In this document: positions 1-64,000 of the stretch, piece by piece
How the letters are laid out: each line of letters starts with the position of its first letter
Position numbering within the stretch: the stretch's first letter is position 1
Assembly: GCF_018437505.1 (NCBI RefSeq)
Contig: NZ_CP072467.1
Span: forward strand, 992,001-1,056,000
Length of the DNA: 64,000 bases
Source of the DNA: Spiractinospora alimapuensis
GTDB taxonomy: Bacteria > Actinomycetota > Actinomycetes > Streptosporangiales > Streptosporangiaceae
Direction of reading: 5' to 3'
Notes under the pieces: generated by a model
Databases searched by the model: none
Told to the model about the DNA's origin: nothing
Seen by the model: only the letters and a program-made list of their open reading frames with translations
Made by a program: the position numbers and the translations under genes

Positions 1-1294
1 CGGAGGTCCGGTAGGCGTCGTCGCGGGTGACCACGCCCCGACCGTCGAGCTCGACGCCGAGGTCGGTGAGCAGACCGTCGCGTTCGGGGCCGGTGAAGCC
101 CAGGGCGAGGGTGACCAACTGCGCGGGGATGTCCCGTTCGGTGCCGGGGACGGCCTCGAAGCCCGTCTCACCGCGTCGGACCTCCACGAGGCGCAGTCCG
201 CGCACGTGCCCTTGGTCGTCGCCGAGGAACTCCTGGGTGTTGACGGAGTAGACGCGTTCGCCGCCTTCCTCGTGGGCGCTGGTGACCTTGTAGAGCATCG
301 GGTAGGTGGGCCAGGGCTGGGCGTCGGGGCGTTCCCTGGGTGGCTTGGGCATGATCTCGAGCTGGGTGACGGAGCGGGCGCCCTGGCGGTGGGCGGTGCC
401 GACACAGTCGGCGCCGGTGTCCCCTCCGCCGATGACGACGACGTCCTTGCCGGCCGCGGTGATGGGCGGGGTGTCGAGGTCGCCTTCCTGGACCTTGTTG
501 GCCAGGGGTAGGTACTCCATGGCCTGGTGGACGCCGTGGAGTTCCCGTCCGGGGACGGGGAGGTCACGCCAGAGGGTGGCTCCGCCGGCGAGGAGCACGG
601 CGTCGTGTTCGGCGCGTAGTTCGCGCACGGTGAGGTCGTTTCCGACGTCCACTCCGGTGCGGAACTCCGTGCCCTCCGCGCGCATCTGTTCGAGGCGTCG
701 GTCGAGGTGGCGCTTCTCCATCTTGAACTCGGGGATGCCGTAGCGCAGCAGCCCCCCGGGCCGGTCGGCGCGTTCGTAGACGGTGACCGTGTGTCCGGCG
801 CGGGTGAGTTGTTGGGCCGCGGCGAGGCCGGCGGGGCCGGATCCGACGACGGCGACGCGCTTGCCGGTGCGCTCCTCCGGGGGGTGTGGTCGGACGACGC
901 CTTCGTTCCAGGCGCGTTCGATGATGGAGGCCTCGACCTGCTTGATGGTGACGGCGGGTTGGTTGATGCCGAGGACGCAGGCGGCTTCGCAGGGTGCGGG
1001 GCACAGCTTCCCGGTGAACTCGGGGAAGTTGTTGGTGGCGTGGAGTCGTTCGATCGCCTCGCTCCAGTCGGAGCGGTACACGAGGTCGTTCCACTCGGGG
1101 ATGAGGTTCCCGAGTGGGCATCCGTTGTGGCAGAACGGGATCCCGCAGTCCATGCAGCGGGCGGCCTGGCGTTCGACGGTGCGGTTTTCGATCTCCTCGT
1201 ACACCTCGCGCCAGTCCTGGATTCGGATGTCGACGGGGCGGCTCGCGGGGAGTTCCCGTGAGGTGACGTTGAGGAAACCCTTGGGGTCGGCCAT
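1..1294 (-). CDS. gltD: Glutamate synthase small subunit, 3' end cut by window edge
   Basis: NADPH-dependent glutamate synthase beta subunit, which passes electrons from NADPH to the large subunit GltB. About 431 residues are visible; roughly 50 C-terminal residues lie beyond the left edge. The N-terminus holds the cysteine clusters of the 4Fe-4S domain (CMDCGIPFCHNGC near residue 47 and CPAPCEAAC near residue 98). A first nucleotide-binding motif (VVGSGPAGLAAA) lies near residue 150 and a second (VIGGGDTGADC) near residue 290. The ATG start is preceded by a strong gaaaggaggga ribosome-binding site. It follows gltB by 29 bases on the same strand, so the two are almost certainly one operon. 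Confidence 0.95.
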   Translation of the reverse strand, partial: MADPKGFLNVTSRELPASRPVDIRIQDWREVYEEIENRTVERQAARCMDCGIPFCHNGCPLGNLIPEWNDLVYRSDWSEAIERLHATNNFPEFTGKLCPAPCEAACVLGINQPAVTIKQVEASIIERAWNEGVVRPHPPEERTGKRVAVVGSGPAGLAAAQQLTRAGHTVTVYERADRPGGLLRYGIPEFKMEKRHLDRRLEQMRAEGTEFRTGVDVGNDLTVRELRAEHDAVLLAGGATLWRDLPVPGRELHGVHQAMEYLPLANKVQEGDLDTPPITAAGKDVVVIGGGDTGADCVGTAHRQGARSVTQLEIMPKPPRERPDAQPWPTYPMLYKVTSAHEEGGERVYSVNTQEFLGDDQGHVRGLRLVEVRRGETGFEAVPGTERDIPAQLVTLALGFTGPERDGLLTDLGVELDGRGVVTRDDAYRTS

Positions 1295-1323
1295 GTCTGT
1301 CCCTCCTTTCTGTTCTGGCCCGG

Positions 1324-4300
1324 TCAGCCCTGGGCGGAGGCCATGATGGCCTCGTTGACGTCGCGGCCTTCGCGTTCGGCGGCGCTGCGCGCTTGGAGTA
1401 CGCGCTTGTAGTCGCGCGGCATGATCTTGGTGAAGCGCGCGAGCGCGGCGTCGCCCTCGGTGAGGAGTCGCTGGGCGACCTCGGAGCCCGTCTCGGCGTG
1501 GTGGCGCTCCAGGACGGTGGTCAGGAACTCGGTGTCCTCGTCGTCGAGTGCTTCCAGTTCGACCATTCCGGGGTTCACCCGTGTCGGGTCGAGGTCGAGG
1601 ACGTAGGCGATTCCGCCGGACATTCCGGCGGCCAGGTTGCGGCCGGTCCGGCCCAGGATGACGGCACGCCCCCCGGTCATGTACTCGCACCCGTGGTCGC
1701 CGATCCCCTCGGCGACGGCGAGCGCGCCGGAGTTGCGGACGCAGAAGCGTTCTCCCACGATTCCGCGGAGGAACAGTTCCCCGGAGGTCGCTCCGTAGCC
1801 GATGACGTTGCCGGCCACGATGTGTTCCTCGGCGCGGAACGGCGCCTGCGCGGGCGGACGCACGGTGACGCGTCCTCCGGAGAGGCCCTTGCCGACGTAG
1901 TCGTTGGCGTCTCCGGTCAGTCGCAGGGTGACGCCCTGGGGGATGAACGCGCCGAGGGACTGTCCCGCCGAGCCGGTGAGGCTGACGTCGATGGTGTCGG
2001 GTGGCAGCGTGTCCGTTCCTCGGCGGCGGGTGACCTCGTGTCCGAGGAGTGTGCCAACGGTGCGGTTGACGTTGCGGACGGGCAGCTCGAGGCGCACGGG
2101 GGTGGCGTCGGCGATGGCCCCTTCGCTGAGCTGGATGAGGGTGTGGTCCAGCGCCTTGTCCAGCCCGTGGTCCTGGTCCCGGACGCGACGTCGGTGGTCG
2201 CCGTCGCGGGCGGGGACGGGGTGCAGTACGGGCGCGAGGTCGAGCCCCTGGGCCTTCCAGTGCTCCACGGCCGCGGTGGTGTCGAGGAGTTCCACCGCGC
2301 CGACGGCCTCCTCGAGGCTGCGGAACCCGAGGGCGGCGAGGTGTTCGCGCACCTCCTCGGCGATGAACTCGAAGAAGTTCACCACGAAGTCGGGCGACCC
2401 GGAGAATCGACGCCTGAGTTCGGGGTTCTGGGTGGCCACGCCGACGGGGCAGGTGTCCAGGTGGCAGACGCGCATCATGACGCAGCCGGAGACGACGAGG
2501 GGCGCGGTGGCGAAACCGAACTCCTCGGCTCCGAGAAGGGCGGCGACGACGACGTCGCGGCCGGTCTTCATCTGCCCGTCGGCCTGGACCACGATCCGGT
2601 CGCGGAGTCCGTTGTGGAGCAGTGTCTGTTGGGTCTCGGCGAGGCCGACCTCCCACGGTGTTCCCGCGTGCTTGAGGGAGGTGAGAGGCGAGGCCCCGGT
2701 GCCGCCGTCGTGTCCGGAGATGAGGACGACGTCGGCGTGGGCCTTGGAGACACCGGCGGCGACGGTTCCCACGCCCGCCTCGGAGACGAGCTTGACGTGG
2801 ATCCGTGCCCGCGGGTTGGCGTTCTTCAGGTCGTGGATGAGTTGGGCGAGGTCCTCGATGGAGTAAATGTCGTGGTGTGGTGGTGGCGAGATGAGGCCGA
2901 CCCCGGGTGTGGAGTGGCGGGTCTCGGCGACCCACGGGTAGACCTTGTGGCCGGGGAGTTGCCCGCCCTCGCCGGGCTTGGCTCCCTGCGCCATCTTGAT
3001 CTGGATGTCGTCGGCGTTGGTGAGGTAGGCCGAGGTCACCCCGAACCGGCCGGACGCGACCTGCTTGATGGCGCTGCGCCGCAGGTCGCCGTTGGCGTCG
3101 GGGGTGAACCGCGCGGGGTCCTCCCCACCCTCACCGGTGTTGGACTTGCCGCCGAGCCGGTTCATGGCGATGGCCAGGGTCTCGTGGGCCTCGGCGGAGA
3201 TCGAGCCGTAGGACATGGCCCCGGTGGAGAACCGGCGCACGATCGCCGACACCGGCTCCACCTCCTCGATGGGCACCGGGGCCCGGACGCCCTCCCTGAG
3301 GGTGAACAGGCCGCGGAGGGTCATCAGGCGCTCGGCCTGGGAGTCGACGAGCCGCGTGTAGTCCTTGAAGACGTCGTACTGGCGGGCGCGGGTGGAGTGC
3401 TGGAGCTTGAACACCGTCTCGGGGCTGAACAGGTGTGGTTCTCCCTCGCGGCGCCACTGGTACTCGCCTCCGACGTCGAGCCGTCGATGGTCGGCCCGGT
3501 TGGTGGCGTGGGCCGTCGCGTGCCGGAGTCGGGTCTCCTCGGCGAGGACGTCGAAGCCGACGCCGCCCAGCCGTGAGGTGGTGTCGGTGAAGCAGCGGTC
3601 GATGACCTCGTGGCCGAGACCCACCGCCTCGAAGATCTGGGCTCCGGTGTAGGAGGCGACGGTCGAGACGCCCATCTTGGACATGACCTTCAGTACACCC
3701 TTGCTGAGCGCCTTGACGGTGTTCGCGGCCGCCGTGTCCGCGTCGACGTCGGTGATGACGCCGCGGGCGACGAGTTCGCGCACCGTGGCCAGGGCGAGGT
3801 AGGGGTTGACCGCGGACGCGCCGTAGGCGAGGAGCAGCGCCATGTGGTGGCACTCGCGGGCGTCGCCGGATTCGACGACCAGCCCGACCTGGGTGCGGGT
3901 CTTCTCCCGGACCAGGTGGTGGTGCACCGCGCCGGTCAGCAACAGTGACGGGATCGGCGCGCGTTCGCCGTCGGTGTCGCGGTCGCTGAGCACGATGACC
4001 TTGGCGCCGTCGGCGATGGCGGCGGAGACCTCGGCGCAGATCTCGTCGATGCGCTCGCGCAGGGCGGTGCCGCCTCCGTCTGCGCGGTAGACGCCGGGGA
4101 CGGTGTGGCCCCGCAGTTCGGGACGGTGGTCGGAGGCGGCGACGATCCGTGCCAGCGTGGTCCCGTCGATCACGGGCGAGGGCAGGGAGAGGCGACGGCA
4201 GTCACCGGGTTCGGCGGCGAGAAGGTTCCCCTCCGCGCCGACCAGGGTGTTCAGCGAGGTGACCAGTTCCTCGCGGATCGCGTCGAGCGGCGGATTGGTG

Positions 4301-5874
4301 ACCTGGGCGAACTGTTGGGTGAAGTAGTCGTAGAGCTGGCGGGGGCGCTCGGAGAGCGCGGCCACGGGCGAGTCGGTTCCCATGGAGCCGATCGGTTCGG
4401 CCCCGGTGCGGGCCATGGGTGTGAGGATGACCCGCAGTTCCTCCTCGGTGTAGCCGAAGGCGCGCTGTCGTTGGGTGAGGTGGGAGACAGGGGTGGGCTC
4501 GGCCGCCGGGAGGTCGTCGAGCCGGACGACGCCCTGGTCGACCCAGGTCCGGTAGGGGTGTTCGGCGGCGAGTTCGGCCTTGATCTCCTCGTCCTCGATG
4601 ATGCGCCCGGCCGCGGTGTCGACGACGAAGATCCGGCCGGGCTGCAGGCGTCCCTTGCGGACGACGCGTTCCGGTTCGATGTCGAGCACGCCGACCTCGC
4701 TGGCCAGCACGACGAGCCCGTCGTCGGTCACCCAGTACCGGCCGGGGCGCAGCCCGTTGCGGTCCAGGACGGCTCCGGCGACGGTCCCGTCGGTGAAGGT
4801 GACCGACGCGGGCCCGTCCCACGGCTCCATGAGGTGGGAGTGGAACTCGTAGAAGGCGCGGACGTCCGCGTCCATCTCGGTGTGGTTCTCCCACGGCTCG
4901 GGGATCATCATGAGCACCGCGTGGGGCAGGGAGCGCCCGGCGAGGTGCATGAGTTCCAGGGCGTCGTCGAAGGACGCGGTGTCGGAGTCGTCGGGGTCGA
5001 CGATGGGGAACAGGTGCGAGAGGTCACCGGGCAGGACCGCGCTGGACAGCGCCGCCTCCCGGGCGCGCATCATGTTGCGGTTCCCGCGCACCGTGTTGAT
5101 CTCTCCGTTGTGCGCGACGTAGCGGAAGGGGTGCGCCAACGGCCACGACGGGAACGTGTTGGTGGAGAACCGGGAGTGGACGAGCGCGAGCCCGGACTCG
5201 AACCGTCGGTCGGAGAGGTCGGCGAAGAAGGGCTCGAGTTGGGGCGTGGTGAGCATGCCCTTGTAGGTGACGGTTCGCGGCGAGAGGCTCGGGAAGTACA
5301 CGGCCGTCTCGTGTTCGGCGCGCTTGCGCACCCGGTAGGCGTAGCGCTCCAGCTCCAGCCCGGAGAGTCCCGCGGCGGGGCCGTCGGGGCGTCCGGTGAG
5401 GAACGGTTGGGCGAAGTGGGGCATGACCTCCCGTGCCGCGGGGCCACAGAAGGACGGGTCGATGGGCACCTCCCGCCACCCCAGGACGTGCAGCCCCTGC
5501 TCCTCGGCGATGCGCTCGACGGTGGCGCGCGCCGTGGCCCGGTCGGTCTCCTCCGCGGGGAGGAACCCGATGCCGGTGGCGTAGTGCCCCGCGGGCGGCA
5601 GGTCGAATCCGCAGGCGTCGCGGTAGAGCCGGTCGGGGATCTGGGTGAGGATCCCCGCGCCGTCGCCGTCGTCGGGGTCCGCGCCCGAGGCGCCACGGTG
5701 GTCGAGGTTGCGCAGGACGCTGAGGGCCTGTTGGACGGTGCCGTGGCTGCGCCGCCCCGTGAGGTCGGCGACCATGCCCACACCGCAGGCGTCGTGCTCG
5801 AAGGCGCGGGAGTACAGGCCGGTCGTGGTGGGGGATTCCTCCGGGGACATGCCCGGTGGATGGACAGCAGACAT
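1324..5874 (-). CDS. gltB: Glutamate synthase large subunit
   Basis: Large subunit of glutamate synthase, 1516 residues, the usual size. It makes two glutamates from glutamine and 2-oxoglutarate. The nucleophile of the class II glutamine amidotransferase domain is Cys30 (HDACGVGM), so the first 29 residues are a propeptide to be removed. The FMN-binding TIM-barrel follows, then a 3Fe-4S cysteine motif ([15 protein letters not shown]) and the C-terminal glycine-rich beta-helix domain. The ATG at 5874 is chosen because an aggaggg ribosome-binding site lies five bases upstream; a second Met eight residues in has no better site. It is first in the gltBD operon. Confidence 0.97.
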
Positions 5875-6392
5875 GGGCCCTCCTGTCGTCGGCTCGGCGA
5901 TACATCGGTGCGCGAGGGACGACGTTGGCCCTGCTGGTGCTGTCTTCAGTTGTTGTGCGCGGCGGTGACCCGCGTGTGGTCACCGTGCGCGGCGACGCCC
6001 CGAACGGGCCGGGGCCGCCCGGTGCCCTCGGCGCCGGGTGGCGCGCGGCGACCGGACGTGGCGTCCGAGTCGTGGTGACCTACCCCCGGACCGCTCACCG
6101 CGCCAGTGCGGTGCGCGCCCGATCGCGTCCAACGGATCGTTAGGGGTGTGTATGTATGTCACCCGGATGGACGGAGATCAAACCACTCCGCCACCCATTC
6201 CGATGAACACCCCACAAGGGGACGAATCATCGCGTTCGGTCACTCTACTGCAGGCGGACGGCTGCCCCGGGCGGCAGGGGCACGGCGGGCGTGTGGCACG
6301 ACGCGCTGCTCACCCCTGGATGAGGCCCCGGATCCCCGCCCCCCTGGGGCGTCCCGAGCGGTGGGCACCGACCCCCAGCCGACACCGCGCGG
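5875..6392. other. Non-coding leader region upstream of gltB
   Basis: No convincing gene is seen in these 518 bases. On the minus strand a possible sigma-70 -35 (TTGATC, 6176-6181) sits 17-18 bases from a CATACA/ATACAT stretch at about 6152-6158. An inverted repeat CGGTGAC/GTCACCG (5963-5969 and 5979-5985) lies in the presumed gltB leader, and another, CACCGC/GCGGTG, lies near 6094-6111. No GlnR-type box was recognised. The promoter is a weak suggestion only. Confidence 0.4.
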
Positions 6393-6617
6393 TCAGGAGA
6401 GCATCACATAGACGAAGAGGACGAAACCTCCGACGGTGGGTGACAGCACGAGGAACGCGACCAGCCCCCAGACGGTGGGACTGACTCGACGCAGCAGGGA
6501 CGACAGGTCCTGGACGTCCGCCGGACCCCTCGTGCGGGATCCCCCACGAGGGGTCCGCGCCCGCGGGGTCGGGCGGGGGCGTCGGGCGGTCGGAGGCGTG
6601 GAGCCCGTCCCGGGCAT
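6393..6617 (-). CDS. Small putative membrane protein, unknown function
   Basis: A 74-residue reading frame. The N-terminal half is Pro/Arg-rich and low in complexity. The C-terminal half has one or two hydrophobic segments (VWGLVAFLVL and GGFVLFVYVML), so a small membrane protein is plausible. Codons of the last 42 residues are strongly G/C-ending, which supports coding. The start is uncertain: the ATG at 6617 has no clear ribosome-binding site and a later start is possible. It lies between two operons on the same strand. No family is recognised. Confidence 0.45.
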   Translation of the reverse strand: MPGTGSTPPTARRPRPTPRARTPRGGSRTRGPADVQDLSSLLRRVSPTVWGLVAFLVLSPTVGGFVLFVYVMLS

Positions 6618-6753
6618 CGTCGGGCCGCCGCGCTGGGTGGTGGGGTGGCATGGTCATCGCACCGTTGGACGCGGGACCGGCCGCGTTTCGTTCCCTCGGG
6701 GGCGAGCGACACGCGTCGGCCGCACCCCGAGGGACACGCTCGGCCCGATCCCG

Positions 6754-7596
6754 CTACTCCGCGGGGACGTCCTCCGCTTCGGCCTCGGGGTTCTCGGCGC
6801 CCTCGGCCGCCTCGGCGTCACCCTCGTCCTCGGCGTCGTCGTGGTCGTGTTCCAACAGGCGACGGAACAGTGGCATCTCGAAGTTGGACAGCGTCCGCAG
6901 CGGCTGGGAGAGGCTGTCGTGGGACTCCGGATCGGTGGAGGATCGCTCCTGGACCCAGGTCACCATCAGGTAGTGCCCCTGCACGGTGATCTCCGCGGAG
7001 CTGTAGCCGGTTCCGAGGTCGGCCACGGCCTCGTTGTCCATGACGGTCACGAAGCCGTCGTTCTCGCTGCCGCCGGGCTCGAGCGAGGCGGCCATCACCT
7101 CGGCGGACGCCACGTCGGTGAGGTTGAACACAGTGACCATCGCGATGTGGTCGTCGGCGGTGTAGGCGCCCCGCGCCACCTGGGTGCAGTCCGCGGACCC
7201 CAGGGCGTCCTCGGGGCGCACGCCCCAGACCGCCGGGGCACAGTCGTCCAGGATCTCGCCCTCCTCGAGGGTGAAGGTCAGGCCCTGGCTGGAGAGTTCC
7301 TCTCCCCCGCGTTCGAACAGCTCCGGCTCGGTGAGCTCGCGGGGGTCCACCTCCCGGTCGACCAGCGTCTCGGAGACGGAGCTGTTGGAGTAGACGCCGG
7401 CGTCCGCGGGGAGCCGTTCGTCGTCCCCGCCCTGGAGGAACGTCCAGGCCAACCATCCGCCGACGCCGAGAACCGCGAGGCCGACCACGATCGCGGCCAC
7501 GAACCAGACGCGCGGCCGACCTCCCCGGCCTGGCTCGCGGCGACGCGCGTTCTCGCGTCGGAGGGACGTGGACTCGGTGGACTCCGCAGTAGACAC
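6754..7596 (-). CDS. Membrane-anchored protein, paralogue of the next upstream gene
   Basis: Unknown function, 280 residues from the GTG at 7596. A charged cytoplasmic N-terminus of about 30 residues is followed by one membrane segment (VWFVAAIVVGLAVLGVGGWLAW) and a long extracytoplasmic domain ending in an acidic tail rich in Glu and Ala. The GTG is chosen because an earlier ATG (7653) adds residues unlike the paralogue and gagg lies just ahead of the GTG. The domain shares a pattern with the protein at 7685-8623: a VWG motif, a cysteine, a VT(V/M)F(N/D)L(T/A)DV stretch, and a QGHYL/MGHYL stretch before the C-terminus. The pair looks like a tandem duplication. Confidence 0.75.
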   Translation of the reverse strand: MSTAESTESTSLRRENARRREPGRGGRPRVWFVAAIVVGLAVLGVGGWLAWTFLQGGDDERLPADAGVYSNSSVSETLVDREVDPRELTEPELFERGGEELSSQGLTFTLEEGEILDDCAPAVWGVRPEDALGSADCTQVARGAYTADDHIAMVTVFNLTDVASAEVMAASLEPGGSENDGFVTVMDNEAVADLGTGYSSAEITVQGHYLMVTWVQERSSTDPESHDSLSQPLRTLSNFEMPLFRRLLEHDHDDAEDEGDAEAAEGAENPEAEAEDVPAE

Positions 7597-7684
7597 GACA
7601 CACCTCGGTTGAAGGAGATTTGGCTTCGGGAAACGGGCGAGCCGGCTTCCCACAGCACCGCCCGGATGCGCACCATTATGACGG

Positions 7685-8623
7685 CTATTCGCCGTCGCCG
7701 TTGGCGCCGTTGACCCGTCGATAGATCTCGAGGGCGGCGTCCATCACGGCCACGTTCACGCTCGCGAGTGAGTCGTCGTCCTCCGGTGGTTCCCCATCGG
7801 CCCGCGCCACCCAGAAGACCCCCAGGTAATGCCCCATCACCTGGGCCGTGGCCTGGCTGTGGCCCTCGTGGAGACCCTCGTAGTCGGAGTCCATCGGCAC
7901 GATGAACGCGGGGGTGGAATCGGGTGCGAGCTCCGCCACGACCGATTCGGCGCCGGAGACGTCCGCGAGATCGAACATCGTGACTTGCGCCACGTACTCG
8001 TCGTCGGAGTCGACGTAGAGGGCGTGGGATGCCGACGCGCACTCGGCCTCGGCCAGTGTCTCCGCGAGCGTGTCCCCCCACACCTCACCCGTGCACGTGT
8101 CGGTGGTGCGGCTCTCCCGCAGCTCCAGGTCCAGGTCCTCAAAGCTGAGCTCCTCCTGGTCGGCGAAGAGCTCCTCGTCGGTGAGGGCCTCGTCGTCGGA
8201 CCCACGCTGGGCGATCGGGTCGAAGAGCTCCAGTTGGTCCTGGGCGTGGAACACCGTGGGCTGCAGCCGGGCGTGGCCCTGGGGCGGGTCCACGATCGGC
8301 GCCTCGACCGTGGACTCGGTGAGGCGCTGTGGGTCGGTGATGTGGACCGCGAGGAGGGTACCCAGGCCCAGGAGGCAGGCGAACGCGACGGCGAGGAACG
8401 CCTTGAGTAACAGCGGCGACAGCGTCTTGCGCCCACGTCGCCCCTTGGGCGCGGGGGATCCCCCTCCGTCGTTGGACGCGGGCGGCCGTCCCTCACCCCC
8501 GGACCCGCCACGCCCCGCCCCTCCGGCGCCGGGGGCGGCCATGAGACCGTGGGAGCCACGCCCACGCGCCGGCGGCCGGCGCCGTCGGCTGTTGCGCTGT
8601 GGGGCGGCGGGATCCGCGGGCAC
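7685..8623 (-). CDS. Membrane-anchored protein, tandem paralogue
   Basis: Unknown function, 312 residues. A basic, Gly/Pro-rich cytoplasmic region of about 75 residues precedes one membrane segment (LLKAFLAVAFACLLGLGTLL) and an acidic extracytoplasmic domain with the same VWG, cysteine and MFDLADV pattern as its downstream neighbour. Translation begins at GTG two bases after the lgt stop, with a gggaggga site inside the end of lgt, so it is coupled to lgt. Two conserved cysteines in the outer domain could form a disulfide, which is of interest beside a DsbA-like gene, but this is inference. Confidence 0.78.
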   Translation of the reverse strand: MPADPAAPQRNSRRRRPPARGRGSHGLMAAPGAGGAGRGGSGGEGRPPASNDGGGSPAPKGRRGRKTLSPLLLKAFLAVAFACLLGLGTLLAVHITDPQRLTESTVEAPIVDPPQGHARLQPTVFHAQDQLELFDPIAQRGSDDEALTDEELFADQEELSFEDLDLELRESRTTDTCTGEVWGDTLAETLAEAECASASHALYVDSDDEYVAQVTMFDLADVSGAESVVAELAPDSTPAFIVPMDSDYEGLHEGHSQATAQVMGHYLGVFWVARADGEPPEDDDSLASVNVAVMDAALEIYRRVNGANGDGE

Positions 8624-8625
8624 CG

Positions 8626-9615
8626 CTAGTCCCTCCCGCTTCCGGGTTCCCCCGTACCGTGCGGGGTGTCGGCGTCGTCCACCGCGATGTCCGGGGTGTG
8701 GCGACCGGAGTCCTCGGACCCGTCCGAGCCGTCGTGGCCCTCCCCAGCGCGCTCACTCGTGTCGTCGGCCGCGTCGTCGCCGGGGACGGGCCGGGTGGCC
8801 TGTGGGGTGGCGGTGGTGTCGGCGACCGGATTGGCCCCACGCCAGAGGAAGAAGCCCAGGGCCAACACGAACACCGCGAGCGTCGTCCAGTTGTTCAGAC
8901 GGAACCCGAGGATCTCGTTGGCGGGGTCGACCCGGAGGTACTCGATGAAGAACCGTCCGACGCAGTAGCCCATCACGTACAGGGCGAAGAGCCTGCCGCC
9001 CTGCAGTTGGCTCTGCCACAGGCGCCCGGCGAGGGCGATCGCCCCGGCGAGCGCCAGGCACCACAGCGACTCGTACAGGAAGGTCGGGTGGTAGGTCTCG
9101 ACACCGGGAATGGTGCCGGACCGGCCCGGGTCGACCTGGAGCCCCCACGGAAGGTCGGTGGGGCCGCCGAAGAGCTCCTGGTTGAAGTAGTTGCCCCAGC
9201 GCCCGATCGCCTGTGCCAGAGGGATGGCGGGGGCGATCGCGAAGCTGAGCTTGCTCACCGACCAACCGCGCCGCCGCGCCATCCACCACACACCGAGGGC
9301 CCCCAGCGGGATCGCGCCCCAGATCCCCAGCCCGCCCTGCCAGATCGCGAACGCCTGCCACGGCGAGTTCGGACTGTCGGGCAGGAAGTAGAGCTGGTAG
9401 TCGGAGATGACGTGGTAGAGACGTCCTCCCACCAGGCCCAGCAGTACCGCCGGTACCGCGACGTCCAGGATCGCGCCGGGCTGGCCGTCCAATGCACGCC
9501 ACCGACGTTCGCTCCAGAACACCGCGAGGATGATCCCCACGAGGATGCAGAGCGCGTAGATGTGGATCGTGAGGGGACCCACCGACAGTGAGTCAATGGG
9601 CGGGCTGGGAATCAT
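8626..9615 (-). CDS. lgt: Prolipoprotein diacylglyceryl transferase
   Basis: Membrane enzyme that transfers diacylglycerol from phosphatidylglycerol to the lipobox cysteine of prolipoproteins, the first step of lipoprotein maturation. It has 329 residues and several membrane segments. The family signature GRWGNYFNQELFG is near residue 145, and the conserved HxxxS-type arginine and histidine regions (GGRLYHV, YHPTFLYES) are present. The last 55 residues are an acidic, Gly/Ser-rich cytoplasmic tail, common in actinomycete Lgt proteins. It lies downstream of trpA and the DsbA-like gene. The next step in the pathway, LspA, is coded at 44267-45007. Confidence 0.96.
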   Translation of the reverse strand: MIPSPPIDSLSVGPLTIHIYALCILVGIILAVFWSERRWRALDGQPGAILDVAVPAVLLGLVGGRLYHVISDYQLYFLPDSPNSPWQAFAIWQGGLGIWGAIPLGALGVWWMARRRGWSVSKLSFAIAPAIPLAQAIGRWGNYFNQELFGGPTDLPWGLQVDPGRSGTIPGVETYHPTFLYESLWCLALAGAIALAGRLWQSQLQGGRLFALYVMGYCVGRFFIEYLRVDPANEILGFRLNNWTTLAVFVLALGFFLWRGANPVADTTATPQATRPVPGDDAADDTSERAGEGHDGSDGSEDSGRHTPDIAVDDADTPHGTGEPGSGRD

Positions 9616-9636
9616 GCGCGTCCTTCGGGTTTGGGA

Positions 9637-10606
9637 TCAGGGAACGCTCTCCACGGGAGAGGTGTCCACGTCGCCTGGAGGCGCGTCCACGACGGCGTCC
9701 CGGAGATCGTCCCGCGTCATCGCCTGCTGCCTCAAGTCGAGCAGCTCCCCGTCCACGTAGATCGCCGGTGTCCCGGTGAACGCGTTCGCCCCGTCGGGGT
9801 ATCGCTCGCCGGCCGCCGCCGTGGCGTCGAGAATCTGCCGCACGTAGGTTCCGTCCAGATCAGGGGCTTCGACCGCCCCACTGTCCTCGCCCCAGTATGA
9901 GTTGGCCAACGGACATGGAACTGAGCTCGTCATCGGAGAGTACCGCCTGCGCGGCCTGCACCAGACCGGCGGCGTAGGTGGTGAACTCCTGGACCGCGGC
10001 GGACTCGTCGTCGACCCGGGCCGTGAACTCCTCCAGGTCGTCCTCGGCGATCCCGGCGTCCGCGCCCCAGTCCCGCAGGTCCTCGACCGCGTACCCCTCG
10101 CTGCCCTCCGTGGGCTGGTTCTCCCAGAGTAGCTCGCTGTACTCCACGTAGCGCCCGTAGTCGGCCGCGGCCCGTGCGGCGGCCGCGGAGCGCAGCGAGT
10201 TCCCGGAGATGGGTTCGCCCTGCAGGGCGAAGATGCTGACCGGTCGCAGGTGGACGATGGCCTCGCCCTCGGCCGCGAGCTCGTTGAGGGTGCCGGAGTT
10301 GGCGTCCTCGAAGTCCTTGCAGATGGGGCACTGGAAGTCGGCGTACACCTCCAGGACTGGAAGCTCCGCGTTCTGGTCGCCCATGACGACGCTGCCGTCG
10401 TCCTGCAGCACCTGCTCGGCGAGGTCCCCCTCGTACTCGAACCCGGTTCCGCGGTTCATCAACCACCAACCGGCCCCGACGACGACCACGATGAACAGGG
10501 TCGCGCCGACGATGATCGCCAGGGTCTTCAGTCCCTGCTGACGTCGCCGCTCACGTTCCCGCTGCGCCCGGACCCGCTCCCGTGCGCTCGCCGTCTTCTT
10601 GTTCAC
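9637..10606 (-). pseudogene. DsbA-like thiol-disulfide oxidoreductase, frameshifted
   Basis: Membrane-anchored thioredoxin-fold protein of the DsbA-like (Thioredoxin_4) type. A basic N-terminus and one membrane segment (LAIIVGATLFIVVVVGAGWW) precede the thioredoxin domain, whose active site is CPIC in FQCPICKDFED. The frame that starts at GTG 10606 ends early at 9860. The rest of the fold, including the cis-proline region GTPAIYVDGE, continues in another frame to 9637. Skipping one base near 9889-9893 (a GCCCC run on the plus strand) joins GQLILG to EDSGAVEAP smoothly, giving about 322 residues. The start overlaps the upstream MauE-like gene by 56 bases. Either a real single-base insertion or a sequencing error would explain it; as read, the gene is broken. 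Confidence 0.78.
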
Positions 10607-11111
10607 GTTCCAGGTCCCTTTCCCGATTTCGCGTCCCGCCGCCCAACAGGTGGTCCAGGGAGACCGGGGAACGTGGCCACGCCACGACGATCCCCGCCAT
10701 CACCAGGAACCCCAGGTCCCGCAGCAGCGGCGTGACGTAGTTCTCCTCCCCCGGCGCGACCGGGCCCCCGTCACCGAAGCATCCACAGTCGATGGAGAGC
10801 CCGCGCGCCCACGCCGACGCTATCCCCACGATGAACGCGGCGAACAGCAGGGCGCTCAGTGCGCCCACGTACCGAGTGGCGAACCCGACCACGAGCAGCA
10901 GTGCCATGGCGATCTCGAGCAGCGGCAGCGTGTGGCCGATGAACTGGTTGAGACCGTCACCGAACAGCTCGTAGGCCGCCACCGCCTGCACGGACTGCGT
11001 CGGCGTGTCGATCTTCGTCCACCCGGCGTAGCCGAGCACGCCCGCGACGCCGAGGCGGGCCACGAGTGTGACCCACGGTTGGGCTGTCACCCACCGTAGT
11101 CGATTGGTCAT
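10551..11111 (-). CDS. MauE/DoxX-like membrane protein
   Basis: Four-helix membrane protein of the MauE/DoxX type, 186 residues from the ATG at 11111. It has the motif DCGCFGDGG near residue 115, a cysteine pair typical of MauE-like proteins that work with thioredoxin-fold partners. The partner here is probably the DsbA-like protein coded next. The start MTNRL is chosen over an upstream Met because the extra residues are Pro/Gly-rich. No Shine-Dalgarno site is clear, but TACGGT ends seven bases before the ATG and could be the -10 of a leaderless transcript. The tail after about residue 150 is charged and overlaps the start of the next gene. Confidence 0.82.
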   Translation of the reverse strand: MTNRLRWVTAQPWVTLVARLGVAGVLGYAGWTKIDTPTQSVQAVAAYELFGDGLNQFIGHTLPLLEIAMALLLVVGFATRYVGALSALLFAAFIVGIASAWARGLSIDCGCFGDGGPVAPGEENYVTPLLRDLGFLVMAGIVVAWPRSPVSLDHLLGGGTRNRERDLEREQEDGERTGAGPGAAGT

Positions 11112-11221
11112 GGACGTAACCGTACCGGCCACCGGACCCCGGTGTGGACCGACCCGTGAGATTGCCGCGGGCGGCCCCACCCGGGACCCGTGGTGTTCAC
11201 CGACTGTTCGGCGTCAGGGTG

Positions 11222-12034
11222 TCAGGAGCGGGAACGCACCCCGGCGGCGAGCTCCTCGGCGAAGCGCCGCACGGCGTCCTCCGCCTCCTCGATCGTCGCG
11301 GCGTCCAGGACCCGCTGGCAGAAGCCGGCTCCCACGATCACGCCATCGGCGTAGGCGGCGACTTGCGCGGCCTGAGCTCCGGTGGAGATCCCCAGCCCCA
11401 CGCAGATCGGCAGACCGTCGGCACCGGTGACGGCACGGGTGCGGGCCACGAGGCTCTCCGCGGCTCCGCTCACCGACGCCCGCGTTCCGGTGACCCCCAT
11501 GAGTGAGGCCGCGTAGACGAATCCGCGGCAGGCGTCCGTGGTGATCTTCAGTCTCGTGTCGGTGGAGGACGGCGCCACCAGGTAGATCCGGTCGAGACCG
11601 TGGGCGTCACTGGCCCGGTGCCAGTCGCCCGCCTCCTCGGGCAGCAGGTCGGGAGTGATGATCCCCGACCCCCCCGCGCCGGCCAGGTCACGGGCGAACC
11701 GGTCCACGCCGTAGCGGTCGATGGGGTTGTAGTAGGACATGACGAGGCCCGCTGCCCCCGCCTCGGTGACCGCCTCCACCACCGGGAACACCCCCGATGG
11801 CACCGTCCCCGCGGCCAGCGCGATCTCGGCGGCGCGTTGGATGGTGGGGCCGTCCATCGTGGGGTCGGAGTAGGGCAGCCCCACCTCGACGACGTCGCAC
11901 CCGCCCTCCACCATCGCCCGCACGATGCGTGGCGAGGTCTCGGCGTCGGGGAACCCGGCCGGCATGTAGCCGACGAGCGCGGCGCGGTTCTGGGCCCGCG
12001 TCCGGGCGAGTGTCTGCTGCAGCCGCGTCGTCAT
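11222..12034 (-). CDS. trpA: Tryptophan synthase alpha chain
   Basis: Alpha subunit of tryptophan synthase, 270 residues, the usual length. It cleaves indole-3-glycerol phosphate to indole and glyceraldehyde-3-phosphate. The catalytic glutamate is in [16 protein letters not shown] near residue 50, and the catalytic aspartate region is DP(T)MDGP. The phosphate-binding loop GLGIS is near residue 213. Its ATG overlaps the trpB stop (ATGA), so the two subunits are translationally coupled. Confidence 0.97.
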
Positions 12035-13257
12035 GAGTGCTCCCCCGAGTCGATCAGGCCGAAGTAGGACGCCGCGGTGTCCATGTCCTTGTCGCCACGG
12101 CCGGACAGGTTGACCAGGATGGTGGCCTCCGGTCCCAGTTCCTCACCGAGGACACGCGCGCCGGCGAGCGCGTGGGCGCTCTCGATGGCGGGGATGATCC
12201 CCTCGGTCCGGCAGAGGAGTTGGAAGGCCTCCATCGCCTCCGCGTCGGTGACGGGCCGGTACTCGGCGCGGCCCGACGCCGCGAGGTGGGCGTGTTCGGG
12301 GCCGACCGCCGGGTAGTCCAGGCCCGCGGAGATCGAGTGACTGGGCAGGGTCTGGCCGTGCTCGTCCTGGAGTACGTAGGTGCGGGCGCCGTGGAAGACG
12401 CCGGGCGTGCCCGCGGTGATGGCGGCGGCGGTCCGTCCGGTCTCGACCCCGTCGCCGCCGGCCTCGAACCCGTAGAGGCGCACCGACTCGTCGGGGATGA
12501 ACGCGGCGAAGATCGCGATGGCGTTGGAACCGCCTCCGACACAGGCCGCGACGGCGTCGGGCAGCCTGCCGGTGAGTTCGGTCACCTGGCGGCGCGCTTC
12601 CTGACCCACGACGTAGTGCAGGTCACGCACCATGGCGGGGAAGGGGTGCGGTCCCGCGACGGTCCCGAACAGGTAGTGGGTGGAGTCCACGTTGGCGACC
12701 CAGTCACGGAACGCCTCGTTGATCGCGTCCTTGAGGGTGCGGCTGCCCAGAGACACCGAGACCACCTCGGCGCCCAGCACCCGCATGCGGGCCACGTTGA
12801 GTGCCTGGCGCTGGGTGTCCTCCTCGCCCATGAAGATGGTGCAGTCCAGCCCGAGCAGGGCGCAGGCGGTGGCGGTGGCCACGCCGTGCTGTCCGGCGCC
12901 GGTCTCGGCGATGACCCGCGTCTTGCCCATCCGCTTGGTGAGCAGCGCCTGCCCCAGCACGTTGTTGATCTTGTGGGAGCCGGTGTGGTTGAGGTCCTCG
13001 CGCTTGAGGAGGACGCGCGCGCCCCCGGCGTGCTCGCCGAAGCGGCGGGCCTCCGTCACCGGTGTGGGCCGGCCGGAGTAGTTCGCCAACAGGGCGTTGA
13101 GGTCGGCGAGATAAGTGGGATCGTTCTTGGCCTTGTCCCACTCGGCGGCGACCTCGTCCAGGGCGGCGACGAGCGCCTCCGGACTGAACCGTCCGCCGAA
13201 CTGGCCGTAGTGTCCCGCCGCGTCGAGATAGGCGGGTTCTGGAACCTGGGAAGTCAT
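12031..13257 (-). CDS. trpB: Tryptophan synthase beta chain
   Basis: PLP-dependent beta subunit that joins indole and serine to give tryptophan, 408 residues. The PLP lysine lies in HTGSHKINN near residue 90 and the phosphate-binding loop is GGGSNAI near residue 235. The ATG at 13257 (MTSQVPEP) is chosen over a frame extension further upstream because a gggagag ribosome-binding site sits nine bases ahead. A short hairpin lies immediately upstream of that site. It is coupled to trpA by ATGA. Confidence 0.97.
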
Positions 13258-13272
13258 GGGTGTTCTCTCCCG

Positions 13273-13291
13273 CCACGCCGGGTCGGCGTGG
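13273..13291 (-). promoter_or_regulatory. Hairpin abutting the trpB ribosome-binding site
   Basis: Perfect inverted repeat CCACGCC-GGGTC-GGCGTGG (7-base arms, 5-base loop) that ends two or three bases before the gggagag site of trpB in the mRNA. It could affect translation of trpB or mark a processing site. Position is seen; role is inference. Confidence 0.45.
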
Positions 13292-13391
13292 CCTACGTCG
13301 GTCGAATCGACACAGCGCGTGTGGGACACCGGCGGTTGGATCCGCGGGGTGCCTTGGTCGACGCGCGCGTGGTGGTGGACAACGCGAGCTC

Positions 13392-13418
13392 GGCGGTCCG
13401 GGCTGGGCGCGGACCGCC
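13392..13418 (-). terminator. Hairpin in the trpC-trpB gap
   Basis: Perfect inverted repeat of 9-base arms (GGCGGTCCG / CGGACCGCC) around a 9-base loop, 38 bases after the trpC stop. No U-run follows. It may be a partial terminator, attenuator or mRNA-stability element that separates trpC from trpBA expression. Confidence 0.45.
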
Positions 13419-13455
13419 TAACGCCATCGTCGGGCGTGGGTGAACGCCGGCGTGG

Positions 13456-14262
13456 TCAACGCCGGTCCCGTAGCGCCGGGTGGGCTCCCGCGGTCACGAG
13501 GTCGGCGACGGCGGAGCGCGGGTTGCCGCCCACCACGAGGCTCTCCCCCACCAGGACGGCGTCCGCGCCGGCTCCGGCGTAGGCGAGTAGGTCGTGCGGT
13601 CCCCGGACCCCGGACTCGGCGATCCGAACCCGGTCGGTGGGGATGAGCGGAGCGATGCGGGCGAAGGTGTCTCGGTCCACGCGCAGTGTCTTGAGGTCGC
13701 GCGCGTTCACGCCGATGACCCGGGCCCCCGCGGCGAGCGCACGGTCCACCTCCTCGGCGGTGTGCACCTCCACGAGTGGGGTCAGCCCCAGCGACATCGC
13801 GCGTTCCACCAGCGACACCAGGGCCGACTGCTCCAGCGCGGCCACGATCAGCAACACCGCGTCGGCTCCGTGGACCCGCGCCTCCCACAGTTGGTAGGCG
13901 CTCACGACGAAGTCCTTGCGCAGCAGCGGCGTGTCCACGGCCGCGCGCACGGCACTGAGGTCGGCGAGGCTCCCGCCGAACCGACGGGGTTCGGTCAGGA
14001 CGCTGATCAGGCTCGCGCCGCCCGCCTCGTAGTCGCGGGCCAGCGCGGTGGGATCCGCGATGGCGGCCAGCGCGCCCTTGGACGGGCTCGCCCGCTTCAC
14101 CTCGGCGACCACTCCGACTCCGGGCTGGCGCAGGGCGGCCTCCACGTCCCGTGGGGCGTCCATGCCGGCGGCCTTGGCCTTGAGTTCCTCCAGCGGGGTG
14201 GCGGCCTGCCGTTCGGCGAGGTCGATGCGCACCCCGTCGAGGATGTCCTCCAGTACGGTCAC
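13456..14262 (-). CDS. trpC: Indole-3-glycerol phosphate synthase
   Basis: Converts carboxyphenylaminodeoxyribulose phosphate to indole-3-glycerol phosphate, 268 residues. It is a TIM barrel with the family motifs [10 protein letters not shown] near residue 55, LRKDFV near residue 112, VGVNARDL and ESGV(R)G. The GTG at 14262 ([10 protein letters not shown]) is chosen because the family starts this way and gggggag lies just upstream; two earlier Met codons give a Gly/Arg-rich extension. About 200 bases separate it from trpB, which is looser than the trpB-trpA coupling. Confidence 0.96.
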
Positions 14263-14465
14263 GTCGCGCTCCCCCGCTCGCCCCTCCACGTCGTTCATTC
14301 TGGCTGTTGGCCCCCTCGCCCTACCGCCGGACATCCGCACGGCTGTGTGCCGTCAACTCCGATCGTAGCGAGCAACAGCCGATTACCGCGCACCGGTACC
14401 ACCCGCACGTGTCCCGCTCGTAGCCGTTGGGCCGGCGTACGCGTCGCAGGTCAGGTGTCCGCTGG

Positions 14466-14945
14466 TCAGCCGAACGCCGGTGGGGCCGCGCCTCCGGGCG
14501 CCAGGAAGGTCGCGAACGGGAGGTTGCGGATGAGCCAGAATCCCAGGATGGCGATGAGCAGGATCCAGGTCGCCGTGACCGTGGGCACCGGCGGCGGGCC
14601 GGTGGGGGGCCGAACGCTGCGGTAGAACCACTTCATCCACGCCCACAGCAGGAAGGGAAGGAGCCCAAGGAGCAGGACGTTCATCTGTACCGCGCCCATG
14701 AGGTCCAGGTGACTGAGCGCGGCGACCGCACGCATGGTGCCGCAGCCCGGGCAGTACGTCCCGGTGATCATCAGCCAGGGACAGGTGGGATAGTTGCCCG
14801 GCTCGTTGGGGTCCAGGAAGTGGACCATCGTCATGGCGGCGATTCCCGCCCCCGCGGTGAGCAGGGGCCACACCACCGCCGGAACACTCGAGGTGACGCG
14901 GTTGACGACGGACACGGTGCGCTGCGCGAGCGACGAACTACTCAT
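14466..14945 (-). CDS. DUF2752 membrane protein
   Basis: Membrane protein of the DUF2752 family, 159 residues and about four hydrophobic segments. The family hallmark is a CPGCG motif (TYCPGCGTMRAV near residue 65), preceded by a second cysteine in YPTCPW. Function is unknown. The start has a ggaggag ribosome-binding site directly upstream. It lies between trpC and two CD225 genes on the same strand, within a run of five small membrane proteins. Confidence 0.88.
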   Translation of the reverse strand: MSSSSLAQRTVSVVNRVTSSVPAVVWPLLTAGAGIAAMTMVHFLDPNEPGNYPTCPWLMITGTYCPGCGTMRAVAALSHLDLMGAVQMNVLLLGLLPFLLWAWMKWFYRSVRPPTGPPPVPTVTATWILLIAILGFWLIRNLPFATFLAPGGAAPPAFG

Positions 14946-15141
14946 GGCTCCTCCGTCCGTGTCCGTCCACGCTCGGCCGGTTCGGACCGAACTGTCTCAA
15001 GGGTAGGTCCCGGGGTCGCCCCCAGCCGTCGGCGCCGGTTCGGGACCCCGACGCGGGCGGGGGCGATTCGAGGGACCGACGGGGACCACGTCGGTGACGA
15101 GGAGGGTCCCGCCCGAGCTCCGCACACGTACGCGCGGCGGT

Positions 15142-15495
15142 CTAGTACGTGCTGTAGGCCATGAAGGCGAACCCGAAGTACAGGACGAAGATCCCGATGT
15201 ACACGATCCAGAACAGCACCATCACGATGAAGCAGATGAGACTGATGATCCCGAGGATCCGCGCGGTGTCGGACGCCGACTGGGCTCCGGCGTAGTCGCC
15301 CATCTGCCACTTGCTGTTGACCTGGAGCGAGAACACGAGCCCGATGACGCCCAGAATGGTGCACCCGAAGATCCCCAACACGTTCATCCACGTGTAGGTC
15401 TTCGGGGGTTCTCCCGGGGGTGGCCGCATTCCGGGGTGGCCGCCCGTAACGCCGCCAGGCGGCCCGTAGCCGCCGGGCGGCGGTCCGTAACTCAT
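15142..15495 (-). CDS. CD225/dispanin-type membrane protein
   Basis: Small membrane protein, 117 residues. A Pro/Gly/Tyr-rich N-terminal tail (MSYGPPPGGYGPPGG) is followed by two membrane segments with the CD225 pattern between them (NSKWQMGDYAGAQSAS). The eukaryotic relatives are interferon-induced transmembrane proteins; the bacterial role is unknown. It is a tandem paralogue of the protein at 15556-15921, sharing the same first residues and the SKWQMGDYAGAQ loop. The 60-base gap suggests co-transcription. Confidence 0.87.
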   Translation of the reverse strand: MSYGPPPGGYGPPGGVTGGHPGMRPPPGEPPKTYTWMNVLGIFGCTILGVIGLVFSLQVNSKWQMGDYAGAQSASDTARILGIISLICFIVMVLFWIVYIGIFVLYFGFAFMAYSTY

Positions 15496-15555
15496 TCGAG
15501 GTCTCCCTCGATCGCGACCCGGGAGCGGTCGATCGCCGCGTCCCTGGCCCGGCGA

Positions 15556-15921
15556 TCAGTAGTAGTAGGTGCTCGTCGAAGCGGCGACGACCAGGATGTA
15601 CCAGAGGACCCACGCGATGCCTCCCACGACACCACCGATGATCCCGATGAGACCGAAGATCTTGGCCTTGTTCGCGGAGTCCTGCGCCCCGGCGTAGTCA
15701 CCCATCTGCCACTTGCTGCTGACCTGCAGCGAGAAGATCAGGCTGATGATCCCGAACAGGGTGCAGCAGAACAGCGAGACGATCGCGGCCCACATCCAGT
15801 TGTCGGGCTGGGGACCGGCGGGTCCACCCATACCAGGACCGGGCGGCGGCGGGGCGCCGTATCCACCGGACGGGGGACCATAACCACCGGGAGGAGGTCC
15901 GGGAGGGGGGCCGTAGCTCAT
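15556..15921 (-). CDS. CD225/dispanin-type membrane protein
   Basis: Tandem paralogue of the preceding gene, 121 residues. The Gly/Pro/Tyr-rich tail, two membrane segments and the SSKWQMGDYAGAQDSANKAK loop are all present. The second membrane segment ends in an unusual STSTYYY. About 215 bases without a gene lie upstream and hold an imperfect palindrome around GATATC (16024-16039) that might be an operator. Function unknown. Confidence 0.87.
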   Translation of the reverse strand: MSYGPPPGPPPGGYGPPSGGYGAPPPPGPGMGGPAGPQPDNWMWAAIVSLFCCTLFGIISLIFSLQVSSKWQMGDYAGAQDSANKAKIFGLIGIIGGVVGGIAWVLWYILVVAASTSTYYY

Positions 15922-16135
15922 GAGCGTGTCTTTCCGTGTACCTGAAACGTCTGATTGGGCTCACGGTCAGCGCGGCTGACGACACCAACGGGGTTCAGGG
16001 TTGTGTCCGCAGGTTGTGGGCGTGAGCGAAGATATCATCGCAGAACTTCGGGCGTGCTCCGACCTCGCCCGTGTGATGATGCTCGGGAGCGGAGACCGAG
16101 TGTAGCCCCCCGTGGTGACACCGACCAGAGGCGCG

Positions 16136-16423
16136 TCACACATTGGCCTCTTGTGGCCGGGAGTCCCCGATCCGTTCGACGTCGGGGGCGCCCGGCGCCA
16201 CGGGTGCGACCCGCGGCGCGGTCCGCCCGAGCCCGGCCTTCTTCATCACACCGGCGACCACGGCGCACACCGTGCTCACGGCCAGGGTGATCGCGGACCA
16301 CAGGATCACCCCGCCACCGAGGATGATCATCGTCCCACCGATGCTCCATACCACAAGCCAGGAGATGGTCAGGAACCAGGCGGCGGGGGTGTTTCCGTGA
16401 TCGTCGTGGTGTTCGTCGGCCAT
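16136..16423 (-). CDS. HGxxPAAW-family membrane protein
   Basis: Small protein of 95 residues with the motif HGNTPAAW near residue 9, which defines a small actinobacterial family often found beside trp genes. Two membrane segments follow, then a basic Pro-rich tail. It lies 16 bases downstream of the tryptophan-associated membrane protein gene and is probably co-transcribed with it. Function unknown. Confidence 0.87.
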   Translation of the reverse strand: MADEHHDDHGNTPAAWFLTISWLVVWSIGGTMIILGGGVILWSAITLAVSTVCAVVAGVMKKAGLGRTAPRVAPVAPGAPDVERIGDSRPQEANV

Positions 16424-16438
16424 GAACGCTCCAACTTC

Positions 16439-17038
16439 TCAGTCTCTGGACGGCTCGCCGGCGGCGGCCTCGCGAACGTCGGGTGCGGTGGTGGGATCGT
16501 GTCCGTGAGACAGGGCGTCCCACATCGCGGCGGGATCGTCCCCGGGATCGGGGGCGCGCGCGGCGCCACCGGGTGCATCGTACCTGGCTCCCAGGGACGG
16601 CCACCGTGCCCCCTGGGCGATCGTGACCAGTCCCACGACCAGCAGCAGCGCCGCCGCGGCCATGGCGGCCACCGACCACTCGGGGGTGAGGGCGACTGTG
16701 GCGTCGGCCATACCCTCACGGGCGGTCAGGGTCTCGACTCGTTCGGGGCGGGTCCCCGCCCACACGTCGTACAGGGCGACCAGCGCGAGCAGCGCGACCA
16801 GTGCCCCGACGAGACGTCGGGTCCAGCCCCGCGTGGCTATGACGCCGGCCACGGCCGCGAGGCCGACCGGGCCCAGCGCACTGGCGAGGGGGCTCAGCGT
16901 GGCACCGTCCAGGGTCAGTTCGGCCGCCGCGGACTCGGCTCCGGCCACCGCCCACGGGCGTCCCATGACGGCGAGGAGGCCACCGGCGGCGGCGAGCTGG
17001 ACGAGGATGACGAGAGTGAAGACGCGGCGGGGAGTCAC
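16439..17038 (-). CDS. Tryptophan-associated membrane protein (TIGR02234 type)
   Basis: Membrane protein of 199 residues with about four hydrophobic segments and the family feature of a Trp near the end of the first outer loop (GRPWAV). Members are found in actinobacterial trp clusters, usually next to trpE; their role is not established. Translation begins at GTG overlapping the hisI stop (GTGA). Here trpE is missing from between hisI and this gene. Confidence 0.85.
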
Positions 17039-17412
17039 GACGTCGCCGTCTCCTCCGCCAGGAGTTCCCGACCGTCGAAGCAGGTGCGGGTCCCGGTGTG
17101 GCAGGCGGGCCCCGTCTGGTCGACACTGACCAGGAGCGTGTCCCCGTCACAGTCGAGGGCGACCCGCACGACGCGCTGGGTGTGTCCCGACGTCGCCCCC
17201 TTCTCCCAGTACTCGTCGCGACTGCGCGAGTAGTAGGTGGCCCTGCGGGTGCTGAGGGTGCGGCGCAACGCCTCGTCGTCCATCCACGCCAGCATGAGGA
17301 CCTCGCCGGTGTCGTACTGCTGCGCGATCGCCGGGACGAGTCCGTCCTCGGTCCGTTTCAACCGTTGCGCGATCGCCGGATCGAGGGCCGGCTCCGGTGA
17401 CGTTGCGCTCAT
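17035..17412 (-). CDS. hisI: Phosphoribosyl-AMP cyclohydrolase
   Basis: Third step of histidine synthesis, 125 residues, single-domain form without the HisE part. Metal-binding residues are visible in the DCDGDT and GPACHTG motifs, and the MLAWM(D)DEAL and YSRSR...WxKG signatures are present. It is coupled to the downstream membrane-protein gene by GTGA. Unlike the common order, hisF is not next to it: about 7.4 kb of other genes lie between. Confidence 0.96.
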
Positions 17413-17548
17413 GCCTCCAGCGTATGGGGGGGTTGGCGTCTCCTGTCCCCGGGGGTGGGTTGGCGGTCGCCCGCCCGTACGCGCGGTCCTGGCCGGGTAC
17501 CTCTCCGGAAACCGCGCGCACGGGTGCGGGCGGACATGGATGGGGTCC

Positions 17549-18751
<1,203 letters not shown>

Positions 18752-19228
18752 ATGGCCATCGACGCGTTGGACTCACGGTTGATCGCGCTGCTCACGACCC
18801 ATCCCCGGATGGGCGTCCTCGAGTGTTCCCGACGTCTGGGGATGGCTCGGGGAACGGTCCAGGCACGGATGGACCGGCTGTCGGAGCGCGGGGTCGTGCG
18901 TGGCTACGGGCCGGACGTTGATCCCGGCGCGCTGGGGTACGGCGTGACGGCGTTCGTCACGCTCCAGATCAGTCAGGCGGGCGGACACGGCCCCGTCGCC
19001 CACCGCCTCGCCGACATCCCCGAGGTCCTGGAGGTCCACACGATAACGGGGGTCGGCGACATGTTGTGTCGGGTGGTGGCACGCACCAACGCCGACCTCC
19101 AGCGCGTGATCGACATGATCGTCGACGCGGCGGGGGTCGTCCGGGCCGAGTCGGTGATCTCACTGGACACCCCGGTCGCGTACCGGACGCTGCCGCTGGT
19201 GCGGGCGCAGGCGTGGGAACGTTCGTAG
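18752..19228 (+). CDS. Lrp/AsnC family transcriptional regulator
   Basis: DNA-binding regulator of 158 residues: an N-terminal winged helix (LDSRLIALL...GMARGTVQARMDRL) and a C-terminal RAM ligand-binding domain (GVGDMLCRVVARTNADL). The ATG at 18752 is chosen over a TTG three codons earlier because ggaagga is at the right distance from the ATG only. It is divergent from hppD and probably controls it and itself, perhaps sensing an aromatic amino acid; the ligand is not known from the sequence. Confidence 0.92.
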   Translation: MAIDALDSRLIALLTTHPRMGVLECSRRLGMARGTVQARMDRLSERGVVRGYGPDVDPGALGYGVTAFVTLQISQAGGHGPVAHRLADIPEVLEVHTITGVGDMLCRVVARTNADLQRVIDMIVDAAGVVRAESVISLDTPVAYRTLPLVRAQAWERS

Positions 19229-19234
19229 TTCCGG

Positions 19235-21064
19235 TCAGCTCGTTCCGCGCACCCAGGAGGCGTGCAGTGTGGAGTAGATGCCCGGGCGAGTGACGAGGTC
19301 GGTGTGGTGGCCACGTTGGACGACCTCGCCGTCGTCGAAGACGAGGACCTCGTCGGCCCCCTCGGCCGTCGAGAGACGGTGGGCGATGGTGACGGAGGTC
19401 CGGCCACGGGTGAGACGTTCCAGGGCGTGTTGCAGGCGGGTCTCGGTCGCGGGGTCGACCGCGGAGGTCGCCTCGTCGAGGACGAGCAGGTCGGGGTCGG
19501 CCACGTGCGCGCGCACCAGGGCGACGAGCTGACGCTCTCCGGCGGAGAGGGACTCCCCGCGTTGGCCCACGGGTGTGTGGAGTCCGTGCGGAAGCCCGTC
19601 CAGCCACTCCCCCAGGCCCAGTTCCCGCACGGCGTCCTCCAGGGCCGCGTCGTCGGCGTCGGGACGCGCGAAGCGGATGTTGTTGGCCAGCGAGCTGTCG
19701 AACAGGAATCCCTCCTGGGGGACCATGACGACGCGTTGGCGCAACGAGGAGAAGGGGACCCGGCGCAGGTCAACACCGTCGAGGCGCACGCTGCCGCCGT
19801 CGGGGTCCATGAGGCGGGTCAGGAGCTTCACGAAGGTGGTCTTGCCCGACCCGGTCTCACCGACGACGGCGACGCGGGTCCCGGGGTGGATCTCCTCGTT
19901 GACGTCGCGCAGGACGACCGGGCCCCCGGGGTAGGCGTAGGTGACGTCGTCGAAGGTTACCGACACGGGCCCGCGGGGCAGCGGTGTTCCGGCCTCGCCG
20001 GGGTCGGCGACGTCGGGTTCGGTGTCCAGGACGCCCAGGACCCGCCGCCATCCGGCGATGGCGTCCTGCGCCTGGTTGAAGAGTTCGGTCGCCATCATCA
20101 TCGGCCCGACGAACAGGGTGATGAGGAAGACGAACGCGACGAGCTGGCCGGGGGTGAGCCCGCCGCGCAGACCGATGAGCAGGCCGACGACCACGACCGC
20201 GACGTAGACGACGGCGGTCACGAGTTCGGCGACGGGTGAGATCGCCATCGACAGCCGTTGGGCCTTGACCTGCGCCCGCCGGGTGGCGACGACGGTGGTG
20301 TCGATGCGTTCGGCGCTGCGCTCCTCGGTGCCGTGGGCGCGGATGACCGCGGCCCCCACGACGGTCTCGCTGATGGCGCCGAGCATCTCGCCGGTGCGTT
20401 CCCGGACCGAGAGGTAGGCACGGGAGAGGAGTCGCTGTAGCCACCGCACGCCCAGCATCATCGGCACGAAGCACGACCACACGACGAGGGTGAGCTCCCA
20501 GGAGTAGTACGCCATGAGCGCGGTCGCGGCCACGAGCTGTCCGGAGGCGACGATGAGCATCGTGCCGCCCCACTGCATGAAGTTGCTGATCTGGTCGACG
20601 TCAGCGGTCACCCGGGAGACGAGCGCGCCCTTGCGTTCGCTGTTCTGGGTGAGCACGGACAGGTCGTGGACGTGGCGGAAGGCCTTGCGGCGCAGGGTGG
20701 CCAGACCCGACTCCACCGCGCGGAAGAGGCGGTAGTTCATCACGAACGAACAGAAGCCGGTGACCACGACGAGCGCGGCGCAGACCCCGACGGCCACGGC
20801 GACGAACCCGACCCCGTCACCACCCACGATCCCCTCGTCGATGACGAGTTGGACGGCCGCGGGGACGATCACCTTGCCGGCGGTGGCCACCAGCCCGACG
20901 AGGATCGTGATCCACAGTCCTCGGGCGAACTCCGGCGAGAGGGCGAACCCGCGCCGGATGGTGCGCCACGCGCCGTCGGTGGACCGGCTCAGGCCCGGCT
21001 TCGCGGCGGTGTCCTGCTCCGGTGTGCGCGCACCGCGCTCCGGGATGACCGTGGACGTGCTCAC
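19235..21064 (-). CDS. ABC exporter half-transporter with canonical ATP site
   Basis: Fused membrane and ATPase domains, 609 residues. Six membrane helices in the first 320 residues are followed by an ATPase domain with Walker A GETGSGKTT, signature LSAGE, Walker B with catalytic glutamate (LLVLDEATSAVD) and H-loop histidine (TIAHRLS). Translation starts at GTG overlapping the stop of the partner gene (GTGA); a longer open frame reaching 22144 is only a shadow. With the partner it would form a heterodimeric exporter. The substrate is unknown. It converges with the Lrp gene, six bases apart. Confidence 0.94.
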   Translation of the reverse strand: MSTSTVIPERGARTPEQDTAAKPGLSRSTDGAWRTIRRGFALSPEFARGLWITILVGLVATAGKVIVPAAVQLVIDEGIVGGDGVGFVAVAVGVCAALVVVTGFCSFVMNYRLFRAVESGLATLRRKAFRHVHDLSVLTQNSERKGALVSRVTADVDQISNFMQWGGTMLIVASGQLVAATALMAYYSWELTLVVWSCFVPMMLGVRWLQRLLSRAYLSVRERTGEMLGAISETVVGAAVIRAHGTEERSAERIDTTVVATRRAQVKAQRLSMAISPVAELVTAVVYVAVVVVGLLIGLRGGLTPGQLVAFVFLITLFVGPMMMATELFNQAQDAIAGWRRVLGVLDTEPDVADPGEAGTPLPRGPVSVTFDDVTYAYPGGPVVLRDVNEEIHPGTRVAVVGETGSGKTTFVKLLTRLMDPDGGSVRLDGVDLRRVPFSSLRQRVVMVPQEGFLFDSSLANNIRFARPDADDAALEDAVRELGLGEWLDGLPHGLHTPVGQRGESLSAGERQLVALVRAHVADPDLLVLDEATSAVDPATETRLQHALERLTRGRTSVTIAHRLSTAEGADEVLVFDDGEVVQRGHHTDLVTRPGIYSTLHASWVRGTS

Positions 21065-23004
21065 AGGGCGTCTCCTTCCATCTCGGCGTGGTCGCGCGGC
21101 ACGTCGGCGTCCGACTCGCGCTGGGCCTCGCGTTCCTCGGCGGCGCGCTCGTAGGCCGTGACCAGGTCCCGGTATCCCGGGGAGCTGGCGAGGAGCTCGG
21201 GGTGGGTTCCCCGGGCCCGGACCGTTCCGTCCTCCATGTAGAGGACCTCGTCGGCGAGTTCGATGGTGGCACGCCGGTAGGCGACGACCACGAGGGTCGC
21301 GCCCGCGGCCGCCTCGCGCAGGCCCGCCAGGATCTCCGCCTCGACGCGGGGGTCCACCGCGGAGGTGGCGTCGTCGAGGACCAGCAGTCGCGGTCGTCGC
21401 ACCGCCGCGCGGGCGAGGGCGAGACGTTGTCGCTGCCCCCCTGACAGGGACGTCCCTCGCTCCCCCAGCGGCGTGTCGAGCCCGCGGGGGAGCTCGGCGA
21501 CGAACCCGTCCGCGCGGGCGACGCGCAGTGCCTGCCAGACCTCGTCGTCGGCGATGTCGAGGCCGAGGGCGACGTTGCCACGGACGGTGTCGTCGAAGAT
21601 GAACGTGGCCTGGGGCACGAGTGCCGTGAGTCGTGACATTTCGCCCCGGCGCATGTCCCGTACGTCGACATCGTCGAGGGCGACGTGCCCCTCGTCGGGG
21701 TCGACGAGCCGGACCAGCAGGGAGGCGAGCGTGGATTTTCCGGACCCGGTGGGTCCGACGAGCGCGACGGTGCGTCCGGGGTCGACGGTGAAGGTGACGT
21801 CGTGCAGGACCTGGGTGTGCACGGCCTCCCCGTCCTCGGTGTGGGCGAGGTCGCGGGTGAGCTGCCCGTCGTCGGAGTCCGCCCGGTAGGCGTCGGGATA
21901 GGAGAAGGCGACGTCGGTCAGGGCGACGGCGGCGCCGCCGCTGTCGGGGGTGCCGGTGACCGAGCCGTAGGGCATCTCGCCGCGCGCGGTGAGGACCCGC
22001 TGGACCCGGTCCCACCCCACCACCGAGCGTGGCAGGTCGCCCAGGAGCATTCCCAGGGACCGAACCGGCATGCTCAGCAGGGTGAAGAGGTAGGCGATCT
22101 GGACGATGTCGCCGGGGTCGACCGCGTTGGTGGAGAGGCGCCACACCCCCACCAGGAGCACGGCGAGTACGCCGAGGTTGGGCAGTGCCTCCATGACGGG
22201 GTCGAACATGCCGCGCAGGCGCCCGACCCTGATCTGGGTGTCGCGCAGACGGTTGGCCGCGGCCCCGAAGCGTTCGGTCTCGGTGTCCTCCCGACCGAGC
22301 GTCTTGACGACGACCGCACCGTCGAAGGACTCGTGGGCGACCTCACTGACCTCGGCGCGCAGGGCCTGCGCGCGGCTGGCGACCGGGGTGACGCGCCGCT
22401 GGAACCAGACGTTGGCGACCGCGACGGCGGGAAAGACGACGAAGCCGACGGCCGCGAGCACGGGGTCGGTGACGAGCATCGCGCCGCCCGCGATGAGGAG
22501 CATCGCGACGCTGCCGATGGTCATGGGGAGGGGTGCCAGCGGCGACCACGAGGCCTCGACGTCGGCGTTGGCGTTGCTGAGGAGTTGACCTGCGGGGTGT
22601 CTGTGGTGCCAGGACAGGGGAAGTCGCAGGTAGCGACGGGCCACCTTGCGGCGGTAGTGCGCCTGCATCCGGTACTGGTGCAGTCCGGCGAAGAAGCGGC
22701 GAGCGCCCAGGCCGAGCGCGCGCAATACCCCGACCCCCAGGAGCAGGGCGACGGCGCCCCCCAGCAGCGCCGGGGTGGTCTCGCCGGAGTCGAAGGCGGG
22801 CAGGAGCACGGAGTCGGTGACATAGCCGAGCACGGAGGCCAGGGCCACCCCGACCGCGGCGTGGAGCACGCTGCCGGCCACCGCGATCCAGAAGACCAGC
22901 GGCTCGGTCCGCGCGGACACCCACAGCACCCGCACGCCACGCAGGAAGACGCGGGGGTCGGAGCCGGGCGGGGAGGATGGAGTGTCGTCCGCCAACCGTG
23001 CCAT
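21061..23004 (-). CDS. ABC exporter half-transporter with degenerate ATP site
   Basis: Partner of the downstream half-transporter, 647 residues. A six-helix membrane domain is followed by an ATPase domain with Walker A GPTGSGKST and a canonical signature LSGGQRQR. The residue after Walker B is Asp instead of Glu (LLVLDDATSAVD) and the H-loop histidine is replaced by Tyr (VVVAYRRAT). Such changes are typical of the degenerate member of heterodimeric exporters. The partner's LSAGE signature would complete the degenerate site. An insertion rich in Asp and His (about residues 365-390) precedes Walker A. A gaggggg site precedes the ATG. Confidence 0.94.
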   Translation of the reverse strand: MARLADDTPSSPPGSDPRVFLRGVRVLWVSARTEPLVFWIAVAGSVLHAAVGVALASVLGYVTDSVLLPAFDSGETTPALLGGAVALLLGVGVLRALGLGARRFFAGLHQYRMQAHYRRKVARRYLRLPLSWHHRHPAGQLLSNANADVEASWSPLAPLPMTIGSVAMLLIAGGAMLVTDPVLAAVGFVVFPAVAVANVWFQRRVTPVASRAQALRAEVSEVAHESFDGAVVVKTLGREDTETERFGAAANRLRDTQIRVGRLRGMFDPVMEALPNLGVLAVLLVGVWRLSTNAVDPGDIVQIAYLFTLLSMPVRSLGMLLGDLPRSVVGWDRVQRVLTARGEMPYGSVTGTPDSGGAAVALTDVAFSYPDAYRADSDDGQLTRDLAHTEDGEAVHTQVLHDVTFTVDPGRTVALVGPTGSGKSTLASLLVRLVDPDEGHVALDDVDVRDMRRGEMSRLTALVPQATFIFDDTVRGNVALGLDIADDEVWQALRVARADGFVAELPRGLDTPLGERGTSLSGGQRQRLALARAAVRRPRLLVLDDATSAVDPRVEAEILAGLREAAAGATLVVVAYRRATIELADEVLYMEDGTVRARGTHPELLASSPGYRDLVTAYERAAEEREAQRESDADVPRDHAEMEGDAL

Positions 23005-23355
23005 GCGCGCCCCCTCGCAGAAGTCCTCGAATCACCCGTGTCCACGCTACTGACGTTCCGGAGCGCGCACACTCCAGGTGTCAGCGTCGGACGAACCGTG
23101 GGTATTCCGCCGCGCGAGGAACGAATGACTCCCCGAACGCGCCGAAACGGTGCGCCCCACGGAACCACCCCATTCGCGAATCGTACACAAGTTCGATACC
23201 TTGCGCGCGCCACGCTTGGCCCGGATCGATCCCGGGCGCTCGGTGGAGCCGTCGGCACGGGTGGACGCCAGGGTTTCGGGCCCCCGCGCACGCGAGAGGT
23301 GGGCCGGCCGCTCGCGCGGGCCCACCCACCTCGGGACTCTGTGGTCCGACTCCGG
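23005..23355. other. Intergenic region between ABC exporter and peptidoglycan-binding genes
   Basis: No gene is seen. On the minus strand TAGCGT near 23048 could be the -10 of the ABC operon promoter, but no clear -35 is found. A palindromic GGAGCGCGCACACTCC lies just upstream at about 23060. The far end carries the terminator-like hairpin listed separately. Confidence 0.4.
23296..23332 (-). terminator. Terminator-like hairpin after the peptidoglycan-binding genes
   Basis: Inverted repeat with 8-base perfect outer arms (GAGGTGGG / CCCACCTC) and a GC-rich interior, about 25 bases past the stop of the gene at 23356. No U-run, as is common in actinomycetes. Confidence 0.5.
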
Positions 23356-23949
23356 TCAGATGCCGCCGGTAACCAGGGCACGCCAGGTGTACTTGCCGAC
23401 GAGACCGTCGTCGTCCAGGCACGTGTCTCCGGAGCAGGTCGTGCTCTGGAACTCCCGGACCGCCGTCTCGGTGGCTCCGCCGTACTGACCGTCGATCTCG
23501 ACGGACTCTCCGTTGTCGTTCAGCAGTCGCTGGATCGCGGAGACGACAGGACCGCTGTCGCCCGGGCCGACGTGGTTGGTGTCGTCGGGCGGGAAGTAGA
23601 GGTCACTGAGCGTCTGCCAGGTGTCGGAGTCCAGGTTCCCGTTCACCTCGACACCGTGGTCCTCCTGGTAGTTCGTCACCCCGCGGGTGAGGTTGGAGTC
23701 GAAGGTGTCGTCGATGGCGCTGTCGAAGTATCCGCGGTCGTGCAGCAACTGTTTCGCCGCGTAGACGTCCGCGTCCTCGTCGCCTTCGGTGTAGGTCGGC
23801 CACGGGAGCGCCATGATCTCCTGTGCCAGCTCCTGCGGTGGCTGGCTGTCCGGGCCGTCGGCGCTGGCCGTGGTCGCCCCGCCGATCCCGAGTGTGCCCA
23901 CGAGGCCGGCCGTTGCCATGCCCGCGAGCAGGCGCTTCTTCCAAAGCAT
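23356..23949 (-). CDS. Secreted peptidoglycan-binding protein, tandem copy 2
   Basis: Probable secreted protein of 197 residues with a signal peptide (MLWKKRLLAGMATAGL... cut after ASA). Two PG_binding_1-like repeats follow: one with AAKQLLHDRGYFD and DTWQTLSDLYFP, the second with AIQRLLNDNG and YTWRALVTGGI. The ATG at 23949 is used because gagagggg lies eight bases ahead; an upstream GTG overlaps that site. There is no catalytic domain, so it may bind cell wall only or act as a decoy or linker. It is closely similar to the upstream gene. Confidence 0.82.
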   Translation of the reverse strand: MLWKKRLLAGMATAGLVGTLGIGGATTASADGPDSQPPQELAQEIMALPWPTYTEGDEDADVYAAKQLLHDRGYFDSAIDDTFDSNLTRGVTNYQEDHGVEVNGNLDSDTWQTLSDLYFPPDDTNHVGPGDSGPVVSAIQRLLNDNGESVEIDGQYGGATETAVREFQSTTCSGDTCLDDDGLVGKYTWRALVTGGI

Positions 23950-24011
23950 TGCGAATCCCCTCTCCACGTACGGTCCGTGACCGACACGCGTGTTTCCGGT
24001 GGCGACGCCGG

Positions 24012-24608
24012 TCAGATTCCGCCCGTGACGAGCGCGCGCCAGGTGTGCTCACCGGTCTTACCGTCCACGTCCAGACACGTCTCGCCATCAGGCGTGCACG
24101 TGACCCGCTGGAAGTGCTCGACCGCCGCGATCGCGTCGTCGTACTCGCCCGTACGGTGGACGTCGTAACCGTGTCCCTGCAGCAGGCGTTGGATCGCGTA
24201 GACAATCGGGCCCCTCGCCCCCGACTCCACCGCGTTGCCACTGCCTGGCGGGAAGTAGATGTCGCTCAACGTCTGCCAGGTGTCAGCGTCGAGTTCACCG
24301 GTCCGCTCCAGGCCGTATCTGTCCTGGAAATTCCTGGTGCCGCGGATCAGGTTGTCGTCGAAGTCATCGTTGATCTTGCTGCCGAAAAAGCCCTGCTCAG
24401 TGAGCAGATGCTTCGCCGCGTAGATATTGACGTGCTCGTCTCCCACGGAATACTCCGGCCACGGCTGTTCCATGATCAACGCAGCGAGTTCCGGAGGTGT
24501 CTCACTCTCCGGGCCGTCCGCGTAGGTGGCCGTGGCCCCCGCCACACCGAAGGTGCCGAGAAGACCCACGCTGGCGATTCCCGCCACGAGCCGCTTCGTC
24601 AACAGCAT
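24012..24608 (-). CDS. Secreted peptidoglycan-binding protein, tandem copy 1
   Basis: Paralogue of the downstream gene, 198 residues, with the same plan: signal peptide (MLLTKRLVAGIASVGL...), two peptidoglycan-binding-like repeats and the same last residues (WRALVTGGI). Two cysteines near the C-terminus (VTCTPDGETCLD) match CSGDTCLD in the other copy and probably form a disulfide. The ATG at 24608 has gagagggg upstream, as in the other copy, so the duplication includes the ribosome-binding site. Function beyond wall binding is unknown. Confidence 0.82.
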   Translation of the reverse strand: MLLTKRLVAGIASVGLLGTFGVAGATATYADGPESETPPELAALIMEQPWPEYSVGDEHVNIYAAKHLLTEQGFFGSKINDDFDDNLIRGTRNFQDRYGLERTGELDADTWQTLSDIYFPPGSGNAVESGARGPIVYAIQRLLQGHGYDVHRTGEYDDAIAAVEHFQRVTCTPDGETCLDVDGKTGEHTWRALVTGGI

Positions 24609-24797
24609 CCTGGTTTCCCCTCTCCCGGTAGCGCCCGCCGAGGGCGCGACTACCAAGGAAGATGCGGGAGAGCTGCGTCACGTTCACGCGGCCGCGGTCA
24701 AGGATTCTTTGCGTCCCACGTCCCCCACCAGCGGGGACGTCGCGACCGGCGAGAGGGAAACCTGGCCACCGGCGGTGTCGAACGGCCGGTGCCCGGA

Positions 24798-25562
24798 TCA
24801 GCGCACGGGGTATCCAGCGGCGCGCAGCGCCACCTTGACGTCGTCCACGGTGAAGGCACCGAAATGGAACACGCTCGCGGCGAGCACCGCGTCGGCGCCC
24901 GCCGCGATCGCCGGCGGGAAGTGCTCGACCGCGCCGGCGCCGCCGCTGGCGACCAGGGGGACGTCCACCGCGGCGCGCGCCGCGCGTATCAGTTCCAGGT
25001 CGAAGCCGGCACGGGTGCCGTCGGCGTCCATGGAGTTCAGCAGGATCTCGCCCGCTCCCAGTTCGGAGGCGCGCGCGACCCACTCAACGGCGTCGATCCC
25101 GGTGCCTCGTCGTCCGCCGTGGGTGGTGACCTCGAACCCGCTGGTGGTGCTCCCCGAGCCGCGACGCACATCGGCGGACAGCACCAACACCTGGCGGCCG
25201 AACCGTTCGGCGATCTCCGCGACGAGTTCGGGGCGCGCGATCGCGGCGGTGTTCACCCCGACCTTGTCGGCACCGGCACGCAGCAGCCGGTTCACGTCGT
25301 CGGCGCTGCGCACTCCACCACCGACGGTGAGGGGGATGAAGACCTGTTCGGCGGTGTCGCGCACCACGTCGAAGGTGGTCTCCCGGTCGGCGCTGGAGGC
25401 GGTGACGTCGAGGAAGGTGAGCTCGTCGGCGCCCTCGGCGTCGTAGCGGTGCGCCAGTTCGACCGGGTCGCCGGCGTCGCGCAGGTTGGCGAAGTTGACG
25501 CCCTTGACGACGCGTCCGGCGTCGACGTCCAGGCAGGGGATGACGCGGACGGCGAGGGTCAC
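24798..25562 (-). CDS. hisF: Imidazole glycerol phosphate synthase, cyclase subunit
   Basis: TIM-barrel cyclase of 254 residues that uses ammonia from HisH to make imidazole glycerol phosphate. Catalytic aspartates are visible in [11 protein letters not shown] (near residue 11) and in [10 protein letters not shown] (near residue 135). Translation starts at GTG overlapping the priA stop (GTGA). It is last in this his gene set; its usual downstream neighbour hisI is 7.4 kb away. Confidence 0.97.
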
Positions 25563-26287
25563 GGCGCGCTCACCGCGGCGAGCGCCTCGGGCAGGGTGAA
25601 GGCTCCCTCGTACAGCGCCGTGCCGGTGATGGCACCCTCCACACCGTCGGGCACGAGGGTGGCGATGGCGCGGATGTCTTCGAGACTGGAGATCCCGCCG
25701 CTGGCGACCACGGGGCTGTCGGTGCGGGCGCAGACACGGCGCAGGAGGTCGAGGTTGGGGCCCTTGAGTGTCCCGTCCTTGGTGACGTCGGTGACGACGT
25801 AGCGGGCACAACCGTCGGACTCGAGGCGGTCGAGGGTCTCCTCCAGGTCGCCGCCGTCGCGGGTCCAGCCACGGGCGGCGAGCGTCGTCCCGCGTACGTC
25901 GAGACCGATCGCGATCCGGTCACCGAACTCGCCGATGATCTTGGAGCACCACTCGGGGTCCTCGAGCGCGGCGGTGCCGATGTTGACCCGGGTGCAACCG
26001 GTGGCGAGTGCGGCGCGCAGGGACTCGTCGTCGCGGATGCCGCCGGAGAGCTCGACTTTGACGTCGAGGCGACCGACGATGTCGGCGAGGAGTGCGCGGT
26101 TGTGGCCGCGTCCGAACGCGGCGTCCAGGTCGACCAGGTGGATCCACTCCGCGCCCTGTTCCTGCCAGCGGGTGGCGGCGGTCAGTGGGTCGCCGTAGCG
26201 TCCTCCGGATCCCGCCTCCCCCTGGACGAGCTGGACGGCCTGTCCATCGGCGACGTCCACGGCTGGAAGCAGCTCAAGCTTGGGCAT
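25559..26287 (-). CDS. priA: PriA: bifunctional HisA/TrpF isomerase
   Basis: TIM-barrel isomerase of 242 residues that acts on ProFAR in histidine synthesis. In actinobacteria this protein usually also does the TrpF step (phosphoribosylanthranilate isomerase). Catalytic aspartates are in LPAVDVADG near residue 11 and in [14 protein letters not shown] near residue 175. No separate trpF is present in the window, which agrees with a double role. A gagga site lies upstream of the ATG. It is coupled to hisF by GTGA. Confidence 0.95.
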
Positions 26288-26450
26288 GTGGTGGTTCCTC
26301 GGTTCCCTCGTCGTCGTGCCCGATAGTACTGGCTGGTGGGTGGATTGGTGGCCGATCGACCTCAGGTCGGGGCACCCGGTGGTGGTACGTCGGAGAGCGT
26401 ACGGGTAGTGGCCCGCGGCTTCCTCCGGCGTCGCCGGGTGCCCACCAGGA

Positions 26451-26861
26451 TCAGTTGTCGAGGTTCTCCAGCTCGTCGAGCTCCTGCTGCAGCTCCTCGT
26501 CGAGCTCCTCGAGTTCGTCGAGTTCCTGCTGGATCTCCTGGTCGAGCTGGTCCAGCTCGTCGACGGCCGCGTCGGTGGCGGTGAAGAGCGCGCCGAGGAA
26601 CAACACCCAGGCGAGCCAGAAGAGCAACCAGAACGCGATACCGGAGACGAGAGCGATGATCCCCCAGCGCTTGGCCTTGCGGTTCGCCTCCTGGGCGCCG
26701 TGGTAGTCGCCGGCGTTCCAGGCACTGTTCACCCGGCTCGCGTACACGACTGAGGGGATGCCCAGTGGCCAGCAGCACAGCAGGGAGACGATCGCGGGGA
26801 CCATCCAGTTGCCGGGCGGTCGCTGCGGGCTTGGCGGGGGGCCGGAAGGGGACGCGTGCAT
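26451..26861 (-). CDS. CD225-type membrane protein with acidic coiled-coil tail
   Basis: Third CD225-type protein of the window, 136 residues. A Pro-rich N-terminus, two membrane segments and the loop [21 protein letters not shown] match the family. After the second segment there is an extra tail of about 45 residues made almost wholly of Leu, Asp, Glu and Gln in a repeating pattern ([19 protein letters not shown]), which should form a coiled coil. The two other copies (15142-15921) lack this. It lies between priA and hisH on the same strand. Confidence 0.85.
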
Positions 26862-26896
26862 GTGCTACCTCAACTTGTGCGGTACGGATACGGGGT

Positions 26897-26926
26897 CGCC
26901 CACCGCGAACCACGGTGCGGTGGGCG
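26897..26926 (-). other. Hairpin at the 5' end of the CD225 transcript
   Basis: Perfect inverted repeat CGCCCACCGC / GCGGTGGGCG (10-base arms, 10-base loop). If the promoter just upstream is used, the transcript would begin with this hairpin, which could stabilise the mRNA. It might instead be a terminator for hisH transcripts. Confidence 0.5.
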
Positions 26927-26932
26927 CTGCGC

Positions 26933-26961
26933 ATTCTGACACACGGCTCTCACCTGGGCAA
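26933..26961 (-). promoter_or_regulatory. Candidate sigma-70 promoter of the CD225 gene
   Basis: On the minus strand TTGCCC (26956-26961), a 17-base spacer and CAGAAT (26933-26938). The predicted start is at about 26926, the first base of the hairpin. Confidence 0.45.
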
Positions 26962-27131
26962 AAGCTGTGGAATCCGACCAGAAATCCCTTTTCGTGCGTG
27001 ACGATGTCGCGATCACCCAGATCACGGGCATGGGAAGCGCACGCCCCAACTGGCGGTGAGTACGGTGGCCGAACGCCGCATTCCCTACCCGCGAGGGTGG
27101 TGGGTGCTCGCCGAGGGCGGCGCCCCCGGGA

Positions 27132-27767
27132 TCAGAGCGTGCGCACCCAGTTGCGCAGGAGACGCGCGCCGGCGTCCCCGGACTTCTCCGGGTGGAACTG
27201 GGTCGCCCACAGCGGCCCGTTCTCGACGGCGGCGACGAACGGCTCTCCGTGCGTGCTGTAGGTCACGAGTGGCGCGGCCATCGCCGTCCCCGAGGTGTCC
27301 AGCTCCCATCGGCGCACCGCGTAGGAGTGCACGAAGTAGTACCGGTCGGTGGGGTCGCTCCCGGCGAACAGCGCCGAGCCCGGCGGGGTGTCCACCGTGT
27401 TCCATCCCATGTGGGGAACGACGGGCGCGTCGAGGCGCTCCACCGTCCCGGGCCACTGGGCGCACCCCTCGGTCTCGACGCCGTGCTCGACGCCGCGGTC
27501 GAAGAGGATCTGCATCCCCACACAGATTCCCAGGACCGGACGCGAGCCGGCGAGCCGCCGCCCGATCACACGGTCCCCGCCCACCGCGCGCAGGCCCCGC
27601 GCGCACGCGGCGAACGCGCCCACGCCGGGGACGACGAGCCCGTCGGCCTCGACCGCCGCCGTCGGGTCGGCGGTGACCTCGACGCTGGCGCCAGCGCGCT
27701 CCAGGGCGCGCTCGGCGGAGCGCAGGTTCCCCGACCCGTAGTCGAGGATGACGACCGAGACACTCAC
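27132..27767 (-). CDS. hisH: Imidazole glycerol phosphate synthase, glutaminase subunit
   Basis: Class I glutamine amidotransferase of 211 residues that feeds ammonia to HisF. The nucleophile cysteine lies in ILGICVGMQ near residue 80; the catalytic His/Glu pair is in TQFHPEKSG near the C-terminus. The GTG at 27767 ([14 protein letters not shown]) is chosen because aggagag lies five bases ahead; an ATG further upstream adds a charged extension. A 52-residue membrane protein gene lies between it and hisB. Confidence 0.96.
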
Positions 27768-27815
27768 TGGCGCTCTCCTGCCCTTCGCGTCGTGCGGCGC
27801 GGGCACGGCCGCCGC

Positions 27816-27974
27816 TCAAACATAGCCGAGCCGCGTCGCCCCGGCCACGACGGCGATCACCGCGGCCACGGCCAGCAGACCGCCGAGGATCCGGTTGACC
27901 TTCCACAACGCGATCGTTCCGCCGACGAGGAACCCCGCGACGGCGAGCAGCAGCACGCCCCACAGTTCCGGCAT
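27816..27974 (-). CDS. Small membrane protein between hisB and hisH
   Basis: Protein of 52 residues with two hydrophobic segments (LWGVLLLAVAGFLVGG and LLAVAAVIAVVAGA). Its ATG overlaps the hisB stop (TAATG), so it is coupled to hisB. Small membrane proteins occur at this place in other actinomycete his operons, as I recall. Function unknown. Confidence 0.75.
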   Translation of the reverse strand: MPELWGVLLLAVAGFLVGGTIALWKVNRILGGLLAVAAVIAVVAGATRLGYV

Positions 27975-28564
27975 TACAGAACGCCCTTGGTGGAGGGGAT
28001 GCCCTGGGCCCGCGGGTCGGGCTCGCATGCGGCGCGCAGCGCCCGGGCGAACGCCTTGAACTGGGCCTCGACGATGTGGTGGGCGTTACGTCCGTAGGGG
28101 ACGTGGACGTGCAATCCGATACGCGCCTGGGCGACGAAGGACTCGAACACGTGTCGGGTCATGGTGGTGTCGTAGTCCCGACCGATCGTCGGGGCCATGT
28201 CCGGTTCGGTGTGCACCAGGTAGGGGCGCCCGGAGACGTCCACCGTGACCTCTGCCAGCGCCTCGTCGAGGGGCACCTTGGCGTCGGCGAACCGGCGGAT
28301 CCCGGACCGGTCGCCCAGCGCCTCCCGGAACGCCTCCCCCAGCGCGAGGGCCGTGTCCTCGATCGTGTGGTGGGAGTCGATGTGGAGGTCGCCCTCGGTG
28401 CGAACCGTGACGTCGAACAGCCCGTGCTTGGCCAGCTGGTCGAGCATGTGGTCGAAGAATCCGACGCCGGTGTGCACGTCGGCGACACCCGTGCCGTCCA
28501 GGTCCACGACGACCTTGACCGAGGTTTCCTTGGTGGCGCGTTCGACGCGGCCGATGCGACTCAT
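27974..28564 (-). CDS. hisB: Imidazoleglycerol-phosphate dehydratase
   Basis: Monofunctional dehydratase of 196 residues. The metal-binding histidine motifs DSHHTIED near residue 63 and (N)AHHIVEA near residue 160 are present, with FFDHMLDQLAKHG near residue 36. No phosphatase domain is fused, as expected outside the enterobacteria. It lies 32 bases after hisC. Confidence 0.97.
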   Translation of the reverse strand: MSRIGRVERATKETSVKVVVDLDGTGVADVHTGVGFFDHMLDQLAKHGLFDVTVRTEGDLHIDSHHTIEDTALALGEAFREALGDRSGIRRFADAKVPLDEALAEVTVDVSGRPYLVHTEPDMAPTIGRDYDTTMTRHVFESFVAQARIGLHVHVPYGRNAHHIVEAQFKAFARALRAACEPDPRAQGIPSTKGVL

Positions 28565-28596
28565 GGTTCTCCTGGTTGAGGTGGACCCGTCCCGAC

Positions 28597-29676
28597 TCAG
28601 GAACGTGTCACCTGGGTCAACGCCTCCTTGAAGGCGGTCATTTCCTGCGGTGTTCCCACCGTGACGCGCAGCCAGCCCCGTGGGCCGACCTCACGTACGA
28701 GCACGCCCCGCTTCAGGAGCGCCTCCCACACGGCGGTGCGGTCGTCGAAGACCCCGAACATGATGAAGTTCGCGTCGGAGTCGGCGACCGCGAAGCGCCG
28801 CTCCCGCAGCCAGGCGACCAACGCGTCGCGCTCGCCGCGCAACCGGTCGACACCTGACAGCAGCTCCTCGCGGTAGGCGAGCGCGGTGGTCGCGACGGCC
28901 TGGGTGATGGCCGACAGATGGTAGGGCAGACGGACCAACTGCAGCGCCTCGACGATGGCCGGCGAGGCGGCGAGGTAGCCGACCCTGGCGCCGGCCAGGG
29001 CGAACGCCTTGGACATGGTGCGCGAGACGATGAGACGCGGGTGGCGGGGCAGCAGCGACAACGCGCTGGGCGTCCCCTCGCGCCGGAACTCGGCGTAGGC
29101 CTCGTCCACGACGACGATGCCGGGCGCCGCGCTCGCGATCGCCTCGACCGTCTCCAGCGGCACCGCCGTACCGGTGGGGTTGTTCGGCGAGGTGATGAAC
29201 ACGACCGTCGGTTGGTGCACGGCGACCGCGACCCGCGCCGCGTCGACGTCGATGGAGAAGTCCGACTCCCGGGGCAGACTCATCCACTCCGTGCCGGTGA
29301 CCCGGGTGAGCACGGGGTGCATGGAGTACGACGGCTCGAACCCCGCCGCCTTGCGCCCCGCCCCACCGAACACCTGCAGGATCTGCAGCAGGACCTCGTT
29401 GGAGCCGTTGGCGGCCCAGACGCTCTCATGTCCCAGGCCGTGGCCCAGGTAGTCGGCCAACGCGGTGCGCAACACGACGGCGTCCCGGTCGGGGTAACGG
29501 TTCAGCCCGGTCGCCGCGTCGGTGACGGCGCGGCCGATCGCCGCGGCGAGCTCCGGTGACGGCGCGTAGGGGTTCTCATTGGTGTTCAGCGCGACCGGGA
29601 CCGCGAGCTGAGGCGCCCCATAGGGGCTGGTCCCCCGCAGGTCGTCCCGGATCGGCAGGTGGGAGAGGTCGCTCAC
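28597..29676 (-). CDS. hisC: Histidinol-phosphate aminotransferase
   Basis: PLP-dependent class I/II aminotransferase of 359 residues. The PLP lysine lies in [17 protein letters not shown] near residue 220; NTNENPY near residue 31 and SPNNPTGT near residue 162 are family motifs. Translation starts at GTG overlapping the hisD stop (GTGA). Confidence 0.97.
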
Positions 29677-31001
29677 GGTGTGGAGTCTCCATTGTCGCGG
29701 TCGTCGCTGGTGCGTACTGTCACGGCGGCGCCGTGCGCCGGCAGATCCTCCGCCGAGGCCAGCGCGACCACCTGGTCGGCGACGGCGGACAACGCCTCGG
29801 CGTCGTAATCGACCACATGGACCTGACGCAGGAACGTGAGCACACTCAACCCCGAGGAATACCGAGCGCTCGCCCCCGTGGGGAGCACATGGTTCGAGCC
29901 CGCGCAGTAGTCCCCCAGAGACACCGGAGCGAACCCACCCACGAACACCGCACCGGCATTACGGACCCGCGCCGCCACACCCCGCGCATCAGCGGTCATG
30001 ACCTCCAGGTGTTCGGCCGCGTAGGCGTCCACGACCCGCAGCCCCTGGTCGACGTCGCCCACGAGCAGGATCCCGGACTGGGGTCCGTTCAGGGCCGCGG
30101 TGATCCGCGCGGCGTGGCGTTCGGTGGGGACGCGGCGGCGCAGCTCGACCTCGACCGCGTCGGCGAGGGCCACGGAGTCGGTCACCAGGACCGACGCGGC
30201 GTCCTCGCTGTGTTCGGCCTGGCTGATGAGGTCGGCGGCCACGAATCGGGGGTCGGCGGTGTCGTCGGCGAGAACCGCGATCTCGGTGGGGCCCGCCTCG
30301 GCGTCGATGCCGATCCGTCCCTTGAGCAGCCGTTTGGCGGCGGTCACGTAGATGTTGCCGGGCCCGGTGACGAGGTCGGCGGGGGCGCACTCGCCGGCCC
30401 CGTAGGCGAACATGGCGACGGCCTGGGCCCCGCCCACCGCGTAGACCTCCTCGACGCCCAGCAGGGCGCAGGCGGCGAGCACGGTGGGGTGCACTCCGCC
30501 ATCGAACTCCGCCTGGGGTGGTGAGGCGACGGCCAGCGAGGCGACACCGGCCTCCTGGGCCGGCACGACGTTCATCACGACGCTGGAGGGCAGCGCGGTG
30601 ACGCCCCCGGGCACGTAGAGTCCGACGCGTTCGACCGGGACCCAGCGTTCGGTGACGGTCCCACCGGCCGTGACCTGGGTGACGTGGTCGCTGGGGTGTT
30701 GGTCCCGGTGGACCTGGCGGGCGCGCCGGATCGACTCCTCCAGCGCGGCGCGCACCGCGGGCTCTTCCTGGCGCAGCGCGGCGCGGATGTCCTCGGTCGG
30801 TACCCGCAGATGCGGGGGGCGGACCCCGTCGAACCGCTCGGCGAGGTCGAAGAGTGCCTCCTCGCCGCGCTTCTCCACGTCGGCGCAGATGGGACGGACG
30901 AGGTCCAGCGCCGCGGCGACGTCCAGTTCCGCGCGTGGCAGCAGGCCTCGCGGGTCGCGTGGGTCGTCGCGCAGGTCCGTTCGGGAAATGGTGAGGTCCA
31001 C
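29673..31001 (-). CDS. hisD: Histidinol dehydrogenase
   Basis: Zinc enzyme that makes histidine from histidinol, 442 residues. The family signature is seen around [11 protein letters not shown] and HSEDAASVL, and the zinc and catalytic residues around AEHLEV and SNHVLPT. The GTG at 31001 ([10 protein letters not shown]) is chosen; there is no Shine-Dalgarno site but a perfect TACAAT ends seven bases upstream, so the mRNA is probably leaderless. A longer open frame reaching 31208 has no support. It is the first gene of the his operon hisD-hisC-hisB. Confidence 0.96.
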
Positions 31002-31007
31002 GGGGCC

Positions 31008-31013
31008 ATTGTA
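31008..31013 (-). promoter_or_regulatory. -10 element of a leaderless hisD promoter
   Basis: TACAAT on the minus strand, six bases before the hisD GTG. This puts the expected transcription start on the start codon itself. No good -35 is seen at 16-18 bases. Confidence 0.6.
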
Positions 31014-31231
31014 TGAGCGTGTGACCCTGGGCCGGGCCGCCCCACGCGAGTTCGCGGGCGCGGCCCGGCCCGTCTCCTCCCTCTCGTCTCTTTCCTCCTC
31101 TGGGGGTGGCCCGCCGCGCTCCCCGCCGACCCGTCGCACGCGCCTGCGTTGGCCCGGACCGCCGGCCGGTTCGCCACGCTCGCGAGCCGATGGCGAGGAA
31201 AGGCTCAACTAACTTTGGGAAGCCTTATCAA

Positions 31232-31260
31232 TTGACGAAAGAAAAGGCTTGCCTTAGTGA
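31232..31260 (+). promoter_or_regulatory. Ferritin promoter with palindrome in the spacer
   Basis: TTGACG (31232-31237), 17-base spacer, TAGTGA (31255-31260). The near-palindrome AAGGC-TT-GCCTT (31244-31255) fills the spacer and touches the -10. Its GCCTTA half resembles part of a DtxR/IdeR iron box, but the full 19-base consensus is not met. The local sequence is clearly more AT-rich than its surroundings. Confidence 0.55.
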
Positions 31261-31317
31261 TGGAAATCGCGGATATCCCATTCGACGTCGCAATTTTCGG
31301 GGGGTAGCCTCATTGGT

Positions 31318-31881
31318 ATGAGCACAACGACGGAAACCCAGACGACGGAACTCACAAAATTCCAGCGACTCTTGATTGACCAGGTGGGACACGAGTTCGC
31401 GGCCTCGCAGCAATACGTCGCGATCGCGGTGTGGCTGGACCGGTTGGAGCTGCCGCAACTCGCGGGCTTCTTTTACCGACAGGCACTCGAGGAACGCGAC
31501 CACGCGATGATGATCGTGCGGCATCTCGTGGACCACGACATTCCCGCGGCAATTCCCGGGAGCGGGCCGGTCCGCAACGATTTCTCCGAGGTGGGTGAGG
31601 TCGTGGAGCTGGCGCTCGCGCAGGAGCGCGAGGTGACCCAGCAGTTCTACGCGCTGGTCGACGCCGCCCGGGAGGCGCGGGACCACCAGGGCGAGCAGTT
31701 CCTGCACTGGTTCCTGCGGGAACAGACCGAGGAGGTCGCCACGATGTCAACGCTGGTGACCGTGGTGCGCCGCGCCCAGGGCAGCCTGTTCCACGTGGAG
31801 GAGTTCGTCGCCCGCGAGCTGACGGCGGCCGAGGCCGAGTCGGGGCCGACGCCGGAGACGGCGGGTCCGGCGGTCTCGTGA
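31318..31881 (+). CDS. Ferritin
   Basis: Iron-storage protein of the non-haem ferritin family, 187 residues. The four-helix bundle carries the ferroxidase residues: Glu in GHEFAASQQY near residue 26, the Glu and His in ALEERDHAM near residue 60, and the Glu/Gln set in REQTEEVA near residue 137. The C-terminal tail is acidic and Pro-rich. It is divergent from hisD across 317 bases that hold both promoters and nothing else recognised. A converging membrane-protein gene follows a shared palindrome. Confidence 0.93.
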   Translation: MSTTTETQTTELTKFQRLLIDQVGHEFAASQQYVAIAVWLDRLELPQLAGFFYRQALEERDHAMMIVRHLVDHDIPAAIPGSGPVRNDFSEVGEVVELALAQEREVTQQFYALVDAAREARDHQGEQFLHWFLREQTEEVATMSTLVTVVRRAQGSLFHVEEFVARELTAAEAESGPTPETAGPAVS

Positions 31882-31882
31882 C

Positions 31883-31902
31883 CGGCCGCGCCGGCGCGGC
31901 CG
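31883..31902. terminator. Bidirectional terminator-like palindrome
   Basis: A perfect 20-base palindrome of G and C only, between the convergent ferritin gene (stop at 31881) and the membrane-protein gene (stop at 31907). No U-run on either side. Confidence 0.55.
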
Positions 31903-31906
31903 AGCG

Positions 31907-32488
31907 CTACTCGGTGTCGGAGCGGGGGCCGCTGGTGACCGGCGGGCGGCTCCCGCGGTGGTGACCGAGGTCCCGACGGATGATGCTGACCGCGTCGAAC
32001 ACCCCGTACTGCAGGACCGCGGTGAAGGGCCACAGCAGCAACGCGCCGTAGGCGCGTAGCTCCATCGCGACCGGAACGGTGTCTCCTTCCCCCGCGTCCG
32101 CCATGGCCCGCGCCACTGTTCCGGCGTCCAGCGCGAGGCCGGTGCGCCACGCGAGCACGGCTGCCAGGCCCGTCCCGAGCGTCACGCCGACGAGGCCCGC
32201 GAGTCGCAGGTCCGTCCCGGAGGCGGCGCTGGCTCGGTACTGCGCGAGATAGGCGAGAATCCCGCACACCAAGCCGACGACGGCGCCCAGCACACTGAAG
32301 TACGCCTCGTCGAGGAAGAGCAGTGTGGTCGGTTCGGGGGGTTGGAGTTCGCCGCCCGGCCCCACCGTGGTCTCGTCCCGTGGGACGATCCACCACCACA
32401 GGATTCCGACGAGCGGGCCGAGAACGGCGGCGGCCACGGCCGTCGCGCCGCCGAGGACCAGGTGTCGCCTCAGGCCTCCCACACGCAC
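31907..32488 (-). CDS. Four-helix membrane protein, DUF2567-like
   Basis: Membrane protein of 193 residues with about four hydrophobic segments, an outer loop with a conserved-looking FLDEAYF, and a basic C-terminal tail. The layout resembles the actinobacterial DUF2567 family, but this assignment is from memory and not firm. It lies downstream of dnaE on the same strand, separated by a strong terminator-like hairpin, so it probably has its own promoter. Function unknown. Confidence 0.72.
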   Translation of the reverse strand: MRVGGLRRHLVLGGATAVAAAVLGPLVGILWWWIVPRDETTVGPGGELQPPEPTTLLFLDEAYFSVLGAVVGLVCGILAYLAQYRASAASGTDLRLAGLVGVTLGTGLAAVLAWRTGLALDAGTVARAMADAGEGDTVPVAMELRAYGALLLWPFTAVLQYGVFDAVSIIRRDLGHHRGSRPPVTSGPRSDTE

Positions 32489-32664
32489 CTCATCGTGTCG
32501 TCACCGGCGCCCTGGCGCTCGACGTCGTCTCCGGCCCGTGTCGACGGTGTCCGCGACGGACGCGCCACCGTCCCCGCGTCGTACCGCACACCGACCACCT
32601 GACCCCCCGTACCCACGCAGCCGCTCCCCCGTCGTGGCGTCCCACCGTGCGCCCCTCGCCATCC

Positions 32665-32686
32665 ACCCGCCGGTCTCCCGGCGGGT
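32665..32686 (-). terminator. Terminator after dnaE
   Basis: Perfect inverted repeat ACCCGCCGG-TCTC-CCGGCGGGT (9-base arms, 4-base loop), 42 bases past the dnaE stop on the minus strand. The rest of the 239-base gap shows only a 12-base palindrome at 32694-32705. Confidence 0.65.
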
Positions 32687-32727
32687 GACGAACGACACCG
32701 GTGTCCCTCCGACGCGTCCCGGCCCAC

Positions 32728-35700
32728 TCAGTATCGCACCGCGTCCGCTCCGAGCAGGCTCTTGATCTCACCGGAGAACTCGGTTCCGTACCGGATGGGG
32801 AAGTCGTCCAGGGCGAGGATCCACGACCGCGCCGGGGAGTCCACGCGCAGCCGCACGGGAGTGTCGCCACGGTTCTCCCGGAGCACCTGCTTGAGGTCGG
32901 CGACGAGGTCCGGAGTGATCTTTCGCTGGGGCAGGGTGAGGAGCAGCGGCGGTTCTCCCTCCTCGATGTGGGAGACGTCCAGCGGTGCGAGCTCGGAGGC
33001 GAACATGCTGAAGGTGCCGTCGCGTTCGTTCACCCGGCCCTTGACCGTGACCGCGTTGTCCTCGAGGAGTTCGTGGGTGTAGAGCGGATAGGCCTTGGGG
33101 AAGAACAGGACCTCCACCGAGGCGTCGAGGTCCTCGACGGTGGCGATGGCCCACGGGTTTCCGGCCTTGTTGGTGCGCCGCTCGACCTTGGAGATCATGC
33201 CGGCGATGCGGACCTCGCCCTCTCGGACCTCGCCGGCCACGAGTTGCGCGATCGGGATGTCGGAGGAACGGGCCAGGACCCGCTCGGCGCCGGCCAGCGG
33301 GTGGCTGGACACGTAGAGGCCGAGCATCTCGCGTTCCAGCGCGAGTTTCTCCTTGCGGTTCCACTCCGAGGCGTCGAAGTCGAGGTCGAGCCCGAGCGGC
33401 GCCGCGGGTTCCTCAGTGTCCTCCGCCGCGCCGAAGAGGTCGAACTGGCCGATGGCCTCCTGGCGCTTGGTGGAGGTGACCGCGTCCACGGCCGCCTCGT
33501 GGCGCAGGTAGAGACCGCGGCGGGTGTGCTGCAACTCGTCGAATCCGCCGGCCTTGATCAGGGACTCCACCACGCGCTTGTTGCAGGCCGCGATCTCCAC
33601 CTTGCTGAGGAAGTCGGGGAAGGAGCTGAACTTGCCCTTGTCATTGCGGGTCTTGACGATCGAGTGCACGACGTTGGCGCCCACGTTGCGCACCGCGCCC
33701 AGGCCGAAGCGAACGTCTCGTCCGACCGGAGTGAAACGCAGGCCGGAGTCGTTGACGTCGGGGGGGAGCACCTTGATGCCCATGCGGCGGCATTCGGCGA
33801 GGTAGACCGCCATCTTGTCCTTGTCGTCGCCCACGGAGGTGAGCAGCGCGGCCATGTAGGCGGCGGGGTGGTTGGCCTTGAGGTAGGCGGTACGGAAGGA
33901 CAGGATCGCGTACCCGGCGGCGTGGGACTTGTTGAAGGCGTAGCCGGAGAACGGGAGCATGACCTCCCACAGGGTGCGGATCGCGTCCTCGGAGAAGCCG
34001 TTGTCGAGCATCCCCTGGTGGAAGTTCTCGTACTCCTTCTCCAGGACCTCCGCCTTCTTCTTGCCCATGGCGCGACGCATCAGGTCGGCGCCGCCGAGGC
34101 TGTAGCCGGCGAGCTGCTGGGCGATCGCCATGATCTGCTCCTGGTAGACCAGCAGGTGGTAGGTCTCGCGCAGGATCGGGTCGAGGGCGTCGTGCAGCTC
34201 CGGGTGGATCGGGGTGACGTCCTGGCGCCCGTTGGACCGGTCGGCGTAGTCGTTGTGGGCGTTGGCCGCCATGGGGCCGGGCCGGTAGAGGGCGTTGACG
34301 GCGATGATGTCGGTGAAGGCGCTGGGCTCCATGCGTCGCAGCAGGGCCCGCATCGCGGTGCCGTCCAGTTGGAACACGCCCAGGGTGTCGCCGCGGGAGA
34401 GCAGCTCGTAGGTCTTGGGGTCGTCGGACCCGATCTGGGTCCAGTCGATGTCGACGCCCTCGTTGGCCTTCACGTTCTGGATGGCGTCGTCGATGATGGT
34501 GAGGTTGCGCAACCCCAGGAAGTCCATCTTCAACAACCCCATGTCCTCGCACTGCGGGTAGGGGAAGCCGGTGATGATGGCACCGTCGGTGTCGCGCATG
34601 TGGACCGGGATCACGTCGATGACCGGATCGGCGGACAGGATCACACCAGCGGCGTGCACACCGGTGCCGCGGGTCAGTCCCTCCAGACCGGTCGCGGTGT
34701 CCATGACCGTCTTGACATCGGGCTCCGACTCGATCATCTGCCGGAGTTCGGTGGCCTCGACGTAGCGCTCGTGGTTCTCGTCGTGCACGGCGGAGAGCGG
34801 GATCTCCTTGCCGAGCACGGCCGGCGGGAACGCCTTGGTGATCTTGTCCCCGAGCGCGTAGGGGAAGCCGAGGATGCGGGTGGAGTCCTTGACGGCCGCC
34901 TTCGCCTTGATCGTGCCGAAGGTGAGGATCTGGGCGACCCGCTCCTCACCGTAGAGCTCGGTGACGTAGCGGATCATGTCGGCGCGCTTACGCTCGTCGA
35001 AGTCCAGGTCGATATCGGGCATCGACACGCGTTCGGGGTTGAGGAACCGCTCGAACAGCAGACCGTGCTCGAGCGGGTCAAGGTCGGTGATCCCCAGCAC
35101 GAAGGCCACCATGGAACCGGCGGCGGACCCACGTCCGGGACCCAGCGCGATCCCGTTGCGGCGGGCGTACTGGCAGATGTCGGCGACGACGAGGAAGTAC
35201 GCCGGGAAACCCATCTCGTTGATGATGCCGAGTTCGTAGTCGACGCGCTCGCGGACGTCGTCACCCGCGCCGGAGGGGTACCGGTTGTCGACCCCCTCGT
35301 AGGCCTTGCGGCGCAGCCACGTCTCCTGCGTCTCCCCGTCGGGGACCGGGAACCGGGGCATCCTGTCTCGGTGGGCGAAGATCTCGTCGTAGACGCCGGC
35401 CTGGACGCGTTCGGCGATCTCGAGGGTGTTGACGCAGCCGCGCGCCCACTCGTCGAAGTTGTTCAGGGACCGCATCTCGTCGGCGGACTTCAGGAAGTAG
35501 CCGGAACCGTTGAACCTGAACCGGTTCGGGTCGTCGAGGTTCTTGCCGACACCGACGGCGAGGAGCGCGTCGTGCGCCGATGACTGGCTCTCGTAGACGT
35601 AGTGGGAGTCGTTGGTGACCAGAGGGGGGATGTCCAGCCGGCGCCCCACCTCCAGCAGCCCGTCGCGGACCTCGCGCTCGATCGGTACCCCGTGGTCCAT

Positions 35701-36285
35701 CAGTTCCAGGTAGACGTTCTGCTTGCCGAAGATCTCCTGGAGGCGACCGGCGTAGGCCACCGCCTCGTCCTGCTGTCCCAGTCGGAGTCGGGTCTGGACG
35801 CCGCCGGAGGGGCATCCGGTGCTGACGATGATGCCCTCGCTGTACTGGCTCATCAGGTCCAGGTCCATGCGGGGCTTCATGTAGTAGCCCTCGATGGAGG
35901 CCAGCGAGGAGAGCTTGAACAGGTTGCGTAGGCCGACGGCGTTCTCGGCCATCATCGTCATGTGGAGGTAGCGGCCGCCGCCGGAAATGTCCTTGCCGCC
36001 CTCGGCGGACTCGTCCCCTTTGTCGCCGCGCCCCCAGTAGACGCGCTTCTTGTGGAAGCGCGACTCCGGCGCCACGTAGGCCTCGATGCCGATGATCGGC
36101 TTCACGTTGGAGTTCTTGGACTGCTGCCAGAACTCGTAGGCGCCGAACATGTTCCCGTGGTCGGTCATCGCCACCGCGGGCATCCCCAGCCGCTCCGCCT
36201 CCGCGAACAGCGGTTTGAGCTTGGCGGCGCCGTCCAGCATCGAGAACTCGGTGTGCACGTGCAGGTGAGCGAAGGAGTCGGCCAT
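32728..36285 (-). CDS. dnaE: DNA polymerase III alpha subunit
   Basis: Replicative polymerase of 1185 residues, full length for the DnaE1 type. The PHP domain opens the protein (FAHLHVHTEFSMLDGA). The catalytic aspartates of the polymerase site are in MPDIDLDFDERKR near residue 415. The helix-hairpin-helix and OB-fold regions follow (VAGMISKVERR near residue 1010). The ATG at 36285 is the only good start for the PHP motif; its ggaaag site is a little distant. A hairpin after the stop suggests it is transcribed alone. Confidence 0.97.
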   Translation of the reverse strand: MADSFAHLHVHTEFSMLDGAAKLKPLFAEAERLGMPAVAMTDHGNMFGAYEFWQQSKNSNVKPIIGIEAYVAPESRFHKKRVYWGRGDKGDESAEGGKDISGGGRYLHMTMMAENAVGLRNLFKLSSLASIEGYYMKPRMDLDLMSQYSEGIIVSTGCPSGGVQTRLRLGQQDEAVAYAGRLQEIFGKQNVYLELMDHGVPIEREVRDGLLEVGRRLDIPPLVTNDSHYVYESQSSAHDALLAVGVGKNLDDPNRFRFNGSGYFLKSADEMRSLNNFDEWARGCVNTLEIAERVQAGVYDEIFAHRDRMPRFPVPDGETQETWLRRKAYEGVDNRYPSGAGDDVRERVDYELGIINEMGFPAYFLVVADICQYARRNGIALGPGRGSAAGSMVAFVLGITDLDPLEHGLLFERFLNPERVSMPDIDLDFDERKRADMIRYVTELYGEERVAQILTFGTIKAKAAVKDSTRILGFPYALGDKITKAFPPAVLGKEIPLSAVHDENHERYVEATELRQMIESEPDVKTVMDTATGLEGLTRGTGVHAAGVILSADPVIDVIPVHMRDTDGAIITGFPYPQCEDMGLLKMDFLGLRNLTIIDDAIQNVKANEGVDIDWTQIGSDDPKTYELLSRGDTLGVFQLDGTAMRALLRRMEPSAFTDIIAVNALYRPGPMAANAHNDYADRSNGRQDVTPIHPELHDALDPILRETYHLLVYQEQIMAIAQQLAGYSLGGADLMRRAMGKKKAEVLEKEYENFHQGMLDNGFSEDAIRTLWEVMLPFSGYAFNKSHAAGYAILSFRTAYLKANHPAAYMAALLTSVGDDKDKMAVYLAECRRMGIKVLPPDVNDSGLRFTPVGRDVRFGLGAVRNVGANVVHSIVKTRNDKGKFSSFPDFLSKVEIAACNKRVVESLIKAGGFDELQHTRRGLYLRHEAAVDAVTSTKRQEAIGQFDLFGAAEDTEEPAAPLGLDLDFDASEWNRKEKLALEREMLGLYVSSHPLAGAERVLARSSDIPIAQLVAGEVREGEVRIAGMISKVERRTNKAGNPWAIATVEDLDASVEVLFFPKAYPLYTHELLEDNAVTVKGRVNERDGTFSMFASELAPLDVSHIEEGEPPLLLTLPQRKITPDLVADLKQVLRENRGDTPVRLRVDSPARSWILALDDFPIRYGTEFSGEIKSLLGADAVRY

Positions 36286-36393
36286 GGCGGGCTGCTTTCC
36301 AGGGGTGGGGCGGAAGGGTCACTCGTGACACCGAAGCCTACGACTGTCACGGCCCGGGAGCATCCACCACGGCGCCGGGTGTTCGAAACGTCA

Positions 36394-36430
36394 CCGGGGC
36401 GGCCCGGCCTCGTGGGTCGGGCCGCCCCGG
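36394..36430 (-). terminator. Strong terminator-like hairpin after the lipoprotein gene
   Basis: Perfect inverted repeat with 13-base arms (CCGGGGCGGCCCG / CGGGCCGCCCCGG) and an 11-base loop, about 20 bases past the stop at 36449 and just ahead of dnaE. Confidence 0.7.
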
Positions 36431-36448
36431 ATTCGCGTTCGGTGCGGG

Positions 36449-37288
36449 TCAGAACTCCACGTCGGGGGCGTCCGGGAGGTCGGAGACGTCGGGGACGTCG
36501 GGGACGTCGGGAATGTCCGTGAGGTCGCCGAGGTCCTGGATCTGGTCCTCGGTGGGGTACTCGATGGTCAGGTCCTCGCCGAAGTCGCGGAACTCGAAGA
36601 CCGTCTCGGTCGCGTCCCCCATGGTGTTCACGAGGCGGCGCGGCAGGCCGTCGTCGTCGATGAAGACCTCGAAGTCCACCGCGTCGACCCCGGCGTCGCC
36701 GTAGACCTGGCGGGCCGCCTCCGCGAGCTCGGCGTTGTCGACGTGCTCCAGCGCCTCCTCGGTGCTGTAGGAGCCCGCGTACCCGGTCGTCGCGACCCCG
36801 TCGATCTCCTCGGAGCCGATCTCCTCGACGTCGTTGGCGGCCAGCAGCTTCTCCACCTCGGAGGCGGGATCCTGCGTGGCGAGGTCGGCGCCCAGCTCCG
36901 CCGCGTCCATCCGCACCCACTCGGAGCCGCCGAAGCCCGCGCCGGACATGAGGATCTCCGAGCCCCGCAGCAGGACGGAGCTCTCGGCGCCGGCCTCCGC
37001 GACGGTGAGTCGCATGGTGGGTTCGGGGTCACCGACGTACTCGATGTCGGAGGACGACTCCACACTGACACCCTCGAGCTCCCCCGACATGGTCATGGTC
37101 GCCCGGTAGCTGTCCGCGGAACCGGCGTTGTTCACCGCGTCGGCGACGAACGCCATCGGGCCGCCCCCGCCTCCCCCGTCGTCCGCGGCGCCCGAGCTGT
37201 CGGGCTCGGAGTCCCCGCCCGAGCATCCAACGGTCGTCATCAGGACCGCGGCCCCCATGGCGACGACCCCCGCGTATCGCTGGTTCAT
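36449..37288 (-). CDS. Putative lipoprotein, LppX/LprG-like
   Basis: Probable lipoprotein of 279 residues. The signal peptide ends in TTVGC, with Cys21 as the likely lipidated residue; the -3 position is Thr, which is unusual. The mature part starts with a Gly-rich linker and continues with a beta-rich domain of the kind seen in LppX/LprAFG proteins, which carry lipids between membranes in mycobacteria. The C-terminus carries a (P-D-V)-type repeat coded by three 9-base DNA repeats. The ATG at 37288 has ggagag upstream; an earlier start is rejected because it would bury the signal peptide. Confidence 0.78.
   Translation of the reverse strand: MNQRYAGVVAMGAAVLMTTVGCSGGDSEPDSSGAADDGGGGGGPMAFVADAVNNAGSADSYRATMTMSGELEGVSVESSSDIEYVGDPEPTMRLTVAEAGAESSVLLRGSEILMSGAGFGGSEWVRMDAAELGADLATQDPASEVEKLLAANDVEEIGSEEIDGVATTGYAGSYSTEEALEHVDNAELAEAARQVYGDAGVDAVDFEVFIDDDGLPRRLVNTMGDATETVFEFRDFGEDLTIEYPTEDQIQDLGDLTDIPDVPDVPDVSDLPDAPDVEF
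36485..36511. repeat. Three perfect 9-base tandem repeats
   Basis: GACGTCGGG occurs three times in a row and codes the DVP repeat near the end of the lipoprotein. Copy number might vary between strains. Confidence 0.8.
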
Positions 37289-37386
37289 TGTGGTTTCTCT
37301 CCATGTCTCACTGATGGCTTGGTGACGCCTATGAGACTCACGCCGGCACGGATCGGTTCCCCCCGACCTCACAGACCGTGCTGTGG

Positions 37387-38103
37387 TCAGGGTGTCAGCC
37401 GGAACGAGTCGATGATCGTCGCCGCGGCCTCGCTGTCCTCCATCAGGTCCTGGGGACCGATGAGGATGAGGGAGTGGATGCGTTCCCCGTCGTTGGTGGC
37501 GAGCTGGACGCGCGTCAGCTTGCCCTCGGGGGATCCGTCGACGAGTCGGGTGAGTTCGTCGGGGGTGTAGACGCCCTCGGAGTAGGCGGCGTCCAGGCCG
37601 CCGGCGCCCTCCCCCGGGACCTCTTCCAGGGTGACCTGCTCGTAGTCCTCGTGTTCCTCGTCGCGGGAGCTCTCCACCGACGTCAGTACCTCGATCGCGG
37701 GGATCGGCGCGTCGTCGAAGGGTTGGGTACGCACGTAGGTGAGTTCGAAGGCGGCGTCGCCGGGTCCGACGAAGTCCAGCGTCACGGAGTCGATCTCGTC
37801 GGGGTCGGCGAACTCGTCCTCCGGGGGCCGCTCCTGGGCCTCCCAGCCGGCCGGGATCTGGAACGTCGCGTGCTCGTTGTGGAAGGTGTCGAGACCGAGC
37901 TCGTCCAGGGCGACGGGAGCCTCTCCACTGGCGTCCACCGCGACGGCCTCGTTCTCCGGGCCACCGAGGAAACCGCGCAGCGGGTTGTCCAGGGCGAACA
38001 ACGCGACCCCCGCGAAGACGATGGCGAGGGTCAGCCCGACGGCGAGGGCGACGAAGACCCGCCGGCGCCCGCGCGGGCGCTCCGGACGCGGCGCGGTGGC
38101 CAT
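37387..38103 (-). CDS. Single-pass membrane protein, unknown function
   Basis: Protein of 238 residues: a basic Arg-rich N-terminus, one membrane segment (VFVALAVGLTLAIVFAGVALFAL) and an extracytoplasmic domain with FQIPAGWEAQ and IIDSF at the end, a pattern seen in small outer domains of the PsbP/Mog1 or lipoprotein LpqN type. This fold suggestion is inference. It lies about 100 bases upstream of the lipoprotein gene on the same strand. Confidence 0.75.
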   Translation of the reverse strand: MATAPRPERPRGRRRVFVALAVGLTLAIVFAGVALFALDNPLRGFLGGPENEAVAVDASGEAPVALDELGLDTFHNEHATFQIPAGWEAQERPPEDEFADPDEIDSVTLDFVGPGDAAFELTYVRTQPFDDAPIPAIEVLTSVESSRDEEHEDYEQVTLEEVPGEGAGGLDAAYSEGVYTPDELTRLVDGSPEGKLTRVQLATNDGERIHSLILIGPQDLMEDSEAAATIIDSFRLTP

Positions 38104-38294
38104 TCCTACCCCCGGGAGAGTCGATCAGCGCGAAAAGGACGTGCGTAGGCTACCGTCGCGCCCCGCGACGACCAACCCCTGGCCTCGCGTTCCGGGCACC
38201 GCGAACCCGGGCGACCTCCCCACGGCCCCGCGCCACAACGCCCCCGTCCGCGGCGATGGCCCCCGCTCATCGCCGGAGGACGGGGACGCGTCGG

Positions 38295-38957
38295 TCAGGA
38301 TTCCAGCGGTGGCCAGATCCGGACCATGATCGCGGTCGTCTCCGCGGTGGTCTGGCCGTTGGCGCGGATCTCCCCGGTGACGTGGATCTTGCGGCCCTCC
38401 ACGGAGTCGATCCGCGCCGCGACCTCGAGGGGCATGTTCACGGGAGTGGGGACCCGGTAGTCGACCTCGAGTCGTCCCGTCATCACCACCGAGCCCGTCT
38501 GCCACGCGGCCTCCCCCACGGCCTGGTCGAGCAGTGCCGCGACCCAGCCCCCGTGGACGCATCCGGGCGGCCCCTCGTAGGCGTCGTTCAGGGTGACGGT
38601 GCCCTCGACCCCGTCGGTGACCGAGGACAACCGGAGTGGTGGGGCGAGCGGGTTCGCCGGCCCGGTGACCCCGTTTCCGAGGGTGTTGAACCGGACGAGC
38701 CCGTTCTCCTCGCTGCGGACCAGCGGCCCGCTCTCGCGACGCTGGGCATTCAGGCGGCGGGTGGCCTCGTGCACGAGGTCGCCGACCGCGGTGAGCTCGG
38801 CGCTGGGGACGTCGGTACGGACGGTGGCCGCGACCAGGCCCCGGATCTGGTCGACGAGCCCGGCGAGTTCGGCGGGGAGGTCGTCGTTGTCGATGACGTC
38901 GAATCCGAACTCTGTTGGGTCGAGGGTCTCTTTCGGGGCCTGTGCCTCGACTGTCAT
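38295..38957 (-). CDS. PaaI-type hotdog thioesterase
   Basis: Protein of 220 residues. The C-terminal 135 residues form a hotdog domain of the PaaI type with the motif GCVHGGWVAALLDQAVG near residue 130, where the His-Gly-Gly and the Asp are active-site residues in acyl-CoA thioesterases. The first 80 residues are a helical extension (LPAELAGLVDQIRGLVAATV) not found in short PaaI proteins. The ATG at 38957 is chosen because gagaagga precedes it; a GTG 12 codons earlier is the alternative. A palindrome over a likely -10 lies upstream. Confidence 0.85.
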   Translation of the reverse strand: MTVEAQAPKETLDPTEFGFDVIDNDDLPAELAGLVDQIRGLVAATVRTDVPSAELTAVGDLVHEATRRLNAQRRESGPLVRSEENGLVRFNTLGNGVTGPANPLAPPLRLSSVTDGVEGTVTLNDAYEGPPGCVHGGWVAALLDQAVGEAAWQTGSVVMTGRLEVDYRVPTPVNMPLEVAARIDSVEGRKIHVTGEIRANGQTTAETTAIMVRIWPPLES

Positions 38958-38995
38958 GACGTCCTTCTCCAACTCCACGTTCGCGGTCACCAACC

Positions 38996-39016
38996 AAACC
39001 GAATCCTACTCGGTTT
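38996..39016 (-). promoter_or_regulatory. Operator-like palindrome over the thioesterase promoter
   Basis: Perfect inverted repeat AAACCGA-N7-TCGGTTT. The seven central bases contain TAGGAT on the minus strand, a good actinobacterial -10. A repressor bound here would block the promoter of the thioesterase gene 40 bases downstream. The regulator is not identified. Confidence 0.5.
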
Positions 39017-39185
39017 CGGTGGCTGAGCCATGGCGGTCACGGCGTGAACCGCGCCACCACGGCGGTGTCGGATCGTCACAACGGTCCCGAGGTGGCGGCG
39101 GTCCGCGACGGGGCAGTGCTGTGGCCCGTCGGGATCGCGTCGATCCGGACGGGGCCGCACGACCTCACCCATTCGAAGGCACGAC

Positions 39186-39500
39186 CTAGCCGACCCCGAC
39201 CGCGCGCAGTCCCGCGGCCGTGGCGGCGGCGACGAGGAGCACCACCAGGAACGGGGCCCGCAGGGCCAGGGCCACCGCGGCGGCCGCGACCGCCGCGACG
39301 CGGGGGACGTCGACTGTGAGGCTCTGTCCGGACGTGAAGGTCTCCAGGCCGATCAGCGCGGCCAGCAACGCGACCGGGACGATCGTCGCGAAGTCGGCGA
39401 TCCGTGGGTTGTCCAGCAGTCGACGCGGCGCCGTCATGCCGACCACCTTCAGTAGTAGGCATCCCACGCCCGTCACGAGGACCGCGATCCACATGCTCAT
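39186..39500 (-). CDS. azlD: AzlD-type branched-chain amino acid exporter subunit
   Basis: Small membrane protein of 104 residues with about four helices, matching AzlD (GVGCLLLKVVGM near the N-terminus). It works with AzlC in export of branched-chain amino acids or analogues. The ATG overlaps the azlC stop (TGATG), and the overlapping upstream frame is Arg/Pro-rich shadow sequence. Confidence 0.9.
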   Translation of the reverse strand: MSMWIAVLVTGVGCLLLKVVGMTAPRRLLDNPRIADFATIVPVALLAALIGLETFTSGQSLTVDVPRVAAVAAAAVALALRAPFLVVLLVAAATAAGLRAVGVG

Positions 39501-40201
39501 CACGTGCCTCCCGAGGTCTCGGTCGGGCGCGTCGACGCGGCGAGGGTGGCGACGAGGGCCGCGATCGCGGCGCACAGGACGGGGACTCCCGCCGGCAGGA
39601 ACGTCGTCGTCGCCAGGGCGATCGCCACGCCACCCAGGGCGACCCACCGTTCACGACCGCCGTGGCGCAGACGGGACCACAACAACGCCAGGAAGACGGC
39701 CGGGACCACGGCGTCCAGGCCCAGCGCGCTGATGTCGCCGACGTGTCCCGTGGCGACCGCGCCAACGACCGTCGTGACGTTCCAGCAGACGAAGGTGGTC
39801 ACCGCCGTGGTCGCGAAGCCGAGGCGCGCGTCGTCCCGGTCACGTTGGGCGAGGGCGACCGCCGTCGACTCGTCGATGACACCGTGGGTCGCCACGATCT
39901 TGCGGGTGCCGCGCCATCCCAGCACGTCGGCCAACCGCAGGCCGTAGAGCGTGTTCCTCGCCCCCAGCAGCATGGCTCCCACGACGCCGGCGGCGAGGTT
40001 CCCGCCACCCGCGATCACGCCGACCAGGGCGAACTGCGACGCGCCGGTGAAGGCGAGCACGCTGAGGACACTGGCCTGGGCCACGCTGAGGCCGGCGGTG
40101 ACCGCCGAGGTCCCGAAGGCCAGGCCGGCGAACCCCGCGGCGACACCCACACCCAGGCCGTCCCGCACAGGCGGCGCCCAGGCTCGTTGCGAAACGATCA
40201 T
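39500..40201 (-). CDS. azlC: AzlC-type branched-chain amino acid exporter subunit
   Basis: Membrane protein of 233 residues with the AzlC features LAFTGASQFALVG near residue 50 and GARNTLYGL near residue 83. It is coupled to azlD. About 40 bases separate it from the AraC-type regulator upstream on the same strand, so the three genes probably form an operon under that regulator. Confidence 0.93.
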   Translation of the reverse strand: MIVSQRAWAPPVRDGLGVGVAAGFAGLAFGTSAVTAGLSVAQASVLSVLAFTGASQFALVGVIAGGGNLAAGVVGAMLLGARNTLYGLRLADVLGWRGTRKIVATHGVIDESTAVALAQRDRDDARLGFATTAVTTFVCWNVTTVVGAVATGHVGDISALGLDAVVPAVFLALLWSRLRHGGRERWVALGGVAIALATTTFLPAGVPVLCAAIAALVATLAASTRPTETSGGT

Positions 40202-40242
40202 GCCAGGACACTATGTCGGGTCGACCCGGAAGTTCTTGAACG

Positions 40243-41097
40243 TTATTGCGTGAATCCACGACGGTACGCGCCGGGCCCCACACCGGTGTGCCGCTTGAAG
40301 TGACGCGTGAGGTGGGCCTGGTCGGCGAACCCAACCAGGTGCGCCACGTCGGCCGGCGCGTGGCCCTCGGCGAGGAGGTGTCGCGCCCGTAGCACGCGCA
40401 CCTGGTTGAGGTAGGCGTGCGGCGGCAGACCGTAGTGTCGCCTGAACGCGCGCAGGAGCGGGTGCGGCGCGGAGCCCACGGCGCTCGCCAACTCCGCCAG
40501 CGACGGTGGGCCCACCAGGCGCTGACGGAGGATCTCCTCCGCCCGGCGCACCGAGCTGGGCCCGTCCGCGGCGACCGCCGCCCGCCGTGGCCCGGACAGC
40601 GAGTGCTCACGGATCAGGGAGGTGAGCGCGAGCCGCAACAGGGTGGACGCGGACAGGTCGTCGCCCCGCTCGGCTGCGATGTGGGCCCGCCGCACGTGGC
40701 GCGACGCCGCCTCACCGCGCAGGGGTTCCTCCCCGAACCGCGGCGCGCCCGGGTGTCCCTCCGCTCGCGCGATGTCGCGCACGAACGCCTCGGTGGGGTA
40801 CATCACGCGGTACTCCCACCCGCTCGGAACCCCCGCCTGCCCGGTGTGCAGGGTGTCCGGCTCGATCAACCCCAGATCCCCCGCGACGGCGCGCCGAATG
40901 CCGCCCCGGTAGTAGTACTCCTCCACGCCGCGCTCGATGTGGGCCAACGTGTAGGTCGGATGCGTGTGCCGGGCGAAGCGGTGCCGCACGAAGCGCGCCC
41001 GCAACAGCTCGACCTCGGAGCTCGCGGGATGGCTCCAGTACCGCGCGTTCTCCGCCGGAGGCGCCACCCGCGCGTGCTCCTCGGCGACCGATGTCAT
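40243..41097 (-). CDS. AraC family transcriptional regulator
   Basis: Regulator of 284 residues: an N-terminal cupin-type sensing domain (HTHPTYTLAHIERGVEEY near residue 45, GDLGLIEPDTLHTG) and a C-terminal double helix-turn-helix (PSLAELASAVGSAPHPLLRAFRRHYG; GFADQAHLTRHFKRHTGVGP). It probably controls azlCD and itself. The ligand is unknown. Confidence 0.92.
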   Translation of the reverse strand: MTSVAEEHARVAPPAENARYWSHPASSEVELLRARFVRHRFARHTHPTYTLAHIERGVEEYYYRGGIRRAVAGDLGLIEPDTLHTGQAGVPSGWEYRVMYPTEAFVRDIARAEGHPGAPRFGEEPLRGEAASRHVRRAHIAAERGDDLSASTLLRLALTSLIREHSLSGPRRAAVAADGPSSVRRAEEILRQRLVGPPSLAELASAVGSAPHPLLRAFRRHYGLPPHAYLNQVRVLRARHLLAEGHAPADVAHLVGFADQAHLTRHFKRHTGVGPGAYRRGFTQ

Positions 41098-41881
41098 TCG
41101 TTCAGCCTAGGTCGTCACCAGGACATCCACCGCCCCCGAGGAGGGTGAGAACCGCCCCTGACCTGCGGCCACCGGCGACGCCCCGCTCCCCTCACCCCAG
41201 ACCGCGGGACTGGGGGAGTCGCTTGGAGGCTCGCGGATGATGTGAGGCCGCCCCGGGCGACGGCGCCCAGCGATCCGTGACGGGCGACCCGGCCGGCCGT
41301 TCGCGTGGGTCGGCGTAGGGAACGTCGTTCGCGGCGCGAGCCTAGTGCTACCAAGAAGCCCAGCGGTTGGGGCTCACGACCTGGCGTCCCCGCTCGGCGC
41401 GGGCCCACACCGCGGTCACCGCCACGCCCGCCCTTCGTCTCCGGTCCGGGTGGTCCCCGGAGCCGTGACCCCGCCCACGGACCTCTGTGGTTCTGGGGAG
41501 TCTGTGCGGTGCCGAGCACCTCAGCGTGGTGTGCGCACCCACCGCCACGCGGCCCCGACGCGTCGAGCGGCTGGGCCCGGTTCTCGTTCCCCAGCCCGTG
41601 ACCAGGGGCCCCTCTCCCGAGACCACCCCTGGTGGTGGCGAACAGGACCGACTCCGCAGCCACACGTCGGAGCGGAGGCACCCGTCCGCGGTCGCCGGCC
41701 GGGTCACGGCCCGGCCTCGGACGCCACGACGCCCACACGGCGGGTTCCAGGTCGGCGACCGACAGCACCATGGGGCTCTCTGGATCGCCACCGCGTCGTG
41801 ACGCGCTCCGTGCCGGCACGCGACGACCACGTCGGTGGCCGCGCCGCGCTCGGTGTCGGCACCGGCTGGCCGCGTTCGGAG
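41098..41881. other. 784-base stretch without a supportable gene
   Basis: Open frames on both strands here are Arg/Pro/Ser-rich shadow sequence with no domain, membrane segment or good start. A short hairpin ACCACC-CCT-GGTGGT lies near 41624-41638 and may end the LysR transcript. The promoter of the AraC gene should lie at the left end. A decayed gene cannot be excluded. Confidence 0.5.
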
Positions 41882-42826
41882 TCAGTTGACCTGGGTGAGC
41901 GGTCCCGTGGTGAGGGGGTGGCGCGCGGCGTAGGTGTCGGCGGCGTCGCGGAGCGCGCGGACGGTGGCGCGGATCGCGGGTCGGCGGCCGTTCTCGGAGC
42001 GCCAGAACGCGTAGACGTGTCGCGCCAGGGCGGGACGTACGGGAACGAGCCGCACCCCCGGCGGCGGCAGGCCGACACCGAGACGCGGCATGACGGCGGC
42101 ACCGAGGCCGGCCGCGACCAGGGCCAGGCGGGTTTGGTGTTCCTCGGCCGCGTGCACGATGACCGGCTCGACACCCCGTGCGCGCACCATGTGGTGGAGC
42201 CAGTCGCTGCAGATGGAGCCGTGGCTCCAGCCGATCCACCTCTCCCGCAGGACCTCGTCGAGGTCGAGGCTCTCCCGGTAGGCCAGGGGGTGATCCACGG
42301 GCAGCGCGATGTCGGCGACGTCCTCGATGAGGGCCGCTCGTTGCACACCCTCGGGAAGGGACAGCGGGGCGCCGGCCCAGTCGATCACGATGGCGAGGTC
42401 GGAGTCGCCACGGTCAACCGCGCTCACCGTGACGTCCGGTTCCCCCTCGCGGAGCTCCACGCGCAGTCCCGGAAAGCCGTCGGCCAACGTCCTCAGCGCG
42501 GACGGCACGATGTCACGCGCGGCGGTGGCCACGGACGAGAGCACGACGTGGCCGATCACTTCCTCCCGGTGCGCCTCGACCTCGGACTCCGCCTGGCGCA
42601 CCAGGGAGAGGATCTCACCCGTGTGGCGCACGAGGATCTCGGCGGCCTCGGTCAGGCGGACACCCCGCCCGTTGCGCTCGACGAGGGGTTGTCCCACCTC
42701 GCGTTCGAGTTTGCTCAGTTGTTGGGACACCGCGGAGTTCGTGACGTGCAGGGTCGCGGCCGCACCGCTCAACGAACCGCTCATCGCGATGGCGTGCAGC
42801 ACTCTCATTCGATCCACACTCAACAC
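41882..42826 (-). CDS. LysR family transcriptional regulator
   Basis: Regulator of 314 residues. The winged helix-turn-helix is at the N-terminus (HAIAMSGSLSGAAATLHVTNSAVSQQLSKLE) and the two-lobed ligand domain follows. It is divergent from a DUF3291 gene with 72 bases between starts, so it probably controls that gene. Confidence 0.93.
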   Translation of the reverse strand: MLSVDRMRVLHAIAMSGSLSGAAATLHVTNSAVSQQLSKLEREVGQPLVERNGRGVRLTEAAEILVRHTGEILSLVRQAESEVEAHREEVIGHVVLSSVATAARDIVPSALRTLADGFPGLRVELREGEPDVTVSAVDRGDSDLAIVIDWAGAPLSLPEGVQRAALIEDVADIALPVDHPLAYRESLDLDEVLRERWIGWSHGSICSDWLHHMVRARGVEPVIVHAAEEHQTRLALVAAGLGAAVMPRLGVGLPPPGVRLVPVRPALARHVYAFWRSENGRRPAIRATVRALRDAADTYAARHPLTTGPLTQVN

Positions 42827-42849
42827 GAAAGCAATACTAACACCGCGAC

Positions 42850-42872
42850 TTAGGAGATTGAAGCAGACCTAA
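42850..42872. promoter_or_regulatory. Candidate LysR-type operator
   Basis: Inverted repeat TTAGG-N13-CCTAA centred between the divergent LysR and DUF3291 starts, where a LysR-type activator would bind. Confidence 0.45.
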
Positions 42873-42898
42873 CGTCCATTCGGGGATACAACCGAAGT

Positions 42899-43396
42899 AT
42901 GACGAAGCAAACGCTCACTGAGCCCACACACGCGCCGTTCACCGCGCCGCCGCGCGACCGCGACCCCGATGTGCCCGTACTGGCGATGGCGCACACCGTC
43001 AGCGCCCCCGGAGTCCCCGCCGACGGACTGGCGGAGGTCAGGGCCACCTTGCGCGCGGGGATGACACGAGGCCCGGAACCCCTCGCGGTGTCCGAGGGGG
43101 ACATCGTCGACCTGTCCCTGTGGGAGTCCCCGCTGGACGTACGCGCCTTCGTCCACGGACGCCACCAGGACCTGCTCCGGCTTCGACGCCGGTGGGGACT
43201 CCCCGCCGACGCCGTGACACGCGTGCTGTGGTGGGTCGCGCCCGGGCACACGCCCGACCACGCCGAGGCCGCGGCACGCCTACGCCACCTGCGGGAGTTC
43301 GGCCCGGACCGCGAGGCGTTCACCCTGCGCAGCCCGGTGCCGCCCCCTCAGGTCTCGCGCAGGGCCTCGACCGCGGCCGCGAGGTCCTCGGGATAA
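42899..43396 (+). CDS. DUF3291 domain protein
   Basis: Protein of 165 residues. The core has the DUF3291 pattern: [16 protein letters not shown] near residue 77, then [19 protein letters not shown] and [10 protein letters not shown], a dimeric alpha/beta-barrel-like monooxygenase fold. The usual end is near PVPPP; the last 15 residues (QVSRRAS...) lie over the end of the convergent pseudouridine synthase gene and look like read-through into it. The ribosome-binding site is weak. Probably regulated by the divergent LysR protein. Confidence 0.8.
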
Positions 43397-44274
43397 GGAC
43401 TGGTGAACTCCATCGGGCGCCCCTCCGTGGGGTGGGTGAAGCCCAGACGCACCGCGTGCAGCCACTGGCGGGTGACGCCCAGCCGCTCGGCCAGTCGCGG
43501 GTCGGCGCCATAGAGTCGGTCGCCGACACAGGGGTGACGCAGGGCTGCCATGTGGACCCGGATCTGGTGCGTGCGCCCCGTCTCCAGCGTGATGTCCAGG
43601 AGGCTGGCGGCGCGGAAGGCCTCGATGGTGTCGTAGTGCGTCACCGAGGGTCGTCCACCGGCGACCACGGCGAACCGTCCGTCCCCGCTGGGGTGCCGGT
43701 CGATGGGGGCGTCAACGGTGCCGCGGAGGGGATCCGGCCGGCCCTGCACCAACGCGTGGTAGCCCTTGTCCACGGTCCGCTCCTTGAACGCCCGCTTCAA
43801 CGCGCCGTAGGCCGCCTCGCTCTTGGCGAGCACCATGGTCCCCGTGGTGTTGGCGTCCAGGCGATGGACGACGCCCTGACGTTCCGCCGCGCCACTGGTG
43901 GTCAGGCGCACCCCGGACGCGAGCAGACCCTCCACCACGGTGGGGCCGGTCCAGCCCACCGCGGGGTGGACGGCGATCCCGGTGGGCTTGTCCACGACGA
44001 CGATGTCGGCGTCCTCGTAGATGATCCCGAGTCCCGGGACGGCCTGAGGCTGCGTCGTCGGGGCGCTCGGCGGAGGGGGCAACGAGATGTCGAGCCACGC
44101 GCCGGCGAACACCCGGTCGGACTTGGCGGCGTCCTGACCGTCGACCAGGACGTCCCCGGCGCCGATGATCTCCGCGGCGCGAGCGCGGGACAGGCCGAAC
44201 ATACGCGCGATCGCGGTGTCCAGGCGTTCCCCGGCCAGACCGTCGGGGACGGGCAGACTGCGTTGGTCACCCAT
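43348..44274 (-). CDS. RluD-type 23S rRNA pseudouridine synthase
   Basis: Enzyme of 308 residues. An S4 RNA-binding domain at the N-terminus ([22 protein letters not shown]) is followed by the catalytic domain with the aspartate motif [14 protein letters not shown] near residue 135 and the closing motif [12 protein letters not shown] near residue 230. The site modified is most likely in 23S rRNA, as for RluD. The ATG at 44274 overlaps the end of lspA by 8 bases. It overlaps the end of the convergent DUF3291 gene by 49 bases. Confidence 0.94.
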
Positions 44275-45007
44275 GACGATCGTCCCGCGTCGAGGTGTCG
44301 GAGCCGCCCGGGCCCTGGCCGTCGTCGCGCCCGGCACCGTCACCGGGGGTGTCGGCGCCGGCCTGGGGCGGATGCGTGGTCGTGTCCGTCGCCTCGTCAC
44401 GCGTGGACGGCGTGGTGGCCTTCTCGCTGGCCGAGGCGTCGGCGTCCCTGTCCTTCTTGCGCGCGTCCCGGGTTCCGTCCAGGTTCACGCCGAAGAAGGC
44501 CAGGAGCACCGCGAGGACGCCACCGCAGACGATCGCGGAGTCGGCCAGGTTGAACACCGGCCAGTTGGGGACCTGGATCCAGTCGATCACGTGGCCCTGG
44601 AGCGGTGCCGGCTCACGGAAGAACCGGTCGATGAGGTTGCCCACCGCCCCACCGAGCACGAGCCCCAGGGCGATCGCCCATCCGACGCTGCGCAGCTTGA
44701 AGGCGGCGCGCAGGATCGCCACGACCACGATCGTGGCGATGATGGTGAAGACCCACGGGAAGCCCTGTCCGATGGAGAAGGCCGCACCGGAGTTGAAGAC
44801 CAGCGTCAGGGTGAGAAACCCGCCCAGCAGTTCCACTGGGTCGTGCGCCGAGTAGTTGCTCAGCGCGATCTCCTTGGTGGCGAAATCGAGGGCCACGGCC
44901 ACCAGGGCCAGCCCACCGAAGAGCCAGAGCCGCCGCGGGGCCTGCGCCGTCGCGGTGTCGTCGTTCGCGTCCTCTGTCCCCTCGGGGGGCTCCTGCTCTG
45001 TACTCAG
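44267..45007 (-). CDS. lspA: Lipoprotein signal peptidase, apparent CTG start
   Basis: Membrane aspartic protease that removes the signal peptide of lipidated prolipoproteins. Catalytic aspartates are in GNLIDRFF and FNLADSAI, and NSGAAFS is the family motif. The first membrane helix ([16 protein letters not shown]) lies upstream of every ATG, GTG or TTG in frame except an internal GTG that would cut the helix. The only fitting start is CTG at 45007, which overlaps the upstream stop (CTGA) and has GAGGAG five bases ahead. That gives 246 residues with a 29-residue charged N-terminus and a 75-residue acidic cytoplasmic tail. Confidence 0.9.
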
Positions 45008-45408
45008 CGACGCTCCTCGCGCTGTTTACACCGCACGCACTGGGTGGCGCGAGGGAACACCTGAAGCCGGGCCTTCCCGATCGCCTTGCCACACGACTCG
45101 CATGCGCCGTAGGTTCCGGCATCGATCCGTTCAACCGCTCGTTTACTCTGCGCGAGCAGCTCACGAGTATTGTAGGTCAGCGCGAGGTCCTGTTCGCGCT
45201 GGTGCGCCTTCGCCCCGGTGTCAGTGGGGTCGTCCCCGGCGGTGTCCACCGAGTTCGCGAGCCACTCGGCGAGGGACGTCTCGGCCTGGGTCACCTCGCC
45301 GCGCAGGCGGGTGATCTCCCCTTCCAGCTCCGCTCGGACCGTGGTGAGTTCCTCCTCGGTCCAGGGATCCTCGTCGCCACGTACGGGGAGGTTCTCCGTC
45401 TCCGACAT
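45004..45408 (-). CDS. DksA/TraR-type zinc finger protein
   Basis: Protein of 134 residues of the DksA/TraR family, with an N-terminal coiled-coil region (TEEELTTVRAELEGEITRLRGEV) and a C-terminal four-cysteine zinc finger (CESCGK ... CVRCK). The ATG at 45408 has aagggggaa upstream; an ATG at 45480 with ggagggg upstream is an alternative. It is coupled to lspA. It may act on RNA polymerase, but the DksA acidic tip was not confirmed. Confidence 0.9.
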   Translation of the reverse strand: MSETENLPVRGDEDPWTEEELTTVRAELEGEITRLRGEVTQAETSLAEWLANSVDTAGDDPTDTGAKAHQREQDLALTYNTRELLAQSKRAVERIDAGTYGACESCGKAIGKARLQVFPRATQCVRCKQREERR

Positions 45409-45578
45409 CTGCGGTTCCCCCTTCCGCGTCGCTCCACGTTGACGAACGGCACCCCGTTGCACAGCGGCTGACGATCCCATTCGATTCCCGCCCCTCCACA
45501 CGCGCGGACCCGGCCGCGGCGGTCTCCCCTGGCATTACACAACCGTGCGTCTCGTCCCGAATGCGCACAGTGCCGGGA

Positions 45579-45607
45579 ACACTAGACGGTTCACGCAGGT
45601 GAGGCAA
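45579..45607 (-). promoter_or_regulatory. Candidate promoter of the dksA-like/lspA/rluD operon
   Basis: On the minus strand TTGCCT (45602-45607), 17-base spacer, TAGTGT (45579-45584), about 170 bases ahead of the zinc-finger gene. The rest of the 306-base gap (45409-45714) shows no gene. Confidence 0.5.
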
Positions 45608-45714
45608 TCATTCACCGAACGTCACGAGGACTTTTGACCATCTCGTTAACGCCTGCGGACACCACGAGAACCCGAGGGGCCTGACGTGGGAAAACACTGC
45701 CCCGATCCGGTGGT

Positions 45715-45978
45715 CTACTCGATGGTGACGAAGCCGCCGTAGTCGTGCGCGAGGGTCGACAGGTGCGGCTCCTCGAACACGGCCGGTCCGCCGTGGGGGC
45801 CCGTACGCACCACCACGACCCAGTCGACGTCCTCGGCGTCGTCCTCGCCAGCCAGCATCTCCCGATGCACGGTGCACGGTTCGTATCCCTGGTCGGACAG
45901 CTCCTCGGCGAGCTCCTCCGCGTCGTCCCTGTCCGGCAGGGAGACGAGGACCTGTCCCTCGTCCGCTTCCTCGACCAT
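45715..45978 (-). CDS. Small acidic protein, unknown function
   Basis: Soluble acidic protein of 87 residues, alternating helix and strand (VLVSLPDRDDAEELAEELSDQGY; DWVVVVRTG), which suggests a small ferredoxin-like or RnE-inhibitor-like fold. The ATG at 45978 is chosen because ggaggtg sits just upstream. It is divergent from the ileS leader and seems to be a single-gene unit. Confidence 0.75.
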   Translation of the reverse strand: MVEEADEGQVLVSLPDRDDAEELAEELSDQGYEPCTVHREMLAGEDDAEDVDWVVVVRTGPHGGPAVFEEPHLSTLAHDYGGFVTIE

Positions 45979-46118
45979 CGGCCACCTCCGCTGTACCGCC
46001 TTCACCGGCGACAAAGGATAGGCCAGTCCGGGGAACTCCAGGACACGCGGTGTGGTGCGAGAAGACCGTCGTCGGTCGCGACAATCCGTCGGGTCGGTGG
46101 CCTACTGTGCGTTATTCT

Positions 46119-46411
46119 TGGTGCTGACGCAGCGACGATGGGGACACGCGCCCACGGAAACAGCCGTCGAGCGACCCGGGGACGGTGAGAGCCCGGGGGC
46201 ATGACCGTGCGGGGCATCACCCCGGAGCCGCCGGAGGAAAAGCCGGAGTGTTCCGGCCTGAGTAGAACCGGCCGTCACGTAACGAAGCGGACCGTGATCC
46301 CTCGGAGGGGAGTCGGTCAAGAAGGGTGGTACCGCGGGGTCGCGCACCTCGTCCCTTCGACCAGCCAGCACCCCATCTCCCCCCGGGGGGAGTTCGATCT
46401 GGAAGGTACCA
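46119..46411 (+). ncRNA. T-box leader of ileS
   Basis: Isoleucyl-tRNA-sensing leader. The T-box motif AAGGGTGGTACCGCGG is at 46322-46337; its TGGT bulge (46327-46330) fits the ACCA end of tRNA-Ile. Stem I elements are upstream (GGTGAGAGCCCGGG, then GCATCACCCCGGAG), which puts an ATC isoleucine specifier at 46216-46218. There is no U-run terminator. A 16-base palindrome CTCCCCCC/GGGGGGAG (46377-46392) lies before the ribosome-binding site. TGGTACC of the T-box (46327-46333) is exactly complementary to GGTACCA (46405-46411) next to the start codon, which points to control of translation. Confidence 0.88.
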
Positions 46412-49400
46412 ATGGCACCGCAGCCCACCTCCGACCCCGCCTTCCCCGCCCTGCCCGCGCAGATCGACCTGCCGGCCATGGAGCGTGACCTCATCCGCCG
46501 CTGGTCCAAGGACAAGGTGTTCGAGCGCTCCCTGGAACAGACGCGCGGCGGACCCCACTGGGTCTTCTACGAGGGTCCCCCCACCGCCAACGGCAACCCC
46601 GGGGTGCACCACGTGGAGGCACGTGTCTTCAAGGACGTCTTCCCCCGGTTCAAGACCATGCAGGGCTTCCACGTCGACCGCAAGGCCGGGTGGGACTGCC
46701 ACGGTCTGCCGGTTGAGGTGGCGGTCGAGAAGGAGCTCGGTCTGTCCGGCAAGAAGGACATCGAGGACTACGGTGTCGCCGAGTTCAACGCGCGCTGCCG
46801 GGAGTCGGTGATGCGCTACGTCGGCGCCTTCACCGAGATGACCGAACGCATGGGCTACTGGGTCAACATGGACGACGCCTACCGCACCATGGACCCGCGG
46901 TATGTGGAGTCGGTGTGGTGGTCGCTCAAGCGGATCTGGGACAAGGGGCTGCTCGTCCGCGACTTCCGGATCAGCCCCTACTGCCCGCGGTGCGGGACCT
47001 CGCTGTCGGACCACGAGTTGGCTCAGGGCTACGAGACCGTGACCGACCCGTCGGTGTACGTCCGGCTCCCCATCACCTCGGGCCCCCTCGCCGCCCCCGA
47101 ACGACCCACGTCGCTGCTGGTGTGGACGACGACACCGTGGACTCTGGTCTCCAACACGGCCGTCGCCGCGAACCCCGACGTACAGTACGTGGTCGCCACG
47201 AACGGTTCCGAGCGGGTGCTCCTGGCCGAGCCACTGCTGGCCTCGGCCCTGGGCGAGGACTGGTCGGCCACCGGGGAACGCTTCGAGGGGGCGGAACTGG
47301 AGCACTGGTCCTACCAGCGCCCCTTCGAGCTGGTCGACTTCCCCGAGTCGGCCCACTTCGTCGTCCTCGCGGACTTCGTCACGGTCGAGGACGGGACCGG
47401 GCTCGTGCACATGTCGCCGGCCTACGGCGCGGACGACCTCGCCGCCTGCCGCGCCTACGGTCTGCCCGTGGTGGAGCCGGTCCGCGCCGACGGCACCTTC
47501 GCCGGCGACCTGGACCTCATCGGTGGGAAGTTCTTCAAGCACGCCGACCCGGTGCTCGTCGCCGACCTCCGCGACCGGGGGCTGTTGTTCCGCGAACAGG
47601 CCTTCGAGCACAACTACCCCCACTGCTGGCGCTGCCACACCCCGCTGCTCTACTACGCCCTGCCGTCCTGGTACATCCGGACCACGGAGCTCAAGGACCA
47701 ACTGCTCGCGGAGAACGAGAGGACGAACTGGGTCCCCGACAACGTCAAGAACGGCCGATACGGGGAATGGTTGCGCAACAACGTCGACTGGGCGTTGTCG
47801 CGCACTCGCTACTGGGGCACTCCTCTGCCGATCTGGGAGTTCCCCGACGGCCGCCGTATCTGCGTCGGTTCGCTGCGGGAGCTGAGCGAATTGTCCGGCC
47901 GCGACCTCAGCGACATGGACCCGCACCGGCCCTACATCGACGACGTCGTGATCCCCGACCCGGACGCCGACCCGTCACTGCCCGAGGAGCAGCGCGTCGC
48001 CCGCCGGGTCCCCGACGTGATCGACGCCTGGTACGACTCCGGGTCCATGCCCTTCGCGCAGTGGGGCGCGCCGCACCAGGCCGAGGAGACCTTCCGGGCG
48101 AACTTCCCCGCGCAGTACATCTGTGAGGCCATCGACCAGACACGCGGCTGGTTCTACTCGCTGATGGCGGTGAGCACGGCCGTCTTCGGGCAGTCCTCCT
48201 ACGAGAACGTGGTCTGCCTCGGCCACATCCTCGCCGAGGACGGGCGAAAGATGAGCAAGCACCTCGGCAACGTGCTCGAACCCATCCCCGTCATGGACCA
48301 ACACGGCGCGGACGCCCTGCGTTGGTTCATGGCCGCCAGCGGTTCGCCGTGGATGGCGCGCCGTGTCGGCCACGCCGCGCTGGAGGAGATCGTCCGCAAG
48401 GTGTTGTTGACCTACTACAACACCGTCTCCTTCTTCACGCTCTACGCGCGGGCCGACGGATGGACCGTCGCCGGTCTGGACACCGCTCCCGCCCCGGCGG
48501 ATCGCCCTCTGCTGGACCGCTGGGCGCTCAGCGAGCTCCACCGCACGGTGCGTGACGTGGAGTCGGCGCTGGAGCGGTTCGACACCGCGGGGGCGGGACG
48601 CCACCTGACCAACTTCATCGACGACCTGTCCAACTGGTACGTGCGGCGTTCCCGGCGTCGGTTCTGGTCGGGTTCGGATTCCGCCGCCGGCGCCTCCGCG
48701 TTCGCCACCCTGTACGAGTGCCTGGAGACGCTGACCCGGTTGATGGCGCCGCTGGTGCCGTTCCTGACCGAACACGTCTGGGGTGCGCTGCGGCGTGGCG
48801 ACGCCCCGGAGTCAGTGCACCTGACGTCGTGGCCGACGGTGAACGAGTCCCTCGTCGACCCGGCGCTGTCGGAGCGGATGGCGTTGGCGCGTCGACTGGT
48901 GGAGCTGGGCCGTTCGGCCCGGGTGGAGTCGCGGGTGCGGACGCGTCAACCGTTGGGCCGGGCTCTGGTGGGCGCACGCGACTTCGCCGACCTGCCCGAG
49001 CAGCTACGCGAGCAGGTCGCCGAGGAGTTGAACGTGCAGACGCTGGACGCCCTCTCGACGGTCGGAGCGGGCCTCGTCGAGTTCTCGGTGAAGCCCAACT
49101 TCCGGGCGCTGGGCAAGCGGTTCGGGAAGCGGACCCCGCGGATCGCCGCGGCGCTCACCGAGGCGGACGCCGCGTCGGTGGTCGAGCAGGTGCGCGACAC
49201 CGGGTGGGCCCACGTGCGGGTCGACGGCGAGCCCGTCGACGTCAGCGCGGAGGAGGTCCTGGTGACCGAGCGTCCTCGCGAGGGGTGGGCGGTGGCCTCC
49301 GGTGGAGGTGAGACCGTCGCCCTGGACCTCTCGGTCACCCCGGAGTTGGAGCGTGCCGGGGTGGCGCGTGAGGTGATCCGGGTGGTTCAGGAGGCACGCA

Positions 49401-49609
49401 AGAACTCCGGCCTGGAGATCACCGACCGGATCCACCTGTGGTGGGAGAGCTCCTCGGAATTGACCGCCGGAGCCCTGCGGGACCACGAGACGACGATCGC
49501 CGGCGAGGTCCTCGCCGATGAGGTGGTTGAGGGCCATCCGGACGTGGAGACGTCCGCGGCGGAGTCGGCCGACCTCGACCTGCGTGTGTGGCTGCGCGCC
49601 ACCCGCTGA
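46412..49609 (+). CDS. ileS: Isoleucyl-tRNA synthetase, type 2, with GVHH signature
   Basis: Charges tRNA-Ile, 1065 residues. It belongs to the eukaryote-like type 2 IleRS by length, the absence of a C-terminal zinc finger and the motif GPPTANGNPGVHH near residue 57. There the class I HIGH motif reads G-V-H-H, with the first and third residues swapped. KMSKH is present (DGRKMSKHLGN near residue 615). The editing domain is present (WTTTPWTL near residue 235). Type 2 enzymes tolerate mupirocin. The start ATG follows ggaaggt; expression is under the T-box leader, and a hairpin terminator follows the stop. Confidence 0.97.
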   Translation: MAPQPTSDPAFPALPAQIDLPAMERDLIRRWSKDKVFERSLEQTRGGPHWVFYEGPPTANGNPGVHHVEARVFKDVFPRFKTMQGFHVDRKAGWDCHGLPVEVAVEKELGLSGKKDIEDYGVAEFNARCRESVMRYVGAFTEMTERMGYWVNMDDAYRTMDPRYVESVWWSLKRIWDKGLLVRDFRISPYCPRCGTSLSDHELAQGYETVTDPSVYVRLPITSGPLAAPERPTSLLVWTTTPWTLVSNTAVAANPDVQYVVATNGSERVLLAEPLLASALGEDWSATGERFEGAELEHWSYQRPFELVDFPESAHFVVLADFVTVEDGTGLVHMSPAYGADDLAACRAYGLPVVEPVRADGTFAGDLDLIGGKFFKHADPVLVADLRDRGLLFREQAFEHNYPHCWRCHTPLLYYALPSWYIRTTELKDQLLAENERTNWVPDNVKNGRYGEWLRNNVDWALSRTRYWGTPLPIWEFPDGRRICVGSLRELSELSGRDLSDMDPHRPYIDDVVIPDPDADPSLPEEQRVARRVPDVIDAWYDSGSMPFAQWGAPHQAEETFRANFPAQYICEAIDQTRGWFYSLMAVSTAVFGQSSYENVVCLGHILAEDGRKMSKHLGNVLEPIPVMDQHGADALRWFMAASGSPWMARRVGHAALEEIVRKVLLTYYNTVSFFTLYARADGWTVAGLDTAPAPADRPLLDRWALSELHRTVRDVESALERFDTAGAGRHLTNFIDDLSNWYVRRSRRRFWSGSDSAAGASAFATLYECLETLTRLMAPLVPFLTEHVWGALRRGDAPESVHLTSWPTVNESLVDPALSERMALARRLVELGRSARVESRVRTRQPLGRALVGARDFADLPEQLREQVAEELNVQTLDALSTVGAGLVEFSVKPNFRALGKRFGKRTPRIAAALTEADAASVVEQVRDTGWAHVRVDGEPVDVSAEEVLVTERPREGWAVASGGGETVALDLSVTPELERAGVAREVIRVVQEARKNSGLEITDRIHLWWESSSELTAGALRDHETTIAGEVLADEVVEGHPDVETSAAESADLDLRVWLRATR

Positions 49610-49614
49610 TCCGG

Positions 49615-49646
49615 GGGCTGGTGGACGTCTCGGCGTTCACCAGCCC
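49615..49646 (+). terminator. Terminator after ileS
   Basis: Perfect inverted repeat GGGCTGGTG / CACCAGCCC (9-base arms, 14-base loop) six bases after the ileS stop. No U-run. Confidence 0.6.
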
Positions 49647-49723
49647 TGGGTCACCGCCGCGCCGATGATCGTCGCCCTGTAGGGTCCTGGCGAACTTCGT
49701 CGTGCGCGAGCGGGAGGAAACCC

Positions 49724-50497
49724 ATGGACACAGGCCTGCGCGGGAAGACCGCTGTCGTTCCCGGATCGACCTCGGGCCTCGGTGAGGCCATCGCCCGATC
49801 TCTGGCCGCGGAGGGGGCCAATGTCGTCCTCGGCGGGCGCCGGGGGGACCGGGCCCGCAAGGTGGCCGGTGAGCTGGACTCCGCCGTGGGGGTGGAGTTC
49901 GACCTCACCGACCCCGACGCCCCGGACACGCTCGTGGGCACGGCCGTTGAGCACTTCGGCCGCGTCGACGTGCTGGTCCTCAACAGTGGCGGCCCCAAGC
50001 CCGGCAACGCGACCAACATCAGTGACGAGTCGCTTCGCGGCGCGCTGGAGACCCTCCTGCTGCGGCAGCTTCGCCTGGTGGAACTCACCCTTCCGGGCAT
50101 GCGGGAGAACGGCTGGGGACGCATCGTCGGAGTCGGCTCGGGCGGTGTCCAACAGCCCATCACCGGTCTCGCCCTGTCCAACGTGGGCCGCGCCGGCCTC
50201 GCCGCCTACCTGAAGTCCCTGGCGAACGTCGTGGCCGGGGACGGCGTGACGGTCAACATGGTGCTGCCCGGCCGGATGGACACCGAACGGGTGGAACAGC
50301 TCGACCAGGCCCAGGCCTCCGCCGCGGGCAGCACGCCCGAGGAGATGCGCCGCCGCTCCGAGGCCGCCATCCCCACGGGTCGCTACGGCACCGCCCAGGA
50401 GTTCGCCAACGTCGTGACGTTCCTCTGCGGCACCGGCGCCAGCTACGTCACCGGAGAGCAGATCCGCTGCGACGGCGGCCAAATCGGCTCCTACTGA
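49724..50497 (+). CDS. Atypical SDR family protein lacking the catalytic Tyr/Lys
   Basis: Rossmann-fold short-chain dehydrogenase/reductase of 257 residues. The nucleotide-binding motif GSTSGLGEAIA is near residue 14. The usual NNAG is NSGG, and the catalytic YxxxK is replaced by SNVGR (ALSNVGRAGL near residue 150). The annotation as 3-oxoacyl-ACP reductase is common for this subgroup, but normal SDR chemistry is doubtful with these residues. The ATG has a gggagga site upstream and a TAGGGT -10-like hexamer (49678-49683) further up. A strong terminator hairpin follows. Confidence 0.88.
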   Translation: MDTGLRGKTAVVPGSTSGLGEAIARSLAAEGANVVLGGRRGDRARKVAGELDSAVGVEFDLTDPDAPDTLVGTAVEHFGRVDVLVLNSGGPKPGNATNISDESLRGALETLLLRQLRLVELTLPGMRENGWGRIVGVGSGGVQQPITGLALSNVGRAGLAAYLKSLANVVAGDGVTVNMVLPGRMDTERVEQLDQAQASAAGSTPEEMRRRSEAAIPTGRYGTAQEFANVVTFLCGTGASYVTGEQIRCDGGQIGSY

Positions 50498-50504
50498 CGC
50501 CCAG

Positions 50505-50530
50505 GGCCGCCCGCCGGGGTGCGGGCGGCC
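50505..50530 (+). terminator. Terminator after the SDR gene
   Basis: Perfect inverted repeat GGCCGCCCGC-N6-GCGGGCGGCC (10-base arms) eight bases past the stop. The 300 bases that follow, up to the next gene at 50831, hold no gene that I can support. Confidence 0.65.
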
Positions 50531-50830
50531 CAGGACGCTGTCGACTCGGGCCCCCGTCACGTCCCCACGCATGCGCCAGTCGACCGTCCCGGACTCCGCT
50601 CCCCCACGGCCCCGAGCCACACGGAGACGCCCGACCGAGCGGGTCACCCGCCGTCCGCCGGCGCGCCGCCCCGAGGCCCCCGGTCCCCTCGGCACCGCCC
50701 CACCACGAGCGGCTCACACCCCCGGCGGGAGCTCGCGGTCACGGGGCATCCCCCTCGTCATTCCGGTGTCGTGGGTCGAGCGCAGTCGAGCGGGTACCGT
50801 CCGCGCGGCAGCCCACCCCATGATCGGTGC

Positions 50831-51847
50831 TCAGGTGGAGGCGCGGGCGCCGCTGTCCTCTTCGTGGTCGGTGTCCCGGGGGCCCTCGTCCGCGAGGTCC
50901 TCCGGGGCGAGGGCGAAGGTGGTGGAGTCCTCGGGCTCGGTCGGGTCCTCCGGTTGGGGGCCGGCGGAGGGGTCACGGTCGAGCTGGGTGTGGTCGGCGG
51001 TCGCGGTGGCGAAGACGTCGGGGTCCCACGGGGACCTCAGGACTCCCAGGGCCTGCTCGGGGCCGTCCTCCTCGTCCTCCTCCGCGGCGTCGCCGTCCAC
51101 CGGGAACTCCCGCGGCTCTTCGGCGGTGTGTGTGACCGTGGGCGGCTCGGTGAGGCCGGCCTCCGGGGCGTCGGGTGTCCCCTCGGTCTCGGCGTCGACG
51201 ACGTCGTCTTCCGTATCGTCGTCCGGGTCCACCGGGGGATCCACCAGGTCGGCGCCGTCGTCGCCGTCAACGTCGGGCGCGGCTTCCGTGGTGTCGAGAG
51301 GGACCTCGTCGTCCACGGGGACGTCGGAGGTGGGCGCGGTGTTGGGAAGGTCGGCCACGGGGTGGGGGCCGGCTCCTGGGTCCCCGGCCGCGCCTGCCGG
51401 GGACGAGGAGTCGTCGATGTCCACCACGGGCCCGCCGGGTGCCGGCGGACCGGACCACGCTTCGTCGCCGCTCCCCCCGCCTCGCTCCGGGTCACGTGGA
51501 CCAGCGGGCGCGGGAACCAGCCCTGGGCCGGTGGTGGGGTACTGCCACCGCTCTCGCGGCGGTGTCGCCATGGGCGGCGGCGTCCACTGTGTCGGCTGGG
51601 CCGACACCGGTGGCTGCCCCATCGGTTGGCTCACCGAGGGTGGCGCCCCGCCGGCCTGCTGTGGTGCGACGTCGGCAGCGGGTCGCCGCCCCAGATTGGG
51701 GGCGAAGAGCCCGAGCGCGACGAGCAGGACCGACACACCGGTCAAACCGAAGGCCAAGTAGACAAGCACCTCGTTGGCGAGGATCACCGCCACGACCAAG
51801 AGCACAATGGCGGACGCTACGGGGACGAGACTCGCGCGGAGGAACAC
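50831..51847 (-). CDS. Membrane protein with long acidic disordered tail
   Basis: Protein of 338 residues. Two membrane segments at the N-terminus (LVPVASAIVLLVVAVILA and VYLAFGLTGVSVLLVALGLF) are followed by about 280 residues rich in Pro, Asp, Glu and Ala with no recognisable domain. It lies just downstream of divIVA on the same strand. A role in cell-envelope or division organisation is possible from its place but not shown. Confidence 0.75.
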   Translation of the reverse strand: MFLRASLVPVASAIVLLVVAVILANEVLVYLAFGLTGVSVLLVALGLFAPNLGRRPAADVAPQQAGGAPPSVSQPMGQPPVSAQPTQWTPPPMATPPRERWQYPTTGPGLVPAPAGPRDPERGGGSGDEAWSGPPAPGGPVVDIDDSSSPAGAAGDPGAGPHPVADLPNTAPTSDVPVDDEVPLDTTEAAPDVDGDDGADLVDPPVDPDDDTEDDVVDAETEGTPDAPEAGLTEPPTVTHTAEEPREFPVDGDAAEEDEEDGPEQALGVLRSPWDPDVFATATADHTQLDRDPSAGPQPEDPTEPEDSTTFALAPEDLADEGPRDTDHEEDSGARAST

Positions 51848-51907
51848 CGTCGAAATGGCCTATCCGGGAAAGCTGGGTGGATTGGATCTCGGCCAGCTTA
51901 CACCGGG

Positions 51908-52822
51908 TCAGCGGTGCTCGTGCGGCGTTTCGCTCGGGTGGTAACCGGCGGGCTGCTGCACCGGCTCGGGCTGAGCGAAGGGGTTGCCACCGGTCATGGC
52001 TCCACCAGCCGGCGTCGCCGGCTGCAGCGCCGGGGCCGGGCCCGAGGGGGCGGTGGCGGGGGCCATGGAGGGCTGCTGGAAGCTGCCGGTGTTGCTGGCG
52101 GGCTCCTGCGCGCCCTCGGCGAGTTCGCGGAGCTGCCGCTCGAAGTAGTCCTTGAGTCGGCTGCGGTACTCGCGCTCGAAGTCCTTGAGGGTGTTGACCC
52201 GGTGCTCCAGCTCGTCGCGCTGCTGCACCAGCGAGCCCATCACCTGACGGTGACGCTCCTGGGCGTCGCGGTCCAGGTTCTCCGAACGGGCGCGGGCCTC
52301 GTTGACGATCTGCTCCGCCTGACGGCGGGCCTTGCCCAGGATGTCCTCGGCCTCGTGCCGGGCACGGCCCAGGGTCTCGTCGGCCTCACGACGGGCGTCG
52401 GAGATGGCCTGGTCGGCGGTCTGCTGCGCGAGGGCCAGCACCCGAGAGGCGGTGTCCATACTGTCGCCGGACTCCTGCATTCCCATCGCCATCCCGGCAA
52501 GTGCCTGCTCGGGGGCGGGCTGCTGGAGCTGGGGCTGGGCGGGCGGCTCGGGGGCGACCTGCATCTGCGGCTGAGGCTGCTGCTGGACCGGCTCCGGGGG
52601 TGCCTGGGGCTCGGACTGCATGTCCTGGGCCGACATGGGCGGGACCTTGCCGCGGAGCGCTTCGGCGAGCTTTCCGCGCAGTTCCTCGTTCTCCTGGATC
52701 AGCCGGTCGAGCTCGGCCTCGACCTCATCGAGGAAGGCGTCGACTTCCTCTTCGTCGTAGCCGGGCCGAAGCCGGGTGGTACTGAACTGTTTGTTCCGCA
52801 CGTCCGCGGGTGTCAGCGGCAT
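51908..52822 (-). CDS. divIVA: DivIVA/Wag31 polar growth protein
   Basis: Coiled-coil protein of 304 residues that gathers at curved membranes and directs polar growth in actinobacteria. The N-terminal membrane-binding domain is [13 protein letters not shown]...[19 protein letters not shown] Pro/Gln-rich linker (about residues 65-110) precedes the main coiled coil (about 120-240). The C-terminal tail is Pro/Ala/Gln-rich. An aaggaga site lies upstream. It closes the dcw cluster, as is usual. Confidence 0.96.
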
Positions 52823-52948
52823 GTTCGTCTCCTTGGCGCGCTTGGAGTCCGTCCGTAGGGACAGTACCTGATCGTGACACGTGAGGGGTGCCGTTCATGG
52901 CGAAGACCACATGTGGAACCGGCGGCCCTGAGCGGCTTTCCCATCGAT

Positions 52949-53242
52949 TCAGATGACCTGGAACGTTGTCACGACCTGGAGCAATATCACCACAATCAGG
53001 AAGAGAGCCAGGAAGCTCAGATCCAGGGCAAGGCTACCCAGCCGGACCACCGGAATGAACCGGCGGAGGAAGGACAGCGGGGGGTCGGTGATGGTGTAGA
53101 CGATCTCGGCGAGGACCAGCACGAGCCCGGTCGGGCTCCAGGAGCGGGCGAAGTTGCGCACCCACTCCAGAATGAGCCGAGCGATCAGCACCATCATGAA
53201 GAGGTACAGGATGACCTGTATGACGGACAGCACGATATTCAC
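52949..53242 (-). CDS. YggT family membrane protein
   Basis: Membrane protein of 97 residues with two hydrophobic regions and the YggT pattern (TDPPLSFLRRFIP between them). Members lie between sepF and divIVA in many actinobacteria. The function is not clear. Confidence 0.93.
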   Translation of the reverse strand: MNIVLSVIQVILYLFMMVLIARLILEWVRNFARSWSPTGLVLVLAEIVYTITDPPLSFLRRFIPVVRLGSLALDLSFLALFLIVVILLQVVTTFQVI

Positions 53243-53317
53243 GGCCGTGCCTCCTGGGAAGGTGCCTCCAACGCCGCGACGGCGACCAATGGCCGCAACC
53301 GGCCCGCGGAGATGTTT

Positions 53318-53830
53318 CTAACTCTGATTGAAGAACCCTCGTTCTGCGATGCGTGCTTTGTCTTCAGCGGTGACCTCAACATTAGCCGGGGACAGCAAGA
53401 ACACCTTATTGGTCACGCGCTCGATGCTGCCGTGCAGCCCGAAGATCAGCCCCGCCGCGAAGTCGACGAGACGCTTGGCGTCACTGTCGACCATCTCCGA
53501 CAGGTTCATGATCACTGGCGTGCCCTCACGGAAGTGCTCTCCGATGGTACGCGCCTCGTTGTAGGTCCGGGGGTGCAGCGTCGTGATCCGCGCCAGGTCG
53601 GCCGTGCTCGGAGGGGAGACTGTGTGCCGCCTTTCGCCGATGAATCCGCCGTATTCGGCGTCGTCGCCGGAGTCGTTGCCGCCACGGGAGGGCCCGGAGT
53701 CGTTGTTGGACCGGTCGTCGACCTGGTCCTCGAACTCGTCGAACTCCTCGTAGTCGTCGTAGCGGTGATCGTAGCGGTCATCCTCCACGAGGCCGAGGTA
53801 GACCGCCATCTTGCGCATCGCGCTGGCCAT
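53318..53830 (-). CDS. sepF: SepF cell division protein
   Basis: FtsZ-membrane tether of 170 residues. The N-terminal amphipathic helix ([16 protein letters not shown]) binds membrane, an acidic Asp/Tyr-rich linker follows, and the C-terminal DUF552 domain ([23 protein letters not shown]) forms rings and binds the FtsZ tail. The ATG at 53830 is chosen because ggagga precedes it and the family starts with this helix; an earlier ATG adds 22 residues without support. Confidence 0.95.
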
Positions 53831-53927
53831 CGTCAGTCCTCCGTCGTCCCGGTGGTTCGCCGCGGATAGGGCGCCCTTGTCCATGTCGGCGTTCACCCCG
53901 GCAGGCGAACCAACGAAAGGCGCGACC

Positions 53928-54683
53928 CTAGAGGGACATTACCCCACCAGAGGGCCGGTCGCCGAGCAAAGCGGTCCCGATCCGAAGGTGTGTCGCGCCG
54001 TGTTCCACCGCGGCCTCGAGGTCGGCACTCATCCCGGCGGACACCATTGTCGCGGCCGGATGGTCGGCCCGCAATCGGACACCGAGTTCGCGCAGGCGGG
54101 CGAAGGACTCCCCGACGGGCACCCCCGCGTCCGGAGGTGGGGCGACGGCCATGATCCCGCCCAGGCGCAGTCCCTCCCGCTCGGCCACGAAGTCGGCCAC
54201 GGCGGCGACGTCCTGGGGGTGGCACCCCCCACGTGGGCCCAGGGTGCCCACGACGGCGTCGGGATCCAGGTTGACCTGCACCAGGGCCGTGATCTCGCGC
54301 TCGTTCTCCCGGGCCCGTTCCGCGAGGACCCGGGCGAGGCGGGTGCGGTCGACCGAGTGCACGACGTCGGCCCACCGTGCCACGAGCCGGGCCTTGTTGG
54401 TCTGCAACTGCCCGATGAAGTGCCATCTGACCTCGGGTGCGACGAGACCGTGGCCGGCGCAGTACTCCGCCTTCTCAGCCAGTTCGGCGGCCCGGTTCTC
54501 CCCCACGTCCACGAGTCCGGCCCTCACCGCGGCGCGCACGTCCTCGGCGGGCCGGGTCTTGGTGACGGCGATGACACACACGGAGTCGGGGTCCCGGTCA
54601 GCCGCGACGCAGGCGCGTTCCACTCGGCGTCGGACCAGGGAGAGGTTCTCGGTGATCTCGGCGACGCGATCCGGCTCGCTCAC
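53928..54683 (-). CDS. yggS: YggS-type PLP-binding protein
   Basis: PLP homeostasis protein of 251 residues (COG0325). The PLP lysine is in [13 protein letters not shown] near residue 41; [12 protein letters not shown] and the phosphate-binding end ([19 protein letters not shown]) are present. It starts at GTG overlapping the upstream stop (GTGA), so it is coupled to yfiH. Confidence 0.95.
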
Positions 54684-55438
54684 GCCGCGTCCCGCCACAC
54701 GTATCCGGCGAAACGACCCGTGGTCGCGTCCCGCCGGTAGGAGAACAAGGTGTCGTCCTCCCGCGTGCACCGTTCGTCGTGACCAATCTCGGCCACGCCC
54801 GCACGCCGGAGTTGGGCGACGACCGCGGCGCGGATGTCGACCCCAGGGCTCCCCCACCGGGTGACGCACGCACCCTCCGGCGTGACGCGCTCCATCGCGT
54901 CGCGCAGGTCACGGGGAACCTCGTAGCACTGGCCGCACACACTGGGTCCCAGCAGGGCGACGCACCGCTCCGCGACAGCACCCTGGCGGGTCATCTCCTC
55001 GACCAGGGCGCCGGCGATGTCGGCGGCGGTGCCCGGCCGGCCCGAGTGGGCGGCGCCCACCACTCCGGCCTCGGCGTCGGCCACCAGGACCGGGAGACAG
55101 TCGGCGACGAGGACCGCGAGCGCCACTCCCGGTCGGGTCGTCACCATGGCGTCGACCTGACCAGCGTTACCTGGAGTGTCGACCACCGCCACGTCGCGGC
55201 CGTGAACCTGGCTCATCCACGCCACGGAATCCGGGGATATGCCGAACCCGCGCGCCGCCAGTTCCCGGTTCCGGGCGACGGCGGCGGGGTCGTCTCCCAC
55301 CCCGTTGCCGAGGTTGAGCCGCGCGAACGGAGGAGCACTGACTCCCCCGTCCGCACGTGCGGTGAATCCGGCGGAGACGCCCCGCCCCAGTCCGTGAATG
55401 CGTTGCCCGATGGGCGTCGCGTCAGCGTTGGTGGTCAC
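54680..55438 (-). CDS. yfiH: YfiH/laccase-domain protein (purine nucleoside phosphorylase-like)
   Basis: Protein of 252 residues of the DUF152/YfiH family. Zinc ligands are seen in [16 protein letters not shown] and [10 protein letters not shown]. Family members act on purine nucleosides or as muropeptide-editing enzymes; the role here is not decided by the sequence. It starts at GTG overlapping the ftsZ stop (GTGA). Confidence 0.93.
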
Positions 55439-57009
55439 TTGAGAAAGTCTGGCACATCCAGGTCGTCGCCCTCGTCGAAGACCACCCGCCGCCGCGGGGC
55501 ACGCCCCTCGCTCCCCCGGCCACCGCCGAGGTCGTCGGTGTCGGCACGGTCGCTGACCGCGCGGATGCCACTCAGCGAGGTCCCCGAACTCGGGGTGCGC
55601 AGGTCCTCCAGCGGGTCGCTGTCGTCCACGACGTCCTCATGCGGCGGCTCGGGCTCCGCCACCGGCTCCGCGACCTGCCGCGGGGCGGGTTCGGGCTCCG
55701 GATCCGGCTCGCGCACCGGAGCGGGAGTCGACGGCACCGAGGTCGCGGAGGCGCTCGGCGACGCGCTGGTCGCCGTGGGACGCGTCTCCGACGTCACCGG
55801 TGTCGGCTGGGCCGGTCGCACCGTTGGCGCGGGCGGCTCCGGAGCCGCGGGTCGCGTCGGCTGCGCCGAGGCCACCGGGGCGATCGGGGGAACCTCGGAC
55901 GCACGCGGCCGAGCCTCCTCCTCCGCCTCGGGCTGGGGCGTGGGCTCGGGTCGCGGCTCCGGCTGGCGGGCGGGAGCCGGCGGTTCCGCGGCGGCGGGTG
56001 TCTGGGTCGGACGAGCGGGCGCGGTCTGCGCCGTCGCCTGCGCCGGTGACGGTCCCCCGTCGCGCACGTCGTCGAACCCTGCCGCTATCACGGTGACGCG
56101 CACCTCGTCACCGAGGGCGTCGTCGATGACGGCGCCGAAGATGATATTGGCCTCGGGGGCGGCGGAGTTCGCCACCAGTTGCGCCGCCTCGTTGATCTCG
56201 AACAGTCCGAGGTCGGAGCCACCCTGGATCGAGAGCAGCACTCCGTGCGCTCCGTCGATGCTGGCCTCCAGCAACGGCGAGGAGATCGCCATCTCGGCCG
56301 CCGCGACGGCGCGGTCGTCCCCGCGCGCCGAACCGATCCCCATGAGGGCCGAGCCCGCGCCCGACATCACGGACTTGACGTCCGCGAAGTCGAGGTTGAT
56401 CAGCCCCGGCGTGGTGATCAGGTCGGTTATGCCCTGAACACCGGAGAGCAGTACCTGGTCGGCGGCCTTGAACGCGTCGAGAACGCTGACCTGACGGTCG
56501 GAGATCGACAGGAGCCGGTCGTTGGGAATCACGATCAGCGTGTCGACCTCGTCGCGCAGCATCGCTATCCCGGACTCCGCCTGGGTGGCGCGCCGCTTGC
56601 CCTCGAAACCGAAGGGCCGGGTGACGACACCGATGGTGAGCGCCCCGAGTGAACGGGCGATGTTGGCCACCACGGGTGCGCCACCAGTGCCCGTCCCGCC
56701 GCCTTCGCCGGCGGTCACGAACACCATGTCCGCGCCCTTGAGGACCTCCTCGATCTCCTCTCGGTGGTCCTCGGCCGCCTTGCACCCCACGTCGGGGTTG
56801 GCGCCCGCGCCCAAGCCGCGTGTGAGTTCGCGCCCAACGTCAAGTTTGACGTCGGCGTCACTCATCAGAAGCGCTTGGGCGTCGGTATTGATCGCTATGA
56901 ACTCGACGCCCTTGAGACCCTCCTCGATCATCCGGTTGACGGCGTTGACGCCACCGCCGCCGATGCCGACGACCTTGATGACCGCGAGGTAGTTTTGCGG
57001 TGCTGCCAC
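55435..57009 (-). CDS. ftsZ: Cell division protein FtsZ with a long C-terminal linker
   Basis: Tubulin-like GTPase of the division ring, 524 residues. The GTP-binding signature GGGTGTG is near residue 95 and the T7 loop NLDFADVK near residue 195. The globular part ends near residue 305. A Pro/Ala/Glu-rich linker of about 190 residues leads to a conserved tail ([10 protein letters not shown]) that binds SepF. Typical actinobacterial FtsZ proteins have about 380-460 residues. The GTG at 57009 ([10 protein letters not shown]) is the family start with gaaggg upstream; an ATG 13 codons earlier is rejected. Confidence 0.97.
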
Positions 57010-57117
57010 GACGAGGGGCCCTTCCGCTCGCTTGATGACCGACGCCACGGACGGGCGACGGTGCCCGTCCCTGCAACCCGGCTGCCAGACTTATGTCAAC
57101 TGGGAGCATTGCTTCCG

Positions 57118-57147
57118 ACAGTAGGCTCAGGCCCACCTGGGGAGCAA
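57118..57147 (-). promoter_or_regulatory. Candidate ftsZ promoter
   Basis: On the minus strand TTGCTC (57142-57147), 18-base spacer, TACTGT (57118-57123). A further TTGACA (57094-57099) downstream may be a second -35 but has no good -10. A small inverted repeat CTAGG-N7-CCTAG (57152-57168) lies upstream and may separate ftsQ from ftsZ transcription. Confidence 0.45.
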
Positions 57148-57221
57148 CTAACTAGGTGTTCAGCCTAGCGGCGTGTCGCGCGGGGACGCGATGCGACGCC
57201 CCGGCGCCACGCCTTTGGTTT

Positions 57222-57986
57222 TTATCGAACGACCGCCACATCCGGCGCGCTCACGTCATACTCCAGCTCCGGTTCGGCGGGGTGCTCCTCCGTGAGGGCC
57301 GCCAGAACCCGTGCCTTGTCGGTGTTGCCCTCGGCGCTGCCCCAGACCACACGTGCCCCGGAGGCGAGGTCGAGTTCGATCCTCTCCTCGGTGGCGTCGA
57401 TGGTCCGGATCTCGCTGAGGAAGTCCTCGGGGAGCGCGCCGGTGACGGCCGCGGCGGCGGCGACACCCGTGTTTCCCTCGATCTCGCCACGCACCGTCAC
57501 CAAGGGGCTCTCCGACGGCGGGTCGTCGGCGTCCTCGATGCGGACACCGTCCGCGTCGACGAGCTGGTACCCGTCGTCCGCCCGCACGCTCAGTACGGGC
57601 TCGCGTTCGGTGACCTCCACGCGCAGGTGGGTCGGCCAGCCGCGACGCACGACGACCTCCTCCGCCAGGCGTAGCTCCTCGGCGCGTTCCGAGGCCGCGT
57701 CGGTGTCGACTCGGGCGAGCGGTGTCCCCTGCTCGACCGCGACGGCGTCCACCACGTCGGCCTCGGGGATCCGGTCGGTCCCCGACACCTCGATGTCGCG
57801 TACGACCAGCAGCCGGGATCCGAGCAGGATCCACACCACGGCCGCCAGGACGCCCACCGTCAGTAGGAGCACGAAGGCGAGCTTCCACGGGTTGGATCTT
57901 CGACGGGCCGACACCGTGGCGGCGTCGCCGCTCGTCGGCTGGTCCGAGGCGTCCCGTCCGTTCCCGCCGTCGCTTTTCTTGGTCAC
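57222..57986 (-). CDS. ftsQ: Cell division protein FtsQ
   Basis: Divisome membrane protein of 254 residues. A charged cytoplasmic N-terminus, one membrane helix (LAFVLLLTVGVLAAVVWILLG), a POTRA domain (VVRDIEVSGTDRIPEADVV) and the FtsQ beta domain (LRVEVTEREPVLSV) are in order. It starts at GTG overlapping the murC stop by one base (TAGTG). Confidence 0.95.
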   Translation of the reverse strand: MTKKSDGGNGRDASDQPTSGDAATVSARRRSNPWKLAFVLLLTVGVLAAVVWILLGSRLLVVRDIEVSGTDRIPEADVVDAVAVEQGTPLARVDTDAASERAEELRLAEEVVVRRGWPTHLRVEVTEREPVLSVRADDGYQLVDADGVRIEDADDPPSESPLVTVRGEIEGNTGVAAAAAVTGALPEDFLSEIRTIDATEERIELDLASGARVVWGSAEGNTDKARVLAALTEEHPAEPELEYDVSAPDVAVVR

Positions 57987-59422
57987 TACGCCTCGTTCAG
58001 AGCTGCCGCGATGTCGGGACCGAGTTCCGTGACATCCCCGGCTCCCATGGTCAGCACCACGTCACCGGGGCGAGCGAGCTCCGCGACGCGTTTCGCCACG
58101 GTCTCCCGCTCCAGGTGGCCCAGGACCCGCCCGTCGGTATCGGGGCCGTCGGTGATGAGACGCGCGTCCACACCGGGGATGGGGTCCTCACGGGCCGGGT
58201 AGATCGGCAACACCAGTGCCGTGTCCGCCAGCGCGAGCGCGGCGGCGAACTCGGCCGCGAACGCGCGGGTGCGACTGAACAGGTGTGGTTGGAAGACCAC
58301 GAGGACGCGGGGGTGCCGCTCGCCGCCGGCGGTGTCGGCCCCGGTGGAGTCCAGGGCGGCGCGCACGGCGCGGAGGTCGGCCGCGACCTCCGTGGGGTGG
58401 TGGGCGTAGCTGTCGTAGACGCGGACACCGCGGCCCCCACCCTTGGGTTCCATTCGACGCCCGGACCCGGTGAACGCGGCCGCGGCGCGCGCGGCGGCCT
58501 CCAGGTCGTGGCCCAGACGGTGCGCCGTCGCCACGGCGGCGGCCGCGTTGAGGGCGTTGTGCTCTCCCGCGGCCTCCACCCGACAGTCCACGCGCTCGCC
58601 GTCGGGCGCGCGCAGGGTGAACCGGGTGGCGAAGCCCTCGGCTCGCACGTCGTCGACGACGTAGTCGGCCGACGCCGAACGTCCGAAGGTGACGACGTCG
58701 GCGGTGGGGTGGTGGAGGTCGGCGGTCAGGGCGACGGTTTCGGGGTCGTCGGCGGAGACCACGATCAGCTCGGTGGTCCGTGCGGCGAACTGGGCGAACA
58801 GTGCCCGGATCTCCGCGAGGCCCGCGTGGTTGTCCAGGTGGTCGGCCTCGATGTTGGTGATGACCGAGACCGCGGGCGAGAGCAGCAGGAAGGACCCGTC
58901 GCTCTCGTCGGCCTCCACGACCATGACCTCGCCCGTTCCGGCCTCGGCTCCGGTTCCGGTCGCGGTGAGCGTTCCACCGATCACGTATCCGGGGTCGGCG
59001 CCGAGCTCGCGCAGGATGACCGTCAGCATGGACGAGGTGGTGGTCTTGCCGTGCGTGCCCGCGACGGTCACACCGCGACGGGACAGCAGCAGCCCGCCCA
59101 GGGCGGCCGCCCGAGGCAGGACCCGCAGGCCCCGCTCCCGCGCCGCCGCCAGTTCCGGGTTGTCGTCGCGGATCGCCGAGGAGACGACGAGCGTGTCGGC
59201 GTCGCCGAGGTTCTCCGCGGTGTGGCCCACGTGGACGGTGGCGCCGGCCGCGCGCAGTTCCGGCAGCGCCGGCCCCTCGCGGGCGTCACTACCGGAGACG
59301 GGGACGCCCTGCCGCAGCAGGACGCGGGCGATGCCGGACATGCCCGCGCCGCCGATCCCGACGAAGTGGACGTGGCCCAGTTCCGTCGTGGGTGGCACCT
59401 CGGTGCGTTCCACCAGACTCAT
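57986..59422 (-). CDS. murC: UDP-N-acetylmuramate-L-alanine ligase
   Basis: Adds L-alanine to UDP-MurNAc, 478 residues. The UDP-binding motif is GIGGAGMSGIA near residue 25, the ATP loop is GTHGKTTTSSM near residue 122, and the Mur-ligase motifs EADESDGSF and SYAHHPTE are present. The ATG at 59422 has a gaggcggg site; the overlapping upstream frame is Arg/Pro-rich and rejected. Confidence 0.96.
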   Translation of the reverse strand: MSLVERTEVPPTTELGHVHFVGIGGAGMSGIARVLLRQGVPVSGSDAREGPALPELRAAGATVHVGHTAENLGDADTLVVSSAIRDDNPELAAARERGLRVLPRAAALGGLLLSRRGVTVAGTHGKTTTSSMLTVILRELGADPGYVIGGTLTATGTGAEAGTGEVMVVEADESDGSFLLLSPAVSVITNIEADHLDNHAGLAEIRALFAQFAARTTELIVVSADDPETVALTADLHHPTADVVTFGRSASADYVVDDVRAEGFATRFTLRAPDGERVDCRVEAAGEHNALNAAAAVATAHRLGHDLEAAARAAAAFTGSGRRMEPKGGGRGVRVYDSYAHHPTEVAADLRAVRAALDSTGADTAGGERHPRVLVVFQPHLFSRTRAFAAEFAAALALADTALVLPIYPAREDPIPGVDARLITDGPDTDGRVLGHLERETVAKRVAELARPGDVVLTMGAGDVTELGPDIAAALNEA

Positions 59423-59468
59423 CGACCCGCCTCGCCCTGGTTCCGGCTCGCGGCGCCCCGCGTGGGAC

Positions 59469-60635
59469 TCACTGCCTGTCCTCCCCGTCGTCGGAGTAGC
59501 GCGACGACTCGTAGTCCACCTGTCCGTCGATGGGCGCCTGGCCCCGGTTGCGGGAGCCCCCGGCCACCGCGAGGACCTCCTGCGCGAGCTCCTCGTCGGC
59601 GTGGGAGCGTCCCATCCGCGAGGCCGCCTCGGACATGGCGACGACTCGGTCGGTGTCGGTGAGAACGGGGAGCAGGGTGTCGCGGATCCACTGCGGGCTG
59701 AGCGCCGCCTGGTCGATGAGGAGACCGCCACCCGCCTGCACGACGGGCTCGGCGTTGAGCCGCTGCTCGCCGTTGCCGATCGGCAGCGGCACGTAGGCCG
59801 CGGGAAGTCCCACCGCGGTGAGCTCGGCACACGTCATGGCGCCGGAACGGCACAGCGCCATGTCCGCGGCCGCGTAGGCGAGGTCCATCCGGTCCACGTA
59901 GGGAACGACGACGTAGGGGACGTCGCCCTGGGTCCGGTCCTGCGGACCGTCGGCGTTCTTGGGTCCGACGACGTGCAGGACCTGGACTCCGGCGTGGTGC
60001 AGCTCGTTTGCGGACGTGAACAATACGTCGTTGACGGTCTGCGCGCCCTGCGACCCACCGAACACCAGCAGGGTCGGCAGGTCGGGCCGTAGACCGAAGT
60101 GGGCCCGCGCCTTGTCTCCCGTGCTGAGCCGGTCCAGCTTGGAGATCTGTTCGCGCAGCGGGATCCCGATGAACCGGCTGTTACGCATCTCGGCGTTGGG
60201 GTGACCGGTGTACACGTGGGTGGTGAGGTAGGCGCCGAGGCGGTTGGCGAGGCCCGGCAGCGGGTTCGCCTCGTGGACCACGATCGGCACCTTGCGGCGG
60301 CGCGCGGCCAGGTATCCGGGGGTCGCGACGTATCCGCCGAAGCCGACGAGGACGTCGGCCCCGACCCGGTCCAGCACTCCCGCCGCCGCACCGATCGCGC
60401 TGTTCAGGCGCCCCGGAACGGTCAGGAGCTGTGGGGTGAGCTTACGGGGCAGCGGCACGGCGGGGATCTCCGCCAGCTCGTAGCCGCGCATCGGCACCAG
60501 GCGGGTCTCGAGCCCGCGCTCCGTCCCCAGGCACACCACGTGCGCGCTCGGGTCAATCCGCCGCAACGCGTCAGCCAGGGCCAGTGCGGGTTCAATATGA
60601 CCCGCGGTTCCGCCCCCGGCAAGGACCACCTTCAT
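59469..60635 (-). CDS. murG: Lipid II synthase MurG
   Basis: Membrane-associated glycosyltransferase that makes lipid II from lipid I, 388 residues. The motifs [13 protein letters not shown] near residue 7, [21 protein letters not shown] and [12 protein letters not shown] near residue 195 are all present. Its ATG overlaps the ftsW stop (ATGA). The C-terminal 30 residues are an acidic tail. Confidence 0.97.
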
Positions 60636-61966
60636 CGCCGCCGACTCCTCTTCGCAGAATCCTGTCCGTTCCCCGCCCCATTCTGCCGGGTTCGGGAGGT
60701 GTTTGGGCCAGATGTGGCGCCGAGGCCCAACCAGCGCAGCCCGCGCTCGAGCAGACTCGGGTTCCGGGCGGCGAGCGCCTTCCTCGCCTCCGGCTCGGCG
60801 CGGGCCAGGGAAAGCAGGACTCCCAACCCCACCAACGTGGGTATCAGTGCCGATCCACCGGCGGAGATCAGCGGCAGTGGAATCCCGGTCACGGGCAGCA
60901 TACCGATGACGGTGCCGATGTTGACGAAGGCCTGGACGACGATCCAGCACGTGACGGAGATCGCGGCCAATCGGACGAAACTGTCCTTGGCGCGCATGGC
61001 CACACGGAGCCCCGCGTAGCCGAGAAGGCCGAACAGGCCAACGACGAGCAGGGACCCGAGCAGTCCGAGTTCCTCACCGATGATGGCGAAGATGAAGTCG
61101 CTCTCGGGGTGCGGCAGCAGGCCCCACTTCTCCCGGCTGGCGCCGATCCCCACCCCGAACAGGCCCCCCGTGCCCAGAGCGTACAGCCCGTGCAGGGCCT
61201 GGAAGCCCGCGTCGGTGGGGTCGTCCTGGGGGTTGAGGAACGTGGTCATGCGCGCCACGCGGTAGGGCTCGACCACGGCCATGATCGCGACCAGCAGGCC
61301 CACGAGCGCGAACATGCCGATGAAGAGGCGTCCCGGGGCGCCCACGACCCACAGCAGGGCCAGGAACACCGCGAGGAGGACGCAGGTGGTTCCCAAGTCG
61401 CTTCCGAGCAGGACCAGCAGGACGAGCACCGCGACCCCCGGCAGGAGGGGCATCAGGAGCTGTCGCCACTCATCGAGCTGGTTGAGTTCCTCCCGTCGGG
61501 CGAGGATCGTCGCGCCCCAGAGCGCGAAGGCGAGCTTGGTCGGCTCCGAGGGCTGGATCGTGACGCCCCCCAGCTCCAGCCAGCGCGCCGCCCCGGTGTA
61601 GTAGGTCTCCCCCTGGAACACCGTCAGCAGGAGGAGGACGATGCACACGATCATCGCGGGGTTACCCACGACACGCAGGATCCGCACCGGAACGTGGGAG
61701 GCGAGGATCATCAGCGGGACGCCGACCAAGGCGGCGAAAAGCTGCTTCTGGAACAGTGAGAACGACGACCCGGTCTCGGTGAGGGAGTCGATCATCGAGG
61801 ACGACAGGACCATCACCAGGCCGAGCGCCATGAGCAACGCCGACGCGCCGAAGATGAGGTAGTACGACGTGAGCGGCCGATCCAGGCGTTGGAGCAGCCG
61901 CGCGGTCCGGCTGGGGGGCCTGACCCGCCTCGTCTTGGTCGAGGACGTCGGAACCGTTGCCGTCAC
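60632..61966 (-). CDS. ftsW: SEDS peptidoglycan polymerase FtsW
   Basis: Ten-helix membrane glycosyltransferase of the divisome, 444 residues. SEDS signatures are seen ([15 protein letters not shown] near residue 165, [16 protein letters not shown] near residue 285, [13 protein letters not shown] near residue 365). The GTG at 61966 (MTATVPTSS) is chosen because cggaggtg lies just ahead. The 50-residue C-terminal tail is basic. Confidence 0.96.
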
Positions 61967-62114
61967 ACGCCACCTCCGCACATTCGCACGTCGCCAAGTG
62001 TGGCGGGAACACGCGCGCGGACACCGGACATTTCCCGCGTGTCGCTGGATCGCGTGGTGTCCGGGCATCGGGAGGGGCGGCCTCCCCCCACCCGTCCCTC
62101 CCCCGGGCCGGCGA

Positions 62115-63617
62115 TCAGTCGCGGGTGGCGGCTGTGTCGATCCCCCGGGTGACCGCGGCGGCGAAGACGTCGCCCCGCTCCCCGTAGTTGGTGAACATGT
62201 CCATGGAGGCCGCGGCGGGCGCCAACAGCACGGTGCTCGCGGCATGGGTGGTGGCCAGGTCACGCGCCGCCCCGATCACCGCGTCCATCGCGTTGACGTC
62301 CGTACGGTCGATCTCCACGACGGGGACGTCGGGAGCCGTCCGCTCCAGGGCGGCACGCAGCCGCGCCCGGTCGGCGCCGATCAGGACGACACCGCGCAGT
62401 CTCTCCCGCGCGGCACGCACCAGCGCGTCCAGGTCGGCCTCCTGCGCACCCTTCAACAGACCGCCCGCGATCCAGACCACCGAGTCGTAGGCGGCGAGGG
62501 ACGCGGCCGCGGCATGGGCGTTGGTGGCCTTGGAGTCGTTGACGTACTCCACCCCGTCAATGGTGCCGACCGTGGCGATGCGGTGATCCTCGGGCGTGAA
62601 CGCGACGAGGCCGGCACGGACGGCGGCGGCCGGGACACCGGCCACGCGTGCCATCGCGGCGGCGGCGAGCGCGTTGGCCACGTTGTGCGGCGCGGCCGGT
62701 CGGACGTCGTCCACGCTGGCGAGCACCACGCCGGGTTCGTCCCGGGTCGCGCCGGTGCGGTCCACCAACGTCCCGTCGGCGACGCCCAGCTCCCCGATCG
62801 CCGGCGCGGCGAGGGTGAACCCGATCGTGGGCGTGGTGGGGTCCCCGTAGCGGTCGGCGAGCCGACGGGACCAGGGGTCGTCCAGGTTCACGATGCGCGT
62901 CGTGCCCGAGGCGTAGATCCGGCCCTTGTCCGCGGCGTAGGACTCCAGGTCGCCGTGCCAGTCGACGTGGTCGGCGGCGACGTTGAGGACGGTGGCCGCC
63001 TCCGGGCGGACACCGGTCGACCAGTGGAGCTGGAAGCTGGAGAGCTCGACGGCGAGGATCTCGTTCTCGGCCCCGGGTTCGAGGGCGACGTCGACGATAG
63101 AGGTTCCGACGTTGCCCACGGCGCGCGCCTGGTAGCCCGCGGCCCGCAGGATCGCCTCCAACATGCGCACGGTGGTGGTCTTGCCGTTGGTCGCCGTGAC
63201 CGCCAGCCACCGCTGTCCCGCGGGCTTCAGGCGCCAGGCGAGCTCGACGTCGCCGATGACCTCGATGCCCGCCCGGTTCGCGGCGACGAGCGCCGGCGCG
63301 TCCGGTCGCCACCCGGGTGAGGTGACGACCAACTCGGTGCCGGCGGGCAGGGCGTCGGTGCCGGTGCGGACCTCGATACCGTGTCCGCGCAGCTCGGCCG
63401 CCTGCGTGTGGACCCGCGCGGCGACGGGGTCGGCGTCCGCGGCGTCGCTCTCCCGCTGGCCGTCGATGACGCACACCCGGGCGCCGCGACGGGCCAGCGC
63501 GCGGGCGGCGGGGGGGCCGGAGACGCCGAGGCCGGCGACGCAGACGGCGAGCCCGGTGAGGTCGGCGTCACTCCAGGGAGCGGACGGCCGGGGGGGCGGC
63601 GCGCCGTCCGGCGTCAT
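62115..63617 (-). CDS. murD: UDP-N-acetylmuramoylalanine-D-glutamate ligase
   Basis: Adds D-glutamate to the precursor, 500 residues. The N-terminal nucleotide-binding domain ([15 protein letters not shown]), ATP loop ([13 protein letters not shown]) and Mur-ligase motif ([16 protein letters not shown]) are present. The ATG at 63617 overlaps the mraY stop (ATGA); an ATG four codons earlier is possible. Confidence 0.96.
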
Positions 63618-64000
63618 CGCGGCATCCATTCCAGGTAGAACAGGCCGACACCCACACCGACGAACAGTCCCTGGATGATCCAGAAGCGGATGACGATAGT
63701 CGTCTCCGCCCACCCCTTGAGTTCGAAGTGGTGTTGGAGCGGCGCCATGCGCAGGATGCGTTTCCCGGTCAGTCGGAAGGTGCCGACCTGCACCATGACC
63801 GACAAGGTGATGAGGACGAACAGTCCGCCGAGGATGACGAGCAGCAACTGGGTCCGGGTGGTGATGGCCAGGCCCACGAGCAGACCACCCAGGGCGAGGG
63901 AGCCGGTGTCCCCCATGAAGATCTTGGCCGGCGGCGCGTTGTACCACAGGAACCCGATACAGCCGCCGAGGCCGGCGGCGGCCACGACCGCGAGGTCCAG
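63614..64000 (-). CDS. mraY: Phospho-MurNAc-pentapeptide transferase, 5' part cut by window edge
   Basis: The last 128 residues of MraY, which makes lipid I. The motif [19 protein letters not shown] (catalytic aspartate) and the histidine motif [12 protein letters not shown] are present. The start lies beyond the right edge. It is coupled to murD by ATGA. Confidence 0.95.

Follow-up and report, generated by a model that had tools for sequence, protein, structure and literature searches.

A candidate CUG start codon of lspA at its overlap with a dksA-like gene in Spiractinospora alimapuensis and related actinobacteria

This locus raises the question of whether lspA, which encodes lipoprotein signal peptidase (signal peptidase II), begins at a CTG codon in Spiractinospora alimapuensis. 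The window, meaning the whole 64,000-nucleotide stretch of DNA that was analysed, comes from a genome of one contig (5,864,354 bases), and the coordinates of its relevant features are collected in Table 1. The first-pass annotation of the window had described a CTG at 45007 with GAGGAG five bases ahead and a CTGA overlap, and this arrangement was confirmed on the minus strand. The stop that it placed nine codons before the CTG actually lies seven codons ahead (TAA 45028-45026, with six sense codons between). Its claim that no usable ATG, GTG or TTG precedes helix 1 held, the first such codon being GTG 44902, inside that helix.

Table 1. Positions of lspA, its proposed initiation signals and its neighbours in the window
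Feature	Position	Strand	Remark
dksA/traR-like C4 zinc-finger gene, upstream	45408..45004	minus	zf-dskA_traR E 1.2e-11; ATG 45408 inferred by reading
Stop TGA of the dksA-like gene	45006-45004	minus	junction with lspA reads CTGA
In-frame TAA (from dksA TGT AAA)	45028-45026	minus	shuts the lspA frame upstream of the CTG
21-base block (-18 to +2)	45005..45025	minus	nearly invariant where dksA decays
Shine-Dalgarno GAGGAG	45018-45013	minus	spacer CGTCG (five bases) to the lspA CTG
Proposed CTG start codon of lspA	45007-45005	minus	shares bases with the upstream stop as CTGA
lspA, lipoprotein signal peptidase	45007..44267	minus	proposed CTG start, 246 aa, TGA stop
First in-frame GTG of lspA	44902-44900	minus	codon 36, mid helix 1
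RluA-family pseudouridine synthase, downstream	44274..43348	minus	TIGR00005 E 4.2e-85, obtained on the longer frame 43351-44400; start inferred by reading

The lspA reading frame in the window

The window LspA matched Peptidase_A8 (PF01252) with an E-value of 7.2e-33 over profile positions 1-142 (114.2 bits, cut-off 25), and it scored 88.8 bits against TIGR00077 lspA (cut-off 73.95). Judged by these profiles, it is an ordinary LspA above both cut-offs, and only its start codon is unusual. When the product was read from the CTG, coverage of Peptidase_A8 began at profile position 1, and when it was read from GTG 44902, at position 5; between these two starts, only the CTG gave the full helix 1. 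GTG 44902 is the start left to a gene finder restricted to ATG, GTG and TTG, since it is the first such codon after the upstream stop. Two in-frame GTG codons within the dksA-like gene of the window (45040-45038 and 45031-45029, at -33 and -24 from the first base of the CTG) are severed from lspA by the TAA. A low-complexity, charged tail of about 60 residues (44270-44480) was observed at the C-terminus of the protein.

The junction with the dksA-like gene has the features of an NTGA gene pair, namely a -4 overlap and a Shine-Dalgarno sequence within the upstream gene. At the other end, lspA shares its last eight bases (44267-44274, ATGGGTGA) with the RluA-family gene that begins at ATG 44274, which makes a run of three overlapping genes. 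Together with the comparison of relatives below, the sequence leads us to conclude that lspA of the window genome is very probably initiated at CUG 45007.

The codon at the overlap in related genomes

Junctions were fetched both within the window's family and more widely across its class, and lspA and dksA were located with profiles built from the window proteins. Within the window's family, 293 of the 297 genomes searched carried lspA. A dksA-like gene lay upstream in 188 of 216 lspA genomes, and the lspA frame was open across its stop in 161. The codon at the overlap in these 161 genomes was CTG in 144, TTG in three, CTA in seven and GTA in seven, with no ATG and no GTG; three records taken as repeats (L031, L032 and L034, of G045, G056 and G237) and L033, which also has CTG, were left out of this count. 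After the rest of genus g47 was merged, the 192 genomes comprised 175 CTG, three TTG, seven CTA and seven GTA, and again neither ATG nor GTG. The start at CTG that had been proposed from the window alone is thus supported for the window genome by the codons of its relatives, none of which showed the ATG or GTG that would have told against it, and a sequencing error at this position was rejected because the same C is found in them.

Many census genomes were picked by a motif that needs an arginine codon before TGA but leaves its third base free; TAA and TAG cases cannot be obtained from such searches, and ten f1 regions were chosen partly for the absence of a longer motif. A motif-free sample reached by LspA similarity alone comprised 120 genomes, 93 with dksA and 73 open across the stop, its 30 f1 loci being those nearest to the window by LspA. 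These 73 genomes had 59 CTG, two TTG, five CTA, seven GTA and no ATG or GTG.

CTG at the overlap was found in 19 families, of which 18 are firm and one (f25) is doubtful. The f25 genomes (one CTG, three CTA) have a standard start two codons downstream, and the GTA case of f18 has one a little downstream, so neither is clean. One f1 genome (G165) has CTA at the overlap and an ATG four codons later. Marinactinospora (G045) has CTG and stands outside the census counts, as no dksA was recognised there. The named relatives examined were Marinactinospora thermotolerans, Nocardiopsis trehalosi, Actinomadura rifamycini and Actinomadura sp. CNU-125. Since it is conserved over 19 families, with f25 doubtful, the CTG appears to be under selection and not an occasional accident. 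At the overlap, NTG is missing from all five fetched f14 genomes and from two of the 12 f26 genomes, so lspA must start elsewhere there; it may start at an ATG 24 bases upstream, inside dksA. The junctions of these genomes (L173-L177 in f14, L166 and L170 in f26) end in CGGTAG, CGGTAA or CGCTAA instead of CGCTGA.

The Shine-Dalgarno sequence accompanied the CTG. GAGGAR was present in 133 of the 144 CTG genomes, and the G at -9 in 184 of 185. A Shine-Dalgarno-like match of at least four bases preceded the CTG in 143 of 144 genomes, compared with three for the triplet at -24 and 27 for that at -33. The protein after the CTG reads L-[STN]-[DE] in 81 of 147 cases. The overlap dictates a codon beginning with A for residue 2 but does not dictate an acidic residue 3; aspartate or glutamate occupied residue 3 in 57% and residues 4-14 in 6-36%. 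Putative lspA starts at GTG or ATG, picked by eye in other families, often read V/M-[ST]-[DE], a parallel that is only suggestive. In genus g47 (L198, L237, L254-L283), the bases from +3 to +33 after the CTG were often identical between species; in four pairs the identity was 30/30, including a rare GTA codon and CCCTCCGGGG.

Constraint on the overlap and competing starts

The first base of the CTG is also the third base of the last dksA arginine codon; an A or G there would leave the arginine unchanged and turn the CTG into ATG or GTG. Upstream dksA codon usage predicted approximately 42 G, 8 A, 16 T and 52 C at this site in 118 genomes (families f25 and f39 and records lacking a handle were left out), and 108 C, seven G and three T were seen. 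All seven G genomes have TAG or TAA stops, hence no GTG. On the LspA tree of 185 genomes, constructed without families f25, f39 and f18 and the Planktophila record L035, the CTG base changed six times, compared with 29 changes at -3, in the preceding arginine codon, 21 changes at -12, a mostly arginine codon, and 52 changes at -60, also arginine. All 40 genomes of g47 have C in the match of the motif GARGARCGNCGNTGA that lies at lspA, which thus ends in CTGA, while its 95 other matches in the same genomes had A in 41, G in 26, C in 22 and T in six; thus 67 of the 95 end in ATGA or GTGA, irrespective of the genes that follow them. Across the class, 20 loci with CGNSARGARCGNCGNTGA at which no lspA was found had A in eight, G in six, C in five and T in one.

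One control pointed the other way. For 27 dksA genes the lspA frame does not continue open across the stop; 11 of them finish with CGNTGA, which is CGCTGA in ten. Six of the ten come from f1 and f19, other members of which do overlap, and four from f13 and f29, which do not. By the census, the tree, the g47 comparison and the decayed dksA loci described next, the CTG is more strongly conserved among relatives than the coding of dksA requires; this one control stands against it.

Genomes in which the dksA-like gene has decayed, through broken frames or loss of the zinc finger, bear on the same issue. They are five g47 species (G087, G209, G276, G238 and G247) and Marinactinospora (G045), and their loci are L002, L198, L203, L269, L271 and L273. 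Each was compared with one relative. The bases from -18 to +2 were identical at 21 of 21 positions in G087, G209, G276, G247 and G045 and at 20 of 21 in G238, and the identity from -60 to -18 was 43-48% in G087, G247 and G045 and 69-86% in G209, G276 and G238. Both upstream NTG triplets (-24 and -33) are lost in G087 and G247 while the CTG block stays; G087 and G045 retain an in-frame ATG or GTG farther upstream. This pattern argues that it is lspA, and not dksA, for which the block of Shine-Dalgarno sequence and CTG is maintained.

Codon choice in dksA alone was accordingly judged an unlikely explanation of the C: at -3 and -60 the third base of arginine codons is free to change, ATGA or GTGA prevails at the motif elsewhere in the g47 genomes, and the block outlives dksA, although the non-overlapping dksA genes stand against this judgement. 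A conserved hairpin (CAGCG ... CGCTG, with the Shine-Dalgarno sequence in its loop) was not supported either. Four of its five pairs show hardly any variation, which the coding of dksA would produce by itself, and the pair involving the CTG base forms in 67% of the 144 genomes; four longer stretches had no folding advantage over shuffled sequences (z of -0.98 to 1.26), and the 23-base piece alone gave a z of -1.40. We lean towards a CUG that is selected and not merely tolerated. On this view, lspA would be kept on a pyrimidine-first start (CUG, rarely UUG) over 18-19 families, AUG and GUG would be excluded, and ACAGCGCGAGGAGCGTCGCTG would act as a stand-alone initiation element. This reading is weakened by the C before TGA in the non-overlapping dksA genes.

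The alternatives depend largely on the lspA frame upstream of the CTG, inside dksA. Both -33 and -24 are NTG in nearly all relatives, because they overlap the zinc-finger cysteine codons, and an ATG, GTG or TTG triplet stands in the lspA frame at both positions in 104 of the 144 CTG genomes, whether or not the frame is open. A itself, which makes ATG, is favoured at -24: it was seen in 64 of 118 genomes against 4.6 expected, created through rare codons such as ACA and TCA. A frame-closing T is scarce, with one case at -21 and three at -12 among 118 genomes and approximately 16 expected at each, yet T at -21 was also rare without the overlap (two of 21, a small control). Between -48 and -3, A or T is over-represented at most synonymous sites, which would be normal for an initiation region. 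Over the last 16 dksA codons of the relatives (window 45007-45055), CTA, ACA, AAA, CAA and CGT were far above expectation at several positions. The codon bias looks as if the upstream frame may be translated in many relatives. Nine of the 144 CTG genomes, the window genome included, have no in-frame ATG, GTG or TTG within 120 bases upstream, and five of these nine, the window genome again among them, also have no downstream start before helix 1.

A start at the CUG is compatible with a second one. Relatives could use both a weak ATG or GTG inside dksA, lacking a Shine-Dalgarno sequence, and the CUG, producing two forms of LspA. The bias at -24, combined with a CTG block that outlives the decay of dksA, makes this a possibility to be taken seriously, though we think it unlikely. 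It is impossible in the window genome, where the TAA at 45028 intervenes, and the depletion of T at -21 that would favour it recurs in the small control without the overlap.

It is still less probable that most relatives start lspA only at the ATG or GTG at -24 or -33 in dksA, with a short N-terminal extension of the protein, the CTG as an internal leucine codon and the window genome as a fallback exception. The near-universal NTG triplets over the cysteine codons, the rare-codon ATG at -24, the scarcity of T at -21 and -12, and the f14 and f26 genomes without NTG at the overlap speak for it. Against it, the Shine-Dalgarno-like matches stand almost always before the CTG and seldom before -24 or -33; the nine CTG genomes without such a start within 120 bases belong to several genera and families; and the decay of dksA in G087 and G247 removed both triplets and spared the CTG block. 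Upstream starts alone also leave the absence of ATG and GTG at the overlap unexplained.

An internal start, at GTG 44902 or, in g47, at an ATG at +33, is very improbable. It would provide a standard codon, and the in-frame ATG at +33 occurs in 36 of 40 g47 genomes, but the window has no ATG there, a start at GTG 44902 would delete some of helix 1 together with four Pfam profile positions, and the block of Shine-Dalgarno sequence and CTG persists where the dksA constraint is gone. A -1 frameshift near the dksA stop, giving a DksA-LspA fusion that needs no start codon, hardly deserves belief: the overlapping frames do have the right offset, but no slippery heptamer was seen by eye at CGT CGC TGA or in the preceding codons, and dksA is broken in G087, G247 and G045 with the block intact.

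Probable initiation at CUG and its counterparts in known systems

If lspA starts at the CUG, the 30S subunit would bind GAGGAG inside the last dksA codons and then initiate at the CUG, presumably with the normal formyl-methionine tRNA. Ribosomes terminating at the overlapping UGA could supply part of the initiation by coupling through CUGA. Coupling to an intact dksA is not needed in the six genomes in which dksA has decayed, as the CTG block persists there. The CUG may have been kept over AUG or GUG because a weak start would hold a membrane protease low relative to its neighbours. The absence of ATG and GTG, together with the occasional TTG, suggests selection for a weak start, and keeping the protease scarce is a plausible reason for it.

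Gene finders limited to ATG, GTG and TTG would then be expected to misplace the beginning of lspA in many genomes of actinobacteria. Globomycin targets LspA (PMC6952399, PMC9943842), and correct LspA N-termini therefore matter for expression work. If the CUG is indeed selected, this would be the most widely conserved bacterial CUG start to our knowledge, and a natural case of expression set by the weakness of a start codon. A rare weak start seems to have been kept over deep time, and why the cell avoids AUG becomes directly testable.

Rare CUG starts and -4 NTGA overlaps are both already known, while the literature searched yielded no example of a CUG start shared by many families; no paper on a CTG start of lspA appeared among the matches listed, in a search whose coverage leaves out most subscription journals. 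In the available text on Mycobacterium smegmatis, CTG shows no enrichment among leadered starts, even where a Shine-Dalgarno sequence precedes it (0.03%; PMC4633059), so the CUG should be weak for lspA. A figure quoted second-hand puts the annotated CUG starts of 69 bacterial genomes at 20 (0.024%; PMC9845219). Those starts are likewise CUG and likewise rare, but lspA differs in that one gene keeps the CUG across 19 families. In -4 NTGA gene pairs, the stop and start share bases, the Shine-Dalgarno sequence lies in the upstream gene, and termination is coupled to reinitiation (PMC12548453, PMC6728339). The layout of dksA and lspA is the same, except that the junction is CTGA, and never ATGA or GTGA in the 192 genomes. 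The infC and pcnB genes of enterobacteria start at AUU. Like the proposed lspA start, these are conserved rare start codons; they limit or regulate the translation of a single gene, as the CUG may do, and the codon, the gene and the organisms differ.
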